Positions 1 through 64,000 of a stretch of 64,000 bases of DNA are shown one piece after another (within the stretch, counting starts at the first letter, position 1; each line of letters opens with the position of its first letter). This DNA comes from Sulfurospirillaceae bacterium. Its GTDB lineage: Bacteria; Campylobacterota; Campylobacteria; Campylobacterales; Sulfurospirillaceae. The notes beneath the pieces were generated by a model that made no database searches, was not told the origin of the DNA, and saw only the letters and a list, made by a program, of their open reading frames with translations. Location: NCBI GenBank assembly GCA_028692875.1, contig JAQUWL010000003.1:62001-126000 (forward strand), written 5' to 3'. The position numbers and the translations under genes are program-made.

Positions 1-684
1 TTGATTTTTATGTTTGATGGTTGTAGTAGTCATCCAGCCGATCCAAATATAACCATGAAACCACCTACTTACGTTGAAGAGTTGCCATCAAAAGTAAGTG
101 AAAACATATCCTCAAATCCTGGAAGCCTGTTTGGGCAAGGTGAAAATCCACTTTTTGCCGACCTTAAAGCTATGCATGTAAATGATATAGTAACCATTGT
201 TATTAGCGAAAAAACTATACAAAGTTCCTCTGGAAGCAAGGCTTTGGCAAAGGAAAATAGCGACAGTTTGGGTGCGGGTTTGATAACAAACAATTCAAGC
301 AATGGAGCTTTTAGAACAGTGACGGATAAGCTAAACAGCTATGCAAATATAGGATTTCAAACAGGCTCTAACAACTCTTTTGCTGGTTCTGGCTCAAATA
401 CCAGAAATGAAAGTTTTGCCACAACCATATCTGCTAGAATTATAAAGATTCTAAATAATGGAAACTATTTTATTGAAGGAAGCAGAGAGCTATTGATTAA
501 TGGCGAAAAACAGATTATTCAGGTAAGCGGGGTTATACGACCTTACGACATAGATCAATCAAACACGATAGATTCAAAATATATTGCTGATGCAAAGATT
601 TTATATAAAACAGAGGGCGATATAGACCAAAGCACTAAGAGACCATGGGGTTCTAAAATCATAGAATCTGCTTGGCCATTTTAA
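1..684 (+). CDS. flgH: Flagellar L-ring protein FlgH (5' end cut by window edge)
   Basis: FlgH forms the outer-membrane L-ring around the flagellar rod. The visible 227 residues match the family in the middle and at the C-terminus: a segment 'LFADLKAMHVNDIVTIVI' near residues 50-67, a Ser/Asn/Gly-rich stretch, then 'GNYFIEGSRELLINGEKQ', 'VSGVIRPYDI' and a terminal aromatic 'WPF'. A Cys at codon 8 is the likely lipidated residue, but only a few hydrophobic residues precede it, so most of the signal peptide and the true start lie left of base 1; the TTG at base 1 is probably an internal Leu. The gene is followed by a hairpin-rich spacer rather than another flagellar gene. Confidence 0.9.
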   Translation: MIFMFDGCSSHPADPNITMKPPTYVEELPSKVSENISSNPGSLFGQGENPLFADLKAMHVNDIVTIVISEKTIQSSSGSKALAKENSDSLGAGLITNNSSNGAFRTVTDKLNSYANIGFQTGSNNSFAGSGSNTRNESFATTISARIIKILNNGNYFIEGSRELLINGEKQIIQVSGVIRPYDIDQSNTIDSKYIADAKILYKTEGDIDQSTKRPWGSKIIESAWPF

Positions 685-686
685 TT

Positions 687-822
687 AGAGTTCTAGCTAG
701 AACTCTTGACAAGTCTTTAAAGCAAAGTCCTAAAGACTTACGTTAACACTCGGTTTTGCTCGGTGCAATGCCCACGCACCTTTGGTGCTTTTACTTTTTG
801 CAAAATGAGTTTTGCAAAAAGT
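687..822. repeat. Hairpin-rich intergenic element (stacked inverted repeats)
   Basis: Three clear inverted repeats lie back to back. 687-706 is a perfect 20-bp palindrome immediately after the flgH stop. 711-719 (AAGTCTTTA) pairs with 731-739 (TAAAGACTT). 793-805 pairs perfectly over 13 bp with 810-822 (ACTTTTTGCAAAA, loop TGAG). A shorter GGTGC/GCACC set sits at 762-788. The first hairpin may terminate flgH; the rest have no obvious role. The density of pairing resembles a small non-autonomous repeat element or a structured 5' leader of the next gene, but nothing here decides between them. Confidence 0.6.
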
Positions 823-847
823 CCAATAACTTAAAAAGAGGAATTTT

Positions 848-1297
848 TTGAAAACAATAATTGAGTCAGTTGCTCCAGATTTTTTACATAAAGATAAAAT
901 TTATAAATCAAAAGATGTGATTGTGAATTTAAAATATTTTGGCTCATCTTTTGATAAGATAAAGACCAATCATCCAAATCGAGCTAAGGCGTTGGTTTTG
1001 GGATATAAGGCTTGGAAACTTGGGATTAGCGAGACTCAACTGAGATCCCTTGGAGAGACTATTGACGATAGGGAAATAGTTAAAATTTTAGATCATAAAG
1101 AGAAAAAACATATACGAAGCTGGAGTACATCAACCAAAGTCAAAGAAGATGAGTATAAAATAAACATATCAAGGCTTTGGTGTAAAAAACTAGGAGCTAT
1201 TGCCATCATACTCGGTTTGAGCCAAAAAGATCTTATAGAGGCATCTCAAACAAAGTTTAAAGACGCACTTGATTGCTCGATACCAAAAGAGTTTTAA
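848..1297 (+). CDS. Hypothetical protein, 149 aa, not recognised
   Basis: I do not recognise this protein. It begins at a TTG preceded by AAGAGGA, a good ribosome binding site, and ends at a terminator shared with the convergent mshG. It is basic and Lys-rich, has no signal peptide or membrane segment, and contains no motif I can name. The middle ('NRAKALVLGYKAWKLGISE') and C-terminal ('LWCKKLGAIAIILGLSQKDL') parts look helical, perhaps a small helical or nucleic-acid-binding fold, but that is a guess. It is bracketed by the hairpin element and a terminator, so it is probably transcribed alone. Confidence 0.6.
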   Translation: MKTIIESVAPDFLHKDKIYKSKDVIVNLKYFGSSFDKIKTNHPNRAKALVLGYKAWKLGISETQLRSLGETIDDREIVKILDHKEKKHIRSWSTSTKVKEDEYKINISRLWCKKLGAIAIILGLSQKDLIEASQTKFKDALDCSIPKEF

Positions 1298-1322
1298 ATA
1301 GCCCCTCCAAAAGAGGCTATTT
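1296..1322. terminator. Bidirectional terminator between orf848 and mshG
   Basis: AAATAGCC...GGCTATTT inverted repeat (1296-1303 with 1315-1322, a short inner CTC/GAG pairing) between two convergent stop codons, with A-rich and T-rich flanks on either side. It overlaps both stops, consistent with termination in both directions. Confidence 0.65.
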
Positions 1323-2562
1323 AGTTTTTGACGGCTTTTGCCATATCCCACATAGGCATAAAAATACCTAGAGCCATTAAAAGAACCATTGCTGCAATAA
1401 AGCCCAGAAGTATAGGCTCAATATAGCTGGCAATATTGTCAATAATTTCATTAAATCTAGACTTAAAGTAGTCTGTTACTTTTTCTAGCATTTTATCCAA
1501 TGTACCACTCTGTTCCCCTGCTTGTATCATTTGAATTAACATGCCCTCAAAAAGACCCGTGTCTCTAAAAGCTTCCGTCAGTGAGATACCTCGCTGAACA
1601 GATATTTTAACAGCGGAGAGTTGTTTTTTTAAATGAGTGTTGTCAAGTGTCAAAAGAGCGGTGTCAAGAGCATCTGCGATAGGTATACCAGCTCTTATGA
1701 GCTCTGTAAAAACAAGTGTAAAACGGCTAAGTGTTGCATAAAAAGTTATATTTCCAATAAGATAAACTTTTAAAATATATTTGTCAAATTTTTTCTTAAA
1801 TTCTTCATCGGTTTTAAGCATGTATTTTATAAAAATAATTGTTGCGATTAAAACCCCAAGTATGTAAAATCCATATTCATTAATTGCGTGTTCCATAAAA
1901 AGTAGTATTTTTGTTGGTAAAGGAAGTTCGGCCTTGAGTTTGCTAAATATCTCTTTGAATTTTGGAACAACATAAACCATGAGAATAGTAAAAGCAATTG
2001 CGATAGCCACTACAACAGTAATAGGATATCTAAGTGCTTTTTTAAATTTTTGCCTATTGCTCTCTATTTCATCAAGAATATCACCTAATTTAGCAAGTGA
2101 CTCAGCCATATTTCCCGTACTTTCTCCAAGCTCGACCATAGCAATTGTAACATCGCCCAACTCTCCTCTAAATGGCATCATCGCTTGAGTTAGGCTAAGT
2201 CCAGAGTTTAGGTCTTCATTGACAGAATCAAATATCTCTCTAAGAGTTACATCAACAGTAGCACCAGCAACCTCTTTAACGCAGTCATGAATGGAGATAC
2301 CAGCATTTGTCATAACACTTAATTGTCTTACGGCGGCTATTAAACTAGGCATTTTGATATTTTTTTTGGTTATGCTTCCCAGTAACTGTTTTTTAAAATT
2401 GGCAAAGGAGTCTTCAAGTGGAGCAGAGGTCTCTTTTACATTTAGAATGACTCCTGGGACTTTGATTTTAGCTATTGCTATGGCATCAGTTTTATTTGGT
2501 GACTTGATAACTGTTTTTGTTTTTTTTCCCTTAAACATGTAGTTTACTTCAAAATATTTCAT
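1321..2562 (-). CDS. mshG: MSHA/type II secretion-type inner-membrane platform protein (MshG/GspF/PilC family)
   Basis: Polytopic inner-membrane platform of the type II secretion/type IV pilus superfamily; it works with the assembly ATPase to extrude a (pseudo)pilus. The 413 residues show the usual plan: a cytoplasmic N-terminal domain, two T2SSF repeats (about 75-200 and 275-400), and hydrophobic segments near 180-200, 230-250 and 380-405. The paired 'MVELGESTGNMAE' and 'MIQAGEQSGTLD' motifs are the conserved repeats of the family. Its ATG overlaps the upstream ATPase stop by 4 nt (ATGA), so the two are translationally coupled. It is the last gene of the cluster and ends at the terminator at 1296-1322. 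Family membership is clear; MSHA subtype is inferred from gene order. Confidence 0.88.
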   Translation of the reverse strand: MKYFEVNYMFKGKKTKTVIKSPNKTDAIAIAKIKVPGVILNVKETSAPLEDSFANFKKQLLGSITKKNIKMPSLIAAVRQLSVMTNAGISIHDCVKEVAGATVDVTLREIFDSVNEDLNSGLSLTQAMMPFRGELGDVTIAMVELGESTGNMAESLAKLGDILDEIESNRQKFKKALRYPITVVVAIAIAFTILMVYVVPKFKEIFSKLKAELPLPTKILLFMEHAINEYGFYILGVLIATIIFIKYMLKTDEEFKKKFDKYILKVYLIGNITFYATLSRFTLVFTELIRAGIPIADALDTALLTLDNTHLKKQLSAVKISVQRGISLTEAFRDTGLFEGMLIQMIQAGEQSGTLDKMLEKVTDYFKSRFNEIIDNIASYIEPILLGFIAAMVLLMALGIFMPMWDMAKAVKN

Positions 2563-4310
2563 CCTTTTGCCACCCTTATAATTTCATCTAGTGTCGTGAT
2601 TCCTTTTGCAGCTCTAAGAATACCATCGGCATACATGTCGGTAAAGCCTTCGGCTAAGGCCTGTTCTTTTATCTTGCTTTTGCTTTCGCCTTGTGCAATC
2701 ATGCTAGAGATAGTTTCGCTAATAACAAGTATTTCTGATAGCATTTCTCGCCCCATATAGCCTGTTTGAGAGCATTTTTCACAGCCATTATGTTTGTAAA
2801 ATTGAAAATTTTGCGGCAAAAGGTGCTTAATCTCTTCATATGCGGTTCTGGGTATTGTTGTCATTGTTTTGCAGTGTGGACAAAGTTTTCTAACCAGTCT
2901 TTGTGCCTCTATGGCTATAAGTGAGCCACTAATCAAATAGGACTCAATTCCCATATCTAAAACTCTTGTAACGGCGCTTATGGCATCATTGGTGTGCAAG
3001 GTTGAAAAAACAAGATGCCCTGTTAGTGCTGCCTGAACAGCGATTCTGAGTGTTTCTTGATCTCTAACCTCGCCAATCATGATAATATCTGGGTCTTGTC
3101 TAAGTATTGATCTTAGTGCTGATGAGAAAGTAAGATTTGCCTTTTCATTTACCTGTACTTGCTGTGTTAAATTAAGCTGGTACTCAACAGGGTCTTCAAC
3201 AGTAATTATCTTAGTTTGGACGCTTTTAATAGCATTTAGAGCTGCGTAAAGCGTTGTGGTTTTACCACTACCCGTTGGACCGGTTACGAAAATAATTCCG
3301 TATGGTGCATGCATAGATTTATAAAATTTTTGATAATTATCTGGATGCATTCCCAAATCTTCGATCTTAATCATAACTTTTGATTTGTCCAAAATACGGA
3401 TAACAATTGATTCGCCATTTAAAATTGGTAGCGTTGATATCCTAAAATCGTACTCTTTACCAAGTATGGTTGCTGAAAATCTACCATCTTGCGGTTTTCT
3501 TTTTTCTGCTATGTCCATGTTGGATAAAAGCTTCATGCGCGATCCCAGAGGAGGGTAGATGTCTTTATCAAAAATAAATGTTTCTGTTAGCATGCCATCA
3601 ATTCTACTTCTGACAATACAGTTGTTCTCGGTTGGCTCAATATGAATATCGCTTGCTCTTGCCAATATTGAAGTTTTTAAAATAATTTCAATAAGTTTTA
3701 AAATTCCAGAAGATTCTTGCGGATTCTCTGCTGCACTAGAGGTAATTTCTTTTCTGATTTCGCCTATGAGTCCCTTTATGCTTTCGCCAAGCTCCATTTT
3801 GTTTAGATATTTTTCTATTTGAGCTGGATCTGCGATTATGATTTTTAAAAGTTTTCTTGGAAAAATTCTTTGAATACTCTCTCTGATATTTATATTAAGA
3901 GGGTCTTTGAGTGCTACATAGACATTTATTTCATCTTCCTTTATGGGAAGTGCACTAAATTTTTTTAATTGGGCAAACGGAAGTCTTGATGCCATTCTAT
4001 AATCTATATCGACGGAGTCTAGATCAATATACTCGGAGTTGGTGTTTTTTGCTAAAGATTTTAAAAAAACTTCCGTATCAATAGCAAAGTTAATATTAAC
4101 ATTTTCTAGTGTGATGTAGCCTTTCTTGAAAAACTCAACCACCAAAATAAGTAAGTCGTCTTTGGTAAAAAAATCATTCTCTAAAAGAATATCACCAATG
4201 TTTTTCGTTGAGTCTTCCCTTATCTCTTGTTGTATTTTTGCAGCAGTGTTTTCATCAACTACACGATTGCTGACAAGATGGGTTAGTAATGTTGAAGTTA
4301 TATCGCTCAT
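2559..4310 (-). CDS. mshE: Pilus/T2SS assembly ATPase (MshE/GspE/PilB family)
   Basis: Hexameric cytoplasmic ATPase that powers pilus or pseudopilus assembly. Walker A 'GPTGSGKTTT' lies near residue 343, followed by the Asp-box/Walker B region ('RQDPDIIMIGEVRD'), the His box ('STLHTNDA') and a CxxC...CxxC zinc site ('CPHC' and 'CEKC') typical of GspE/PilB and absent from retraction ATPases. The N-terminal ~150 residues are a MshEN/T2SSE_N-like region; its 'NIGDILLENDFFTKDDLL' block resembles the c-di-GMP-binding repeat of MshE but lacks the usual Gly, so binding is uncertain. I chose the ATG at 4310, with GGTAAG upstream and just after the previous stop; a TTG at 4325 is possible but would overlap that gene. 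Confidence 0.9.
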   Translation of the reverse strand: MSDITSTLLTHLVSNRVVDENTAAKIQQEIREDSTKNIGDILLENDFFTKDDLLILVVEFFKKGYITLENVNINFAIDTEVFLKSLAKNTNSEYIDLDSVDIDYRMASRLPFAQLKKFSALPIKEDEINVYVALKDPLNINIRESIQRIFPRKLLKIIIADPAQIEKYLNKMELGESIKGLIGEIRKEITSSAAENPQESSGILKLIEIILKTSILARASDIHIEPTENNCIVRSRIDGMLTETFIFDKDIYPPLGSRMKLLSNMDIAEKRKPQDGRFSATILGKEYDFRISTLPILNGESIVIRILDKSKVMIKIEDLGMHPDNYQKFYKSMHAPYGIIFVTGPTGSGKTTTLYAALNAIKSVQTKIITVEDPVEYQLNLTQQVQVNEKANLTFSSALRSILRQDPDIIMIGEVRDQETLRIAVQAALTGHLVFSTLHTNDAISAVTRVLDMGIESYLISGSLIAIEAQRLVRKLCPHCKTMTTIPRTAYEEIKHLLPQNFQFYKHNGCEKCSQTGYMGREMLSEILVISETISSMIAQGESKSKIKEQALAEGFTDMYADGILRAAKGITTLDEIIRVAKG

Positions 4311-4318
4311 AATTATTC

Positions 4319-4876
4319 TTACCAATACGTTCTAGTTTTTACAATTTTATCATTTTTGTAGGTTCTTAAAAACATTTTTTTAAAATTATCTTCCGTTTCT
4401 ATTGATAGTGTATATGTTATTTGAGAGTTGTTGTCATCAATGAAAGTGTACATGCCACTTTTTAACACATAGTCCTTTGTGACGAATTTTTCAAAAATAA
4501 TTGATAATATATAATTTGTTTTTGGAAGATTAACATATGATATGTCTACTCCATCAATTAATGCAACATATAAAAGTTTTTTTTGATATAAAATAGTTGA
4601 ATAATATGCTGCATTTTCTCTTGCTTTTTCTGTTTTGTATAGTTTTATAATAGGGAGAACGAGTCTATTGACCATGTCTGCTTCAAGACAAGAATGAGCA
4701 AAAATATTTAGAAACTCATCATCTTCTTTATAAGAATCATATATCTCTGCAGATTTTTGGCAAGCACTAGAAAAATTATCATCAAGATATAATTTTACAA
4801 CATCTTCTTTTGTGGCACCATACATGTTGGAGGCCGATAAAATAAAAACCAAAAGCAAAAATATTTTTTTAATCAT
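4319..4876 (-). CDS. Exported hypothetical protein inside the msh cluster
   Basis: Unrecognised protein of about 185 residues. It starts with a clear signal peptide ('MIKKIFLLLVFILSASNMYG'), so it is probably periplasmic. The rest contains a helical region with acidic stretches and a Cys pair (in 'SACQKSAEIYDS' and 'FAHSCLEADM') that could form a disulfide, and a beta-rich C-terminus. The ATG at 4876 overlaps the stop of the TPR gene upstream; an in-frame ATG at 4888 would extend it by 4 residues but lies further inside that gene. Its position between mshN and mshE, where the classical MSHA operon has no gene, suggests a lineage-specific part of the same machine. Confidence 0.75.
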   Translation of the reverse strand: MIKKIFLLLVFILSASNMYGATKEDVVKLYLDDNFSSACQKSAEIYDSYKEDDEFLNIFAHSCLEADMVNRLVLPIIKLYKTEKARENAAYYSTILYQKKLLYVALIDGVDISYVNLPKTNYILSIIFEKFVTKDYVLKSGMYTFIDDNNSQITYTLSIETEDNFKKMFLRTYKNDKIVKTRTYW

Positions 4877-5804
4877 ATGAATTTCCACTATTTAATTGAT
4901 TGAGCAATCCCTTAACTTCTTTGGATTGGTGTGATTGCAAATATGCTTTAAGTGCCTTAATGGCATCTTCTTTCTGACCCAATTTATTTTTTGCTTTTGC
5001 AAACCAAATCCAGCTTCTTTCGTTTGAAGAATCGATATCATTGGATAAAAGTGCCCACTTAAGACTCTCTTCATAATTTTTAATCATATAATACTCTTCG
5101 GCAAGCATTAAGGAAAAGACAATATTATGTGTTTTTTCAAATTTATCCTTAAGATAATGAAGGGAGTCAATCTCTTGTGTCTCGATAAAAACTTTATTTT
5201 TTACAGGCTCCTCTTCTTTTTGTTGTTCAAGTTTTGGTATTTCATTTGGGGCAACTTGCAAATAAGGGGATGGTGCAACTACTGCTGTCTGTGACAATAG
5301 GCTGGAATCGTTTTTTTTGGAATAAGCATCATCATCATTTAAGATTACGGTTTCTTCCTTTGGTGTCAAAAATTTCCCATCAGGTTTTATATCCGGCATA
5401 TTTAGCACAAGAAAATCATTTTTTCTACTCGTTGTGTCAGAAATATTTTTTATTTGATGGTCTTGCGAAACTACATGTTGATTTTCTAAAATCGGCACAT
5501 TTGTTGTCTTTATGGATGATTCTTGCGGCGAAGGTGTTTCTTCTTGTTTTTTTGCCTTATCTGGAAGAAGTGTTTGATTGTTTTCTTTAGTTTTTACGGT
5601 ATTCATATTTGATTGGACTAGGGTTGTTGCATTTGTATCGCTAGTGTTTTTCTGAAACCAAGAAAGTGCTGTTGGATAAAAAAAATAAAAGCATAAAGAT
5701 ATTGTAAAAAAAAGAGTTATAAAAAAAAAGTATTTACCATATTTTTTAGCCCTATATTTTAGAAGTCTTTTTTCTAGTTCCATTATTTCAGAAGTGCTAA
5801 GCAT
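4869..5804 (-). CDS. mshN: TPR membrane protein of pilus cluster (MshN-like)
   Basis: A 311-residue protein with a cytoplasmic N-terminus rich in Lys/Arg, one transmembrane segment near 25-43, a long low-complexity Ser/Thr/Pro/Gln linker, and a C-terminal helical region (about 215-305) with TPR-like repeats ('AEEYYMIKNYEESLKWALLS', 'WFAKAKNKLGQKEDAIKALK'). This architecture, and its place directly after the ExeA/MshM-type ATPase and before the assembly ATPase, match MshN. Sequence identity in the linker is not informative, so the symbol depends on architecture and synteny. It overlaps the mshM end by 8 nt. Confidence 0.75.
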   Translation of the reverse strand: MLSTSEIMELEKRLLKYRAKKYGKYFFFITLFFTISLCFYFFYPTALSWFQKNTSDTNATTLVQSNMNTVKTKENNQTLLPDKAKKQEETPSPQESSIKTTNVPILENQHVVSQDHQIKNISDTTSRKNDFLVLNMPDIKPDGKFLTPKEETVILNDDDAYSKKNDSSLLSQTAVVAPSPYLQVAPNEIPKLEQQKEEEPVKNKVFIETQEIDSLHYLKDKFEKTHNIVFSLMLAEEYYMIKNYEESLKWALLSNDIDSSNERSWIWFAKAKNKLGQKEDAIKALKAYLQSHQSKEVKGLLNQLNSGNSYD

Positions 5805-6615
5805 TGTGAATCATTCCTAGGCTTAAAGCAGCCATTTCGATATATTTTTTATTAATAGCTCTTGAACTAAGGCGAGATGGCTTGTTTTCATCATAATACT
5901 CTAAGATCTCAAATACTTTATACATTAATTTATTTGTATTTCTTAGGTTGCCCTGAGTAAGCTGCATAATAAGCTTGTAGTGACAATTTTTAAATAGATT
6001 AAGATGTTCAAATTTATTGTGATATAACAGTTTTTTTTCAATATATGTTTGTACCTCGCCAAGAGAAAGATGGTAAAGCTCAATGGTTTCCCAGATTCTT
6101 GTAGTAAAGTAGTCTTTTGCTAGAATATCCTCTTTTTCTGTTTTGTGGATGGTAAAAAGAAATTTAAATCGACGAGAATCTGCCATAAGGCGTATTTTTT
6201 CAATAAGATCATCTGGATAAAGTTGTGCTTCATCTATCAGGACTGAAATAGGAGGAGCATCTTTGTCTAGTCTTTTGCTAACTATGGATAAAAACTCATC
6301 ATATCCTGAAAAATTCGGAGAAGTTTCCATAAATAGCTCTTCGTAAAGAGATTTTACAAACTCTTTTTCATCAAAAAAAGGCCTAGGGAAAAATATAATG
6401 CCACCTTTGCCTTTGAGGTCATTATATATTTTTTGCAATAAAAAAGTTTTTCCTATGCCAGGCCTCCCAAAAAAAAGAATTATTTTAAGAGGCTTCTTTA
6501 GAGTTTGGACGAGCTTGTCGTAAGCAATTGCGGACTTATCCAAATTTACATAATCAAAAACACCACCATCAATGAATATGTTTTTTACATCAGTGTAAGC
6601 GTTGGTTTTATTCAT
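5797..6615 (-). CDS. mshM: AAA ATPase of the ExeA/MshM type
   Basis: Small cytoplasmic AAA+ ATPase of the GspA/ExeA/MshM group, thought to help insert or assemble the secretin. Walker A 'GRPGIGKT' is at residues 50-57 and Walker B 'VLIDEAQ' near 125-131; sensor-type residues follow in 'FKFLFTIHKTE'. At 272 residues it is the expected length for MshM and lacks the peptidoglycan-binding domain of ExeA. It overlaps the secretin gene by 8 nt upstream and the TPR gene by 8 nt downstream, which places it firmly in the operon. Confidence 0.85.
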   Translation of the reverse strand: MNKTNAYTDVKNIFIDGGVFDYVNLDKSAIAYDKLVQTLKKPLKIILFFGRPGIGKTFLLQKIYNDLKGKGGIIFFPRPFFDEKEFVKSLYEELFMETSPNFSGYDEFLSIVSKRLDKDAPPISVLIDEAQLYPDDLIEKIRLMADSRRFKFLFTIHKTEKEDILAKDYFTTRIWETIELYHLSLGEVQTYIEKKLLYHNKFEHLNLFKNCHYKLIMQLTQGNLRNTNKLMYKVFEILEYYDENKPSRLSSRAINKKYIEMAALSLGMIHNA

Positions 6616-8143
6616 ATATTCTCTTGCTAAATCCTAACTCTTTTAAAGATGTTTTTTCTATTCCTTTAGGTCCAATAATTCTAGGAGTAATAGCAAAAAT
6701 CAATTCAGTGCTTTGCAATCTTTCCTCCGAATGTTTAAATGCTTCTCCTAAAACGGGAATGCTACTCAACAGAGGCACGCTTGAGTTTTCCATGCCTTTG
6801 TTTTCAGTAATAAGACCACCAAGTATGATAGTGCTTCCATCCTTTACTTTAACGACAGTTGATAATTTTTTTTCTTTTGTGTCAGGAGCTATGAGTCTAT
6901 CTTGCTTTTCTTCATCAGCGGTGTATTTAAAATTGCTAACAGAGGGGTTTATTCTCAGTATTATTTCGCCGTCTTCTGAAATTTCTGGCGTAATATTCAA
7001 GAGAATACCAATGAAAATAGAGTAATTTGTATATGTTACACCAAGTGTTGCGGTTCCGCCACCAGTTGCTGCTGTGTTTGTCTCTTCCGGGACACGGTAG
7101 TTGATATTATCGCCGATAGTGATGAGGGCTTGCTGATTATTAAGAGCCAATACTTTTGGATTGGAGACAACTTTTGCGTCACCGCTTTTACCCAAAAAGT
7201 CGATAAGTCCCGTGATGGAAAATACCGCATCATTAACGATATTTATATTGTTTAAAAGATTCGGATTGCCTGTAAGAGCAGCATTTGCACCAACAGAGGT
7301 ATATGGTTCGGTGTGGTATGCATTTAGTTTATTGCTACTGTTGTTGAACATTGATGTGCTATTTAATCCGAGGGAAAATTTACTCCAATCAACGCCAGTT
7401 TTATTGGAGCTTGACAAATCAACAGAAATAATGGAAACATCTATAAGAACTTGCTTGTGCAATCTTTCTTTTAGAACATCTATGTAAGAAGAGACTCTGT
7501 CAAGCTGTTTTTTTGTTGCAGTAATAGTTACAATTCCAGCATTTGAATTTATAATGGGGGCTTGCGCCTTGTATCCCTCTGCTCCGGTATTTAATATGGC
7601 TGTTAGTTCAGCATTAATTGTCTTCCAAAAATCAAAAGATTCGTTTGATGTGATAATATTTTGTGCTTTACTTGTTTCGTTTGTTGTTCCGCTACCAGTT
7701 GTTTCCATAGGGGTGGCATCAACTGAAGCGTTAAGCACTGCTGTGCCTGTTCTCACGGACGAAACATAATCAATTTTAAAAGTCTTGGTACTTAGTGCTG
7801 AAATTTTAAGAAAATTTTTATCGTATTCATAAAATAGGTCATTGTCTGTAAGCACAATATTAAATACTTCGCCAAGGGACAAATTTTTAATATTAACACC
7901 AGGAAGTTTTTTTGCGAGAAGTCTTTCCGCTTCCATGTCTTTGATAATAATACTAAAATCACAAATATCTGCAATTTGAGATATGAATTCTATACTGGAC
8001 ACTTTGTCCGTAGTTTTAATATTAAAAATTCTATAATCACAAGACTTTTTGTTTGTCGCTGCATGTAAGCCCAAATATGTTGAAGCTAAAAAAATAAGTA
8101 AAAAAGCAATTTTACTTATAGGTGATTTTGATATTTTTATCAT
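6608..8143 (-). CDS. mshL: Secretin of the MSHA/PilQ/GspD family
   Basis: Outer-membrane secretin forming the exit channel. The 511-residue protein has a signal peptide (about 1-29, ending 'LGLHAA'), an STN/N-domain region (about 35-115), a variable Ser/Thr/Asn-rich stretch, and a C-terminal secretin domain (about 290-490) with the conserved 'VVSNPKVLALNNQQALITIG' and 'KDGSTIILGGLI' blocks and the final 'IPVLGEAFKHSE...ELIFAITPRII'. No lipobox is seen. The order PilO-like, PilP/MshK-like, secretin, AAA ATPase is that of MSHA operons. It overlaps the upstream mshK-like gene by about 30 nt. Confidence 0.9.
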   Translation of the reverse strand: MIKISKSPISKIAFLLIFLASTYLGLHAATNKKSCDYRIFNIKTTDKVSSIEFISQIADICDFSIIIKDMEAERLLAKKLPGVNIKNLSLGEVFNIVLTDNDLFYEYDKNFLKISALSTKTFKIDYVSSVRTGTAVLNASVDATPMETTGSGTTNETSKAQNIITSNESFDFWKTINAELTAILNTGAEGYKAQAPIINSNAGIVTITATKKQLDRVSSYIDVLKERLHKQVLIDVSIISVDLSSSNKTGVDWSKFSLGLNSTSMFNNSSNKLNAYHTEPYTSVGANAALTGNPNLLNNINIVNDAVFSITGLIDFLGKSGDAKVVSNPKVLALNNQQALITIGDNINYRVPEETNTAATGGGTATLGVTYTNYSIFIGILLNITPEISEDGEIILRINPSVSNFKYTADEEKQDRLIAPDTKEKKLSTVVKVKDGSTIILGGLITENKGMENSSVPLLSSIPVLGEAFKHSEERLQSTELIFAITPRIIGPKGIEKTSLKELGFSKRIYE

Positions 8144-8555
8144 CTTTTGTCCTTATGGAAAGTTCTAGTTTATCATCCTTGTCTCTTAATAACACAGTAT
8201 CTCTGGAGATGCGAGTTACTTTGTATGGTCCTATTTTGTCTTTTGCTTTATACCATTCGTTGTTTATTTTTGCTTTATTATTAACTATTGCACTCAATAC
8301 ATAAGCTGGTTTTGATGCAGAAGCGTTTATGTCTGTTGTATTACCATCTTTAGGTGGAAGCACAACGATAAACGGATTGACTATTGAATCAATTTTGCTC
8401 TCTTCGACACCCTCTCGTCTTTCAGATATCTTGTAGAAAATCTTATCATACTGTTTTATTTCGTTTCCTATAGATAAATCCTCAGCATTGCAAGATAGTG
8501 CAAACGTAAACAATACAAGAAAAAATAATTTTTTATGCTTTGTTAAGTTTTTCAA
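8112..8555 (-). CDS. mshK: Small exported PilP/MshK-like protein
   Basis: About 147 residues with a signal peptide ('MKNLTKHKKLFFLVLFTFAL', followed by 'SCNAEDL'), then a linker and a small C-terminal beta domain ('YVLSAIVNNKAKINNEWYKAKDKIG... VLLRDKDDKLELSI') resembling PilP/MshK, which bridges the inner-membrane PilN/O-type proteins and the secretin. 'LSC' could be a lipobox. I prefer the TTG at 8555, which overlaps the preceding stop (TTGA) with a G-rich SD ahead; a GTG at 8570 would add five residues. The assignment rests mostly on position between the MshJ-like and secretin genes. Confidence 0.7.
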   Translation of the reverse strand: MKNLTKHKKLFFLVLFTFALSCNAEDLSIGNEIKQYDKIFYKISERREGVEESKIDSIVNPFIVVLPPKDGNTTDINASASKPAYVLSAIVNNKAKINNEWYKAKDKIGPYKVTRISRDTVLLRDKDDKLELSIRTKDDKNIKITYK

Positions 8556-9199
8556 TATTTCATCCCCCACACAGCAATATTTATTAGCCCCTCAATATCT
8601 TTCTTGCCTTTGAAGTCAAATTCATAAATGTCGACAACCAATTGGCTTTCTTCAATCTGGTTCATAAACTTCATGACATTTGCAAAGCTCCCATTGAATG
8701 AGACTTGCAAATTTAAAATTTGTTCTATTTTTTGCAAGGTAGGTTCGTTTACCTTGCTTCCTATTATCTTGATATCAACATTGTGTTTCTTTGCTAAATA
8801 CGTTATGGAGTCTAAAAATTTAGCCCAATTTTCATCATTAAAAAGCAAGTAAGATAGTTCTTTTAGTTTGTTGTCAACATAGCCATTGGTATAGGTTGTT
8901 TTTTCGAGAAGTATCTTTGCATCTTCTATCTCTTTTTTGGCTCTTTTGATAACATATCCTTCATCTCCGTCTCTAGTTACAGAAGCAAGATAGGACTTTT
9001 CATCTCTAAGTTTTCTTTCCATTTCTGTAAGATTTTTAACACTTTGTTTTAAAATCTTCTCTGTTGCTGGAAAAATAAAGTTATAAGATAAAAAACCAAC
9101 AAAAACAAAAATCATCAAAAAAATAAGAGATAACTCGCTTCCTTTTTTGTTTGCTAAAGATTCATCAATTTTGTCAAAAAGACTATCAAGACTACTCAT
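8552..9199 (-). CDS. mshJ: PilO/MshJ-like inner-membrane protein
   Basis: Bitopic inner-membrane protein of 215 residues: cytoplasmic N-terminus, one transmembrane helix (about 22-44), a coiled coil (about 48-105, 'KQSVKNLTEMERKLRDE') and a small ferredoxin-like periplasmic domain ('VSFNGSFANVMKFMNQIEES...VVDIYEFDF'). This is the PilO/GspM plan. In the machine it pairs with the PilN-like part of MshI to align the secretin with the inner-membrane platform. One base separates it from the mshI stop. Confidence 0.82.
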   Translation of the reverse strand: MSSLDSLFDKIDESLANKKGSELSLIFLMIFVFVGFLSYNFIFPATEKILKQSVKNLTEMERKLRDEKSYLASVTRDGDEGYVIKRAKKEIEDAKILLEKTTYTNGYVDNKLKELSYLLFNDENWAKFLDSITYLAKKHNVDIKIIGSKVNEPTLQKIEQILNLQVSFNGSFANVMKFMNQIEESQLVVDIYEFDFKGKKDIEGLINIAVWGMKY

Positions 9200-9200
9200 T

Positions 9201-10718
9201 TTAAAGTCCTATTGAAATTTTGCTTATGTATAGATTTAGTTTCTCGTCTTTTGAGATTTTATCTGTACTTACGGCATATTTTTTTAATTCAGTTAACTGT
9301 TTAATAAACTCTGTAATTTTTTTCTCACTTCTGTTTCTTATGGAAAAATCTATTGTGTCTTTTTTAAATTCAACAACCTCTATTTTTACATCGTTTTCAT
9401 TTGATATCTCAAAAATCTCTGTTAGTATTATGGATTTCATTGGATAGGATATTTTTTTCTTATATATTTCGTCCAACAACTTTTTTCTAAAATTAAATTT
9501 ATCCGTCTCTGCCTTAACCAAAGCATCAATCTTCTCTTTTTCAATTTTAAGTGCAGCTAGTTCGGATCTAATTGCTGATGTTTTTGTATACGTTTTAGTG
9601 TATTCGTTGGTTGTGTTGGCCAAGATAATGTTTAAATAAGAACTGTAAACCATCTGATAGGCTGGATAGGCCATGGAAATCAACAAGCTTGCCACAAGAG
9701 TTCCTAAAAGTTTTCCAGCAGGTCTTTTACTTAGTGGCGGAGGTCTTTTAAATATGGAAAAATTCAGACTATCGTCTTGGGATTCAAAATATGCCTGTGC
9801 AGTTAATATCATCAAGATATGAATTTGATCAATGTACCACTCTTTTGAGTTAATGGCAATGCTAAAATTAAACTCTTGAGATTCTAGTCCCAAGTAGCTT
9901 CTGGCATACTCTTCAATTCCAGAAAATGGACCTATTTCAGAGCCGATGTATACTTTATCAATAAAATCAATAGAATAAGATCTTTTTGCGAAAATAAGAA
10001 CATCATTAATATATAAAAAAATTTCCCCAAAAAGTCTCATTAGATTTTGTTGATAACTAGAATTGGTAGATTTCAGACCTTCTGTTGATAAGATTTTGGC
10101 AAAATCACTCTCATCAACTCTTTCGCCAATAAACTCACAAAATTTTTCATTCATCTCTCTGATTGAATAGTGGAGAGATTTTGAGTAAACGTATTCACCG
10201 CCTCTATATATCGCAATAAAGGCATCGTCTTTTTGAAAATAGACATAGCAATGAACGCCTTCTGGTTCTATAATATTTTTGCGATAAAGTGATTTTATAA
10301 GAAATGGTGTTGCGGTAACGTAGTCAATGTATCTAATTTTGTCTCTAATAGGTGCCAGCTTATTGCTTATTAGGGCAGAATCTGTTACAAATACACTAAA
10401 AGATCTATTTTTTGGGTCTTTTGATTCTGTTTCAATATATGTTATGGTGTAACTCATTGAGGAATCAAGGGCTAATTCATCATATACTTTTATCTCAATG
10501 GCGTCTTTAATGTCAGAATCTGGAATATTCCTACTTATATCAACAGCTGATGTTATAAGATCTCTGCTTTTTATATACGAGACAAAGAAAGAATCTCTGT
10601 TTGATTTTTCTAGTTTTTGAAGTTTAATCTCATTTTTAACATAAAGATATGAGTTAAGTGAGGATGGATCAATAGACACAATCTCAGAACTAAACCGTTT
10701 ATTTTCGTTTTTGGCCAT
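9201..10718 (-). CDS. mshI: MshI-like protein: PilM-type and PilN-type domains in one chain
   Basis: A 505-residue protein whose first ~320 residues are cytoplasmic and resemble the actin-like PilM/GspL fold in outline ('GVHCYVYFQKDDAFIAIYRGG', then 'DKVYIGSEI'). A single transmembrane helix follows at about 336-358, then a coiled coil ('RSELAALKIEKEKIDALVKAE') and a PilN-like C-terminal domain ('EISNENDVKIEVVEFKKDTIDFSI'). It therefore joins functions that are two proteins in type IVa pilus systems. GAGAGG lies 9 nt before the ATG and a possible -10 element is at 10761-10766, so the msh genes may have their own promoter after era. Confidence 0.75.
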   Translation of the reverse strand: MAKNENKRFSSEIVSIDPSSLNSYLYVKNEIKLQKLEKSNRDSFFVSYIKSRDLITSAVDISRNIPDSDIKDAIEIKVYDELALDSSMSYTITYIETESKDPKNRSFSVFVTDSALISNKLAPIRDKIRYIDYVTATPFLIKSLYRKNIIEPEGVHCYVYFQKDDAFIAIYRGGEYVYSKSLHYSIREMNEKFCEFIGERVDESDFAKILSTEGLKSTNSSYQQNLMRLFGEIFLYINDVLIFAKRSYSIDFIDKVYIGSEIGPFSGIEEYARSYLGLESQEFNFSIAINSKEWYIDQIHILMILTAQAYFESQDDSLNFSIFKRPPPLSKRPAGKLLGTLVASLLISMAYPAYQMVYSSYLNIILANTTNEYTKTYTKTSAIRSELAALKIEKEKIDALVKAETDKFNFRKKLLDEIYKKKISYPMKSIILTEIFEISNENDVKIEVVEFKKDTIDFSIRNRSEKKITEFIKQLTELKKYAVSTDKISKDEKLNLYISKISIGL

Positions 10719-10760
10719 TTTTTAAAGCCCTCTCTTTAGTCTTTTTGCAAACAAAAAGTA

Positions 10761-10766
10761 ATTATA
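10761..10766 (-). promoter_or_regulatory. Candidate -10 element for the msh operon
   Basis: TATAAT on the minus strand, 43 bases before the mshI ATG, in the only sizeable gap (10719-10780) of the argG-to-mshG run. No convincing -35 is visible, as is usual in this phylum. Confidence 0.4.
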
Positions 10767-10780
10767 TATCCAACTTTTTA

Positions 10781-11680
10781 TCAATCTACAATATAACCCA
10801 GCTTTTTTAACTCTTCCTTGTCTTGACTCCATCCTTGTTTCACGACAACAACAATCTTTAAAAAAATCTGTTTTTGAGACAAAGTCTCAATCATTTTTCT
10901 AGCGTTGGAGCTTATTCTTTTTATAGTTTGCCCCTCTTTTCCTATTAAAATACCTTTTTGACTCTGTTTATCCACAACTATTGTAGCATAAATTTTTTCG
11001 TTATTGTTATATTCTTCGACTTTTTCTACGACTACATCGGCAAAGTATGGAATTTCTTCACTGGTATTTTCAAAAATCGACTCTCGGATATATTCTTTGT
11101 AGATATTTTTTGTTATTTCGGTTGTAAGGAGTTCAGGATCAAACAGATACGGATGTTCTGGAAGTTTTTTAGCAATAATTTCCAAAACATAATCTTGAGT
11201 TATACCTTTTTTTATAGAAACTGGAATAATGTCGCAAAATTTGTCTTTAAATTTGCTATATTCTGTGAGTTTATTAAAAAGCTCTATTTTTGAGACACTA
11301 TCTGTTTTTGTTAAAAAAATCATATGCGGAGTATTTTTTTTATTCAACTCAAGAAAGCGTATGTAATGTTTTATGCTATCGCTTGCTGGTGCCAAAAAAA
11401 GTATCAGGTCGCAATCGCCTATCGCCTTAATGGCTTCATCTAGCATAAATTGATTGAGAAGTCTCTCTTGTTCGTGAATACCTGGAGTATCGATAAAAAT
11501 AACTTGCGTATTTTTATGCATAGCTATAATATTAAGCCTTTTTCTAGTAGCGTTTGCTTTGTGTGAAACTAGGGCGATTTTTTCACCTACAATCCAATTT
11601 AAAAATGAACTTTTGCCTGCATTTGGTCTGCCAACTACGGCAACAAATCCAGCCTTTGTAGGTATATTGTTGGACATCAT
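10781..11680 (-). CDS. era: GTPase Era
   Basis: Ribosome-associated GTPase needed for 16S rRNA maturation and 30S assembly. G1 'GRPNAGKS' is at residues 17-24, G3 'DTPGIHE' follows, G4 is 'TKTD' (a tolerated variant of NKxD), and the C-terminus is a KH domain with 'GILIGKEGQTIKRI'. The 299 residues are the normal length. Its ATG overlaps the hslU stop (ATGA) at 11677-11680, placing it as the last of the argG-rplI-hslV-hslU-era run. Confidence 0.96.
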   Translation of the reverse strand: MMSNNIPTKAGFVAVVGRPNAGKSSFLNWIVGEKIALVSHKANATRKRLNIIAMHKNTQVIFIDTPGIHEQERLLNQFMLDEAIKAIGDCDLILFLAPASDSIKHYIRFLELNKKNTPHMIFLTKTDSVSKIELFNKLTEYSKFKDKFCDIIPVSIKKGITQDYVLEIIAKKLPEHPYLFDPELLTTEITKNIYKEYIRESIFENTSEEIPYFADVVVEKVEEYNNNEKIYATIVVDKQSQKGILIGKEGQTIKRISSNARKMIETLSQKQIFLKIVVVVKQGWSQDKEELKKLGYIVD

Positions 11681-13002
11681 AATATATACCTACTGCTGTC
11701 TTCACTCTCTACGATGGCATCAAGTTTTTCGTGTACTAAAGTTTTACTTACATGTAGGGTTTTTCCTCTATTTTCATCGGCCGTAAAGCTAATATCTTCG
11801 AGCACTTTTTCAATAACAGTATGCAATCTTCTAGCACCTATATCTTCGGTTTTTTCATTTGTAATCTGTGCAATTTTTGCAATAGCTTTTATGGCATCTT
11901 CATCGAAAACCAAATCAACTTCTTCGGTTTTGAGTAGTGCTTCATATTGCTTTAAAAGTGAATTTTTTGGTTGCGTAAGTATTTTATGCAAAACATCTTC
12001 ACTTAAAGAGTCTAGCTCAACTCTGAGTGGAAATCTTCCCTGAAGCTCTGGTATAAGGTCGCTCGGTTTGCTTAGGTGAAATGCTCCAGCAGCAATAAAA
12101 AGAATATGATCTGTTTTGATATTTCCATATTTTGTGTTTACGTCACTTCCTTCAACAATTGGAAGCAGATCTCTTTGAACACCCTCTTTGCTAGGGTCGC
12201 TACGATTTGACATGGAAGAGCTAACGGCTATCTTGTCAATTTCGTCTATGAAAACAATACCACCATTTTCCACTTTTTCTTTCGCCTCAATCTTGATGGC
12301 CTCAAAATCTAGTAGTTTTTCGCTAGTTTCATTTTTTAGTAACTCTTTGGCGTCTTTAACTTTTACCTCTTTTTTGATGCTATTGTGGCTTGAGCCCAAT
12401 ATTTTAATAAATGATTCTTGCACTTTAGCCATTTCTGGAGGAAGGGATGAGTCGTTGAAGTTAGAGCTATTTTGTGAAACCTCTATCTCTATGAAAAGCT
12501 CTTCTAGTTCATTGTTTTTGAGTTTTTGACGCATTCGCTCAAAACTTTTTTCATAATCAGCTTTTTTTTCCTCACTTGCACCTTTTGGAAGCGGAGGAAG
12601 TAATTTTTCGATAATTGTTTTCTCAACTTGTTGCTCTATAAGTTCTGCATTTTTTTCTTTATGCTCGTTTTTAACAAGATTTATAGATATGCTAAGAAGG
12701 TCTCTTATCATTGATTCAACATCTCTGCCTACAAAGCCAACTTCAGTATATTTACTAGCCTCAACTTTGATAAACGGAAGACTAAGCATCTTTGCCAATC
12801 TTCTTGCTATTTCTGTTTTTCCAATGCCTGTTGAGCCAATCATTAGTATATTTTTTGGCATAACTTCGTCTATCATCTCTTTTGATAGATTTAGTCTTCT
12901 GTAGCGATTTCTAAGTGCAATAGCTATGGCTTTTTTGGCTGAAAATTGCCCAATAATGTATTCATCCAAATAAGCAACTATCTCTTTGGGTGTTAAGTTC
13001 AT
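11677..13002 (-). CDS. hslU: HslU, ATPase subunit of the HslUV protease
   Basis: AAA+ unfoldase that feeds proteins into HslV. Walker A 'GSTGIGKT' is at residues 56-63, Walker B 'GGIVFIDEIDKI' follows the inserted I-domain (about 110-240, highly charged), then sensor and arginine-finger regions ('EDIGARRLHTVIEKVLED') and the C-terminal tail 'SRYIL' that docks into HslV. Length 441 is typical. The start is one base after the hslV stop. Confidence 0.97.
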   Translation of the reverse strand: MNLTPKEIVAYLDEYIIGQFSAKKAIAIALRNRYRRLNLSKEMIDEVMPKNILMIGSTGIGKTEIARRLAKMLSLPFIKVEASKYTEVGFVGRDVESMIRDLLSISINLVKNEHKEKNAELIEQQVEKTIIEKLLPPLPKGASEEKKADYEKSFERMRQKLKNNELEELFIEIEVSQNSSNFNDSSLPPEMAKVQESFIKILGSSHNSIKKEVKVKDAKELLKNETSEKLLDFEAIKIEAKEKVENGGIVFIDEIDKIAVSSSMSNRSDPSKEGVQRDLLPIVEGSDVNTKYGNIKTDHILFIAAGAFHLSKPSDLIPELQGRFPLRVELDSLSEDVLHKILTQPKNSLLKQYEALLKTEEVDLVFDEDAIKAIAKIAQITNEKTEDIGARRLHTVIEKVLEDISFTADENRGKTLHVSKTLVHEKLDAIVESEDSSRYIL

Positions 13003-13003
13003 A

Positions 13004-13546
13004 TTATGCTTCGCTTTCTAATGTGTAAGTTTTGATGTTGTCATTTGTGTAGATACACAATTCGCTTGCTATTTTTAGACTCTCTTTGACAAGTGTCTCT
13101 TCATCGAGATTTGAGTGTCTGTCAAGTGCTCGTGCGGCAGATATGGCAAAATTTCCTCCACTTCCGATGGCAGCTATTTTCCCATCTTCTGGCTCAACAA
13201 CATCGCCAGTGCCACTAAGTATAAAAATGTGGTTCATATCTAGTACAATCATCATAGCCTCTAGACGGCGTAGCATTTTATCTTTTCTCCATTCTTTGGA
13301 AAACTCTATGACTGATTTAAAAAGATCGCCTTTTTTTTGATTTAAAATACCTTCAAACATGTCAAATAGATTAAATGCATCGGCGGTGCTACCAGCAAAT
13401 CCTGCAAGAACTTTACCTTCATGTAGTTTTCGTATTTTTGTAGCGTTATTTTTTAAAACTGTGTTTCCGAAGGAGACTTGTCCATCCCCTCCGATAACTG
13501 CTTTTTTTTCGCCCCTGCATGCCAAAATGGTTGTTGCTTCAAACAT
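13004..13546 (-). CDS. hslV: HslV, proteolytic subunit of the HslUV protease
   Basis: Threonine protease forming a double hexameric chamber. The mature N-terminal Thr follows a four-residue leader: 'MFEA' then 'TTILACRG', so processing must remove more than Met. The conserved '[15 protein letters not shown]' and '[14 protein letters not shown]' blocks are present; length 180 is normal. It lies between rplI and hslU with tight spacing. Confidence 0.96.
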
Positions 13547-13553
13547 ATTTGCT

Positions 13554-14000
13554 TTACTCTCCGATAATATCTAGTGTTAGCATGGCATGAATACCGTGTC
13601 CTAGCTTGATGCTAATTTGGAAGTTTCCTGTTGTTTTGATTGGGTTATCAATCTCAATGCTTTTTTTGTCAATCTCAATGTTATGTTGAACAATAAGTTC
13701 ATGAGCTATCTCGTCTTTTGTGACTGCTCCAAAAAGACTACCGTTTGCACCAAGCTTTCTTTTTATGGTAAGCTTTATTTTGCCAAGAGTTGCCTCAATG
13801 TCTTTAAGTCTAGCTATTTCAGCTTCTTCTTCGGCTATTTTCTTTTTTTGTTGAGATTCGTATTTTTTTAGAACTTCATTTGTTGCGTGTAGTGCAAAAC
13901 CTTTGCCGACAAGAAAATTTTGTCCATACCCATCTTTAACCTCTTTGATTTCACCAGCCTTGCCTAAACCTTTAACGTCTTTTGTCAATAAAACTTTCAT
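13554..14000 (-). CDS. rplI: 50S ribosomal protein L9
   Basis: Large-subunit protein binding domain V of 23S rRNA. The N-terminal signature '[19 protein letters not shown]' is intact, followed by the long connecting helix and the C-terminal domain ('[18 protein letters not shown]'). Length 148 is standard. Its ATG overlaps the argG stop by 4 nt (ATGA). Confidence 0.97.
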
Positions 14001-15226
14001 CTTCTTTCCTGTTTTTTTCTATTTTTTCCACTGATTATAAATCGCAAAGCATTCAGTTTGATAAACCCTGCGGCATCTTTTTGATTGTAAACTTCGTCCT
14101 CTTCAAACGTACAAAATGCCTCATTGAAAAGGTTGTTGGTTTTTGAATCTCTTCCAATAACAGAAACATTGCCTTTGTAAAGTTTAAGTCTCACTGTGCC
14201 ATTGACACTCTCTTGTGATTTATCGATAGCTGCTTGCATCATTTCACGCTCTGGTGAGAACCAAAATCCGTTGTAAATAGTTTTGGCATAACGAGGCATA
14301 ATCTCATCTTTAAAGTGTGCGGCTTCACGATCCAAAGTTATGCTTTCAATCGCTCTGTGAGCACGAAGCATAATGGTACCACCGGGTGTTTCATAACAGC
14401 CTCTACTTTTCATTCCTACAAAACGGTTTTCAACGATATCGGTACGACCAATGCCATGCTTACATCCTAGTTCATTGAGTTGTGTAAGCATATTTGCTGG
14501 AGTGAGTTTAACACCATTAAGGGCTACTGGATCACCTTTTTCATAGGTGATTTCAATCACTTCTGATTGATCAGGTGCTTTTTCAGGGCTAACCGTCCAT
14601 CTCCACATATCTTCTTCTGGCTCTGCATTTGGGTTTTCAAGAACCAATCCTTCATAGGAAATGTGAAGCAAGTTTGCATCCATAGAATAGGGTGATTTGC
14701 CTGGCTTCTTCTCAATACTAATACCATTTTTTTCAGCATACGCAAGCAGTTTTTCACGAGAATTCAAATCCCACTCACGCCATGGAGCGATAATCACGAG
14801 GTCTGAATTCATAGAGAGATACCCCATTTCAAAACGTACTTGATCGTTTCCCTTACCTGTGGCACCATGGCTTACACCATCAGCACCCACCATGGCTGCG
14901 ATTTCTGCTTGACGTTTAGCTATCAACGGTCTTGCGATGGAGGTACCTAGGAGGTATTCGCCTTCATAAATGGCATTGGCACGGAACATAGGAAAAACAT
15001 AATCACGCACAAATTCTTCTTTTAAATCCTCAATAAAAATATTTTCAGGTTTTATGCCCAGAGAGATAGCTTTTTTGCGTGCAGGCTCTAGCTCTTCACC
15101 TTGACCAATGTCTGCTGTAAAAGTAACGACTTCACACTGATACTCATCTTGGAGCCATTTTAAAATAATGCTTGTATCTAGACCTCCGGAGTAAGCAAGA
15201 ACAACTTTTTTGACACTTTTTTTCAT
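13997..15226 (-). CDS. argG: Argininosuccinate synthase
   Basis: Joins citrulline and aspartate with ATP in arginine synthesis. The N-terminal P-loop 'AYSGGLDTS' is intact, as are '[13 protein letters not shown]' (citrulline/aspartate site) and '[19 protein letters not shown]'. Length 409 is typical. It is the first gene of the long minus-strand run; a -10-like TATACT is at 15263-15268. Confidence 0.97.
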
Positions 15227-15262
15227 TGAAATAATCCTTTGTCGTTTTAATTATGACAGTCG

Positions 15263-15268
15263 AGTATA
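15263..15268 (-). promoter_or_regulatory. Candidate -10 element for argG operon
   Basis: TATACT on the minus strand, 37 bases before the argG ATG, in the divergent argG/S4-protein spacer. No good -35 is visible. Confidence 0.45.
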
Positions 15269-15344
15269 GTACCAAAAGTTATTAAAATTTTTCCTTATTT
15301 ACCTACGGTATGGGCGAAACAAGCAAATTTAAATATTGTTTTGA

Positions 15345-15350
15345 TAGAAT
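15345..15350 (+). promoter_or_regulatory. Extended -10 promoter for the S4 protein-trpD-tsaE-lptB-rpoN run
   Basis: TGATAGAAT (extended -10, 15342-15350) about 29 bases before the TTG start at 15379. A TACATGTA copy (15361-15368) falls at the expected start of the transcript. Confidence 0.5.
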
Positions 15351-15378
15351 TGTCATAAACTACATGTAGGATAAAATC

Positions 15379-15627
15379 TTGAGAATTGACAAATATTTAA
15401 ACAGTGTTAACATCACTAAAAGGCGAGCAATTTCGGAAGATATGTGCAAAAATGGTGTTGTATCAATAAATGGCGTTGTGGCTAAACCTGCCAAAGATGT
15501 TAAGGTGGGTGATATTATTCAGATTAACTACATAGAAAAAATTAAAAAATATCAGGTCTTGCAGGTGCCTACAACTAAAACTATTTCAAAAACACAACAA
15601 GATCAGTATGTAAAGGAAGTTGTATGA
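15379..15627 (+). CDS. Small S4-domain RNA-binding protein (Hsp15/RqcP-like)
   Basis: An 82-residue protein made almost entirely of an S4 RNA-binding domain: 'MRIDKYLNSVNITKRRAISEDM', then 'GVVSINGVVAKPAKDVKVGDII'. Proteins of this kind (HslR/Hsp15, RqcP) bind 50S-peptidyl-tRNA complexes or rRNA; which group this belongs to cannot be settled by eye. The start is a TTG with TAGGAT upstream. Its stop overlaps the trpD ATG by 4 nt (ATGA), indicating coupling. Confidence 0.82.
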   Translation: MRIDKYLNSVNITKRRAISEDMCKNGVVSINGVVAKPAKDVKVGDIIQINYIEKIKKYQVLQVPTTKTISKTQQDQYVKEVV

Positions 15628-16607
15628 ACTATAAAGAGGCATATGAAAGATTTGATGCACTATTTGAAAATAGACTTAGTACCGAAGAGGCGACAAATTT
15701 GCTTGTGGAACTTTATAAAAAAGGTGAGAGCTTTGAAGAGATTGCAGCCGCAGCAAAAGTTATGCGAGAGCATAGTCTTAAACTTGAGCTAGAGCCTTCG
15801 CTAAGAGATGAAATTATTGACATAGTTGGCACAGGTGGAGATAGAAGCGGAACGTTTAATATATCAACCACAGTCTCTATCGTGTTGGCATCTTTGGGCT
15901 GTAAGGTAGCAAAGCATGGCAGTGGTTCTGCTACAAGCAAATCCGGTAGTGCGGATGTTTTGAAAAGCTTAGGTCTAAACCTAAATATGAGTATTGAAAA
16001 ACAGATTAAAATGCTCAAAGAGTGCGGTTTTGTATTTATGTTTGCAATGAATCATCATCCTTGTATGAAACATATTATGCCTATTCGTAGAAGCTTGCCT
16101 CACAGAACGATTTTTAATATTTTAGGTCCCTTGGCAAATCCAGCAGGAGCTCAAAAGCAGATTGTTGGTGTTTTTAGCATTGATTATATAGAGCGTTTTA
16201 GCAGAGCTTTAAATAAACTTGGAACAAAAAGAAGTATGGTTGTTGGCTCTTTGGATGGGCTTGATGAAGTCAGTATTTGTGATATTAGTCGATATGTTTT
16301 GATAGAAAATGGAATCTTGCATGCAGGTGAAATTGACCCTCAAAAATATGGACTAAAACTTTCAAGTTTGGACAGCATAAGAGGTGGCGAAAGTGATGTA
16401 AATGCTCAAATTACTAGAGATATTTTGCTCGGAAAAGACAAGGGTGCAAGACGAGATATTGTTTTGCTTAACGGTGCTTGTGCATTGTTTGTTGATGGAA
16501 AAGCAAGAGATATTCAAGAGGGTATAGAGATGATGAGCTATGCTATTGAGAGCAAAAAATCATGGGAAAAATTGAGCGAAATTATTAAACTTTCGTATTT
16601 AGCATGA
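15624..16607 (+). CDS. trpD: Anthranilate phosphoribosyltransferase
   Basis: Transfers phosphoribose from PRPP to anthranilate, the second step of tryptophan synthesis. The PRPP/anthranilate motifs are clear: 'DIVGTGGDRSGTFN', 'KHGSGSATSKSGSADVL' and 'RRSLPHRTIFNILGPLANP'. At 327 residues it is a free-standing TrpD, without the TrpG amidotransferase fusion seen in some relatives. trpC lies 27 kb away at 43603, so the trp genes are dispersed. The stop overlaps the tsaE ATG. Confidence 0.95.
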   Translation: MNYKEAYERFDALFENRLSTEEATNLLVELYKKGESFEEIAAAAKVMREHSLKLELEPSLRDEIIDIVGTGGDRSGTFNISTTVSIVLASLGCKVAKHGSGSATSKSGSADVLKSLGLNLNMSIEKQIKMLKECGFVFMFAMNHHPCMKHIMPIRRSLPHRTIFNILGPLANPAGAQKQIVGVFSIDYIERFSRALNKLGTKRSMVVGSLDGLDEVSICDISRYVLIENGILHAGEIDPQKYGLKLSSLDSIRGGESDVNAQITRDILLGKDKGARRDIVLLNGACALFVDGKARDIQEGIEMMSYAIESKKSWEKLSEIIKLSYLA

Positions 16608-17041
16608 TTGAATTTGAAAAAATATATGGTCTTGGCGACTTAGATAAATTTACAAAAGAGATTTTGTCTTTTATTGGAGATGGCGGAATTATTTTACTTA
16701 GGGGTAATTTAGCTAGTGGCAAAACGGCTTTTGCTAAAGCTTTTGCTAAAACAATAGGATTGCTTGAGGATGTATCTTCCCCAAGCTTCTCTGTTTTAAA
16801 TGAGTACGACAATCGTTTTTTTCACTATGATGTGTATCAAGGCGGACTAAGTGGTTTTTTGCAAAATGGTCTTTTTGAAAAATTAGAAGAAAGTGGGTAT
16901 CATCTTATAGAATGGGCTGGAGAAGATTTTGAAAGGGCTCTATCCTCGCTCGGGATAGGTTATTCAACAATTGACATAGAAGTACAAAAAGAAAAAAGAA
17001 TATACAAGGTAAAAATAAATGCACACTCTGAAGGTTCATAA
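16604..17041 (+). CDS. tsaE: tRNA t6A synthesis ATPase TsaE
   Basis: P-loop ATPase that supports the TsaB-TsaD complex in making N6-threonylcarbamoyladenosine at tRNA position 37. Walker A 'GNLASGKT' is at residues 34-41, with the family motifs '[12 protein letters not shown]' and 'FFHYDVYQ' and a later 'LIEWAGED'. Length 145 is typical. It overlaps trpD by 4 nt at the start and lptB by 23 nt at the end. Confidence 0.94.
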
Positions 17042-17741
17042 GCTAAAAAAAAGTATCAAAAAAACTGAGATTATTAAAGGTGTTTCGGTTGAAGTGAAGA
17101 GCGGTGAGATTGTTGGGCTTTTAGGACCAAATGGCGCTGGAAAAACAACGATGTTTTATATGATTTGCGGATTGATTTCGCCCAGCGAAGGGGATGTGTA
17201 TTTTGATAACAACAATGTTACTAAATTGCCTTTACATCACAGAGCAAAGCTTGGTATTGGGTATTTACCTCAAGAATCTAGTATTTTTAAAGATTTAAGT
17301 GTAGAGGAAAATATTATGCTAGCCGCCGAGATAGCTTATGAAAAACAAGAAGATAGGGACGCTAGAGTTGAAGACCTTCTAAATCTTTTAAATATTGAGC
17401 CGATACGACAAAGAAAGGGTATAAGTCTTAGTGGAGGTGAGCGAAGAAGATGTGAGATAGCACGCTCTTTGGTTTTGCACCCAAAATTTTTATTGCTGGA
17501 TGAGCCTTTTGCAGGAGTTGATCCGATAGCAGTTGCAGATATCCAATCTATCGTAAAAGATTTGGCAAACTTAAACATAGGCGTACTTATAACCGACCAT
17601 AACGTCAGAGAAACTTTGTCCATATGTGATAGAGCCTACGTCCTAAAGGATGGGTCACTGCTTGCTAGCGGAAATAGCGAGGAGGTTTATGAAAACAAAC
17701 TTGTTAAGACTTATTATTTGGGCGAGGATTTTAGGCTTTAG
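17019..17741 (+). CDS. lptB: LPS transport ATPase LptB
   Basis: Cytoplasmic ABC ATPase driving LPS extraction by LptFG. Walker A 'GPNGAGKT' (36-43), Q-loop '[17 protein letters not shown]', signature 'LSGGERRR', Walker B '[13 protein letters not shown]' and H-loop 'ITDHNV' are all intact, and the '[11 protein letters not shown]' stretch is characteristic of LptB. Length 240 is normal. Located directly upstream of rpoN, as in many proteobacteria; lptA and lptC are not in the window. Confidence 0.96.
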
Positions 17742-17756
17742 GTAAGGTTGTTTAAT

Positions 17757-19025
17757 TTGAAACTTAGAACTTCACAAACTCAAACTACTAAGCAAAAATT
17801 ATCCTCAACACTTAGAGGATGGCTTCCGATATTGCAATCAAATATCGAAAGTTTGACTGAAACGCTAGAGCCGTTTGTGCAAGAAAATCCATTTATCTAT
17901 GTCAAGCCAGGTAGCGAGAGAGAAGATCAAAAATTTCAAAAAAAAAGTTTTTTCAGTCAAGCTTCCAAAGAGTCTGTTTCGAGTGCTATTGAGGCACTAA
18001 CGGTTGATAAAAAATCACTTTTTCAAGTTCTGTTTGAGCAGATAAATCCACCGCTTTTTCCTACTGAAAAATCACAAAATATTGCCTACGAGATTATAGA
18101 GAATATTAATTCAGAGGGGTATTTTGATAAAGAAGCGATATTTGAAATAGCACAAAAGCTACATGTAGAAGGCTCGGAGGTTGAAAGAGTCAGATCAAGG
18201 TTTTGTTATCTTGAGCCATCTGGCGTTGGGGCGGTAGATTTTAAAGAGGCCTTTTTGTTTCAGCTTGAAGAACAAGATTTGGAAGATAATTGTTACCTTA
18301 TGGTTCAAAAATTAATAGAAAATTTTGAGAATATTGAGTCTTACAGGAAGGAGGAAGGTTTCCAAAAAGCACTTTTAGTTCTGAAAAAATTTAAAAATCC
18401 TCCAGCTGTTGAATATCTTGAGGAGGGGAAGCAAACAATACCTGATATTTTTGTTTATGAGTCTAAAGATGGCATAGAGGTTGCGATTAACGATGCTTAT
18501 TATCCTGAAATAATTATTGACACAGAGGGGCTGGATGATTCTCAAAGTTATGTGGCACAAAAAATTAAAGACGCAAAAGATCTTATCGATGCCCTAGAAA
18601 TGCGCAAAGCAACACTTTATAAAATAGGCTTAATGATAGTTGAATATCAATATGATTTCTTTTTTGGAAAAGCCATTAAGCCTATGAAGCTTAAAGATTT
18701 GGCTGATGATTTAGGGCGTAACCCCTCCACCATTTCAAGAGCAATTTCTGGGAAATACTTGTCTTGCAGTAGGGGCGTAATGCCATTAAAAAAGTTTTTT
18801 GCAACAGCTTTAGAGGAAGATGTTTCTAATAGTGCTATAAAAGAGTACATGTTAGAGCTTGTAAAGTATGAAAATAGCAATAAACCATTAAGTGACTTAA
18901 AAATATTAGAAGCGGTTGAAAAAAAATTTGGGATAAAGATGGTTCGAAGAACTATTACAAAATATCGAAAACAGTTTAATATAGCGAGTTCATCAGAGCG
19001 AAAAAAACTATATCTTTTAAATTAG
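17757..19025 (+). CDS. rpoN: RNA polymerase sigma-54 factor
   Basis: Sigma-54, which in this phylum directs the rod, hook and other middle flagellar genes. Region I is short and Gln/Leu-rich ('MKLRTSQTQTTKQKLSSTLR'), followed by the core-binding domain, the helix-turn-helix ('MKLKDLADDLGRNPSTISRA') and the RpoN box near the C-terminus ('VRRTITKYRKQFNI', a normal variant of ARRTVAKYR). I chose the TTG at 17757, about 10 nt after AGGTAAGG; the TTG at 17748 abuts that site. The flgL gene nearby carries a matching -24/-12 promoter. Confidence 0.95.
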   Translation: MKLRTSQTQTTKQKLSSTLRGWLPILQSNIESLTETLEPFVQENPFIYVKPGSEREDQKFQKKSFFSQASKESVSSAIEALTVDKKSLFQVLFEQINPPLFPTEKSQNIAYEIIENINSEGYFDKEAIFEIAQKLHVEGSEVERVRSRFCYLEPSGVGAVDFKEAFLFQLEEQDLEDNCYLMVQKLIENFENIESYRKEEGFQKALLVLKKFKNPPAVEYLEEGKQTIPDIFVYESKDGIEVAINDAYYPEIIIDTEGLDDSQSYVAQKIKDAKDLIDALEMRKATLYKIGLMIVEYQYDFFFGKAIKPMKLKDLADDLGRNPSTISRAISGKYLSCSRGVMPLKKFFATALEEDVSNSAIKEYMLELVKYENSNKPLSDLKILEAVEKKFGIKMVRRTITKYRKQFNIASSSERKKLYLLN

Positions 19026-19043
19026 CTTCGCATCCAAATCTAT

Positions 19044-19136
19044 TTGAATATAGAAGTTTTCTGAATGCATAATGCTAATGGAAATTTATCGCCAGTTCAG
19101 TATGAAGAAATGTTACTTGGTGGAACGGCTACTTAG
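19044..19136 (+). pseudogene. Remnant of an IS3-family transposase C-terminus
   Basis: Reading in frame from 19044 gives 'LNIEVF', a stop, then 'MHNANGNLSPVQYEEMLLG' and a stop at 19134-19136. This matches the conserved end of IS3-family OrfB transposases ('IEVFYNR...RRH...NG-LSP--YE'). The Asn-Arg-rich segment between the two parts is missing and a neighbouring frame just before reads 'LFEY', so both a frameshift and a deletion are likely. No inverted terminal repeats or other transposase parts remain. It lies between rpoN and tRNA-Leu, a common insertion target. Confidence 0.7.
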
Positions 19137-19183
19137 AATATTTTATTTTGTGTATGACACAGGGCTTACAGATTAAGTTAGGA

Positions 19184-19268
19184 TGGTACCTGAGGCCGGA
19201 CTCGAACCGGCACATGTCTCCATACTAGATTTTGAGTCTAGCGCGTCTACCAATTTCACCACTCAGGC
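19184..19268 (-). tRNA. tRNA-Leu (anticodon CAA)
   Basis: 85-nt tRNA with encoded CCA. The acceptor stem GCCTGAG pairs with CTCAGGT (one G-U); the anticodon arm is CTAGA-CTCAAAA-TCTAG, giving anticodon CAA; a short variable arm and the T-loop GGTTCGAGTCC follow. It decodes UUG. Confidence 0.95.
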
Positions 19269-19296
19269 ACTTAATTTTAAGGATGGAATTTTACAT

Positions 19297-19339
19297 AAAA
19301 AAAGCTTAAAGTAGCGTTAACGACCACTTTAAGCTTTTA
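19297..19339 (-). terminator. Terminator of hup
   Basis: Inverted repeat AAAAGCTTAAAGT...ACTTTAAGCTTTT (left arm about 19300-19312, right arm 19326-19338) with an inner CGTTAACG palindrome, immediately after the hup stop, followed on the minus strand by a T-run. Confidence 0.75.
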
Positions 19340-19350
19340 TAAAAATCGAG

Positions 19351-19629
19351 TTAAGCTTTAGCTACGCAATCTTTGAGTTTTTTGCCAACTTTAAACTTTA
19401 CAGCAGTTGTTTTAGGTACATTAACAACTTTTGTTGTTCCTGGTACTCTAGCCTTTCTAGCTGCCCTAGCTGCCGTACTGAATGTACCAAAGCCAATAAA
19501 GCTTACATTTTTGCCAGCTACTAAAGCTTCGCCGATTACCTCAAGTGCTGAATCTACAGCTTTTTGAGTATCTTTTTTTGAAAGACCAGCCTTCTCGGCT
19601 ACTGCTTGGATAAACTCTGCTTTTTTCAT
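19351..19629 (-). CDS. hup: DNA-binding protein HU
   Basis: Histone-like dimeric nucleoid protein of 92 residues. The dimerisation helices ('MKKAEFIQAVAEKAGLSKKD') and the DNA-binding arm ending 'VPKTTAVKFKVGKKLKD' are clear; the arm has 'RAARKARVPGTTKVVNVP' in place of the common RxGRNP form. A strong AAGGAATT ribosome binding site precedes the ATG. It is monocistronic, with its own terminator. Confidence 0.95.
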   Translation of the reverse strand: MKKAEFIQAVAEKAGLSKKDTQKAVDSALEVIGEALVAGKNVSFIGFGTFSTAARAARKARVPGTTKVVNVPKTTAVKFKVGKKLKDCVAKA

Positions 19630-19740
19630 CTGAATTCCTTGTAGGGTGTTGTAATGCGGTCATTGTACAATTTTTTTTTGTAAAAGACAATAATATTTTT
19701 TAAAAAATTAAATAATATGGCGAAATAGACGATATTTTGT

Positions 19741-19760
19741 TGAAGGAATTATATTTGCTT
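19741..19760 (+). promoter_or_regulatory. Sigma-54 (-24/-12) promoter of flgL
   Basis: GG at 19745-19746 and GC at 19757-19758 are separated by exactly 10 bases, within GGAATTATATTTGCTT. This fits the RpoN consensus as used by Campylobacter flagellar genes (GGAA...TTGCTT), about 32 bases before the flgL ATG at 19792. rpoN itself is 0.7 kb upstream. Confidence 0.75.
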
Positions 19761-19791
19761 CAAAAACGAAAGCAATAATTAGGAGTTTGTC

Positions 19792-21843
19792 ATGAGGGTA
19801 ACAGATACGCTTTTTTATACAACAACAATAAACGATTATAATAGGTCAATGAAGAGCATTTACGACATCAATCAGCAAATGTCCTCTGGTCAAAACATAC
19901 AAAACAGCTATGAAGATACTGGAATATATGTTGATACAATGCGACTAGATAGTGAAATAAATATATTAGAGCAAGTAAAAAAAAGCTCAAGCAAGGCACA
20001 AACATTTGCACAAAATACAGATAGTGTACTAAATCAATTTTCTCTAGATTTGGACAAATTTAAGACAAAGCTTATTCAAGCATCTACCGAAACAAATTCT
20101 GCCTCAAGCTTGGAGGCTATAGCAAATGAGCTTGAAGCTCTAAAAACACATATGATTACGCTTGGAAATACTTCTATAAATGGGCAGTTTTTGTTCTCTG
20201 GTTCTGACGTCAATACGAAACCACTTTCGAATGATGGTATATATAATGGCAACGATCAACAACTAAAAACCATTGTGGGTTCTGGTGTACAACTTCCTTA
20301 TAATATCGACGGGGAAACACTATTTCTAGGAAGAGATGGCGAGTATAACAAAATTGTCTCAACCAATGTTAGAATGCTTGATAAAACCGAACTCGCTGAA
20401 ACCGGAAAAGAGCTTTATCTTACTGTCGACAATACTGTTGCAGACCTAGTCGGAGATGATGGTAACGATATAACTATAAGTGGTGATGCTGTTTTTTATC
20501 TATCTGGGAAAAATGGCTCTGGAGATACGTTTAACACTAAAATTGTTATGTCAAATAGTGATAAAGTCTCAGAACTGCTTGAAAAAATAGGACAAGCCTA
20601 TGGAAACACAAGCTCGGTAAGCGTTGTTGATGTGGCACTAAACAAATATGGACAAATAGAGGTAAAAGACTCAATAAAGGGTAACTCTTTATTGGAGATG
20701 AATCTTTTTGGAGCGGTTGATAGGGATGTTGCTGTTGCTGGAACAACCGAAGATGCTGATATTGCAAATATTTTGCCTGCCACGACAGATGTTGATAATT
20801 TATTGACATCAGCAGATGTTGAAATCATTGAGTTTAACAAAAGTGGTTTTGTTTTTCCATCTGGTGTTAATGAGGCAATGGCTGGTGGCAGGGTTATGTT
20901 TGAAAAAGACGGAAATATACTAAAAGGAAATGCTTCTCAAATTGTCACAGCAACAAATACATTTGCAAACTCTTCAACAAAGTTGATAGAGACGGCTGGA
21001 ACAGCAAGTTTGGATGGCAAAGTTTTGGAATTATCCTTTGCTGACAGACTTGGCAATGCAAAAACTGGAAGAGTAAATTTGCTAGATGCTGGTTCAACTT
21101 TTCAAATCGACTATAATAACGATGGATATTATCTAGACGCAAATGAAACCGCTATTGATATATTTGGTGCTGATGGAAATGCTACGCCAGCATATGAGAT
21201 GACATACCAACAGCTAAGCGATATTGTTTCGATTGCCATCTCAAATACAGTTCCTGCTGGAAATACCGTTGCAGACTATAACACAGCCATTACAGATGCA
21301 AATCGATACATAACGGTAGGTTTGGACTATAGAGGCACAATGGTTATTGAGGATAAAAATGCTACTTCAACTTTGGCAAGTTTTTCGCTATATGACACTG
21401 ACTCCACCACATACGATGGTGCAACGTCTTCGGCTTTTTCTTTTATGTCTTCTGACTCGGTTGCAATTCAAGATCCATATATTGATTTTTTCAAAGACCT
21501 TGATGATATGATTGAGGCGGTTAGAAATGGAAATTATAGAATGGATGGCGATTTTGACGACCCAAGAAATAAGGGAATGCAAAATGCGCTTAGTAGAATC
21601 GATCAGCTAATGTCACATGTAGTCAAAGAGCATACAAAGATAGGTGCATATTCAAATTCGCTTTTGGCTGCTAATGACAGAGCAACCCTTTTGAGTGTTA
21701 ATGTCCAGACTGTTCGCTCTGAAATAGCAGATGTTGATGTTGCAGAGGCTTATATGAAATTTACACAATTGTCCAATAACTATCAAGCGATGCTCTCAAC
21801 TATAGCAAAAATCAACTCTATGTCGCTACTGAACTACATGTAG
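19792..21843 (+). CDS. flgL: Flagellar hook-filament junction protein FlgL (HAP3)
   Basis: Forms the junction between hook and filament. The coiled N-terminus ('MRVTDTLFYTTTINDYNRSMKSI...QQMSSGQNIQ') and C-terminus ('VRSEIADVDVAEAYMKFTQLSNNYQAMLSTIAKINSMSLLNYM') are flagellin-like and pair in the assembled structure. The protein is 683 residues, about twice the enterobacterial length; the excess is a Thr/Asp/Gly-rich central domain (about 200-560) as seen in Campylobacter FlgL, exposed on the surface. AGGAG precedes the ATG and a sigma-54 promoter lies upstream. It shows no sign of internal repeats. Confidence 0.93.
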   Translation: MRVTDTLFYTTTINDYNRSMKSIYDINQQMSSGQNIQNSYEDTGIYVDTMRLDSEINILEQVKKSSSKAQTFAQNTDSVLNQFSLDLDKFKTKLIQASTETNSASSLEAIANELEALKTHMITLGNTSINGQFLFSGSDVNTKPLSNDGIYNGNDQQLKTIVGSGVQLPYNIDGETLFLGRDGEYNKIVSTNVRMLDKTELAETGKELYLTVDNTVADLVGDDGNDITISGDAVFYLSGKNGSGDTFNTKIVMSNSDKVSELLEKIGQAYGNTSSVSVVDVALNKYGQIEVKDSIKGNSLLEMNLFGAVDRDVAVAGTTEDADIANILPATTDVDNLLTSADVEIIEFNKSGFVFPSGVNEAMAGGRVMFEKDGNILKGNASQIVTATNTFANSSTKLIETAGTASLDGKVLELSFADRLGNAKTGRVNLLDAGSTFQIDYNNDGYYLDANETAIDIFGADGNATPAYEMTYQQLSDIVSIAISNTVPAGNTVADYNTAITDANRYITVGLDYRGTMVIEDKNATSTLASFSLYDTDSTTYDGATSSAFSFMSSDSVAIQDPYIDFFKDLDDMIEAVRNGNYRMDGDFDDPRNKGMQNALSRIDQLMSHVVKEHTKIGAYSNSLLAANDRATLLSVNVQTVRSEIADVDVAEAYMKFTQLSNNYQAMLSTIAKINSMSLLNYM

Positions 21844-21851
21844 ATTTTTGT

Positions 21852-21857
21852 TATAAT
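21852..21857 (+). promoter_or_regulatory. Extended -10 promoter of ftsK
   Basis: TGTTATAAT (extended -10, hexamer 21852-21857) in the 48-base flgL/ftsK gap, placing the start of transcription near 21864, ahead of the AAAAGGA ribosome binding site at 21878-21884. Confidence 0.6.
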
Positions 21858-21890
21858 ACTAGTTTAGTAAGTACAGTAAAAGGATTTGTT

Positions 21891-24005
21891 ATATTAAAAG
21901 AGACAATATTTATTATTTTTGTTGCGACCGCTCTTTTCCTAGGAGTTTCTACCATCTTGCCAGATGCTTCCATAGTTGGAAAGTACGGTGCTTATGCGGG
22001 AGGCTTAAATAAAAATCTGTTTGGCTATGTTGCTTTTATTTATCCTTTTTTTATTTTAATTCCTGGTTTTTTCGTCTACAAGGATCAAGCATTAACGCAG
22101 AGACGAGCAGAGATTACACTTAGTTTTTTGCTAATGGTTTTTGCTATTTTAATGCTTCAAGCCATTACTGCAGAGAATGAATTTAGTGGATATGTTGGAG
22201 CTTCCATAGTGGAGATGCTAAAAACACTCGTTGGTATTATGGGTGTTTGGATTTTTATCGCCTCTGTTGCTTTGCTTTCTATGAGCATTTTGCTTGAGAT
22301 TGGTTTTTATGAGATGTTTGCCTCAGTAAGACCTTCTTTTACCGCAAAAAATAGTGTTGATGAAGATGAAGATTTTCCGACAAGCAACAATGCTATTAAA
22401 ATATCCAAAGTTAGTGAAAAAAGAAAACAAAAAGAGGAAGAAGATATCCCTTTTGATGATGTTGATACATCTGTTGAGAGTGGCGAGGATGTAGAAAAAA
22501 GCACACGCAAAAAAGAGCATAAAAAAGTTGAGATTTTAAATGAAGTTGAAGAGAATAAAAAAATCCTTGCTCAAATAGAGCAGGGCGAATGTGATAAGCC
22601 AAAGGATTATAAACTTCCTCCGCTTTCATTTTTAGCTTCTGCTCCTACTGGCAAAACAACACATATGAGCGAAAACGAGATAGATAGGAAGATTGCTGAT
22701 TTGCTAGATAAGCTACGAAGATTTAAAATAGACGGCGATATCGTAAGAACATATTCTGGTCCAGTTGTGACAACATTTGAGTTCAGACCAGCCCCACATG
22801 TAAAGGTTTCACGCATATTAACCCTTCAAGACGATTTGGCGATGGCATTAAAGGCTAAAACTATCCGTATTCAAGCACCAATTCCTGGTAAAGATGTTGT
22901 TGGTATTGAGGTTCCAAACCAAAAGATTGACACGATTTATCTTAAGGAGATTTTGGAGAGTGATATATTTCAAAAATCTTCATCTCCACTAACGATTGTT
23001 TTGGGCAAGGATATTGTTGGAAACGCTTTCGTTACTGATTTGAAAAAATTGCCCCATCTTCTTATAGCTGGAACAACCGGTAGTGGAAAAAGCGTGGGCA
23101 TCAATGCGATGCTGTTGTCGCTTTTGTATCGCAACTCTCCAGACACCTTGCGTTTTTTAATGATAGACCCAAAGATGTTAGAGTTTTCTATATACAATGA
23201 CATTCCCCATCTTTTAACGCCTGTAATAACAAAGCCAAAACAGGCCATTCTTGCTCTGTCTAACATGGTAAATGAGATGGAGCGACGCTACCAGATTATG
23301 AGTCGCTCAAAAACCAAAAATATCGAAGGATATAATGAAAAAGCCAAAAAAATAGGGCTAGAGCCATTGCCTTATATAGTTGTTATCATTGATGAGTTGG
23401 CGGATTTGATGATGACAAGCGGAAAGGACGTAGAGTTTTATATAGCACGTCTTGCTCAAATGGCAAGAGCGAGCGGAATACATCTTATAGTGGCTACTCA
23501 ACGCCCATCCGTTGATGTTGTGACTGGTCTTATCAAGGCAAATCTTCCATCTCGAATCAGTTTTAAAGTTGGGCAAAAAATAGACTCTAAAGTTATCCTA
23601 GATGCTCAAGGTGCAGACTCGCTTTTGGGTAACGGGGATATGCTTTTTACGCCTCCGGGAACTTCTGGACTTATACGTCTACATGCGCCATATACAAGCG
23701 AGGATGAGATAGACAAAGTAGTGGAGTATCTAAAAAAACAAAGACCTGTAAAATATGACGAAAGCTTTTTAAAAGACAATGAAGAGAGTGCGTTCTCATC
23801 TGGTGGTGGCGAAAGTGGTGGAGATATTGATGAGCTTTTTGAAGATGCAAAGGCAATTGTTCAAAATGAGAGAAAAAGCTCTATTAGCTATATTCAAAGA
23901 CGCTTGCAAATTGGATACAACCGTGCGGCTCGTATCGTTGAGCAATTAGAAGCTATGGGCATAGTGTCTGCACAAAACTCAAAAGGACAGAGAGAAATAC
24001 TTTAG
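21891..24005 (+). CDS. ftsK: DNA translocase FtsK
   Basis: Membrane-anchored DNA pump at the division septum that moves chromosome ends and activates dimer resolution. From 21891 it has four hydrophobic segments, an acidic/Lys-rich linker, the alpha/beta motor with Walker A '[10 protein letters not shown]' and Walker B '[12 protein letters not shown]', and a C-terminal gamma winged helix ('[22 protein letters not shown]'). The start is odd: the frame is open from flgL but has no ATG, GTG or TTG before 21957. AAAAGGA sits 6 nt before an ATA at 21891, which would include the first membrane helix ('[18 protein letters not shown]'). A TTG start at 21957 would lose that helix. Confidence 0.9.
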
Positions 24006-24013
24006 GAGAAGAG

Positions 24014-26572
24014 ATGGATTTTTTAAAATTATATAAAGAAGAAGTTGAAGATAGGGCAAAAAGAGGCGTTCCTCCTTTGCCACTTGATGCACAAAAAACA
24101 GCACAGGTTGTTGAATTACTCAAAAAAGAAGAGGGTGATCAGGATTTTTTATTTTCTCTTCTTGCAAATTGTGTTCCACCTGGCGTGGATGAGGCAGCCT
24201 ATGTTAAAGCGGCTTTTTTAAATGATGTAGTACAAAAAAAAGTTACATGTAAGGCTATCGATGCCATAAAGGCTGTTGAGCTTTTAGGAACAATGTTTGG
24301 TGGATACAATGTCCAGCCTCTGGTGGACGCTCTTAGCTCGTCAGACAAGTTAATAGCAAATACAGCTTGCAATGCTCTTAAAAAGATTGTTTTGGTTTAT
24401 GGCTCTTTTAATGACATCGAAAAACTCTCCAAAACAAATCCTTACGCCAAAGAAGTTATGCTCTCTTGGGCAAACGCTGAGTGGTTTACATGTAAAGAGC
24501 CTTTGGCTGAAAAAATCACTGTTGCAGTACTTAAAGTTGCAGGCGAAACAAATACGGATGACCTAAGTCCAGCAAGTGAAGCTTTTACAAGAAGTGATAT
24601 ACCCCTACATGCCAATGCGATGCTTGTGAAGCGTCTTTCTGGCTCTATCGAAAAGATTAAAGAGCTTATAGCTCTTGGACATGAGGTTGCTTATGTTGGC
24701 GATGTTGTAGGTACTGGAAGTAGTCGAAAATCAGGTATTAACTCTATTCAATGGTGGATAGGAAGAGATATCCCACATGTGCCCAATAAAAAAACAGGCG
24801 GAATAATCCTTGGAACAACCATCGCACCTATATTTTTCAATACCGCCGAGGATAGTGGTGCATTGCCGATAGAAGTCAATGTGGAAGACTTAGAGACAGG
24901 GGATATTATTGATATTTATCCTCTTTTGGGGAAAATGGAAAAAAATGGAAAAACGATTGCAACTTTCAAGCTCTCTCCAAATACAATAGCTGACGAATAC
25001 AGAGCGGGGGGAAGAATTCCTCTTATTATCGGACGTGGGCTTACCATGAAAGCACGTGCAAGTTTGGGTATGGGAGATGAAGATATTTTTGCTAAAGCTC
25101 AGCAACCCGAAGTTAAAGAAAATATCGGCTATACCTTGGCACAAAAGATGGTAGGTCGTGCGTGTGGAGTGGAAGGCGTTAGAGCTAACATGTACGTTGA
25201 GCCTCAGACGCTAACAGTAGGTTCTCAAGATACAACAGGACCAATGACAAGAGATGAGATAAAAGAGTTGGCAGCTCTTGGTTTTACTGCGGATTTGGTA
25301 ATGCAAAGTTTTTGCCATACGGCAGCATATCCAAAGCCTAGCGATGTGAAACTTCATCATACTTTGCCAAATTTTATAACATCAAGAGGTGGCGTGAGTT
25401 TGAAAGCTGGAGATGGGGTTATCCACTCTTGGCTGAACCGAATGGTTCTTCCTGATACAGTTGGCACAGGTGGAGATAGTCATACACGTTTTCCTATTGG
25501 TATTTCGTTTCCAGCAGGCTCAGGTCTTGTTGCTTTTGCAGCAGTTACAGGAAGTATGCCACTAAATATGCCAGAGTCTGTATTGGTGCGTTTTAAGGGC
25601 AATTTGCAATCTGGTATCACGCTTCGCGACCTTGTAAATGCGATTCCTTACTATGCTATCAAAAAAGGACTTTTAACTGTTCCTAAGAAGAACAAGAAAA
25701 ATGTCTTTGCGGGACGTATATTGGAGATAGAAGGCTTGCCTGATTTGAAGGTTGAACAAGCTTTTGAATTAAGCGATGCAAGTGCGGAAAGAAGTGCGGC
25801 AGCTTGTACAGTAGCGCTCAATCCTGAGCCTATCGTTGAGTATCTAAAATCCAACATAACTCTTCTTGAGTCAATGGTAAAAGCTGGATATGGAGATGCA
25901 GTAACTATACAAAAAAGAGCTGACAAGATGAAAGAGTGGATTTCCAATCCAAAGCTTCTCAAAGCCGATAAAAACGCACAATACGCTGAAATTATTGAGA
26001 TTGATTTAAATGAAATTAAAGAGCCTATTTTAGCGTGTCCAAATGACCCTGATGATGTCGCAACGCTGAGTGAAATTTTAGCCGATGACAATCGTCCTAA
26101 AAAAATAGATGAAGTTTTTGTAGGAAGCTGTATGACGAACATCGGTCACTATCGAGCACTTGGGGAGGTTTTAAGAGGCGAGGGTAAGGTTCCCGCTACT
26201 CTTTGGATAGCACCTCCAACAAAGATGGATAAAGCTCAGCTTGTCGAAGAGGGATATTACGCACTTTTTGGCTCAGCCGGTGCTCGTATCGAAATCCCTG
26301 GATGCTCTCTTTGTATGGGCAATCAAGCAAGTGTGCGTGAAGGTGCTGTTGTATTTTCTACTTCAACAAGAAACTTTGACAATCGAATGGGATTAAACTC
26401 AAAAGTTTATCTTGGCAGTGCCGAGCTAGCAGCATTATGTGCACTTTTGGGACGTCTTCCGAGTGTTGAAGAGTATATGAGCTTAGTTCCTAAAAAGCTA
26501 GCAGGAAAGACGGATAAAGTTTATCAATATCTCAATTTTAATCTTATAGAAGATTATCGTCTGGAGAACTAG
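24014..26572 (+). CDS. acnB: Aconitate hydratase B / 2-methylisocitrate dehydratase
   Basis: Interconverts citrate and isocitrate in the TCA cycle. At 852 residues it has the AcnB domain order: N-terminal HEAT-like region ('[26 protein letters not shown]'), the swivel domain ('[23 protein letters not shown]'), and the catalytic core. The three cluster-binding cysteines are placed as expected: '[14 protein letters not shown]' and the later '[10 protein letters not shown]'. AGGAGAAG precedes the ATG, and a strong terminator follows. Confidence 0.97.
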
Positions 26573-26576
26573 AAAT

Positions 26577-26604
26577 AAAGAGCCACTTCGAAGGGTGGCT
26601 CTTT
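26577..26604 (+). terminator. Terminator of acnB
   Basis: Perfect 10-bp stem AAAGAGCCAC (26577-26586) / GTGGCTCTTT (26595-26604) with an 8-base loop, directly after the acnB stop, followed by T-rich sequence. Confidence 0.85.
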
Positions 26605-26626
26605 GCATTTTAAGTATTTTTAAAAA

Positions 26627-26704
26627 TGGTCGGAGTGACAGGACTTGAACCTGCGACCTCTACCACCCCAAGGTAGCACGCTAGCCAGACTGCGCTACAC
26701 CCCG
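26627..26704 (-). tRNA. tRNA-Pro (anticodon GGG)
   Basis: 78-nt tRNA with encoded CCA. The acceptor CGGGGTG pairs with CACTCCG; the anticodon arm is CTACC-TTGGGGT-GGTAG, giving anticodon GGG; the T-arm contains GGTTCAAGTCC. It is transcribed away from the radical SAM gene. Confidence 0.95.
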
Positions 26705-26752
26705 ACACATTTAATAAGTGCAATTTTAACAAAGATAACTAAAAACTTTTAT

Positions 26753-26782
26753 TATAATACCATCAAAAATACAAAATGGTAT
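26753..26782 (+). promoter_or_regulatory. Promoter and leader hairpin of the radical SAM gene
   Basis: TATAAT at 26753-26758 is a good -10. An inverted repeat ATACCAT (26757-26763) / ATGGTAT (26776-26782), with a 12-base A-rich loop, ends 3 bases before the ATG at 26786. Placed there it could act on translation initiation or as an operator; no ordinary Shine-Dalgarno is visible. Confidence 0.45.
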
Positions 26783-26785
26783 ATT

Positions 26786-28312
26786 ATGAAAGAAATTGTC
26801 CTTGCCACCTTTAATGCACGCTATACTCACACTTCTATTGCTTTACGCTATCTTTTTGCAAACCTAAAAGAGCTTCAATCTAAAAGCAAAATTCTTGAGT
26901 TTGTTATCAACTCTAGTGCGGCAGATGCGGTCGAATCTGTCTTGACGCTAAATCCTAAAATAGTCGGCATTGGAGCTTATATTTGGAATGCACTTGAGGT
27001 GCAAGAGTTTATCAATATTTTAAAAAAAGTATCTCCTCAAACAATGATTGTTTTAGGCGGACCAGAGGCGAGTCATTTTCCCTATAGGGTTGATTTTGAA
27101 AGGGCGGATTTTATTATCCAAGGGGAAGGGGATATAGCTTTTTATGAGCTATGCAAAAATATTTTACAAAACAATACACCCAAAGATAGGATTATTAAAG
27201 CACCTATGGTCGATATGAACGCTATTTATTTGCCTTATGACTTTTATGATGAGCAAGATATAAAAAATCGCTACTGCTATGTTGAGGCTAGTCGAGGATG
27301 CCCTTTTACATGTGAGTTTTGTCTCTCATCAATAGACAAAAAAGTGCGTGATATGGATATAGAAAAATTTTTATCTGAACTTGAAAAATTATGGCAAAAA
27401 GGTGTGCGAAACTTTAAATTTATAGACCGTACATTCAACCTTAGCATAGCCAATGCCAATCGTATATTGGACTTTTTTCTCTCAAAAAACGAGGAGTATT
27501 TTGTTCACTTTGAGGTTGTGCCAGACCATTTTCCGCAAGAGCTCAAAGAGAGAATCGCCAAATTTGCCCCTGCTTCATTGCAACTTGAGGTTGGTATTCA
27601 AACCTTAAATCCCATTATTGCGAAAAATATCAACCGAAGACTCAATATCCCAAAGATAAAAGAAAATTTAGCTTTTTTGCAAAATGAGACTAAAGCACAC
27701 CTACATGTAGACTTGATTGTTGGTTTGCCAGGTGAAAGCGTTGAGGGGTTTGGCACAAATCTTGATATGTTATATTCGCTGACACAGTGCGAAATTCAAA
27801 TAGGAATCCTTAAAAAACTTTCTGGAACAACGCTTTGCCGCCATGATGAAGAAGAGGGTATGATATATTCTGACAAACCGCCTTATGATATCTTAAAAAA
27901 CAATCTTATCTCTTTTGCTCAAATGCAAAAGATGAAGCGATTTGCTCGTTTTTGGGATTTGGTTTACAACAGTGGAAATTTTAAAAAAACGGCACCTTTG
28001 TTGTGGAGTGATGGAAAAGTTTACAAAGGTTTTTATGACTTTAGTGAGTGGATTTACTCCCAAACTGAGTCTACATGGCAAATCTCGCTCGAGAGGTTAA
28101 GTAACCTTATATTTTTATATCTTGTGAAGGTTTTAAATTATAAAGATGAGGCGATAAAAAAGGTGTTGATTGAAGACATCATGGGGCAAAGGGGGCGAAA
28201 ATTGCCATCTTTTCTAAGGGATGATTTTGTGCCAAGGCAGACAAAAGATACAATTATAAAAACAAATAAACGACAATTAAAACACTTAAAGGATAAAAAT
28301 AATGAAGATTGA
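26786..28312 (+). CDS. B12-binding domain radical SAM protein (DUF4080-like)
   Basis: Cobalamin-dependent radical SAM enzyme of about 508 residues, substrate unknown. The N-terminal B12-binding Rossmann domain (about 1-140) carries 'VGIGAYIWNALE' and 'VLGGPEAS'. The radical SAM Cx3Cx2C is 'RGCPFTCEFC' near residue 175, with later 'LEVGIQTLNP' and 'HVDLIVGLPGES' motifs. The C-terminal ~130 residues resemble the DUF4080 extension. The reading frame is open further left, but that part is antisense to tRNA-Pro; the ATG at 26786 is the natural start. It overlaps the DUF445 gene by 11 nt. Confidence 0.85.
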   Translation: MKEIVLATFNARYTHTSIALRYLFANLKELQSKSKILEFVINSSAADAVESVLTLNPKIVGIGAYIWNALEVQEFINILKKVSPQTMIVLGGPEASHFPYRVDFERADFIIQGEGDIAFYELCKNILQNNTPKDRIIKAPMVDMNAIYLPYDFYDEQDIKNRYCYVEASRGCPFTCEFCLSSIDKKVRDMDIEKFLSELEKLWQKGVRNFKFIDRTFNLSIANANRILDFFLSKNEEYFVHFEVVPDHFPQELKERIAKFAPASLQLEVGIQTLNPIIAKNINRRLNIPKIKENLAFLQNETKAHLHVDLIVGLPGESVEGFGTNLDMLYSLTQCEIQIGILKKLSGTTLCRHDEEEGMIYSDKPPYDILKNNLISFAQMQKMKRFARFWDLVYNSGNFKKTAPLLWSDGKVYKGFYDFSEWIYSQTESTWQISLERLSNLIFLYLVKVLNYKDEAIKKVLIEDIMGQRGRKLPSFLRDDFVPRQTKDTIIKTNKRQLKHLKDKNNED

Positions 28313-29012
28313 CAAAAGTTGGCTAACTGATATTGTAAGCATAACTGTTGTGTTTTTTTCTTTTGTTTTGGCTGAGCCTTATGCACATTGGTTTCTTTTA
28401 GCAGGTCTTTTTGCACTATCTGGTGCTTTAACAAATCAGATAGCTATACATATGCTTTTTGAAAAAGTTCCATTTTTGTATGGTAGTGGAGTTATACAGT
28501 TGCGATTTGAAGCCTTTAAAAGCTCGATAAAAAATCTAATCATAAATCAATTTTTCACCAAATCACAGTTGGATAATTTTTTCGCACAAGAGGAGAAAAA
28601 AATTGATTTAACTCAGATGATTGATGAGCTGGATTTTTCTGTTGCATTTGACGCACTGGGCAAAACAGTTATGGAGTCTTCTATCGGGGGTATGCTTAGT
28701 ATGTTTGGTGGTGTTGGAGTGCTAGAAGCATTGCGAGAGCCTTTTGGAGTAAGGCTTAAGCAGGCGATGACTGAAATGACAAAAAGTAATGATTTCAATA
28801 ACAAACTAAATCAAAAATTAAAAGATTCATCACTTAGCAGTGATATTTTATCCACGCTTGAGCAGTTGATAGATAAAAGACTTGATGAGCTTACGCCACA
28901 AATGGTTAAAGAGATAGTTCAAAATTTTATCAAAGAACACTTGGGTTGGCTAGTTGTCTGGGGCGGTTTTTTTGGCGGAATCATGGGTTTGCTGTCTGCT
29001 GTTATACTATAA
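28302..29012 (+). CDS. DUF445 family membrane protein
   Basis: A 236-residue membrane protein with two N-terminal hydrophobic helices (about 10-45), a C-terminal one ('WLVVWGGFFGGIMGLLSAVIL'), and a helical soluble middle. 'GALTNQIAIHMLFEKVPFLYGSGVI' is the hallmark of DUF445. The function of the family is not established. It starts inside the end of the radical SAM gene, so the two are probably co-translated. Confidence 0.82.
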   Translation: MKIDKSWLTDIVSITVVFFSFVLAEPYAHWFLLAGLFALSGALTNQIAIHMLFEKVPFLYGSGVIQLRFEAFKSSIKNLIINQFFTKSQLDNFFAQEEKKIDLTQMIDELDFSVAFDALGKTVMESSIGGMLSMFGGVGVLEALREPFGVRLKQAMTEMTKSNDFNNKLNQKLKDSSLSSDILSTLEQLIDKRLDELTPQMVKEIVQNFIKEHLGWLVVWGGFFGGIMGLLSAVIL

Positions 29013-29044
29013 ATACATAAAATTTTACATATAAAAGAGGCTTA

Positions 29045-30163
29045 ATGGAGTGTCAATATTTTGGAGTTTGCGGAAGTTGCACACTGTATCATTTGGATTA
29101 CAACAGACAAATTGAGCAAAAAAAGGCTTATATTGCCTCAATGTTTAACTCTTTACATGTAGAGAATTTTGAGGTTTTTACCTCTTGCTCGTCACATTAT
29201 CGCTCACGTGCAGAGTTTCGTATTTGGCACACATCTGAAAAGATAAGCTACGCCATGCACGCAAAAGAGGGTAAAGGTGTGGTTTGCATTAAGGAGTGTC
29301 CAAAAACAACTAGGGCTATATATGACTTAATGGAGCCTTTAAGGCTAGCTATACAGGAAAACAAGGATTTAAGTGAGAAGCTATATACCATTGAGTTTCT
29401 TGCTTCAAACAAGCATCTTTTGGTTACGATGATTTATCATAAAGCTATTGATAAAACATGGGAGGATAGTGCTAGAGAGCTAGAAAAAAAGTTTGGTATA
29501 CATATCATCGGCAGAAGCAGAGGCTTAAAAAAGGTGTTGTCGCAAGATTTTATATATCAAGATGTCATTCTTTCAAATCGTACATGTACATATAAGATAA
29601 TTGAGGGCGGATTTTCGCAACCCAATGCAAAAATCAATGAAAATATGATTTGCTGGGTGCTTTCAAAGCTTAAAAATGAAAAAGATTTGCTTGAGCTTTA
29701 TTGTGGTTACGGCAATTTTACTATTGCCTTGAGTCAAAAATTTCGATCTGTTTTGGCTACTGAGATATCGAAAGTTTCAATTTATAGTGCCATTGAAAAC
29801 TGTGCCATCAATAATGTTAAAAATATAAAATTTTTAAGAATGAGTGCCGAGGAGCTTACATCCGCTTTAAATAAAGAGAGAGTTTTTAACAGGCTAAAAG
29901 ATATCTCTCTTGATGATTATGACTTTAGTCATGTTTTTGTTGATCCTCCACGCTCCGGCATAGACGAAAATAGTCTAAATTTTATCAGTCGATTTGAGAC
30001 GATTGTCTATATCTCGTGCAATCCAGCAACGCTAAAGAGGGATTTGGAGTTTTTGACTTTGACGCACAATATAGAAGATTTTGCACTTTTCGATCAATTT
30101 CCATACACGGAACATATCGAATCAGGAGCAATACTCGCCAAGAAAAAGTGTAGTCTTTTATAA
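29045..30163 (+). CDS. trmA: tRNA (uracil-5-)-methyltransferase TrmA, with iron-sulfur type cysteines
   Basis: Makes ribothymidine 54 in tRNA with SAM. The body is plainly TrmA: 'SHYRSRAEFRIWH', 'LELYCGYGNFTIALSQKF', 'VFVDPPRSG', the catalytic Cys in 'YISCNPATL' and 'LFDQFPYTEHIESGAIL'. Length is 372. Unusually, the N-terminus carries C3-x5-C9-x2-C12 ('CQYFGVCGSC') and a later 'CIKECP' (C81/C85), the spacing used for the 4Fe-4S cluster of the rRNA enzymes RlmC and RlmD; E. coli TrmA lacks these. There is no TRAM domain. AAAAGAGG precedes the ATG. Confidence 0.9.
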   Translation: MECQYFGVCGSCTLYHLDYNRQIEQKKAYIASMFNSLHVENFEVFTSCSSHYRSRAEFRIWHTSEKISYAMHAKEGKGVVCIKECPKTTRAIYDLMEPLRLAIQENKDLSEKLYTIEFLASNKHLLVTMIYHKAIDKTWEDSARELEKKFGIHIIGRSRGLKKVLSQDFIYQDVILSNRTCTYKIIEGGFSQPNAKINENMICWVLSKLKNEKDLLELYCGYGNFTIALSQKFRSVLATEISKVSIYSAIENCAINNVKNIKFLRMSAEELTSALNKERVFNRLKDISLDDYDFSHVFVDPPRSGIDENSLNFISRFETIVYISCNPATLKRDLEFLTLTHNIEDFALFDQFPYTEHIESGAILAKKKCSLL

Positions 30164-31354
30164 CTACACTTTAAAAACATCCAATCTTTTTTTCAACTCA
30201 TTTGAGCTTTTCAAGATGCTTTCCGAGACTTTCTTGAGTTCTGTTGCACTTTGAGTATTGGATGAAGATGTTTCAAAAATCTTTGTAATTTTATCTACAA
30301 TTATACCTGTGTCTTGAGATAAAACTTTGGTAATTTGCGACATGCTAGAAGATGCACTTGAGGCTTCACTCATAACGTTTTCAATATTTGTAATGCTATG
30401 TTCAACCTTTTGAGAGTTATCAACTAGTTTTTCAACAAATTTATAGTTAAGATTCATCTGTTCGCTTGATTCGTTAATGTTTTGCAATATAACATTTATT
30501 GTTGCATTTATTTCGCCCAAACTACGCTGTGTGCGCTCCGCAAGATTTCTTACTTCGTCCGCAACAACCGCAAAACCACGACCATGCTCCCCCGCACGAG
30601 CCGCCTCAATCGCTGCATTTAGTGCTAAAAGATTTGTTTGATCTGCGATATCCGAAATAACTTCCAAAATGTCCTTGACTTGCACTGCGTCGCTACTAAG
30701 TTGTGCTAGTTTTTCTGAGGTAGTTGACTCCACTTCTGCAGCACGGTGAATATCGGCAACGAGATTTCTAATATCAAGAGCGGATGCCTTAAGCGTTTTG
30801 CTGGCAAACTCAATATCTTTACTTGTTTGTGTTGTTCTATCGGCTGAATTTCGCAACTCTAGCTGAACAGCATCGCCCATCTTCTTGGCTTCTTGAGCAA
30901 CCAATAGTTCTTCGCTAAGTCTTTTTTCTATCTGTGTAGAGATGGATGAAAATTGCTCAGAAAGTCGACTATTTTCGTGCGAACTTGCGACAGAAACCTC
31001 TATAGTTGAGTGAATTTTTGATATAAATTTATTAATATTTTCAGCTAAATCACTCATTTCATCTTTTGATTTGAGCGATATTCGTTTGGTCAAATCTCCA
31101 CTTCCATGCGATAAATCAAGTGCCATATTTGAGAGCGAATCAACAGAATCAGTAATGCTATTTACCATTATTTTGGTAAATACAAAGAAAAAAAACATTC
31201 CTGCTAGTGAGCCACTTATCAAAATAAGTCTCTCATTGCCTTGCGGAATAAGAACACAAACCAAAACAATATTTGCCATAAATCCAAAAAGGGTAGCTAA
31301 GGCTAAAATCCAACCTTTTGTTTTGATTTTAATTGTATTTAAAAACATTTTCAC
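30164..31354 (-). CDS. Methyl-accepting chemotaxis protein without a periplasmic sensor
   Basis: A 396-residue transducer. Two membrane helices (about 15-35 and 41-62) are separated by only a few residues, so there is almost no periplasmic domain. A HAMP domain follows ('[27 protein letters not shown]'), then a long signalling coiled coil with the conserved hairpin tip '[26 protein letters not shown]' and '[19 protein letters not shown]'. It probably senses something in the membrane or cytoplasm, such as redox or energy state; the ligand cannot be read from sequence. No CheB/CheR-docking pentapeptide is evident at the C-terminus. Confidence 0.9.
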
Positions 31355-31379
31355 ATCCTTATCCTATTGAGTATGAACG

Positions 31380-31385
31380 ATTATA
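31380..31385 (-). promoter_or_regulatory. Extended -10 promoter of the chemoreceptor gene
   Basis: TGATATAAT on the minus strand (hexamer 31380-31385), 26 bases before the ATG at 31354. Confidence 0.55.
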
Positions 31386-31426
31386 TCAAACTTTGCTTTT
31401 AAAATAAGACAAAAGTTTGGCTGTGA

Positions 31427-31432
31427 TATACT
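31427..31432 (+). promoter_or_regulatory. Extended -10 promoter of the CoA-binding protein-ilvA pair
   Basis: TGATATACT (hexamer 31427-31432), 28 bases before the GTG at 31460 and divergent from the chemoreceptor promoter 42 bases away. Confidence 0.5.
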
Positions 31433-31459
31433 TTTGCTTTTAAAAGAAGGAGGTATATA

Positions 31460-31897
31460 GTGGAGTGTCCTATGCCAACGATAAACACAAATGATGCAAA
31501 AGAGTTAAAATCTATTTTTGAAGAGTGTAAAACGATTGCTATTGTGGGCTTGTCACCTGACAATACCAAAGCAAGTCATCAAGTTGCTTTATATTTGCAA
31601 CAACATGGATTTAAGATTTTCCCAATTTATCCAAAAGGGGATTATATTTTGGGCGAAAAAGTTTATAGAAATATTTTAGAGATTGAAGAAAAAATAGATA
31701 TGGTAGATATGTTTAGAAAGCCTGAAATCGCAGATACTTTGGTAAAAGAGTGTATTGGAAGAGGCGATGTTAAAGTATTTTGGCTTCAGCTAGGCATTGT
31801 CAATAATAATGCTTGCGAGATAGCAAAAAAACACGGAATTAAACCCGTGCAAAATAGATGTACAAAAATTGAATATGAAAGAGCAGTAAGACCATGA
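31460..31897 (+). CDS. CoA-binding domain protein (YccU-like)
   Basis: A 145-residue Rossmann-fold CoA-binding protein: 'TIAIVGLSPDNTKASHQVALYLQQHGF', 'IFPIYPKGDYILGEKVYRN', 'IDMVDMFRKPE' and the late 'VFWLQLGI', as in the single-domain YccU family. Its physiological role is not known. The start is a GTG six bases after a perfect AAGGAGG; a weaker ATG lies four codons in. It overlaps ilvA by 4 nt. Confidence 0.87.
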   Translation: MECPMPTINTNDAKELKSIFEECKTIAIVGLSPDNTKASHQVALYLQQHGFKIFPIYPKGDYILGEKVYRNILEIEEKIDMVDMFRKPEIADTLVKECIGRGDVKVFWLQLGIVNNNACEIAKKHGIKPVQNRCTKIEYERAVRP

Positions 31898-33105
31898 TAC
31901 CACTTAGTGAAATTATTCAGGCAAAACGCCAAATCAGTAAAATTGTCACAAATACCCCTTTTGCTATCGCTTCTATCTTTAGTGAAGAGATTGATGCGGA
32001 GGTTTATCTTAAAAAAGAGAATCTACAACTTACAGGTGCATACAAAATCAGAGGTGCCTACAACAAGATAGCCTCATTAAGCAAAGATGAGAAAAAACGT
32101 GGCGTAATTGCAGCAAGCGCAGGAAATCATGCACAAGGCGTAGCATATAGTGCCAAAACATTTGGTATAAATGCGACTATCATCATGCCAGAAGCCACTC
32201 CGCTTTTAAAGGTAGCAGGTACTAGAGCTTTGGGGGCTGAAGTTATTTTGCATGGCGATAACTACGATGAGGCATATGCTTATGCTAGAACCTATGCGAG
32301 CGACAATAATCTTACATTTATCCATCCTTTTGAAGATGACAAAGTTATTGCAGGGCAGGGAACAGTTGCACTAGAGATGATTGATGAAGTAAATGATTTG
32401 GATATTATTGTTGTTCCAATAGGAGGCGGTGGACTTATTAGCGGTATGGCTTCGGCGATTAAACAAATTGATCCAAAAATCAAGGTTATCGGAGTAACTG
32501 CCAAGGGTGCACCTGCTATGTATGAATCTTTCAGAACAAAAAAAGTTGTTCATTCAAAAAGTGTACGTACAATAGCTGATGGTATAGCAGTAAGAGACAC
32601 GAGCGAATCCAATCTAAAGCACATTTTAGAGTGTGTTGATGATGTTGTGCAAGTTGATGATGAAGAGATAGCAAGTGCTATTTTGATGCTTCTAGAGAGA
32701 CAAAAACTTGTTGTTGAAGGAGGAGGAGCGGCGAGTGTAGCAGCAATAATGCACCGAAAATTTCCTTACGAAAAAGGTGCCAAAATCGGCGCTGTTTTGA
32801 GTGGCGGAAATATCGACGTGCAGATGCTTTCTGTTATTATCGAAAAAGGTTTGATTAAGTCGCATCGCAAGATGAAACTTCTTATTACTTTGATTGACAA
32901 ACCAGGTGCACTGATGCGACTAACAGACCTATTTAGAGAAGCAAATGCCAATATTATTGAGATAGATTATGATAGAACATCAACCAAGCTATCGTATGGC
33001 GATGCAAAAATAACTATCGTTTTAGAAACCAAGGGTATGGAGCATCAAGATACGATTAGAGAAATGCTTTTAAAAGCAGGATATCCATTTGAAGAAGAGC
33101 TGTAA
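31894..33105 (+). CDS. ilvA: Threonine dehydratase (biosynthetic)
   Basis: PLP enzyme that makes 2-oxobutanoate for isoleucine. The PLP lysine is in 'QLTGAYKIRGAYNKI', with the Gly-rich phosphate loop 'VPIGGGGLISG' and 'ASAGNHAQGVAY'. At 403 residues it has a single ACT-like regulatory domain at the C-terminus ('KLLITLIDKPGALMRLTDLFREANANI'), as in the shorter biosynthetic or TdcB-with-ACT forms, not the double domain of E. coli IlvA. ilvB-ilvN lie 15 kb downstream. Confidence 0.93.
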   Translation: MIPLSEIIQAKRQISKIVTNTPFAIASIFSEEIDAEVYLKKENLQLTGAYKIRGAYNKIASLSKDEKKRGVIAASAGNHAQGVAYSAKTFGINATIIMPEATPLLKVAGTRALGAEVILHGDNYDEAYAYARTYASDNNLTFIHPFEDDKVIAGQGTVALEMIDEVNDLDIIVVPIGGGGLISGMASAIKQIDPKIKVIGVTAKGAPAMYESFRTKKVVHSKSVRTIADGIAVRDTSESNLKHILECVDDVVQVDDEEIASAILMLLERQKLVVEGGGAASVAAIMHRKFPYEKGAKIGAVLSGGNIDVQMLSVIIEKGLIKSHRKMKLLITLIDKPGALMRLTDLFREANANIIEIDYDRTSTKLSYGDAKITIVLETKGMEHQDTIREMLLKAGYPFEEEL

Positions 33106-33119
33106 GGCTCTTCTTTTTT
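33091..33119 (+). terminator. Terminator of ilvA
   Basis: AAGAAGAGC (33092-33100) / GCTCTTCTT (33107-33115) around the ilvA stop, followed by a T-run; convergent with the next gene. Confidence 0.85.
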
Positions 33120-33567
33120 ATTTTGAAAGATTTTGATAGGCTTCAAGAAGGGTTTCGCGCAATTTGTCTGCCACGTTTTCGCCATCTTCAAAATTTTCAT
33201 TAATGCACGTTTCTAGCGTATTTAAAACTTCAAAAAGATCTGCTTCAACCTCTTGATTGCTTTTTTGTTTTGCCATCAGAGTTTCAAAGAAAACCAGCTT
33301 TCGCATAATATCCGAAAGCTTATCCATTACCTCTGCTTCGTCCTTGCCATCAAGAAGTCTAAAGGGATTTTCATCTCTTTTTTCAGAAGATTTTATAGAG
33401 TTTTTTATCTCTTTGATGTGATCTTGTATCACAGCTGAAAAGTTTGCATATAGCTCAAACGAGCTATTTGATGTCAAATCAATACTTTGGGTAATTTTTT
33501 TAATTTGTTTAACTAAAATCATCCCCACAACAAAGGCTATAAACAGCACTGGAAAAAGTTGTTCCAT
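33118..33567 (-). CDS. Hypothetical single-pass membrane protein
   Basis: A 149-residue protein with an N-terminal membrane helix (about 3-19, 'LFPVLFIAFVVGMILV') and a charged helical cytoplasmic part, mostly acidic. I recognise no domain. It stands alone between ilvA and rarD. The only feature upstream is a TACATGTA copy (33584-33591) 17 bases before its ATG, a possible control site. Confidence 0.65.
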   Translation of the reverse strand: MEQLFPVLFIAFVVGMILVKQIKKITQSIDLTSNSSFELYANFSAVIQDHIKEIKNSIKSSEKRDENPFRLLDGKDEAEVMDKLSDIMRKLVFFETLMAKQKSNQEVEADLFEVLNTLETCINENFEDGENVADKLRETLLEAYQNLSK

Positions 33568-33608
33568 AAAATTCCTTATTCTTTACATGTAAGACAAAAC
33601 TTTTTTAT

Positions 33609-33643
33609 AAAACCATGCCCTGTGTTATACAGATGGTGGTTTT
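33609..33643 (-). terminator. Possible terminator of rarD
   Basis: AAAACCA (33609-33615) / TGGTTTT (33637-33643) with a short inner TGT/ACA pairing, 50 bases after the rarD stop on the minus strand. The following T-run is interrupted. Confidence 0.4.
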
Positions 33644-33693
33644 GTCTTGATGGGCTAATTCTACCATAACATCTAAAACTTTTATCGTTTCCT

Positions 33694-34587
33694 CTAGTAA
33701 ACTTTCTTGCGTTTTTGGGTGTACGCATTGAAGCTGAAAATAAAAAGCGCTATCCAAATCAGACAAAATGTTACCAATTTCTCTTTTGTTGGTATCTCAT
33801 CGTATATAAAAATTGCCAACAAAAACGAAACAGTTGGTCCAATATACTGAAAAAATCCTATATGCATAAGCGATATTCTAGTAGCTGCTGCATTAAACCA
33901 AAGCAATGGCACAACAGTAATAACACCAGCTAGGACCAGCCACCAAGATAGTGCGTTTGGTGGAAATATGAAGCTATTTTGTTGTGTTGCACAAATGTAG
34001 ACAAAATATCCCAATGCCATTGGAAAAAGAATAAGTGTCTCAACATAAAGTCCAACAACAGAAGGGAGATTTATTTTTTTGCGAATAAGTCCATAAAATG
34101 CGAAGCTAAATGCCAATGTAAGAGATACCATAGGCAAAGTACCTAAAGAGATGACCTGATAGACTATCGCAAATAAGGCCAACGCCATAGCTACCTTTTG
34201 CCATACATTCGGCTTTTCCTTAAAAAATAGAGCACCTAAAGCAAAGTTTACCAGAGGATTTATATAGTAGCCTAAACTCGCTTCCACAATCATATTGTGG
34301 TTTACTGCCCAGATAAAAACGAGCCAATTTGTAGCCACCAAAAGTGCTGAAAGTAACAAAAATTTTAGTTTGTTAAAGTCTTGAATCAAAATCCTACATG
34401 TACTTAAGCTTTTGCTAAACAAAATCATTCCAAAAAGTAACACCGCCGACCAAATAATACGATGAGAAAGTGTTTCAAGTGGAGAAACACTACTTACAAT
34501 TTTAAAATAAATTGGAATAAGACCCCAAAATGTAAATGCCAAAATAGCGTAGATATAGCCTTGTGTCTCGCTCGCTAGGTTTTTCAA
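33694..34587 (-). CDS. rarD: EamA-family transporter RarD
   Basis: Drug/metabolite-transporter superfamily protein of 297 residues with ten hydrophobic helices arranged as two EamA repeats. The N-terminus 'GYIYAILAFTFWGLIPIYFKIVSSVSPLETLSHRIIWS' and 'NWLVFIWAVNHNMIVEASLGYYINPL' are typical of RarD. The substrate is unknown. It is divergent from aroF, with a 13-base palindrome in the shared control region. Confidence 0.9.
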   Translation of the reverse strand: MKNLASETQGYIYAILAFTFWGLIPIYFKIVSSVSPLETLSHRIIWSAVLLFGMILFSKSLSTCRILIQDFNKLKFLLLSALLVATNWLVFIWAVNHNMIVEASLGYYINPLVNFALGALFFKEKPNVWQKVAMALALFAIVYQVISLGTLPMVSLTLAFSFAFYGLIRKKINLPSVVGLYVETLILFPMALGYFVYICATQQNSFIFPPNALSWWLVLAGVITVVPLLWFNAAATRISLMHIGFFQYIGPTVSFLLAIFIYDEIPTKEKLVTFCLIWIALFIFSFNAYTQKRKKVY

Positions 34588-34614
34588 AAAAAGTCCTTGT
34601 TTTTTTATGATTGT

Positions 34615-34638
34615 ATTCTATTGTGACTGTGACACAGT
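34615..34638. promoter_or_regulatory. rarD -10 element and adjoining operator-like palindrome
   Basis: TAGAAT on the minus strand (34615-34620) is the likely rarD -10. Just upstream of it lies ACTGTG-A-CACAGT (34626-34638), a perfect odd palindrome of 13 bases, in the spacer between rarD and aroF. This placement fits a binding site for a dimeric regulator. Confidence 0.4.
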
Positions 34639-34721
34639 TGATTTTAAGGCAAAAAAATTTAGCTTTATGTAATCTCATAAACAGTACAATCGTAACACAC
34701 AAATTAAACAAAGGGATTTTT

Positions 34722-36086
34722 ATGATTTCTTGGACACGTGCATCTTGGAGACAAAAACCGATTCTTCAGCAACCGACATATTCAGATTTGGCAGAGTTAA
34801 AAAAAGTTGAAGATGAGTTGAGAAAATATCCTCCTTTGGTTTTTGCCGGAGAGGTACGAAAACTAAAAGCGGATTTGGCTAAAGTATCAAGAGGCGAGGC
34901 ATTTTTACTTCAAGGTGGAGATTGTGCTGAGAGTTTTGCAGAGTTCAATGCGAACAATATTCGAGATATGTTTAAAGTAATGCTTCAAATGGCGGTTGTG
35001 TTGACTTTTGCTGGAGGTTGTCCAGTTGTTAAAGTTGGTCGTCTTGCGGGTCAATTTGCCAAACCTAGATCAAGTGATTTCGAAGAGGTTGATGGTGTTA
35101 AGTTGCCGAGTTATCGTGGCGACATCATAAACGACAATGAGTTTACAAGTTCAGCTCGCATACCAGATCCTCATAGAATGTTAAAAGCATATAACCAATC
35201 AGCTGCGACGATGAATCTGCTTAGAGCATTTGCTAGAGGTGGTTTGGCTGATTTACATCAGGTGCATAAGTGGAATTTGGGCTTTATCAAAGAGAGTGCT
35301 TTGGGCGACAAATACAAGCACTTGGCTGATAAGATTACTGAGACTTTGGCATTTATGGAGGCGTGTGGTATTACTTCTGAAAATACGCCGATGATTAACG
35401 AGACTGTTGTTTATACTTCGCATGAGTCACTTCTGCTTCCTTACGAAGAAGCACTTACTAGAGAAGATAGCTTGACTGGGGATTGGTATGACTGCTCGGC
35501 GCATATGCTTTGGATTGGAGATAGAACACGCAATGTAGATGGTGCTCACGTAGAGTTTTTAAGAGGCGTTAAAAATCCTATCGGCATAAAAGCAGGGCCA
35601 ACTACAACAACGGAAGATTTGATAAAACTTATAGAAACGCTAAATCCCGAAAATGAGGCTGGACGTATAAATATTATCGTTCGCATGGGCGCAGACAAGA
35701 TAGAGAGTGAATTTCCAAAACTTGTACGTGCTGTTAAAGAGGCAAAAAAAGAGGTGCTTTGGAGTATTGACCCAATGCACGGAAACACTATTAAAGCATC
35801 AAACAACTACAAGACACGTGATTTTAACGAAGTATTGCGTGAGGTCAAGGGATTTTTTAAAGTTCACGAAGAAGAGGGAACATATCCAGGTGGTGTTCAT
35901 CTTGAGATGACAGGTCAAGATGTAACTGAGTGTATCGGTGGAGCGCAAGACATAACTGAAGAAAAATTGGCTTGTAGATATCACACCCAATGCGACCCTA
36001 GACTCAATGCAAAACAGGCTTTAGAGTTAGCATTTCTTATCGCAGAATCGCTAAAGAGTGCTCACAAAAGAAGATTTGGAAAATAA
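34722..36086 (+). CDS. 3-deoxy-7-phosphoheptulonate synthase, class II (plant type)
   Basis: First enzyme of the shikimate pathway, joining PEP and erythrose 4-phosphate. This is the class II form: '[18 protein letters not shown]', '[18 protein letters not shown]', '[15 protein letters not shown]', '[10 protein letters not shown]' and '[11 protein letters not shown]' are family blocks. I start it at the ATG at 34722, 7 nt after AAGGGA, giving 454 residues; the frame is open further left but has no reason to be translated. A possible -10 (TACAAT) is at 34685-34690. Confidence 0.95.
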
Positions 36087-36094
36087 AGTTATAT

Positions 36095-36132
36095 TTCTTA
36101 CATGTAAAGGTAAAAATCTTTACATGTAAGAA
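36095..36132. terminator. Bidirectional terminator built from two TACATGTA copies
   Basis: 15-bp perfect stem between 36095-36109 and 36118-36132 (TTCTTACATGTAAAG and its complement), loop GTAAAAAT, between the convergent DAHP synthase and ABC ATPase genes. Each arm contains a complete TACATGTA palindrome. A/T-rich tracts flank both sides. Confidence 0.8.
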
Positions 36133-36135
36133 GTT

Positions 36136-36714
36136 TTATTTTAATTCAATCACTCTATCACTGCACCATTTTGCAAGATGTTTATCGTGAGTAATAAGCA
36201 AAATGCCTACCGTATCCAAAAACTGCATTAAAAGTTTCATTACTTCAAGTTGTGTAATATTGTCCAGTGCTGATGTTGGCTCATCAGCTAAAATAACCTT
36301 TGGTTTCATCAAAAGTGCTCTTAAAATCGAGCATCTTTGCAACTGTCCGCCACTAAGTCGATGAGGCTTTTCACTCAAAAGCTTTGTATCCAAATCTAAC
36401 TTTTTACACAATACCTCATATCCTAAAACATCAGCAACATCTTCAATTTGATTCAAAATAGAGTAGGTCGGGTGAAATGAAGTGTATGGGTCTTGAAAGA
36501 TTTGCGATACTTTTTCACGCGTTATTTTTCCACTTTGAGGACGAATATTTGAGGTAATCAACTCAAGCAACGTGCTTTTTCCTGAACCACTTGGTCCCGC
36601 TACGGTAACCACCTCTCCCATGTCTACATGTAGAGAAAAATTCTCAAAAAGTAAAACGCTAGAAGAGGGGTAGGAGAAGCTGATATTTTCAACACTTAGC
36701 AGACGTTTTTGCAT
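36136..36714 (-). CDS. Orphan ABC transporter ATPase (NikE/DppF-like)
   Basis: A 192-residue ABC ATPase with all motifs: Walker A 'GPSGSGKST', 'QIFQDPYTSFHPTYSILNQI' (the peptide/nickel-type Q-loop), signature 'LSGGQLQRCSI', Walker B 'VILADEPTSALD' and 'LLITHDK'. It resembles the second ATPase of nickel or peptide importers (NikE/DppF) but lacks their C-terminal oligopeptide domain, and no permease or binding protein is near. Its ATG overlaps the proA stop, so it is coupled to proA. Confidence 0.8.
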   Translation of the reverse strand: MQKRLLSVENISFSYPSSSVLLFENFSLHVDMGEVVTVAGPSGSGKSTLLELITSNIRPQSGKITREKVSQIFQDPYTSFHPTYSILNQIEDVADVLGYEVLCKKLDLDTKLLSEKPHRLSGGQLQRCSILRALLMKPKVILADEPTSALDNITQLEVMKLLMQFLDTVGILLITHDKHLAKWCSDRVIELK

Positions 36715-37946
36715 TATCTGGTTTGACCGTGACCGTAAATTTTAAATTTGTAGGTTGTGAGGTCATTGATGCCCATCGGACCTCTAGCGTGCAATTTATT
36801 TGTGCTGATGCCAACTTCTGCACCAAAACCAAACTCACCACCATCGGTAAATCTTGTACTTGCATTAACGTACACACACGCCGAATCTACGGCATTTAAA
36901 AACATCTCCGCACAGCCGTAATCCTCTGTAATAATAGCGTCAGAGTGGCTTGAGCCATATTTTGCTATATGCTCAACCGCCTCGTCAATACCGCTTACTA
37001 TTTTTATATTTAGTGCATTACTTAGGTGCTCTGTAAAATAGTCTTCCTCTTTTGCAAGCTCTACATGTATGTATTTTTGTGTATTTTCACACCCTTTTAC
37101 GGCACTATTATTTGCAGTAAACGCCTCCATCATAAGTGGCAAAAAAGTAGGAGCGATAGCTTCATGCACCAAAAGAGTCTCAAGTGCATTACAAGCACTT
37201 GGACGCTGGCATTTGGCATTTATGACAATCGAAATAGCACTATTTATATTGGCACTTTTATCTACAAAAGTATGACAAACTCCTTTGTCGTGCTTTACAA
37301 CAGGCACAGTAGCGTTTTCGCTTACATATCGAATAAGCGATTCTCCGCCACGAGGAATAATCAAATCAACGTATTTATCCATTTTGATAAGTTTTGCCAC
37401 ACCCTCTCTGCTGTTATCAGGCAAAAGGGATATAACCTCTCTTGGAAGACTGTTTTTAGCTAGGACATCTTGAAGTATTTTTGCGATAGCAATATTGCTG
37501 TAATTTGCCTCTTTGCCACCTTTTAGGACGCAAACATTACCACTTTTAAAACACAAAGCAGCTGTGTCACTTGTTACATTGGGACGACTCTCGTAGATGA
37601 TAGCCACAACGCCAATAGGGATGCTTACTTTTTCGATTCTGATACCACTAGGCACCACCCACCCCTCTATAATGCGACCAACAGGCTCTTTAAGTGCGGC
37701 AATTTCTCGAATCGCCGTTGCCATATCCGCAACTCTTTGTGTATTAAGTAGTAATCTGTCCATTAAAGCTGAGCTGAGATTATTTTTTTTGCCCTCTTCA
37801 ATGTCCTTATTATTTTCGGCGATGATTTTATCGCTATGTTTTTCCAAAGCATCGGCCATCTCTAAAAGCAGAGTATTTTTAACCTTTGGTTCCAAAGAGG
37901 TTAAAGTTCTTGAGGCATTTTTGGCTTTTTGAAGAAAAGATTCCAT
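36714..37946 (-). CDS. proA: Gamma-glutamyl phosphate reductase
   Basis: NADPH-dependent step of proline synthesis. The aldehyde-dehydrogenase fold is clear, with 'IYESRPNVTSDTAALCFKSGNVCVLKGGKEA', 'LIIPRGGESLIR', 'VVKHDKGVCHTFVD' and the catalytic Cys in 'NAKCQRPSACNALE'. The C-terminal 'FTDGGEFGFGAEVGIST' block is complete. Length 410 is typical. A -10-like TATGAT is at 37964-37969. Confidence 0.96.
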   Translation of the reverse strand: MESFLQKAKNASRTLTSLEPKVKNTLLLEMADALEKHSDKIIAENNKDIEEGKKNNLSSALMDRLLLNTQRVADMATAIREIAALKEPVGRIIEGWVVPSGIRIEKVSIPIGVVAIIYESRPNVTSDTAALCFKSGNVCVLKGGKEANYSNIAIAKILQDVLAKNSLPREVISLLPDNSREGVAKLIKMDKYVDLIIPRGGESLIRYVSENATVPVVKHDKGVCHTFVDKSANINSAISIVINAKCQRPSACNALETLLVHEAIAPTFLPLMMEAFTANNSAVKGCENTQKYIHVELAKEEDYFTEHLSNALNIKIVSGIDEAVEHIAKYGSSHSDAIITEDYGCAEMFLNAVDSACVYVNASTRFTDGGEFGFGAEVGISTNKLHARGPMGINDLTTYKFKIYGHGQTR

Positions 37947-38019
37947 AGTTTTCTTCCCTTTTAATCATAATTTGGATAGATTTTACTACCTTTTTATTTA
38001 ATATGTCATAAGTAGTCGG

Positions 38020-38025
38020 TATAAT
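38020..38025 (+). promoter_or_regulatory. -10 promoter element of the oxidoreductase gene
   Basis: Perfect TATAAT (GGTATAAT), 53 bases before the ATG at 38078, divergent from proA. Confidence 0.6.
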
Positions 38026-38077
38026 ACGCACGTTGATATAAAAGAAGATTTGCAAGTTTGCATGATGGAGTGGAACT

Positions 38078-39037
38078 ATGAAACAGATGTACGATATGGC
38101 GATTATCGGTGGCGGACCAGGTGGTATTGGTGCCGCAGTAGAGGCAAATATTTTAGGGCTAAAAGATATTATTTTGATAGAAAAAGGCGATAACCATTCG
38201 CAAACCATACGTAAATTTTACAAAGACAACAAACGTGTTGATAAAGATTATAAGGGACAAATTATATCTCTTGCTGGAAATATAGACTTTAAAGATGGCA
38301 CCAAAGAGAGCACACTAAACTACTTTGACTCGCTACTGGACAATGAAAAAATAGATACGGCCTTCAATAGTGAAGTTGAAAGCATTAAAAAAATTGGTGA
38401 AGAGTTTTATATTACAACTTCTATGGCAGGCTATAAAGCCAAAAATGTTATCGTAGCTATCGGCACAATGGGTAAACCAAATAAGCCTGATTATGTACTC
38501 CCAATATCACTCAAACAACGCATAAATTTCAATCTTGATAGTTGCTCACAAGGCGAAAAAATTTTATTGGTTGGTGGCGGAAACTCTGCTGCTGAGTATG
38601 CTATCGAGCTTTCACGCACAAACAATGTAACTCTAAATTATCGCAAAAACAAATTTACACGCCTTAATGAGATTAACGAGAAAACTCTTTTGGAGTATGA
38701 TGGTCAAGAAAAATTACGCTTAAGACTCGGAATGGATATAGTATCTATCGAAAATGAGGATGGTATGCCAAAAGTAAACTTTACAGACGGTTATTATACG
38801 ATTTACGACAGGGTGGTGTACGCTATTGGCGGAACAACGCCGGTTGATTTTTTGAAAAAATGTGGCATAACTCTTGATGAAAACAATAGACCTGAATTTG
38901 ATGAAAATTACCAAACCAAAGTAAAAGGTCTTTATCTAGGTGGCGATATAGCGGTAAAATCCGGTGGTTCTATCGCAATGGCACTTAATCACGCTCATCA
39001 TATTATTACGCATATTTTAAATCAAAAAAATAGGTAA
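38078..39037 (+). CDS. FAD/NAD(P)-dependent oxidoreductase (thioredoxin-reductase-like, no CxxC)
   Basis: A 319-residue two-dinucleotide-domain flavoprotein. The FAD motif is 'MAIIGGGPGGIGAAVEA' near residue 6, the NAD(P) motif 'ILLVGGGNSAAEYAIELS' near 165, and the second FAD motif 'GLYLGGDIAVKSGGSIAMALNHAH' near the end. The redox CxxC of thioredoxin reductase is absent, as in YpdA-type and ferredoxin-NADP reductase-type members. Its electron partner is unknown. It begins the plus-strand run 38078-45922. Confidence 0.82.
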   Translation: MKQMYDMAIIGGGPGGIGAAVEANILGLKDIILIEKGDNHSQTIRKFYKDNKRVDKDYKGQIISLAGNIDFKDGTKESTLNYFDSLLDNEKIDTAFNSEVESIKKIGEEFYITTSMAGYKAKNVIVAIGTMGKPNKPDYVLPISLKQRINFNLDSCSQGEKILLVGGGNSAAEYAIELSRTNNVTLNYRKNKFTRLNEINEKTLLEYDGQEKLRLRLGMDIVSIENEDGMPKVNFTDGYYTIYDRVVYAIGGTTPVDFLKKCGITLDENNRPEFDENYQTKVKGLYLGGDIAVKSGGSIAMALNHAHHIITHILNQKNR

Positions 39038-39045
39038 GGCATGGC

Positions 39046-41280
39046 ATGGAACCAAACAGCACAGCCACATTTGCAAGGTTTTTAAATTTTGTTTTAGCTC
39101 TTTTGCTTTTAGTAAGTGTTTTTATCGCATATCACTTTGGAAATTTTGATGGTGTTTCTCTGGATGAGCTTAGACAAAACTATATCGAAAAGAATAGTGT
39201 TATATTCAAGGACTTGCCAAAAAAAATTCAAGATAACTACATTGACAAAACCTCAATGCAGCAAATTGAAAAAAATAATTTAAATTTGGAGAATGAATAC
39301 TTTAACGAGAACGGTAGCCCTATATCTGAATCTGACGCATCAGAGGCGGACTTGCGTAACATGGTTAAAAAATTGCAAAAAAAGTTACTTTTTCTCCAGC
39401 ACGACAATCTTGTTGTTGCTAATGAAAAAAATGAGCTTACTAAGATTTTAAATGAACAAAAATCTATTATCGAGCAGGAAAAAAACAGACTCTCAAATAA
39501 CAATCTTGAAAAAATAAACGACATTGAGCAGCAACACTATAAAAATATTAGCGATTTAACGCTTCGCATCAACGAGCTTCAGAAAGAAAATGTTGCTATT
39601 GCACAAAGAGCAAACATAGAAAATAACTCTCTTAAAAATGAGATTGAACAGCTCAAAAATAGCATTGTAGAAAATAATGAAAAAAAAGCATTTGAGATAA
39701 AACAGGCAGTTGAACAAGAGAAAATGAAAACACAAGACGACAAAGAAAAGATAAAAGTTCTAAACGATCAAATCGCTCTTTTGAATGAACAAATAGCTCT
39801 CAATAAAGATTCAAACGAAGCCTCTATGCTAAGAAAAGACGAAGAGGTATCAAAAATGAGAGAAGAGGTTAAAAGTATCTTAAGAGAGAAAAATGAGATA
39901 CTCAAAAAAAATACACAAAACGTACTGGATATAGAACAAAAACATAATATGGCAGTTGATGGATTTAATAAAACAATAGATGCCCTCAAGAAAGAACAAG
40001 AAAAAATAAGTACTGCCCACAAGCAAGAGATGGTATCTATCGAAGAAGAACATCAGAGAAAAATAGCTGAGCACGAAAATGTTACAAAAAATATGAGACA
40101 AGAGATGGCTAGCATTAAGAAAAATGCTGAATTGGCATTGCTTGGTAGTGAAAAAGAAATTAACAAGCTCAAGACGTATCTTCAAGATGAAAAGAAGATA
40201 AACGAAGAACTCAAAGCAAATTTAACAAGATATGGCGATGAAAAAGTAGCATTAGAGAAAAATATGCTCACGCAGATATCAAAAATGAAAAATGAGATTG
40301 TTCAAAAAGAGAGCCAAATAAACGAACTAAACACTCAAATGGAAAATCTTAAGGGCGAAAAATTGAACTTTGATGTTGAGTTGAAAAAAAATCTTGATAT
40401 AAATAACGAAAAACACAACAAAAACTATAGAGCTTTCAATGAAAAAATAGCAAGTCTAGAGAGTGAAAAAAGAGATATCTTACAACAGTTTAATACCAAA
40501 ATAAACGAATACAAAAATCTCTCAGAGAAAAACTTTACACAAGCACAATCTCAATCTCAAGAGCTGCAAAAAACAAATATTGAACTAAAAGAGCAAAATG
40601 AAACGCTTTCAAAAACGGTGCTTGAGCAAAAAAACAAAATTTTAGCACTCGAGTCAGATATAAAATCAAAATCAAGCAATACTCAAACTTTGAGTGCAAA
40701 AGATGAAAAAATAGCCTCTCTTGAAAACGACATAAAACAAAAAGAGGCAAGGCTTGTGGTGCTTGAAAGGGATTTGAAAAACTCTTTAGCTCAAAATGAT
40801 GAAAATATCCAAAAACTAACACAAAAAATCAAAGAGCTAGAGAAAAACAAAGCCCAAGCACAAGAGGTCACTCCAGCAAACAAGGTAGCCCAAAAAACTG
40901 AAAAACTTAAGCTTCTCGATAAGGTTGTGTGTGCCGATATGCCATTGGGCTCAAATATTGCTACTCCTACATGTAAGGCTGAAGTTGAAAAGTTTTTACA
41001 AAAGTATGACACTAGCTATTTCTTTGAGGTTGCCCCTATTGTTGATGGTGGCGGTTTTGCCTCACTAAATACTCTTAAAGCCGGTGGAAAATCGGGCATA
41101 GCGGACACAGAAATAGATAGAATCTCTGGACTAGCAAACATAGGGCTTGGAAAAGATAGAGCAAAAGTGGGTGGACTTATGATTAGGTCAAAATATGGCG
41201 AGAGTGCCAAAGTTAGCTACACACTTTACAATGTTGAAAAAAACAGTAGCAGAGGCTTTGAGATAAGGGTCTACAAGTAA
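39046..41280 (+). CDS. Long coiled-coil membrane protein, unrecognised
   Basis: I do not recognise this 744-residue protein. After a short N-terminus it has one membrane helix (about 8-27, 'FLNFVLALLLLVSVFIAYHF'), then a mainly Glu/Lys/Gln/Asn coiled coil from about 110 to 615, and a distinct C-terminal domain of about 120 residues. That domain starts with two Cys ('VVCADMPLGSNIATPTC', near 629 and 641) and ends with a Gly-rich beta region ('SYTLYNVEKNSSRGFEIRVYK'). With the coiled coil outside, it would reach far into the periplasm; with it inside, it could be a cytoplasmic scaffold. Eight bases separate it from the oxidoreductase. Confidence 0.75.
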   Translation: MEPNSTATFARFLNFVLALLLLVSVFIAYHFGNFDGVSLDELRQNYIEKNSVIFKDLPKKIQDNYIDKTSMQQIEKNNLNLENEYFNENGSPISESDASEADLRNMVKKLQKKLLFLQHDNLVVANEKNELTKILNEQKSIIEQEKNRLSNNNLEKINDIEQQHYKNISDLTLRINELQKENVAIAQRANIENNSLKNEIEQLKNSIVENNEKKAFEIKQAVEQEKMKTQDDKEKIKVLNDQIALLNEQIALNKDSNEASMLRKDEEVSKMREEVKSILREKNEILKKNTQNVLDIEQKHNMAVDGFNKTIDALKKEQEKISTAHKQEMVSIEEEHQRKIAEHENVTKNMRQEMASIKKNAELALLGSEKEINKLKTYLQDEKKINEELKANLTRYGDEKVALEKNMLTQISKMKNEIVQKESQINELNTQMENLKGEKLNFDVELKKNLDINNEKHNKNYRAFNEKIASLESEKRDILQQFNTKINEYKNLSEKNFTQAQSQSQELQKTNIELKEQNETLSKTVLEQKNKILALESDIKSKSSNTQTLSAKDEKIASLENDIKQKEARLVVLERDLKNSLAQNDENIQKLTQKIKELEKNKAQAQEVTPANKVAQKTEKLKLLDKVVCADMPLGSNIATPTCKAEVEKFLQKYDTSYFFEVAPIVDGGGFASLNTLKAGGKSGIADTEIDRISGLANIGLGKDRAKVGGLMIRSKYGESAKVSYTLYNVEKNSSRGFEIRVYK

Positions 41281-41281
41281 T

Positions 41282-41977
41282 ATGAACTTGTATCAGCTTA
41301 AGAGTGGGTATCGCTACAACAGCGACACCCTTTTGCTTTATGATTTCGCCTCTTTTTTTATCAAGAAAGGCAGTGTTTTGGATGTTGGCTGTGGCTGTGG
41401 GATATTGGGGCTTTTGCTTAAGAGGGATTTTCCATCCATCCTGCTTGAGCAGATAGATATACAACAAGAGAATGTATCACTAGCCGAAAAAAATGCAAAC
41501 GAAAATAACTTACATGTAACTATTTTGTGTGGCAATTTTTTAACCCAGAAGTACAACACAAAATACGACTACATAGTTTCAAATCCCCCGTTCTACTACA
41601 ACGGCGGAACAAAAAGCGACAATAAGCATTTGAGCATTAGCAGAGATGAAGAGCATTTGCCATTTGAGCAATTTGCCAAAAAATCATCCAAAATTCTTGC
41701 CAACAGAGGCTCACTTATATTCTGTTATGATGCTAGAAGATTGGATTATGTATGTTCGTGCTTGTCGCAAAATGGACTTAAAATACAAGAGGTAAGATTT
41801 GTACATGCAAGAGCTGGAAAAGAAGCATCTTTGGTTTTGATACATGCAAGAAAAAACTCAAAAACACTCTGCAAGGTTCTCCCTCCAATATGTGTTTATG
41901 AAGGAGAGATTTTTTCACAATACGTTCAAGATATCTACAAAAAATCAGCCACAAAGAGTATAGATTGTCCACAATAA
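41282..41977 (+). CDS. tRNA1(Val) adenine-N6 methyltransferase-like (TrmN6/YfiC family)
   Basis: SAM-dependent N6-adenine methyltransferase of 231 residues. The SAM motif is 'VLDVGCGCGILGLLL' and the catalytic NPPF-type motif is 'VSNPPFYYNGG', with the family N-terminus 'LYQLKSGYRYNSDTLLLYDFA'. The likely target is A37 of tRNA-Val, though other small RNAs are possible. The gene starts 2 bases after the coiled-coil gene and overlaps the YkgJ gene by 13 nt. Confidence 0.85.
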   Translation: MNLYQLKSGYRYNSDTLLLYDFASFFIKKGSVLDVGCGCGILGLLLKRDFPSILLEQIDIQQENVSLAEKNANENNLHVTILCGNFLTQKYNTKYDYIVSNPPFYYNGGTKSDNKHLSISRDEEHLPFEQFAKKSSKILANRGSLIFCYDARRLDYVCSCLSQNGLKIQEVRFVHARAGKEASLVLIHARKNSKTLCKVLPPICVYEGEIFSQYVQDIYKKSATKSIDCPQ

Positions 41978-42345
41978 TCAAAAAGCAGGGGTATGATTTT
42001 TGCTTCGATGAAAATGCTTGCAAAAGTTGTGCTGGAAGGTGTTGCACTGGAGAGAGTGGATACATCTGGGTCAATAATGACGAGATAGAGGCTATAGCAA
42101 AATTTTTAAATTTAGAAAAAAGTTTATTTATTAATGAGTATTTATTGAAAGTACGCTATCGTTTCACTCTCAAAGAGTTTAGATACGAAGGTGGATATAG
42201 TTGCGTTTTTTTTGATTTGGAAAATAAAAAATGCACCATATATGAGGCAAGACCGACTCAATGCAGAACATTTCCTTTTTGGGAACATTTTAAGAGCAAT
42301 ATTAAAGAGGTAGAAACAGAATGTCCGGGCGTTATTCGTTTATAG
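41965..42345 (+). CDS. YkgJ-family cysteine-cluster protein
   Basis: A 126-residue protein of the YkgJ zinc- or iron-chelating family: the N-terminal cluster 'CKSCAGRCC' (about 19-27), then 'YSCVFFDLENKKCTIYEARPTQCRTFPFW' and a final 'ECPG'. The seven or so conserved Cys would bind a metal or an Fe-S cluster. Its function is not known. The start is a TTG inside the preceding gene, and the end overlaps the next gene by 25 nt. Confidence 0.82.
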   Translation: MSTIIKKQGYDFCFDENACKSCAGRCCTGESGYIWVNNDEIEAIAKFLNLEKSLFINEYLLKVRYRFTLKEFRYEGGYSCVFFDLENKKCTIYEARPTQCRTFPFWEHFKSNIKEVETECPGVIRL

Positions 42346-43601
42346 TTTTTTTGCTTATCGCACTCTTTTTTGGTGGTTGTTCGTTTTCGATACAATCAGC
42401 ACCTGAGCCTGAAGTAGGCGTTAAGTCGTTTGAGGAAGAGGATAATCTTATCTTCAGAGCTTTAGAGCATGAGAGGAAAAAGGAGTATATTTTAGCTAAG
42501 GCTATTTTCCATCTACTTTATTCAAAAAGTGAAAAGTCACACTATCTTTTGGAAGAGACTAGGATGTCTTTTTTGTCTGACAATAAAAACGAAACTGTTA
42601 AACTTCTCGAAAAAGGTATGTCGCTATATCCACAAGAGCTTGGCTTCAACAGAATAGCTATCGCCTTTTATTTGGGGCAACAAGATTTTGGCAAAGCAGA
42701 AAAAGAGATACAAAAACTTTTAAAAGCGGAAAAAACTGTTAAAAATCTTATTCTTGCTGGCAATTTTTATCTACAAACAAAATCCTACAATCTTGCTTTA
42801 AAGTATTTTGAAAGTGCCTACAAAGAGGAGCAAGCGCCAGAAATTTTACTCAATATTGTAGACTTGCTGTATCGTTTTTTGGATAGAAAAGAGGATGCTA
42901 TAGCACATCTTGAAACCTATACGCAAATGGAAGGATGTGAGGATATCATCTGTTTTAAGCTCGTAGAGATTTATGGCAGAGAAAAAAATATAAAAGGACT
43001 TATCTCGACCTATAAAAAACTATACAAAAAGCATGAAAATGAAGAGCTTGCTAGAAGAGTAATAGAGTTGCTTATGTATGTTAAGGATAAAAAGGGAGCT
43101 ATTGCCTTTTTAGAATCTTCAAAATACAACAAAGACCTATTGATTGAAATTTATCTTGCAGATAAAAATTTTAAAGAAGCCTTTAGAGTAGCGGAAAAGC
43201 TTTTTTACGAAACATCAAATATCGACTACCTAGGAAGAATGGCGATATATGAGTATGAGGCAAACAAAAACAACCTTGATGAAAAAGTTATGAAGTCTAT
43301 ATCAAAGAAATTTGAAGAGGTTGTTGGCATTTTGGAAGAGCCTATCTACTTTAACTATTATGGATATATTTTGATTGACCACGATATTGATGCCAAAAAA
43401 GGTATTTCACTTGTCAAAAGAGCCCTAAAGCACGAGCCTGATTCGCCTTATTACTTAGATTCTTTGGCGTGGGGACTCTATAAGATAGGAGAGTGCAAAG
43501 AGGCTCTAAAAGTAATGGAATCATTTGTAGAAAAGATAAATGAAGATGAAGTGTTAATGCACTATAAAAAAATCAAAAAATGTGTGAAAGAGAAACGATA
43601 G
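42321..43601 (+). CDS. TPR lipoprotein
   Basis: A 426-residue lipoprotein: the signal peptide ends in a lipobox 'FFGGC' with Cys 20 as the lipid anchor. The rest is an array of tetratricopeptide-like repeats (for example '[28 protein letters not shown]', given only in part here as residues 132-159, and '[28 protein letters not shown]'). Such proteins commonly act as scaffolds at the outer membrane. It overlaps the YkgJ gene by 25 nt and is 1 base from trpC. Confidence 0.85.
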
Positions 43602-43602
43602 A

Positions 43603-44388
43603 ATGATACTTGATGAGATTATTGCTAAGACAAAAGAGGACTTAAAAAAACGCAAAAAAGAGTACACGATGGATTGGCTAGGCAGAAGTTTGGCATTCAA
43701 TCCTTTTATGCCACGAGATATCAAGCCATACCTTAAAGCCACTCCAGAAAATCCTTATAGGATTATTGCTGAAGTTAAAAAAGCAAGTCCTAGCAAGGGC
43801 ATCATACGAGAGGACTTTGACCCTCTTTTTATTGCCAAAGAGTATGAGAAAGGCGGAGCAAGTGCTATCTCTGTTTTGACTGAGCCACATTTTTTTAAAG
43901 GCAATATTGAGTATTTAACGCAAATCAGAAGATATGTATCCACTCCGCTCTTGCGAAAAGATTTTATTGTCGATGAGTATCAACTGCTTGAAGCATTGGT
44001 TTATGGAGCTGATTTTGTGCTGCTTATAGCAAAAGCTTTAAGCAAAAAAGAGCTTAAAGCGTTACTTGAGTACACATGGAGGCTAGGAATGGACGCTCTT
44101 GTGGAGATTCACGATAAAGAAGATTTGATAAAAGCCATTTTTGCAGGCGCCAACATAATAGGTATAAACCATCGCAACCTTGAAACTTTTGAGATGGATA
44201 TGGACTTGAGTGAAAAATTGATACCTTTGATACCAAATGGAAAAATTATAGTAGCAGAAAGCGGTTTGAACGACAAAGAGATGATTATGCGTCTAAGCAA
44301 AGTGGGTGCTGACGCATTTTTGATTGGTGAGCATTTTATGAGAAAAGAAAATATCGCTCAAGAACTTTTAGAGCTAACCAAACTATGA
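43603..44388 (+). CDS. trpC: Indole-3-glycerol phosphate synthase
   Basis: Ring-closure step of tryptophan synthesis, a TIM barrel of 261 residues. The conserved '[20 protein letters not shown]', '[18 protein letters not shown]', '[13 protein letters not shown]', '[13 protein letters not shown]' and 'VAESGL' blocks are intact. It is the monofunctional form, without TrpF. It lies far from trpD (15624), inside an unrelated run. Confidence 0.96.
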
Positions 44389-44903
44389 ATTACATGTATG
44401 CTCCTTGGAGAGAAGAGTATTTTGGCGAAAAAAAAAGCGGATGCGTCTTTTGCCAAATAGCAGAAAATCCAAAACACGATGAGCAAAACTATGTACTTTA
44501 TAGAGATGATTTATGCTTTATTGTGATGAATCGATACCCTTATACGCCTGGACATTTTATGGTTATTCCTCATTTTCATACAGACTCCATTGAAGAGCTT
44601 GAGCCTAAAACATGGCTACATGTAGCGGAGCTGGTGCAGATATGTGTTAAAGCACTAAAAGAGGAGTTTGGTGCTCAAGGCATAAATTTGGGTATGAACT
44701 TAGGCAAAAGTGGTGGTGCGGGCATTGCTGAGCATGTGCATTATCACATCATCCCCAGATGGATAGGCGATACTAACTTTATTACCACCATAGGCGAATC
44801 TAGAGTGTATAGCAATGATTTTAAAAATATTTATGAAAAACTAAAAAAGATACTTTTGCCTCGTATTGAAAAATCTTTAGATACTAAAAAATGCACGAAA
44901 TAA
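44385..44903 (+). CDS. HIT-family nucleotide hydrolase
   Basis: A 172-residue HIT protein of the Ap4A hydrolase/phosphorylase-like branch. The catalytic triad is '[10 protein letters not shown]' near residue 120, and '[18 protein letters not shown]' is typical. A CxxC near the N-terminus ('GCVFCQI') with the downstream His may bind zinc. It starts at the trpC stop (4-nt overlap) and overlaps mnmH by 13 nt. Confidence 0.88.
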
Positions 44904-45922
44904 CCATAGAAGAGTTTATATCCCAAAGAGAGTCGTTTGATTTGGTGATTGACGCAAGAAGCCCTAGCGAGTTTGCTGAGTCTCACATCCCAAATGCACT
45001 CAATTTTTATGCCCTTAGCGACGCAGAACACAAAGAAGTGGGGCATATGTATAAGCAGATTTCAAGGGTTGGTGCCAAAGTCAAGGGTGCTCAATATATC
45101 TGCAATAATGTTTCAACGCATCTAAATACAATATATCCAGCATATCCACTAAGTAGCAAAATAGCTATTTATTGTGCAAGGGGAGGGCTAAGGTCTGAAT
45201 CTATCGGTGTAATCCTCTCAAATATTGGCTATCGTATATACAAAATAAAAAATGGCTACAAAGCCTATCGTCAAAATGTTGTAGACTTTTTTGAAAAATT
45301 TGAGCATAACAATTTTATTGTTTTAGGTGGCAATACAGGATGTGGAAAAAGTGAGATTTTGCCTTTTTTGCCACGATATATTGACCTTGAAAAAACAGCA
45401 AACCATCTTGGCTCAGCCTTTGGAAGCATTAAGGGGAAGCAACCTAGCCAAAAAGCGTTTCAAAACAATTTGGCAGAACAACTAAGAAATATAAAGACGG
45501 ATGAGCCTATTTTTATAGAGGGCGAAAGCCGAAGAATGGGCAAAATTATGCTTCCTTCACGCCTTCACGAAGCGATGTCTAGAGGCTTTAGGATAGAGAT
45601 AAAAGCACCGCTTGAGCTTAGGGTTAAGCGTATTATGAAAGACTATGAAAAGGTTGATAGTGCTTTTTTCTATACATGTATAGATCTTATTAGCACATAC
45701 ATAAAAAAAGAGGCAAAAGAATCTGCTATCAAAGCATACGAAAGTGGCGATTTGGAAAAAGTAGCAGAAATTCTTTTGGTGGATTATTATGATGTGGTAT
45801 ATAAAAAACCAAAAAAAATAGATTTGACGATTGAAAATATAAATACAAAAGATACGGCAAAAAAACTAATTCAAATCTATCAAGACTTGAGAAATTCCAA
45901 CTCCCTAGATATTGATTTATAA
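44891..45922 (+). CDS. mnmH: tRNA 2-selenouridine synthase (MnmH/SelU)
   Basis: Replaces sulfur by selenium, via a geranylated intermediate, at the wobble uridine of tRNAs, using selenophosphate. The N-terminal rhodanese domain has the catalytic Cys 95 in 'IYCARGGLRS', followed by the P-loop 'GNTGCGKS' (147-154) and the C-terminal 'VFIEGESRR'-type motif ('IFIEGESRRMGKI'). Length 343 is typical. It implies a selenophosphate synthase (selD) elsewhere. Confidence 0.92.
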   Translation: MHEITIEEFISQRESFDLVIDARSPSEFAESHIPNALNFYALSDAEHKEVGHMYKQISRVGAKVKGAQYICNNVSTHLNTIYPAYPLSSKIAIYCARGGLRSESIGVILSNIGYRIYKIKNGYKAYRQNVVDFFEKFEHNNFIVLGGNTGCGKSEILPFLPRYIDLEKTANHLGSAFGSIKGKQPSQKAFQNNLAEQLRNIKTDEPIFIEGESRRMGKIMLPSRLHEAMSRGFRIEIKAPLELRVKRIMKDYEKVDSAFFYTCIDLISTYIKKEAKESAIKAYESGDLEKVAEILLVDYYDVVYKKPKKIDLTIENINTKDTAKKLIQIYQDLRNSNSLDIDL

Positions 45923-45959
45923 AAGTTATCTTAACAGCCTTTTAATTCACTCCAAAAAG

Positions 45960-46895
45960 TTAAAAAGTTAAAAGATTTTTACCAAAAGAGAGTTTTACAG
46001 CCTCTTTTACTGCGTTTATATAACTAAGGGTTGATAATGAGTTGTTTTTTTTGTAGGCAATATCAAATGCTGTGCCATGATCAACGGATGTACGAACTAT
46101 TCCGGCGTTCAAGCTAACATTAATGCTTTCGTCAAAATAGAGTGCTTTTAGAGCAATTAGTCCTTGGTCATGATACATGCAAACAAAATATTTGTATTGC
46201 CCTCTTGCCTTTTTTGAAAACGCAATATCTGGCACAAGAGGACCTACAAAAATATCTTTCTCAAGTGTTTTATTGACTTTTTCTATAGCTTTACGTATCT
46301 CCTCTTCTTCATCTCCAATAACGCCATTATCGCCAGCATGAGGATTGAATCCTAATACTGCTATGTTTTCTTCGCCCAGTTCCTCAAAAACTTTAAGCAA
46401 AAAAGGTTTTAATTTTTTAGCACGTATTTCATAACTAACTTCTCTGAGGGGTATGTGCTGAGTATAAAGTATGGTAAACATTTTTTCGCAGCCTATCATC
46501 ATTATTGCGTTTCTTCTAAACATATCTGCTAAAGCATCAGTATGTCCTTTGTAGCGAATACCAGCCAAGCTCCATGATTCTTTATTTATAGGCAATGTAA
46601 CGATACCATTTGCCTCTTTGCTTTTTGCTAACGCTACAGCGGTAACAAAAGAGTCATACGAAGACTCTCCAGCCTCAGGAGAGCAGACTCCTGGATCTAT
46701 CTCAAACACACTACCACAATCTCGGATTTCAAAATCCTCAGGAACATCAATACCTAACATGGCGGAGCCCCAATTTAGCATAGTTTCATTTATGCAATAA
46801 ATGGGTTCACACATTTTTTTAATCGTACTGTGCTCCCTTAAGGCAATTTCCAGCCCAATACCATTTAAATCCCCGACACTAATGGCGATTTTCAT
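45960..46895 (-). CDS. pdxA: 4-hydroxythreonine-4-phosphate dehydrogenase
   Basis: NAD-dependent step of pyridoxal 5'-phosphate synthesis. Motifs 'AISVGDLNGIGLEIAL', 'TLPINKESW...YKGHTDALADMF', 'GFNPHAGDNGVIGDEE' and 'HDQGLIALKALYFDESINVSL' with 'TSVDHGTAFDIAYK' are all present. The 311 residues are slightly shorter than in E. coli. It overlaps pdxJ by 4 nt and acts with it. Confidence 0.95.
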   Translation of the reverse strand: MKIAISVGDLNGIGLEIALREHSTIKKMCEPIYCINETMLNWGSAMLGIDVPEDFEIRDCGSVFEIDPGVCSPEAGESSYDSFVTAVALAKSKEANGIVTLPINKESWSLAGIRYKGHTDALADMFRRNAIMMIGCEKMFTILYTQHIPLREVSYEIRAKKLKPFLLKVFEELGEENIAVLGFNPHAGDNGVIGDEEEEIRKAIEKVNKTLEKDIFVGPLVPDIAFSKKARGQYKYFVCMYHDQGLIALKALYFDESINVSLNAGIVRTSVDHGTAFDIAYKKNNSLSTLSYINAVKEAVKLSFGKNLLTF

Positions 46896-47671
46896 CTTAC
46901 TAGCTCCAGCATATCTTTTACTGCGGTTTCAAATCCTGTAAATATAGACCTTGCGATGATGCTTTGTCCTATATTTAGCTCTTCAATTTCGCTCATGTCG
47001 ACAATACTCTTAACATTTTGATAGTTCAACCCATGACCAGCAGCAACTCTTAAGCCCAAAGTATTTGCATATTTCGCACTCTCATGAAGCTCTTTGAGCG
47101 ACTTTTTAAGCATTACATGTAGGCTTGTTCTATCTATATCCAACTCTTTAATGCAGTGATGCGTTTTGCTCATATTTGTGTGGAGCATTGCGTATATATT
47201 GGCATACAATCCCGTGTGTAGCTCAACCCATTGTGCTCCAACCTCTTTGGTGTCTCTTATGCCTTCTGTTGTTGGATCAATAAATAAAGAGAGTTCGATA
47301 TGATGATATTCCAATCTTTTGGCAATCAAGGCAATCTCGTTTTTGTATTTTGCAACATCCAAACCGCCCTCAGTTGTAACCTCTTCACGTTTTTCTGGCA
47401 CAAGTGTTACTCTGTGAGGATTTAGCTTGATAACAATATCTATAATATCTGGATTTATAGAGCACTCCATATTTACCGGAAGAGGGGAGTTTTCTATAAT
47501 CTTTTGTGCATCCTTGTCGTTCATGTGACGCCTATCTTCCCTTAAGTGGATTGTAATCTGATTTGCACCTGCTCGCTTAAGCAAAGAAACAGCATCCATA
47601 GGATCTGGATCATTTATTTTACGAGCTTCTCTTAAAACCGCAATATGGTCAATATTAACACCAAGGAACAT
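46892..47671 (-). CDS. pdxJ: Pyridoxine 5'-phosphate synthase
   Basis: Condenses the pdxA product with deoxyxylulose phosphate to give PNP. It is a TIM barrel of 259 residues with 'LGVNIDHIAVLREARKINDPDP', 'AGANQITIHLREDRRHM', 'VTLVPEKREEVTTEGGLDV' and 'GHGLNYQNV'. Its -10 (47705-47710) lies within a near-palindrome at 47701-47730. Confidence 0.96.
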   Translation of the reverse strand: MFLGVNIDHIAVLREARKINDPDPMDAVSLLKRAGANQITIHLREDRRHMNDKDAQKIIENSPLPVNMECSINPDIIDIVIKLNPHRVTLVPEKREEVTTEGGLDVAKYKNEIALIAKRLEYHHIELSLFIDPTTEGIRDTKEVGAQWVELHTGLYANIYAMLHTNMSKTHHCIKELDIDRTSLHVMLKKSLKELHESAKYANTLGLRVAAGHGLNYQNVKSIVDMSEIEELNIGQSIIARSIFTGFETAVKDMLELVR

Positions 47672-47700
47672 TTTCCTTCCTTTTCTTAATTCTTATATTT

Positions 47701-47730
47701 TTGCATTATATCTAAAAATATATTATGCAA
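47701..47730. promoter_or_regulatory. pdxJ -10 element inside a near-perfect inverted repeat
   Basis: TATAAT on the minus strand (47705-47710) is the likely pdxJ -10. The surrounding 30 bases are an inverted repeat, TTGCATTATAT...ATATTATGCAA, with one central mismatch on each side, located between pdxJ and the divergent STAS-like gene. It could be an operator or merely AT-rich symmetry. Confidence 0.45.
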
Positions 47731-47798
47731 AAGCGTTAAGCATTTTTTAAATATTTTTATCTTCTAATAAGCAAAAAATATCACTAAAGGAAAAATAT

Positions 47799-48167
47799 TT
47801 GGTAGGTTTTAGAGTAGATAAAGAAAAAAATATTTTATTTGTAACTATCAGCGGTGAAGTTATGAGGGATAAGGCTCAAGAGCATATCGCCCAATTTGCA
47901 GAAAAAGCGGCAGAGCTAAAAGATAATTTTGCAATCATAAGCGATTATTCCCTTTTTAAAGCAACTTCTGAAAAAGATTATGAGTTGATTTGCAAAGTTA
48001 CAGCCACCATGAGTGCAAAGTTTAAAATAGGGAAAATTATAAGAGTCGTAGGTGGAGCAAAAGAAAATCTTGCAGGATTTAAAAAATATTGCAACGATGC
48101 GCATATTGAAAATATAAGCTATGTTGCTACAAAAAAAGCAGCTTTGGATTTAGTCAACAAACAATAG
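47799..48167 (+). CDS. STAS/SpoIIAA-like small protein
   Basis: A 122-residue soluble protein. Alternating beta/alpha pattern with 'NILFVTISGEVMRDKAQEHIAQFAEK' (partial), 'FAIISDYSLFKATSEKDYELICKV' and a late beta strand fits a SpoIIAA/STAS-like fold, but I see no phospho-acceptor Ser in the usual place. The start is a TTG preceded by AAAGGAAA. It stands alone between pdxJ and ilvB; function unknown. Confidence 0.65.
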   Translation: MVGFRVDKEKNILFVTISGEVMRDKAQEHIAQFAEKAAELKDNFAIISDYSLFKATSEKDYELICKVTATMSAKFKIGKIIRVVGGAKENLAGFKKYCNDAHIENISYVATKKAALDLVNKQ

Positions 48168-48294
48168 TCAAATTATTAATTTAGGTTTAGTTGTCTCCAT
48201 TTTTACAGTTTCCACTAAATATTTCAAAATGTAACTACTCACATATTAAGCCCTCACACTAAGCCTAAAATAGCCCTGTTTAGTAAAAATTAGC

Positions 48295-48300
48295 TATAAT
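48295..48300 (+). promoter_or_regulatory. -10 promoter element of ilvB
   Basis: Perfect TATAAT (GCTATAAT), 41 bases before the ilvB ATG. The 120 bases before it show no leader peptide, T-box or attenuator that I can see. Confidence 0.6.
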
Positions 48301-48340
48301 AACAGACTTTTTAAAAATACGCACAAAGAAAGGAGAAGTC

Positions 48341-50032
48341 ATGGATTTAAACGGTTCGCAAATGCTGATTGAAGCACTGCGAAAGGAGAATGTTAAAGTT
48401 GTCTTTGGCTATCCAGGCGGTGCCATAATGAACGTTTATGATGAAGTTTATAAGCAAAATTATTTTAAGCATATTTTGACACGGCATGAACAAGCTGCTG
48501 TACACGCAGCAGATGGATACGCTAGAGCAAGTGGAAATGTCGGCGTTGCTTTTGTTACGAGCGGTCCTGGATTTACAAACGCTGTTACGGGCTTGGCTAC
48601 GGCATATATGGACTCTACCCCTATGGTTGTCATAAGCGGACAAGTTCCTATTAGTATGATTGGCACAGATGCGTTTCAAGAGATTGACGCTGTTGGCATT
48701 AGTCGTCCTTGCGTAAAGCACAACTATCTTGTTAAAGATGTTAGTGAATTGCCTAGAATTTTAAAAGAGGCTTTTTATATTGCAAGAACTGGCCGACCAG
48801 GTCCAGTTCACATAGATATCCCGAAAGACGTAACGGCACAAATGGGCAAATTTGAGTATCCTGATGAGATTAAGATGCAAACTTATAAACCTACATATAA
48901 GGGCAATCCTCGCCAGATAAAAAAAGCTATTGAAGCTATCGCACTATCAAAAAGACCAGTTTTATACATCGGTGGGGGAGCTATAAATTCAAACGCAGCA
49001 AATGAAGTTAGAGAGTTTGCGAAAATAACAGGCATTCCTGCGGTTGAAACATTGATGGCTAGAGGAGTTTTGGAACACGACAACCCTCTGCTTTTGGGCA
49101 TGCTTGGAATGCACGGTTGCTATAGCGCAAATATGGCGATGAGTGAAGCGGATTTGATGATAGCTTTTGGTCCACGATTTGACGATAGAGTAACGGGAAA
49201 ACTTAGCGAATTTGCAAAACACGCTAAAATTATTCATATCGATATCGACCCTAGCAGTATCGGAAAAATTGTAGATGTTGAGTATCCAATAGTTGGGGAT
49301 TTAAAAAATGTTATTGAAGCAATGTTGCCTTTAGCAAAAGAGCAGATTGATGAGAGCAAATATAAGCCTTGGAGGGATTTGCTAAATCGATATAGCGAAA
49401 TCCACCCATTAAGATATCAAGACTCAGATGAAGTGCTAAAACCGCAATGGGTTATTGAGAGAACCGGTAAGCTATTGGGCGATAAAGCACTAATAACAAC
49501 CGATGTTGGTCAACACCAAATGTGGTCAGCACAATTTTATCCTTTTAGCCATCCTCGTCAATTTATCACCAGTGGCGGTCTTGGAACGATGGGTTTTGGA
49601 CTGCCCGCAGCAATGGGTGTTAAAAAAGCGTGTCCAGAAAAGATATCAATCAACTTCACAGGCGATGGCTCTATTTTGATGAATATTCAAGAGCTTATGA
49701 CAGCAGTTGAGAGCAAAATACCTGTTGTAAACATCATTTTAAACAACCAGTTTTTAGGCATGGTTAGACAATGGCAAACATTTTTTTATGACAAGCGTTA
49801 TTCCTCCACGGATTTAACCATGCAACCAGATTTCGTAAAATTGGTTGAAAGTTTTGGAGGAGTTGGATACAGGGTTCACACCAAAGCCGAATTTGATGAA
49901 GCATTAAAAAGTGCGATAGAGAGCAATACAATTGCAATGATAGACGTACATATAGATAGACTAGAAAATGTTTTACCAATGGTTCCATCAGGTGGTACAT
50001 TGTACAACATGATGCTAGAGTATAAGGAGTAG
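48341..50032 (+). CDS. ilvB: Acetolactate synthase large subunit
   Basis: Thiamine-diphosphate enzyme of branched-chain amino acid synthesis. The 563 residues hold three domains: the Pyr domain with the catalytic Glu in 'ILTRHEQAAVHAADGYARASG', the central FAD-type domain and the PP domain with 'GDGSILMNIQELMTAVESKIPVVNIILNN'. 'GPVHIDIPKDVT' is typical. AAAGGAGAAG precedes the ATG. The small subunit follows at once. Confidence 0.97.
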   Translation: MDLNGSQMLIEALRKENVKVVFGYPGGAIMNVYDEVYKQNYFKHILTRHEQAAVHAADGYARASGNVGVAFVTSGPGFTNAVTGLATAYMDSTPMVVISGQVPISMIGTDAFQEIDAVGISRPCVKHNYLVKDVSELPRILKEAFYIARTGRPGPVHIDIPKDVTAQMGKFEYPDEIKMQTYKPTYKGNPRQIKKAIEAIALSKRPVLYIGGGAINSNAANEVREFAKITGIPAVETLMARGVLEHDNPLLLGMLGMHGCYSANMAMSEADLMIAFGPRFDDRVTGKLSEFAKHAKIIHIDIDPSSIGKIVDVEYPIVGDLKNVIEAMLPLAKEQIDESKYKPWRDLLNRYSEIHPLRYQDSDEVLKPQWVIERTGKLLGDKALITTDVGQHQMWSAQFYPFSHPRQFITSGGLGTMGFGLPAAMGVKKACPEKISINFTGDGSILMNIQELMTAVESKIPVVNIILNNQFLGMVRQWQTFFYDKRYSSTDLTMQPDFVKLVESFGGVGYRVHTKAEFDEALKSAIESNTIAMIDVHIDRLENVLPMVPSGGTLYNMMLEYKE

Positions 50033-50034
50033 TT

Positions 50035-50505
50035 ATGAAAGAAATGCGAAGAGTTTTGTCGGTTATTGTTCTTAATGAACACGGCGTACTTTCTAGGATT
50101 TCAGGTCTTTTTGCAGGGCGTGGGTACAACATAGACTCGCTTACGGTTGCACCTATTCCTAAGACAAACTTATCCAGACTAACCATCATAACATCGGGAA
50201 ATACAAAAGTTTTAGAGCAAATCGTAAAACAGCTACATAAGCTTATTCCTACCTATAAAGTTATCGAATCTTCAGCGTTTGTTGAAAAAGAGATGGCGTT
50301 GGTAAAGATACCTCTAAATGAAGACTTTAATGGACTAGATGCAATGTTAAAAGCCTATAACGGAACCATTGCAAATAGTGGCGAAGATTTTATCGTTGTT
50401 ATGGTTGCGGATGATTATGACAGGATTGATAGCTTTCTTAAAGCAGTCAAAAAATACAATCCTGTCGACATGGTTCGTGGCGGCTCTGTTGCATTGGATA
50501 TATAG
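50035..50505 (+). CDS. ilvN: Acetolactate synthase small (regulatory) subunit
   Basis: A 156-residue regulatory subunit (IlvH/IlvN type) with two ACT domains. The N-terminal 'VLSVIVLNEHGVLSRISGLFAGRGYNIDSLTV' is the valine-binding signature (given as residues 7-38), followed by 'NLSRLTIITSGN'. It starts 3 bases after ilvB and is followed by lpxD with no gap. Confidence 0.95.
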   Translation: MKEMRRVLSVIVLNEHGVLSRISGLFAGRGYNIDSLTVAPIPKTNLSRLTIITSGNTKVLEQIVKQLHKLIPTYKVIESSAFVEKEMALVKIPLNEDFNGLDAMLKAYNGTIANSGEDFIVVMVADDYDRIDSFLKAVKKYNPVDMVRGGSVALDI

Positions 50506-51477
50506 ATGAAACTTAGTGAATTGGCAAAATATATTGATGCGGAATTTTTGGGTCTTGATAGGGATATATCTTCTCTTTCAGGACTTAAAGAGGCGTCATC
50601 TTCCCAGATAAGTTATCTTGAAAATAGCAAAATGCTTGATGTTTTCAAGCAGACAAAAGCTGGTGCGGTTATTGTATCAAAAGAGTTTGCACAATATGCA
50701 CCAAAAGATACAGAAATTCTCATCAGCGACAATCCTCATCTAAGCATGGCAAAAGCTAGTAAGTATTTTGCAAAAATACCTTTTGATGGCTCAAAAAAAC
50801 CTTTTATTGAAAAAAGTGCCTTTGTTGAAAAAGATGTTTTTATAGGTAGCGAAACCGTGATAGAAGAGGGTGTAAGAGTTATGTCAGGTGTTCGCATTGG
50901 TGCAAATGTACGCATCGGCAAAAATACACTTATTTATCCAAATACAGTTATTTATGATGACTGCATTGTCGGCGAAAATTGCATAATTCAAGCAAATGTT
51001 GTAGTTGGAAGTGATGGTTTTGGTTATGCTCACACCAAAGAAGGGGAACATATCAAAATCTACCATAGTGGCAACGTAATCCTAGAAAACGATGTTGAGA
51101 TAGGTTCTGGCACAACTATCGACAAGGCAGTTTTTGGCTCAACTCGCATAGGAAAAGGTACGAAAATAGACAATCTAGTTCAAATCGGTCACAACTGTGA
51201 AACAGGTCAGTCATGCATCATTGTCTCGCAAGTAGGATTGTCAGGCTCAACAAAACTAGGACGCAATGTTATTATGGGTGGACAAAGTGCCACGTCAGGT
51301 CACTTAGAAATAGGTGATTTTGCCATGATAGCTGCACGCGGTGGTGTTTCAAAATCAATCAAAGGAGGCGAGACTTATGGCGGTTTTCCTTTGGTTCTTC
51401 AAAAAGAGTGGCTTAAAACTCAAGTTAAATTGGCAAAATTTCTAAAAACATTTCAAGGAGTAAATAATGAGCGGTAA
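50506..51477 (+). CDS. lpxD: UDP-3-O-acylglucosamine N-acyltransferase
   Basis: Adds the second 3-hydroxyacyl chain in lipid A synthesis. The protein has the usual N-terminal uridine-binding domain and a left-handed beta-helix of hexapeptide repeats (about 100-300), with the catalytic His in '[10 protein letters not shown]' and '[21 protein letters not shown]'. Length is 323. It overlaps the next gene by 11 nt. Confidence 0.95.
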
Positions 51478-51712
51478 AAATACCATATTGACAAAATTTC
51501 CACTTGCTGGAACCAAAAATGGAATAATCTCAATCTCTCATATAGATGAGCCTTATGGAAGTGGCTCTTTTCCTGTGGTTAGCATAGGAATATCGCTTAA
51601 GAAAGGTGGCGATGAGCCTGATTGGAAAGCACACATACCTTATGAAAATTTGGATGAATTGATAACAGCACTAAATGAAGCTAAAGCTCATCACGAGGGA
51701 AGCAAGAAGTAG
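51467..51712 (+). CDS. Small conserved-looking protein, unrecognised
   Basis: An 81-residue soluble protein, probably beta-rich at the N-terminus ('[20 protein letters not shown]') with a helical C-terminus. The residues '[30 protein letters not shown]' suggest a compact fold. AAGGAG lies 7 nt before the ATG and the start is inside lpxD, so it is translated with lpxD. I do not recognise the family. Confidence 0.7.
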
Positions 51713-51720
51713 ATTTGCAA

Positions 51721-51756
51721 CATATACCCATCTTTACATGTAAGGGTGGGTATATG
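51721..51756. terminator. Bidirectional terminator centred on TACATGTA
   Basis: 36-base almost perfect palindrome: CATATACCCA and TGGGTATATG arms with TACATGTA at its centre; only two mismatched pairs, which become G-U in RNA. It sits between convergent genes, with a T-run right after (51757-51768). Confidence 0.8.
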
Positions 51757-51766
51757 TTTTTAGTTT

Positions 51767-52939
51767 TTAGTTTTTGTAGCTTTCTACAAACTCTTTAATG
51801 CGCTTAATTCCCTCGATGATATTTTTCTCACTCGTTGCAAAAGAGAGCCTCATATAACCCTCGCTTCCAAATCCAATACCAGGAACGGTAGCTACGCCTT
51901 TTTGCTCAAGAAGCTCTTTGCAAAACTTGACAGAATCTTTAGAAACATTTTTTATATTTACAAAAAGATAGAAAGCACCATCAGGTTTTAAAACACTTAG
52001 TCCTTTTACGTCGCAAAATAGAGAAAGTGCCAAATCACGTCTTTTTTCAAACTGCATTCTCATTGCTTCTATGTCCGAATCCGCATCGCCATTAAGTGCA
52101 GGCAGTGCGGCTTTTTGGGTAATTGAGTTTATATTGGAGGTGCTTTGACCTTGCAAATCCACAACGGCTGTAACAATCTCTTGAATAGGGCACGCCATAT
52201 AGCCAAATCGCCATCCAGTCATAGAGACGGATTTGCTAAGACCATTTATAGTAATAGTTCGCTTATACATATCCTCACTAACACTAGCAGCCGAAGTGAA
52301 AACCTTGCCATCGAAAATAATTTTTTCATACATCTCATCTGAAACAACAAGCACACTTGTTCCTTCAAGAACCTTTCCAAGTGCCATTAACTCATCTTTG
52401 CTATATATAAAACCTGTTGGATTTGATGGAGAATTTAAAACAAACATTTTTGTTTTAGGTGTAAGAGCATCTTTAAGCTGTTTTGGAGTAATTTTAAACT
52501 GGCTTGTCTCATCAGTTTCAACAATTACGGGCACACCGCCACTATATTTAACTATTTCAGGATAGGTTACCCAGTATGGGGCGGGTATAATTACCTCGTC
52601 GCCATCATCCAAAACTGCTTGGAAAACATTAAACAATGAGTGTTTTGCACCAACGTTTGTAACAATATTGGAGGTTTTATACTCAAGGTTATTTTCGCGT
52701 TTTAGCTTGCCTTGAACTGCCTTGAGTAGCTCAGGTGTTCCAGCAACTGCGGTATATTTAGAGAAGCCCTCGCTTATGGCTTTTATGGCCGCATCTTTGA
52801 TGATTTGCGGAGTATCAAAATCCGGCTCACCCGCCGAAAAACTTAAAACATCTTTGCCACTTGCTTTCATCTCTAAAGCCAAAGCCGTGATTGCCAATGT
52901 TAAAGAAGGCGACAATACTTGAATTCTTTTGGATAGCAT
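51767..52939 (-). CDS. aspC: Aspartate aminotransferase
   Basis: PLP-dependent class I aminotransferase of 390 residues. 'FSAGEPDFDTPQIIKDAA', 'VNVGAKHSLFNVFQAVLDDGDEVIIPAPYWVTYPE' (residues 86-120) and the PLP lysine in 'NGLSKSVSMTGWRFGYMACP' identify the prokaryotic aspartate-aminotransferase branch. I start at the ATG at 52939, with GAGGAA 7 nt upstream; a start 9 codons earlier lacks a site. It follows cysE in the same direction. Confidence 0.93.
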   Translation of the reverse strand: MLSKRIQVLSPSLTLAITALALEMKASGKDVLSFSAGEPDFDTPQIIKDAAIKAISEGFSKYTAVAGTPELLKAVQGKLKRENNLEYKTSNIVTNVGAKHSLFNVFQAVLDDGDEVIIPAPYWVTYPEIVKYSGGVPVIVETDETSQFKITPKQLKDALTPKTKMFVLNSPSNPTGFIYSKDELMALGKVLEGTSVLVVSDEMYEKIIFDGKVFTSAASVSEDMYKRTITINGLSKSVSMTGWRFGYMACPIQEIVTAVVDLQGQSTSNINSITQKAALPALNGDADSDIEAMRMQFEKRRDLALSLFCDVKGLSVLKPDGAFYLFVNIKNVSKDSVKFCKELLEQKGVATVPGIGFGSEGYMRLSFATSEKNIIEGIKRIKEFVESYKN

Positions 52940-52993
52940 AGGTGTTTCCTCGTTAAAATATCTCATAATTATATCAATAATGCTTCTTTTTTT

Positions 52994-53707
52994 CTACTCT
53001 TTTACAGACTTCAAATATGAATCGTAAATCATATCTAACTCATCATCTTGAATTGTGACATTTGGATTGTCTTTGGTGATAATCTCCTCAAGAACTTTCA
53101 TTCTCTTAAAAATATAGACGAACAATTCTTTATTTATATCCGGAATTTTGTTGTGTGACATTGGATTTTTATCGCGACCTTTCATAATGACACGTGCGGG
53201 AATACCAACGGCTGTTGAGTCATCAGGAACGCTTTTTACAACAACAGAGTTTGAGCCAATACGGCAATTTTTGCCGACAACTATATCGCCAAGAACTTTG
53301 GCTCCAGAGCCTATAACTGTTCCACTTTCAACAGTTGGATGTCTTTTTTTACCTTTTTCTAGACTTACCCCACCGAGCGTAACACACTGGTATATTAAAA
53401 CATCGTTTCCTATAATAGCCGTTTCACCTATGACTACCCCAAAAGCATGATCCAAAAAAACTCTTCTTCCAATTTCGCATGCTGGATGAATATCTATATT
53501 GGTAATTATTTGGGTAATTCCCATTATGGCTCGAGCAAGTCTTTTCCATCCTTTTTTGTAGAATTTATGAGCTATGCGATAGTTAATGATTGCCCAAACA
53601 CCAGGGTAGTTGAAAAAAAGCTCCACCTTTGAACTAAAGGCCGGATCGTTATTTGCAGGTACAAAAAAGTCCTCTTTTATTTGTCCCCATAAGGAAATTG
53701 TGCTCAT
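52994..53707 (-). CDS. cysE: Serine O-acetyltransferase
   Basis: First step of cysteine synthesis. The N-terminal helical region is short and the C-terminal half is a hexapeptide-repeat beta helix with '[37 protein letters not shown]' (partly quoted; residues about 78-115), the His/Asp catalytic pair being in '[10 protein letters not shown]'. Length is 237. It overlaps the speA stop by 4 nt. Confidence 0.94.
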   Translation of the reverse strand: [237 protein letters not shown]

Positions 53708-55548
53708 TTGTCTCTCTCGCTTTTTATGGTTTTTAGATAACCATTATCATTCAGGAAGAGATAAATCTCTCCCAAGATATGTTTTTTTGCCTTATCGTCA
53801 ATCAAGTCAGAATCTTCTATCTTACTCGTTAATGTTTCTTGAACCTCTTTAATGTCGTAGTCTAAATCTTCCAAAATATCAACAACGCTTTGAGATTCAA
53901 GAACATTTGTGATCTCAAAGTCATCATTGTCTATAATAACAGTTGCCTCAGTTGGATGGGTAAAAAGGTTGTGTTTCATTCCTAAAACTTCTTGATAGGC
54001 ACCAACAAGGAAAAAACCTAAAAAATAATCACGTTTCTCAACATCAACATCGTGCAAGAAAAGAGGACTTTCTGTATTGAACTCTATCTCTCCGTCACTA
54101 TCACATGTAATATCCCACAAAGATGCTGAGCGGGTAGGGACTTCATCAAGCCTATCGAGTGGCATAACCGGAAATGTTTGGTCAATTCCCCAAAAATCAG
54201 GAAGACTTTGAAAGAGTGAAAAGTTAACCAGATAACGTTCTTGAACACGCTCTTGAATATCCAAAACCTCTGTTGATTTTTTATCAGACAAAAGCCCAAC
54301 CGCCTTTTTAATCAAAAGATTGACAAGTATCTCTGTATTTGATCTATCTTGCAAATCAATATAACCCAAATCAAACAATGTAAGTAAAGACTCCATATGA
54401 TCTATACTGTCGTGCAAAAACTCCGAAGCATTTTTCTTATTGATGGTTTTATAGAGATCGTAAAGCTCTTGTACAAGCGGTGGGTTTTTATCCTTAAGAC
54501 GCAATTTTTGATCTGTATACTCTTGTGAAAAAAGTTCTAAAACGGGAGCGACCAAAACAGCGTGGCTAGCTGCAACAAAACGACCTGACTCTATAAATAT
54601 ATCAGGCACTTTTACCTTTTTTTGCGTTGCAATATCCTTCAATAGATAAACAACATCGTTTGCGTATTCGTTTAGGGTGTAATTTTTGTGAAGGGTTTTT
54701 GTGTGTTGGGAATACTCAATTGCAAGACCGCCACCGAGGTTGATTGCCCTAAGACTTGTAGCACCCATCTTGCTCAGCTCAGCATAGATATTTCCAGCCT
54801 CTCTAAGTGCTTTTTTTAGTGGTGCGATATCTGTAATTTGCGAGCCAATATGAAAATGAATCATTGTAAATTTGTCTAAAAGTTTTGCATCTTTTAGCAT
54901 CGTTACGGCTTCTAAAAGTTCCGTAGAGGTTAATCCAAATTTTGAGTTAATTCCGCCACTTTTTGCCCAAATACCAACACCTGAGCTGTGCAACCGAATT
55001 CTAAGCCCGATATTCGGCACACTTCCAAAACGATTTTTTGCTATCTCAATGATAGACTCAAGCTCATTGAGTCCTTCTATTGTCAGGGTTATGTTGTGCC
55101 CCATCTCTGATGCTATAAAACCCAATGAAATCATCTCATTGTCTTTAAAACCATTAACAGTAATAGGAGCGTTAGGGTTATTAAATGCCATTGCCAACAT
55201 AAGCTCTGCTTTACTGCCAGCCTCTAGACCATAATTGTATTTTTTGCCTAAATTAACGAGATTTTTGACGAAATTTGGAAATTGATTGACTTTGAGGGGA
55301 TAAACGGCACTAAAGTTTCCGTCATAGTTGTACTCTTTTTTAGCATCCGTAAAGCTTTTGTAGATCATACGTATTTGCTTTTGTATCAAGTGCGGAAACC
55401 TTAGAAGAATTGGACCTCGAATGCTACCATCTTTGCGAATCTCTTCAACAATTTCAATCAAGGAAGGTTCGCATCCTGTATTGACTTTGACCTTTCCATC
55501 TTCGATAAAAAAATTATCATTTCCCCAAGTTTTAATTCCGTAGTCCAA
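53704..55548 (-). CDS. speA: Biosynthetic arginine decarboxylase
   Basis: PLP enzyme making agmatine for polyamine synthesis. The protein is 614 residues, with 'YPLKVNQFPNFVKNLVNLG' holding the PLP lysine, 'GLEAGSKAELMLAMA', 'HIGSQITDIAPLKKALREAG' and the late 'DLGGGLAIEYSQH'-type motif ('NLGGGLAIEYSQHT'). It fits alanine-racemase fold type III. It lies between hisS and cysE. Confidence 0.95.
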   Translation of the reverse strand: MDYGIKTWGNDNFFIEDGKVKVNTGCEPSLIEIVEEIRKDGSIRGPILLRFPHLIQKQIRMIYKSFTDAKKEYNYDGNFSAVYPLKVNQFPNFVKNLVNLGKKYNYGLEAGSKAELMLAMAFNNPNAPITVNGFKDNEMISLGFIASEMGHNITLTIEGLNELESIIEIAKNRFGSVPNIGLRIRLHSSGVGIWAKSGGINSKFGLTSTELLEAVTMLKDAKLLDKFTMIHFHIGSQITDIAPLKKALREAGNIYAELSKMGATSLRAINLGGGLAIEYSQHTKTLHKNYTLNEYANDVVYLLKDIATQKKVKVPDIFIESGRFVAASHAVLVAPVLELFSQEYTDQKLRLKDKNPPLVQELYDLYKTINKKNASEFLHDSIDHMESLLTLFDLGYIDLQDRSNTEILVNLLIKKAVGLLSDKKSTEVLDIQERVQERYLVNFSLFQSLPDFWGIDQTFPVMPLDRLDEVPTRSASLWDITCDSDGEIEFNTESPLFLHDVDVEKRDYFLGFFLVGAYQEVLGMKHNLFTHPTEATVIIDNDDFEITNVLESQSVVDILEDLDYDIKEVQETLTSKIEDSDLIDDKAKKHILGEIYLFLNDNGYLKTIKSERDK

Positions 55549-55550
55549 AG

Positions 55551-56768
55551 CTAAACTCCTTTAAAGTCTTCTATTTTTACCAATCTCTCTTCTTTGCTTT
55601 CTAGGTTTTTTATCCAAATGTTACCATCTCTAAGCTCGTCCTCGCCGATACATACACAAAATTTTACATATAATTTATCAGCGTTTTTCAAATGTGATTT
55701 GAGGGATTTTGGCTCATAAATCGTAAATGTCTTATCGCTTTTTCTTCTATCAAAAACTAACCTAGATATACTATCCATTGCCTCTTCACACAACGCTCCC
55801 ATGTAAAAACCTTCACGAGACTTCTGTGGCATTTTTACCAACTCACTCAATCTCTCTATCCCCATTGCAAAACCAACCCCAAATGTTGGCTTTCCATCTA
55901 AAAACTCAACAAGTCTATCGTATCTTCCTCCGCCAGCTATGGCACTTTGAGCACCAATCTCATCACTAACAAACTCAAATGCGGTTTTAGAGTAATAATC
56001 AAGTCCTCGCACCAATTTTGGCGTAACCTCGTATGACACACCAAAAGTCTCTAAAATACGCTTTAATTCTTCAAAATCATCTCTACATGTAGAACAAAGG
56101 TTGTCTTTAAGCAATGGTGCATCTTCTAAAAGTTTTTGACAGTATTCATTTTTGCAATCCAAAACACGTATAGGGTTTGTCTGTTTTCTTCTTTGGCAAT
56201 CCTCACACAATCCCTCTTTTGTATTTAAAAAATGTACCAATTTTTCTCTGTATTGTGGCATACAAGAGGGGCAACCCAATGAGTTGATTTGAAGTTTTGA
56301 GCCAATACCCAGTGCCTCAAACATCTCCTTTAGCATCAAGACAAGCGTTGCATCTTCCTTGACGCTAGATTCTCCAAATGTTTCTACTCCAAATTGATGA
56401 AACTGTCTTAGTCTCCCTTTTTGTGGTCTCTCGTAGCGAAACATTGGTCCATGGTAAAAAAATCGCCTAATACCACCAGCTTTGTCCATCTTTTGTTGTA
56501 TAAAAGCCCTAACTACACCAGCAGTTCCTTCTGGTCGCAAACAGACATCGTTGTCGCCTTTATCTATAAACTGATACATCTCCTTGCCAACAATATCGCT
56601 ACTCTCCCCAACGCTTCTCTTGAAAAGTGCTGTCTCCTCCAAAATGGGTGTCTCAATCAACTCAAAACCATAATTTTTAGCAATCTTTGTACATGTATCA
56701 ATAAAATAGCTATAAACCTCAGCATCTTCGCCAATGGTATCTTTCATGCCTCTTAATGCGTTAATCAT
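55551..56768 (-). CDS. hisS: Histidyl-tRNA synthetase
   Basis: Class II synthetase of 405 residues. Motif 2 'RRFFYHGPMFRYERPQKGR' and motif 3 'GVGFAMGIERL' are intact, with the histidine motifs 'LVRGLDYYSKTAFEF' and 'AGGGRYDRL'. The C-terminal anticodon-binding domain follows. The ATG at 56768 has GAGGA upstream and overlaps the end of tmk; an earlier in-frame start adds five residues. Confidence 0.96.
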   Translation of the reverse strand: MINALRGMKDTIGEDAEVYSYFIDTCTKIAKNYGFELIETPILEETALFKRSVGESSDIVGKEMYQFIDKGDNDVCLRPEGTAGVVRAFIQQKMDKAGGIRRFFYHGPMFRYERPQKGRLRQFHQFGVETFGESSVKEDATLVLMLKEMFEALGIGSKLQINSLGCPSCMPQYREKLVHFLNTKEGLCEDCQRRKQTNPIRVLDCKNEYCQKLLEDAPLLKDNLCSTCRDDFEELKRILETFGVSYEVTPKLVRGLDYYSKTAFEFVSDEIGAQSAIAGGGRYDRLVEFLDGKPTFGVGFAMGIERLSELVKMPQKSREGFYMGALCEEAMDSISRLVFDRRKSDKTFTIYEPKSLKSHLKNADKLYVKFCVCIGEDELRDGNIWIKNLESKEERLVKIEDFKGV

Positions 56769-57345
56769 ATATAAAATCCTCAATCAAATTGTAAATAGTT
56801 TCAATATCCTGCCTTGCATCAACTTCAAGAACCTCAATCGGCAATTTTTTTAGAGTCTCTTGCATCAAAAGCTGAACATGTAATAAATATTTAATACCTC
56901 TAGCTTCAATACTATCGTTATCCTTTGTACCGAGCCTGCCACAAATCAAATCAAAATCGCTTAAAAATAGCACGACCTTTTCGGGAAAATTTCCATCAAT
57001 TGCAAATTTATTAAGCTCAATCAAATAGTCTTGCGATAACTCAAAATGATTTGCTAAAGCATAAGATATTCCGGAAATAAAACCTCTATCACTTAAGACA
57101 GTCATTTTTTCCCTGTTGGGTTTAACAACTTTTTCGTAATGCTCAGCCCTGTCAGCCAAAAATAAAAAAAGTTCTGCATTTGTTGAAAGTTTTTCAGAGC
57201 CCTCTAGAAGTATTTTTCTTAGGCTAACACCAATAGCCGTTCCGCCAGGCTCTTTAGTTGCCAAAATACCTTTTTTTCTCTCCTTGAAAAGCTCTATTTG
57301 CGTGCTTTTTCCACATGTGTCAACACCTTCAAACAAAACATACAT
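56761..57345 (-). CDS. tmk: Thymidylate kinase
   Basis: Phosphorylates dTMP to dTDP. P-loop 'EGVDTCGKST' near residue 6, DR motif 'LSDRGFISGISYA' (with a preceding 'LFLADRAEHYE') and 'TKEPGGTAIG' are present. Length is 194. The ATG at 57345 lies at the coaD stop and is preceded by AAGG; an earlier in-frame start is less likely. Confidence 0.94.
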   Translation of the reverse strand: MYVLFEGVDTCGKSTQIELFKERKKGILATKEPGGTAIGVSLRKILLEGSEKLSTNAELFLFLADRAEHYEKVVKPNREKMTVLSDRGFISGISYALANHFELSQDYLIELNKFAIDGNFPEKVVLFLSDFDLICGRLGTKDNDSIEARGIKYLLHVQLLMQETLKKLPIEVLEVDARQDIETIYNLIEDFIYD

Positions 57346-57824
57346 CAGCTTTTTGCCTTGCAAAGGTAAGTTAGTATTTCAGCTGGCACCAAATGAGAAA
57401 TATCGCCTTTGTGACTGATTATGGAGCGTACTACGGAGGAGCTGATAAAAGCATTCTCAAGGCTTGGCATCAAGTAAACAGTCTCAAGCTCTCTCCAAAG
57501 AGATGAGTTGGCATATCCCATTTGAAGTTCAAATTCAAAATCGCTTACCGCACGCAAACCTCGTATAACGACACGAACATTTTTCTCTTTCGCAAAATCA
57601 ACCAATAGCGAATCAAATGGCTCAACTTGGACGTTAGACATATTGGAAGTTGCCATCTTTGCCATTTCAACTCTTTTTTCTATGGAGAACATTGGACGTT
57701 TTTCCGCAGATATAGCAACACCCAAAATAACTTTGTCAAAAAGCTTACTTGCTCTTTTTACAATATCAATATGACCATTGGTTATAGGGTCAAATGTTCC
57801 TGGATATATTGCTGTTCTATGCAT
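57345..57824 (-). CDS. coaD: Phosphopantetheine adenylyltransferase
   Basis: Penultimate step of coenzyme A synthesis. The nucleotidyltransferase motif '[19 protein letters not shown]' and '[19 protein letters not shown]', with 'ISSSVVRSI', identify CoaD. Length 159 is typical. It starts 0 bases after the ubiX stop and overlaps tmk slightly. Confidence 0.96.
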
Positions 57825-58349
57825 TTAACCCTCCCATCTTTGATATAGTTTATGCTCAACACCTATCATATCAAGCCATTTTCCAACCAAAAAGTCTTCC
57901 ATTTTATCCAAATTATCAATCTCTCCATAATATCCCAAAACAGGAGGAGCAATCCAAACACCAAGACGTGAAAGTTTAAGCATATTTTCTAAAGCAATGG
58001 CATCAAAAGGCATCTCGCGAGGAGCTAGAAGAAGAGGGCGTTTTTCCTTGAGCATTACCATGGCACTTCGCGTCAAAAGAGTATCTGCGATACCGCAAGC
58101 CACTTTTGCCAATGTATTCATACTGCATGGAATAATAACCATAGCATCTGCCATAAATGAGCCAGAAGCTGTACATGCACCTATATTTTCGTTGTCTAGT
58201 TGTGTTATTTTTTCTTCTTTTTCAAAAACCAAGCTTGCATGTTCGGATACGATAAGATATTTTTCACAATCAGCAGGAAGAGCTCTTGCAAATCTCAATC
58301 CTAGTTTTACACCACTAGCACCACTTATGCCTATTATGATTTTTTTCAT
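57825..58349 (-). CDS. ubiX: Flavin prenyltransferase UbiX
   Basis: Makes the prenylated FMN cofactor for UbiD-type decarboxylases. 'IIGISGASGVKLGLRFARAL' and 'VIIPCSMNTLAKVACGIADTLLTRSA...LKEKRPLLLAPREMP' are family motifs; the His and Ser of the FMN/DMAP sites are in place. At 174 residues it is slightly short. The start overlaps the flgA stop by 4 nt. Confidence 0.93.
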   Translation of the reverse strand: MKKIIIGISGASGVKLGLRFARALPADCEKYLIVSEHASLVFEKEEKITQLDNENIGACTASGSFMADAMVIIPCSMNTLAKVACGIADTLLTRSAMVMLKEKRPLLLAPREMPFDAIALENMLKLSRLGVWIAPPVLGYYGEIDNLDKMEDFLVGKWLDMIGVEHKLYQRWEG

Positions 58350-59238
58350 TCTAGTACAAGAGCCTCATATTGAGACAATATTTTTGCATTCAAAACTTTA
58401 CCTTGTTCGGTTTTTATTCTTACGATATCGCCGATATTGGCATCATCAAGAAGCATACCTCTAGTCTCCATGGTTAAAACACCTTCTCTTAAAAAAGCTT
58501 TCACATAATCATTTTTACTCAAATCTTTTTTAACATCAAAAGAATTGGCTGTTAAGACTTGTCCTTGCTTGATATGATTTTTAGTAACAAGTCTATCTGG
58601 CATTTTTCCCACGATAACTCTATAGGGCAGACTGTCGAGAGAGACTTTTTCGCTCTCGTAGTCTGTTTCAAGGAGGATTTTACCGTTATGCAAATTATGT
58701 TTTGCTTTAAACACCGATATAGTCGCTTGTAGGTCAAAAGCAAAGTATATTTTTTTGTCTCTGCCTCCAAAATTAAATGTCGCAGAAAATGAACCATTTT
58801 GTCTGCTTAGCATTGTATCGCTGATAGAAATATCAACAAATTTATAAGATGAAAAATCCTTAGGAAGTGGGGATTTTGCAATTATGGTTGGTTTTTTTAC
58901 CATCTCAATGGTGTCATATTTTTCTATAAACTTTTGCACCAAAGCCTTTGATAGCACCTTCTCATGCCCACCCAAATCGCAGTTTTGTCTAAAAGTTACG
59001 ACACCTTGTGTATCATCAATAATTGTTACATTTTTATCTAAAAACACAGAAAGTATACTTTGTGAAGTTACCTGATAAGCACTATTTTTGGAAGTTATGG
59101 ACAAAACTTTAAAATCATCACTTTTAAAATAGCCAAAAAAGGAGGCATTTAATTCGCTAGTATCAACACAATATTCATCTTCAAGATGGATAATTTCAGA
59201 GGGAAAAAGGGTGGATATAAAAAAAAGGAGTGTTAAAA

Positions 59239-59239
<1 letters not shown>
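58346..59239 (-). CDS. flgA: Flagellar P-ring assembly chaperone FlgA, start unclear
   Basis: Periplasmic chaperone for P-ring assembly. The C-terminal SAF domain is clear: '[24 protein letters not shown]' (part) and '[24 protein letters not shown]'. The N-terminal hydrophobic run '[14 protein letters not shown]' looks like a signal peptide, but in this frame no ATG, GTG or TTG lies between it and tRNA-Gly: the frame continues straight into the tRNA on the same strand. I set the start at the ATT whose A is the last base of the tRNA CCA (59239), giving 297 residues; a start inside the tRNA cannot be excluded. An eight-T run at about 59219-59227 is a possible frameshift site. Confidence 0.85.
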
Positions 59240-59313
<74 letters not shown>

Positions 59314-59371
59314 AAAATGGACAAAATTTTATCAAAAAAAAACCTTTCTGTCAAACATCACTCTGTTGAAC

Positions 59372-60607
59372 CTAATTTGTAAAAACTCTTTGTTTGTTTG
59401 TAAAAAACGCATTTAAAGGAATAACCTTTACATTGCAACCCTCTTTGAAGTTGACAGTATCATCGCTTGTAACCAAAAGTGCCGTACTATATGCCAATGG
59501 CGTTATCATACCTGAGCCATATTTGTTGTTATTGAAAACCTTAAAAATTCCATCTTCAAGTGTACCCAAAATCACATTGGCTCGTCCTGATTTTACACTA
59601 AATTCAGTAGCATTTTTAGCATACAAGCAGTCAAAGAAATAGTGAGTTTCGCCTTGAAGTTTTTTTAAAAGAGGAACGAGAAATAAAAATGCATTTATAA
59701 AAGCTGCCATCGGATTTCCTGGCATTGAGGCAACAACAGTCTCTTTCATAATTCCTAGCATCGTTGGCTTTCCAGGCTTTATAGAGATACCATTAAACAA
59801 CACTTCAAGCCCATTTTCCACCAAAGCCTCAAGCATAAAATCAGCCTCTCCCTCGCTAATACCACCGCTAGTAATGATGGCATCATATTTTTTCATAGCA
59901 TGAAAGTATTGCTTAGTTTTCTCCAAATCATCGGGAATCACACCGCAATAGTGTGCCTCAAAGCCATATTGCGAAAACAGTGCGATTAGTGCCATTGAAT
60001 TTATATTGTATATTTGATGTTCATTCGCACTTTGCCAAGGCTCTTTAAGCTCATCTCCGCTTGAAAAAACAGCAATGCTTAGTTTTTTATACACTTTAAT
60101 ATGAGTAATGCCTTGAGAAGCCAATATGCCACATGCACTGGAATTTATACGCTCACCTTTTTTGAGAATCACATCGCCCTTGCTTTTCTCTTCACCCCTT
60201 AGGCGCAATGCGTTACCTTTTTTTGTTTTGGTCGACACTTCAATGGTATTATCATCGCAAACAGTACAATCCTCAAAAGCAACGATGGTATCGGCATCGC
60301 TAGGTACTTGTGCACCAGTCATAATCTTGTAACATTCATTTTTGCCCAGACACGGCTCCACGACGTCACCCGCAAATATACTCTTTTTGATAATTAATTT
60401 TTGATTTTCTCCTATATGCGCAAACGCAAATCCATCCATAGCAGAGTTATTAAAGCAGGGGAGGTCTTTACAACACAAAACATCCTCTGCCAATACTCTT
60501 CCAAGTGCTTCAAATAGACTAATATACTCGATATTGGGGCTATTTTTAGCTAATGTTAGCGATTGATTGATGGCCTCTTCAAACGAAACAGATGTTGCCT
60601 TTGCCAT
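59372..60607 (-). CDS. moeA: Molybdopterin molybdenumtransferase MoeA
   Basis: Inserts molybdate (or tungstate) into molybdopterin. Family blocks: 'CKDLPCFNNSAMDGFAF', 'KIMTGAQVPSDADTIVAFED', 'LASQGITHIKVYKKLSIAVFSSGDEL', 'AIITSGGISEGEADFM' and 'VASMPGNPMAAFINAFLF'. Length is 411. It implies Mo- or W-enzymes in this organism. Two bases separate it from the murA stop upstream on the same strand. Confidence 0.96.
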   Translation of the reverse strand: MAKATSVSFEEAINQSLTLAKNSPNIEYISLFEALGRVLAEDVLCCKDLPCFNNSAMDGFAFAHIGENQKLIIKKSIFAGDVVEPCLGKNECYKIMTGAQVPSDADTIVAFEDCTVCDDNTIEVSTKTKKGNALRLRGEEKSKGDVILKKGERINSSACGILASQGITHIKVYKKLSIAVFSSGDELKEPWQSANEHQIYNINSMALIALFSQYGFEAHYCGVIPDDLEKTKQYFHAMKKYDAIITSGGISEGEADFMLEALVENGLEVLFNGISIKPGKPTMLGIMKETVVASMPGNPMAAFINAFLFLVPLLKKLQGETHYFFDCLYAKNATEFSVKSGRANVILGTLEDGIFKVFNNNKYGSGMITPLAYSTALLVTSDDTVNFKEGCNVKVIPLNAFFTNKQRVFTN

Positions 60608-60609
60608 AT

Positions 60610-61872
60610 TTATTCCTCAAGTCTTTCTATTTTGGCACCAAGTTTTGAGAACTTGCCCTCTAGGTTTTCATAACCTCTATCAAGGTGATAAATTCTATGT
60701 ATCTTCGTTACGCCATCAGCCACCAAGGCTGCTAAAATAAGTGCTGAACTTGCTCTCAAGTCAGTCGCCATAACATCTGCACCGTTAAGTTTGCCTTTTC
60801 CTTCAACGGTTGCACTATGACCTTTAAGTTTGATGGAAGCACCCATGCGTGTCAATTCGCTTACATGCATAAAGCGGTTTTCAAAGAGCCTCTCATCAAT
60901 AATGCTTGTTCCTTTTGCTTGTGTGCAAAGTGCCATAAATTGGGCTTGTAAATCCGTAGGAAAGCCTGGGTATTCTGAGGTTTCTATATCCGATGGAAAT
61001 ATTTTTTCTGCTGGTAAAATAGTAATGCTATCGTCCGTAGTTTTTATGCCAAATCCCATCTCTTCCAACTTCAGTGTAACTGCTTCAAGATGTTTTGGAT
61101 TGACCTTGTTGAGCGTGATTTTTGATTTGGTAATGGCACCCGCACAAAGATATGTTCCAGCTTCAATCCTATCTGGAATCACTTCAACATCTTTCATGTC
61201 TAGCAATTTTCCACCCGTTCCGTGGATGATAAGCTGTGATGTGCCGATACCTTCTATCTTTATTCCAGCATCTTGCAAAACTTCACACAACTGAACTACT
61301 TCCGGCTCTTTTGCAACATTTACGAGCTTAGTTGAGCCATGTGCCAAAGATGCCGCCATAAGGATATTTTCACTTCCAGTAACTGTTACTTTATCAAAAA
61401 TAATAGTACATCCCTTGAGTCCTTTTGGTGCTTTTGCCACTACATAACCTTGCTTAATCTCAATCTCTGCACCCATCTGCTCAAGTGCTTTAAGATGCAA
61501 ATCAATAGGTCTTTGACCAATAGCACAACCTCCAGGCAAAGAGACTTCGCAATGTCCAAATCGCACTAAAAGAGGACCTAAAACAAGAATAGAAGCTCTC
61601 ATTTTACGCACGATATCGTAGTTTGCACAAGAAGAGGTTACTGTGGTCGAATCAATATTGACGATATTTTTCTCAAAGCTACATGTAGCACCTAAATTTT
61701 CAAGAAGTTTAATAAATGTTTTAACATCTGCCACCTCTGGAGCATTGGAAATACAAATTTTTTTATTGGAGATCAAAGTTGAGGCAAGAAGAGGAAGAAC
61801 GGAATTTTTAGCACCTGATATATTTACAGAACCGAAAAGTTTTTGCTTGCCTTTTATAGCTAAATAGTGCAT
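60610..61872 (-). CDS. murA: UDP-N-acetylglucosamine 1-carboxyvinyltransferase
   Basis: First committed step of peptidoglycan synthesis. The PEP-binding Cys, the fosfomycin target, is in '[24 protein letters not shown]'; '[20 protein letters not shown]' and '[15 protein letters not shown]' are typical. The ATG at 61872 (or a TTG one codon earlier) follows AAAGGA; length is 420. Confidence 0.96.
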
Positions 61873-61943
61873 CAATATAATATCCTTTGGGATTATTTTT
61901 ATTGCATTTTATTTAAAATATAATTAAATTTCCTAATTTTTGG

Positions 61944-61949
61944 TAGAAT
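61944..61949 (+). promoter_or_regulatory. Extended -10 promoter of the PilZ protein gene
   Basis: TGGTAGAAT (extended -10, hexamer 61944-61949), 42 bases before the GTG at 61991 and divergent from murA. Confidence 0.5.
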
Positions 61950-61990
61950 TACGCCTAACAGAATTGAGATGATGGCTAAATGGAGTACAT

Positions 61991-63589
61991 GTGCTAATAG
62001 AAGAATTTATAGAAAAATCACGTAACATGTACATTTATCACGTTTTTTTTGATGAAAAAAAATTGAATATATTTGATAAAATTGCCTTAAAACATAAAAA
62101 TTTTTACAGTAAAAATATATACGAAATTGGCGAAAATGACTATTGGGATTTCTTGTTTGTTGAGGCTGATGATGCCTCCAAAGAGAAACTCAAGACAATT
62201 CTAGGACTCTTTCAAAAACACAAACCTTTATGCTCTTATATATTTGCTGAGAATACTGACAATATATTTTTATTGAAATTTGCCCTTCATTTTGGTATTT
62301 CCGATGTACTTCCCATTAATAAAAAAGAACATTTATTGGCAACCCTTTTTCCAAAAAATGCCAATAAAATAGATGAAAAACTTCCGAAAGAGGTCTCCGT
62401 CCAAGAAATTAAAGATGGCAAATTTCCTATTTTGGATACATTTGATTTTATTGAGATTCTCAAAGACAAACTAGCCCAAGATGTTTTTGGTAGTCAAAAA
62501 TTGTCACTTATCACTATCGATATAGAAAACTTTGAAAAACTAAACAAAGCATATGGTCCTGAAAAGATATATGACTGGCTTAAAAATTTTACAAAAAGAC
62601 TAGAAACATTTAAAAACAGTACAAACTTTTTTACCAGATGGAACTCAAAGTTATTTGTCTTCCTTTGTGAAGATATTGAGTTTGAAGAGATTAAAGAGCA
62701 AACACAATATATCCATCAAGAACTGATTGAATCCGACATCAATGGGCTAATCGCACCCGTCATAACCTCATATAGCATTCTACTAGATGGCCAAGATCTT
62801 AATACTACTATACAAATAATTGAAAAAATTGACGCAAAAAGAATTGATGGAAACAATTTTAAAAAAAATCATTTTTTTGCCATAAGCTATCTGGATAATA
62901 TCACTGACGAAAATGAAAAAATACTTCATCTATTGAAAAACTCTTTTAGCAACAAAAGCCCTATTAAGCTTTTAAACATCTATAAGGGATTGTGTATAAA
63001 TACCAACTCTGAGGTTTTGAAAATTACAAATAACGGCTGTGTTGTTAAGTGTGAAACACTTCAGGGTTATTCAATGCAGATAGAGGGCGAAACGGTACTG
63101 CAAACCTTAAATTATAAAAAAGATATAAAAGCTACTGTCGTACATGTAGATATAAAAAAGTCGCTTGCAATCCTAAGTAACCTCAAATTCTTAAGTGCAA
63201 GTGCAAATAACAGGCAACACACTAGAGTTCAAACAAATATCAGAACTCCTATTCTTATAAAGCATCAAAGAACCTCACTACAAGGCGAAATAATCGATAT
63301 ATCAATCAACTCTATTGCCATAAAACTATCATTTTTCCCGAAGGAGCACTTGCTAGGCTCACTCGTAAAGCTATATTTTTCTCTTCCTGATGACTCTATA
63401 GAGGAAGGCGTTGCAACTATGGAGATAGATGTGATTATAACGCATGTGTTAAACTTTAACGAAGGTGCAAAAGTTGTAACAATGCTACAAAAACTAGAAA
63501 AACCATACGATGAATACCTTTTAAGGTATATGTATTCAAGGCAAAAAGAGCTTATTCTAGAAGTTAAAAAAGCAACAAAAATATTATAA
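61991..63589 (+). CDS. REC-like / degenerate GGDEF / PilZ protein
   Basis: A 532-residue soluble protein with three parts. About 1-125 is a receiver-like alpha/beta domain with no obvious phosphorylation Asp. About 165-300 is a GGDEF fold ('SLITIDIENFEKLNKAYGPEK'), but the signature is replaced by 'RWNSKLFVFL', so cyclase activity is not expected. About 405-515 is a PilZ domain with the c-di-GMP motif 'RQHTRVQTNIRTPI' (RxxxR) and 'DISINSIAIKLS' (degenerate D-x-S-x-x-G). It is probably a c-di-GMP effector, though the degenerate PilZ motif leaves binding uncertain. The start is a GTG after GGAG. Confidence 0.8.
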   Translation: MLIEEFIEKSRNMYIYHVFFDEKKLNIFDKIALKHKNFYSKNIYEIGENDYWDFLFVEADDASKEKLKTILGLFQKHKPLCSYIFAENTDNIFLLKFALHFGISDVLPINKKEHLLATLFPKNANKIDEKLPKEVSVQEIKDGKFPILDTFDFIEILKDKLAQDVFGSQKLSLITIDIENFEKLNKAYGPEKIYDWLKNFTKRLETFKNSTNFFTRWNSKLFVFLCEDIEFEEIKEQTQYIHQELIESDINGLIAPVITSYSILLDGQDLNTTIQIIEKIDAKRIDGNNFKKNHFFAISYLDNITDENEKILHLLKNSFSNKSPIKLLNIYKGLCINTNSEVLKITNNGCVVKCETLQGYSMQIEGETVLQTLNYKKDIKATVVHVDIKKSLAILSNLKFLSASANNRQHTRVQTNIRTPILIKHQRTSLQGEIIDISINSIAIKLSFFPKEHLLGSLVKLYFSLPDDSIEEGVATMEIDVIITHVLNFNEGAKVVTMLQKLEKPYDEYLLRYMYSRQKELILEVKKATKIL

Positions 63590-63604
63590 ACACAAATACC
63601 AATA

Positions 63605-63656
63605 GAGGTGCTATGCATGTCGAGTTTGTTTAGGTTTAGGGGAAGGGTAGCACCTC
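63605..63656. other. Long-loop inverted repeat after the PilZ gene
   Basis: GAGGTGCTA (63605-63613) pairs perfectly with TAGCACCTC (63648-63656) around a 34-base G/T-rich loop. There is no T-run after it, so it is a poor terminator; a structured 3' end or a small RNA is possible. I recognise no RNA family. Confidence 0.4.
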
Positions 63657-63703
63657 AAGCAATCTTACATCTATAAAATTGATTAAAATGCTTTTTAAAA
63701 AGT

Positions 63704-63725
63704 CCCCCGCAAACAAATACGGGGG
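63704..63725 (-). terminator. Terminator of the DASS transporter gene
   Basis: CCCCCG (63704-63709) / CGGGGG (63720-63725) GC-rich hairpin, 10 bases after the transporter stop on the minus strand, followed there by ACTTTTTAAAAAG. Confidence 0.8.
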
Positions 63726-63734
63726 CTGTATATT

Positions 63735-64000
63735 TTATAGATAGATGTAAACACCCAATACCATAAAAAGAAGATACAAACCGCCAAAAATGGCACCCAA
63801 TCCCCACCATCTAGCTTGAGAAATATATCCTGCGCCATACCACATAGGAGAAGGACCTGTTCCATATGGAGTGATAATACCCATAACGCCCAAACTTCCT
63901 GATAGTAGAATAAAAAATGGCAACAACTGGTCTGCCCCAACAAATTTGACCGCAATAGCCACAAAAATAGGCATCAAAGCTGTTGTGTGAGCGGTTGTGC
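63735..64000 (-). CDS. DASS-family sodium/anion symporter, C-terminal end (cut by window edge)
   Basis: The frame runs off the right edge of the window; only the C-terminal ~88 residues are seen. 'TTAHTTALMPIFVAIA' and 'GIITPYGTGPSPMWYGAGY' are the conserved second SNT-type and ITPYGTGP motifs of the DASS/SLC13 family (CitT, YbhI/SodiT type), followed by the usual two final hydrophobic helices. The substrate is probably a di- or tricarboxylate. The start lies outside the window. Confidence 0.88.
   Translation of the reverse strand, partial: TTAHTTALMPIFVAIAVKFVGADQLLPFFILLSGSLGVMGIITPYGTGPSPMWYGAGYISQARWWGLGAIFGGLYLLFMVLGVYIYL

Follow-up and report, generated by a model that had tools for sequence, protein, structure and literature searches.

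A TrmA-type tRNA (uracil-54-C5)-methyltransferase of the Campylobacterota with a predicted [4Fe-4S] site, probably retained from a COG2265 ancestor

The trmA locus and its product

Positions 29045..30163 on the forward strand of the window, i.e. of the whole 64,000-nucleotide stretch of DNA analysed here, hold trmA, an open reading frame of 372 amino acids that, judged by its sequence, is a TrmA, the SAM-dependent tRNA (uracil-54-C5)-methyltransferase. It starts with the ATG at 29045, and a purine-rich site (aaaagagg) lies closely upstream. TIGR02143, the curated equivalog model of TrmA, matches the open reading frame with 446 bits at a cut-off of 334.65, and the Pfam model PF05958 matches it with 438.8 bits. 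The models of RlmD and RlmC stay below their cut-offs, i.e. NF009639 (RlmD) with 177 against 458, TIGR00479 (RlmD) with 149 against 183.55 and TIGR02085 (RlmC) with 66.6 against 429.5, the remaining RlmC models likewise. In the PDB, the top sequence match is E. coli TrmA (3bt7, 281.7 bits), followed by RumA/RlmD (1uwv). Pfam matches up to an E-value of 1 include no TRAM domain.

C325 (30017..30019) and E359 (30119..30121), on the same strand as the gene, align with C324 and E358 of E. coli TrmA, which we take to be its nucleophile and its base. Position 325 is Cys in all 169 of the 169 four-cysteine TrmAs described below, and E359 is invariant in an alignment of 41 sequences (A1). Similarly, F106, H125 and Q190 of the E. 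coli enzyme, which we chose as presumed active-site or T-arm-contact residues, map to Y114, H132 and Q192 and are kept or similar. A nucleophilic Cys and a proton-abstracting Glu are described in the available part of PMC7237155. The preliminary description of this DNA held that the body of the protein is TrmA, and the TIGR02143 score, the top PDB match to 3bt7 and the placement with TrmA in the tree described below bear this out.

Upstream, at 26645-29012, a DUF445 gene, whose end lies immediately before trmA, is overlapped by a radical SAM gene (B12-binding domain, DUF4080). We considered these two genes as co-conserved neighbours and rejected them: of 198 loci spanning 3900 bases or more, none but the window's has a match to either protein beside trmA. 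Many of the other 197 loci are short-flanked, and none of them is from the family of the window, in which the remaining loci are only 1.3 kb long. Downstream, trmA is followed by an MCP gene, beyond which open reading frames at 31460-33105 encode a short protein and a second protein that we presume to be CoA-binding-like and threonine dehydratase-like, respectively. By tblastn, relatives of the former are found near trmA in 20 of the 198 loci, its own included, and relatives of the latter in 26.

Four cysteines at the positions of the RlmD cluster ligands

The cysteines of the window TrmA are residues 3, 9, 12, 48, 81, 85, 181, 203, 220, 253, 325 and 369. The preliminary description singled out an N-terminal C3-x5-C9-x2-C12 and a later CIKECP, and likened them to the cluster spacing of RlmC and RlmD. 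The N-terminal motif is indeed present in the translation (29051..29080, forward strand), and its cysteines are the first three predicted [4Fe-4S] ligands, aligned with C81, C87 and C90 of RlmD. The fourth predicted ligand, C85 (29297..29299, same strand), lies in the TrmA-type central domain and aligns with C162 of RlmD and C87 of RlmC; the last base of its codon, 29299, is also where the region described earlier ended. All four are present in the same 169 of 191 Campylobacterota TrmAs. Thus, of the CIKECP motif, only C85 is one of the conserved residues. C81 (29285..29287, same strand) is not and is ruled out as a ligand by conservation, because it is Cys in only 14 of the 169 four-ligand proteins.

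Two alignments place these residues consistently. In a phmmer alignment to RumA, which begins at residue 2, C3, C9 and C12 fall on the C-x5-C-x2-C of RumA and C85 on the Cys of its KQCP, and a larger alignment equates C3, C9, C12 and C85 with residues 81, 87, 90 and 162 of E. coli RlmD and with residues 3, 11, 14 and 87 of RlmC. In the part of PMC5614603 that is available, the RumA ligands are named Cys81, Cys87, Cys90 and Cys161, the fourth being one off the 162 of our alignment. In these alignments, the four cysteines therefore occupy positions homologous to the [4Fe-4S] site of COG2265 enzymes. The likeness in spacing holds for RlmD, which has C-x5-C-x2-C plus a distal Cys as in the window TrmA. 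It does not extend to E. coli RlmC, which has C-x7-C-x2-C, whereas x5 is found in the window TrmA and in 169 of the 169 four-cysteine proteins. E. coli TrmA, just as described before, has none of these residues: its N-terminal segment lacks Cys, and Phe is found at the position of C85. The TIGR02143 and PF05958 matches start only at residue 18 of the window TrmA, i.e. after C3-C12, so that a match to either model cannot reveal the N-terminal cysteines.

An AlphaFold2 model, metal-free and built from 41 sequences, has a pLDDT of 94 and a pTM of 0.90, with residues 1-10 at 87. It superimposes on TrmA 3bt7 from residue 10 with a Z-score of 45.3 at 2.1 A and 40% identity, and its residues 1..366 match residues 79..431 of RumA 1uwv, by the end points of the superposition, with a Z-score of 39.5 at 2.2 A. 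Foldseek gives the same order of folds, with TrmA 3bt7 ahead of RumA 1uwv. The superposition on RumA is as expected if, in the model, C3 lies on C81 and the N-terminal loop occupies the place of the cluster loop of RumA. The sole TrmA matched in the PDB is the E. coli enzyme, and no solved structure was found for a TrmA that bears the cluster.

Four-cysteine sites can take either metal, and the four residues could in principle bind zinc rather than [4Fe-4S]. However, their positions and spacing are the same as in the cluster site of RlmD, and an archaeal U54 enzyme is reported with an iron-sulfur cluster in the available text of PMC7912444. We therefore consider zinc to be highly unlikely and regard [4Fe-4S] as the predicted cofactor.

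Distribution and history of the site

A profile search with PF05958 matched 353 of 397 Campylobacterota genomes, and four families were also searched separately. From the returned loci, together with regions picked to span genera, 191 TrmA proteins, representing 63 genera in 13 families, were compiled; the regions were picked after a look at 30 loci and without seeing the chosen sequences. Among the 191 proteins, 169 from 61 genera have all four cysteines with the exact x5 and x2 spacing. Another 21 have none of the four, and every one of these is from a single genus group, g15, in which the N-terminus is shortened or degraded; since g15 is large and only these 21 of its proteins were sampled, the ratio of 169 to 21 should not be read as a frequency in the phylum. 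In the one remaining protein (L146), C85 is present and the upstream DNA reads the motif followed by an in-frame stop, perhaps a draft error. A set that is present as a whole in 169 of 191 proteins, and absent as a whole in 21 of the other 22, is not a matter of chance. Of the other cysteines, only C325 and C220 approach this conservation: among the 169 proteins, Cys is found at position 325 in all, at 220 in 164 and at 253 in 78, and at positions 48, 181 and 203 it is outside the five commonest residues.

A second sample points the same way. Of the best 80 of 165 named loci, 20 are from Campylobacterota and 60 from elsewhere. All four cysteines are present in 19 of the 20, and the twentieth (L063), which is cut by a contig end and begins at residue 22, retains C85. 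Among the 60 TrmAs from outside the phylum in these best 80, i.e. from gamma- and beta-proteobacteria and one Bacteriovoracaceae bin, the three N-terminal cysteines are found in none. Nine of the 60 (L083, L091, L094, L099, L068, L108, L109, L103 and L107; Neptuniibacter, Marinobacterium and Nitrincola) have a lone Cys at position 85 without the N-terminal set. We do not claim this lone cysteine as a relic of the cluster, because the four of these proteins that were included in the tree form one nested group, the column needs three changes, and a reversal is as likely. Separately, three trmA matches in genus g54 (G222:C3:90151-91167, G345:C1:293352-294365 and G352:C1:242247-243263) each have one TAG and one TAA inside; they reflect either gene decay or a frame problem common to all three, and are outside the cysteine table.

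In a tree of 102 proteins, made with a quick method and with the N-terminal segment and the C85 column left out, TrmA is apart from RlmC/RlmD and the window protein groups with TrmA (SH-aLRT 99). The TrmAs from outside the phylum form one group (98), and g15 (100) branches within a group (100) formed by four genera of its own family that carry the cluster site. With each tree row given the state of its group, the presence or absence of the cysteine site requires two changes on this tree. In the free quick tree, the gamma- and beta-proteobacterial TrmAs are nested among those of Campylobacterota; a tree in which the Campylobacterota are held together has a better likelihood and is not rejected (p 0.69; 0.61 when a second tree, of 111 rows, is used). 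The quick method, the long branches between groups and the uneven letter make-up limit these trees, and we are unsure of the TrmA root. Under either topology, the history would most simply be a cluster-bearing ancestor followed by two losses.

The tree and the position of C85 also bear on whether the site could be a secondary gain, in which a cluster-less TrmA ancestor regained it, for example with an N-terminal piece from RlmD. The N-terminal segment is closely like that of RlmD, as such a history predicts. Nevertheless, a domain swap is unlikely, since C85 is a residue of the TrmA-type central domain and would have had to be gained independently, and by our count on the 102-protein tree loss, regain and renewed loss make three changes as opposed to two. 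We regard a secondary gain as improbable in the extreme. By contrast, the suggestion that the enzyme keeps an ancestral cluster agrees with the homologous positions, the all-or-none conservation and the occurrence of cluster-less TrmAs in two separate groups of the tree. Conservation in close homologues, on which the preliminary description had made this suggestion depend, does not refute it, as 169 of 191 keep all four cysteines. Thus, the window TrmA is a clade-wide variant of a known enzyme, and comparison of the sequences makes ancestral retention of its site well supported.

Substrate, role of the site and known relatives

The preliminary description raised the question of separate RlmC or RlmD genes. 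PF05958 matches the window's genome once, and the search with this model found neither RlmC nor RlmD in it. TrmFO over the cut-off was also not found in this genome, and the weak match to the TrmFO model (63.8 against 428.65 bits) is probably the related MnmG. As controls, PF05958 scores E. coli RlmC with 68.6 and RlmD with 101.1 bits, and in 11 of 12 proteobacterial genomes the same search yields an additional match above the cut-off. Because both controls are positive, a separate RlmC or RlmD in the window's genome would probably have shown, and, with one PF05958 gene and no TrmFO over the cut-off, trmA is the sole candidate found for m5U54. A 23S rRNA gene was not found with RF02541 in this genome, which is rated 99.87% complete; the rRNA operon is probably unassembled.

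Among the best matches listed, 22 of the 23 genomes in the window's family have exactly one PF05958 match. Across the phylum, absence of RlmC and RlmD is judged from the best matches listed, among which weaker second genes could be hidden. A search with an RlmD model found, among the matches listed, a second COG2265 gene of the RlmC type in at least 10 of 397 Campylobacterota genomes (L308-L317 in G338, G390, G176, G389, G362, G308, G133, G303, G217 and G060). These ten genes are from one family, nine genomes belonging to g40 and one to g29, and are open frames of 376-421 amino acids. All ten proteins have C-x7-C-x2-C and the four cluster cysteines, and they group with E. coli RlmC (support 99). 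In families f2, f3, f5 and f6 (60, 71, 21 and 12 genomes, listed in full), matches other than TrmA-match pieces reach at most 25.1 bits; in G413, the TrmA match is in pieces on two contigs. One of 13 proteobacterial RlmC/RlmD paralogues (L301) is without the pattern C-x5..7-C-x2-C, and the cluster is therefore not universal among RlmC/RlmD either. As a separate observation, genus g19 has no PF05958 match in the listed genomes, as is the case for some other f2 genomes; g19 looks like Helicobacter, and m5U54 may have been lost there.

With a single COG2265 gene in the genome, and a single PF05958 match in nearly all of its family, the window TrmA might also methylate U747 and/or U1939 of 23S rRNA, with the loop serving in rRNA recognition as in RlmD. 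Precedents exist, since mitochondrial TRMT2B is a dual tRNA/rRNA m5U enzyme according to the available part of PMC7237155. Moreover, m5U747 is placed mainly in beta-, epsilon- and gammaproteobacteria in the 2020 paper PMC7226160, as far as its available text goes, whereas we find an RlmC-type gene in at least 10 of 397 genomes; given this small number, either the statement holds less widely or a different enzyme may be at work. However, the TrmAs of two genomes with an RlmC-type gene, L205 (G390) and L203 (G060), keep all four cysteines in both cases read, so that the site is not accounted for by the lack of an rRNA enzyme, and the window TrmA lacks the TRAM domain. In addition, the available text of PMC5778110 reports that in Campylobacter jejuni, which has no rlmD, U1939 is unmodified by mass spectrometry. 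Because C. jejuni may belong to the cluster-less g15, which may be the jejuni/lari part of Campylobacter, its unmodified U1939 is no test for cluster-bearing species. On balance, we consider methylation of rRNA by this enzyme very unlikely; the preliminary suggestion that it methylates both tRNA and rRNA finds no support, even though trmA is indeed the only COG2265 gene found in the genome.

Instead, we favor a model in which the window TrmA is the ordinary tRNA m5U54 methyltransferase of the phylum and has retained from the COG2265 ancestor a [4Fe-4S] site with a structural role. We consider this model highly probable, with the metal, its structural role and the tRNA substrate as predictions. 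In this model, C5 of U54 in the tRNA T-loop would be methylated with S-adenosylmethionine, with C325 as the nucleophile and E359 as the base. The ligand set of three cysteines in the N-terminal loop and one in the central domain would predate the split of TrmA, RlmC and RlmD within COG2265. By analogy with RlmD, the cluster would pin the N-terminal loop (C3-C12) via C85 onto the central RNA-binding domain and would have no part in methyl transfer. The site would have been lost once on the gamma/beta-proteobacterial TrmA line and once in the Campylobacterota g15. Two statements in the available part of PMC5614603 are in line with such a role: the RumA cluster stabilises the local conformation and helps to place a water-mediated RNA contact, and RlmCD, which is without a cluster, is taken to exclude a direct catalytic role of the RumA cluster. 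The accessible text of PMC4081110 presents the view that TrmA and RlmC/D descend from a multi-site ancestor.

E. coli TrmA works without the site; such strict conservation across 61 genera therefore points to a role beyond that of a structural relic. The cluster could be a sensor of redox state or iron, in which damage to it unfolds the N-terminal loop, lowers m5U54 and tunes tRNA folding to oxygen or iron. The all-or-none conservation in these genera can be counted for such a sensor, as can the redox reactions of the RumA cluster reportedly described by Agarwalla in 2004. On the other side, the RumA cluster is suggested to contribute to conformational stability in the portion of PMC5614603 available. 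We hold a sensor to be exceedingly unlikely. Even the broader proposition, that the protein is either a surviving multi-site COG2265 enzyme making m5U54 and 23S m5U or has a redox-responsive cluster that sets the level of m5U54, strikes us as unlikely.

A retained structural site reverses the default assumption. With 61 of 63 sampled Campylobacterota genera keeping the site, it is the cluster-free E. coli TrmA that looks derived. The two apparent losses, one of them within the phylum and between related genera, offer a natural comparison for the role of the cluster in m5U methyltransferases, a role that was called unclear in 2017 in the available part of PMC5614603. The literature searched, mostly listings and abstracts and short of some key older papers, contained no mention of such cysteines in a TrmA from bacteria.

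The window TrmA shares with E. coli TrmA (3bt7) the family, the fold (Z 45.3), the catalytic Cys and Glu and the lack of a Pfam TRAM domain, but E. coli TrmA is without the N-terminal cysteine loop and has Phe at the position of C85. With E. coli RlmD/RumA (1uwv, 2bh2), it has in common the four-cysteine site at homologous positions, the x5 and x2 spacing and the fold (Z 39.5); by contrast, RlmD, for which the available texts of PMC5778110 and PMC7237155 give 23S U1939 as the target, has a TRAM domain and belongs to another clade. E. coli RlmC and the at least 10 RlmC-type genes of Campylobacterota likewise encode the four cluster cysteines, and E. coli RlmC lacks TRAM as well; however, these proteins have C-x7-C-x2-C and form a separate clade. 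RlmCD of S. pneumoniae (5xj1) has the COG2265 fold (Z 37.5) and, unlike the cluster enzymes, a short helix in place of the cluster, as stated in the available part of PMC5614603. Finally, TrmU54 of Pyrococcus abyssi (2jjq, 2vs1; Z 33.3) is also a tRNA U54 methyltransferase reported with an iron-sulfur cluster, and its cysteine segment aligns with that of the window TrmA; according to the available text of PMC7912444, though, it is nearer to RlmD and arose by an ancient transfer, and it is not a TrmA.
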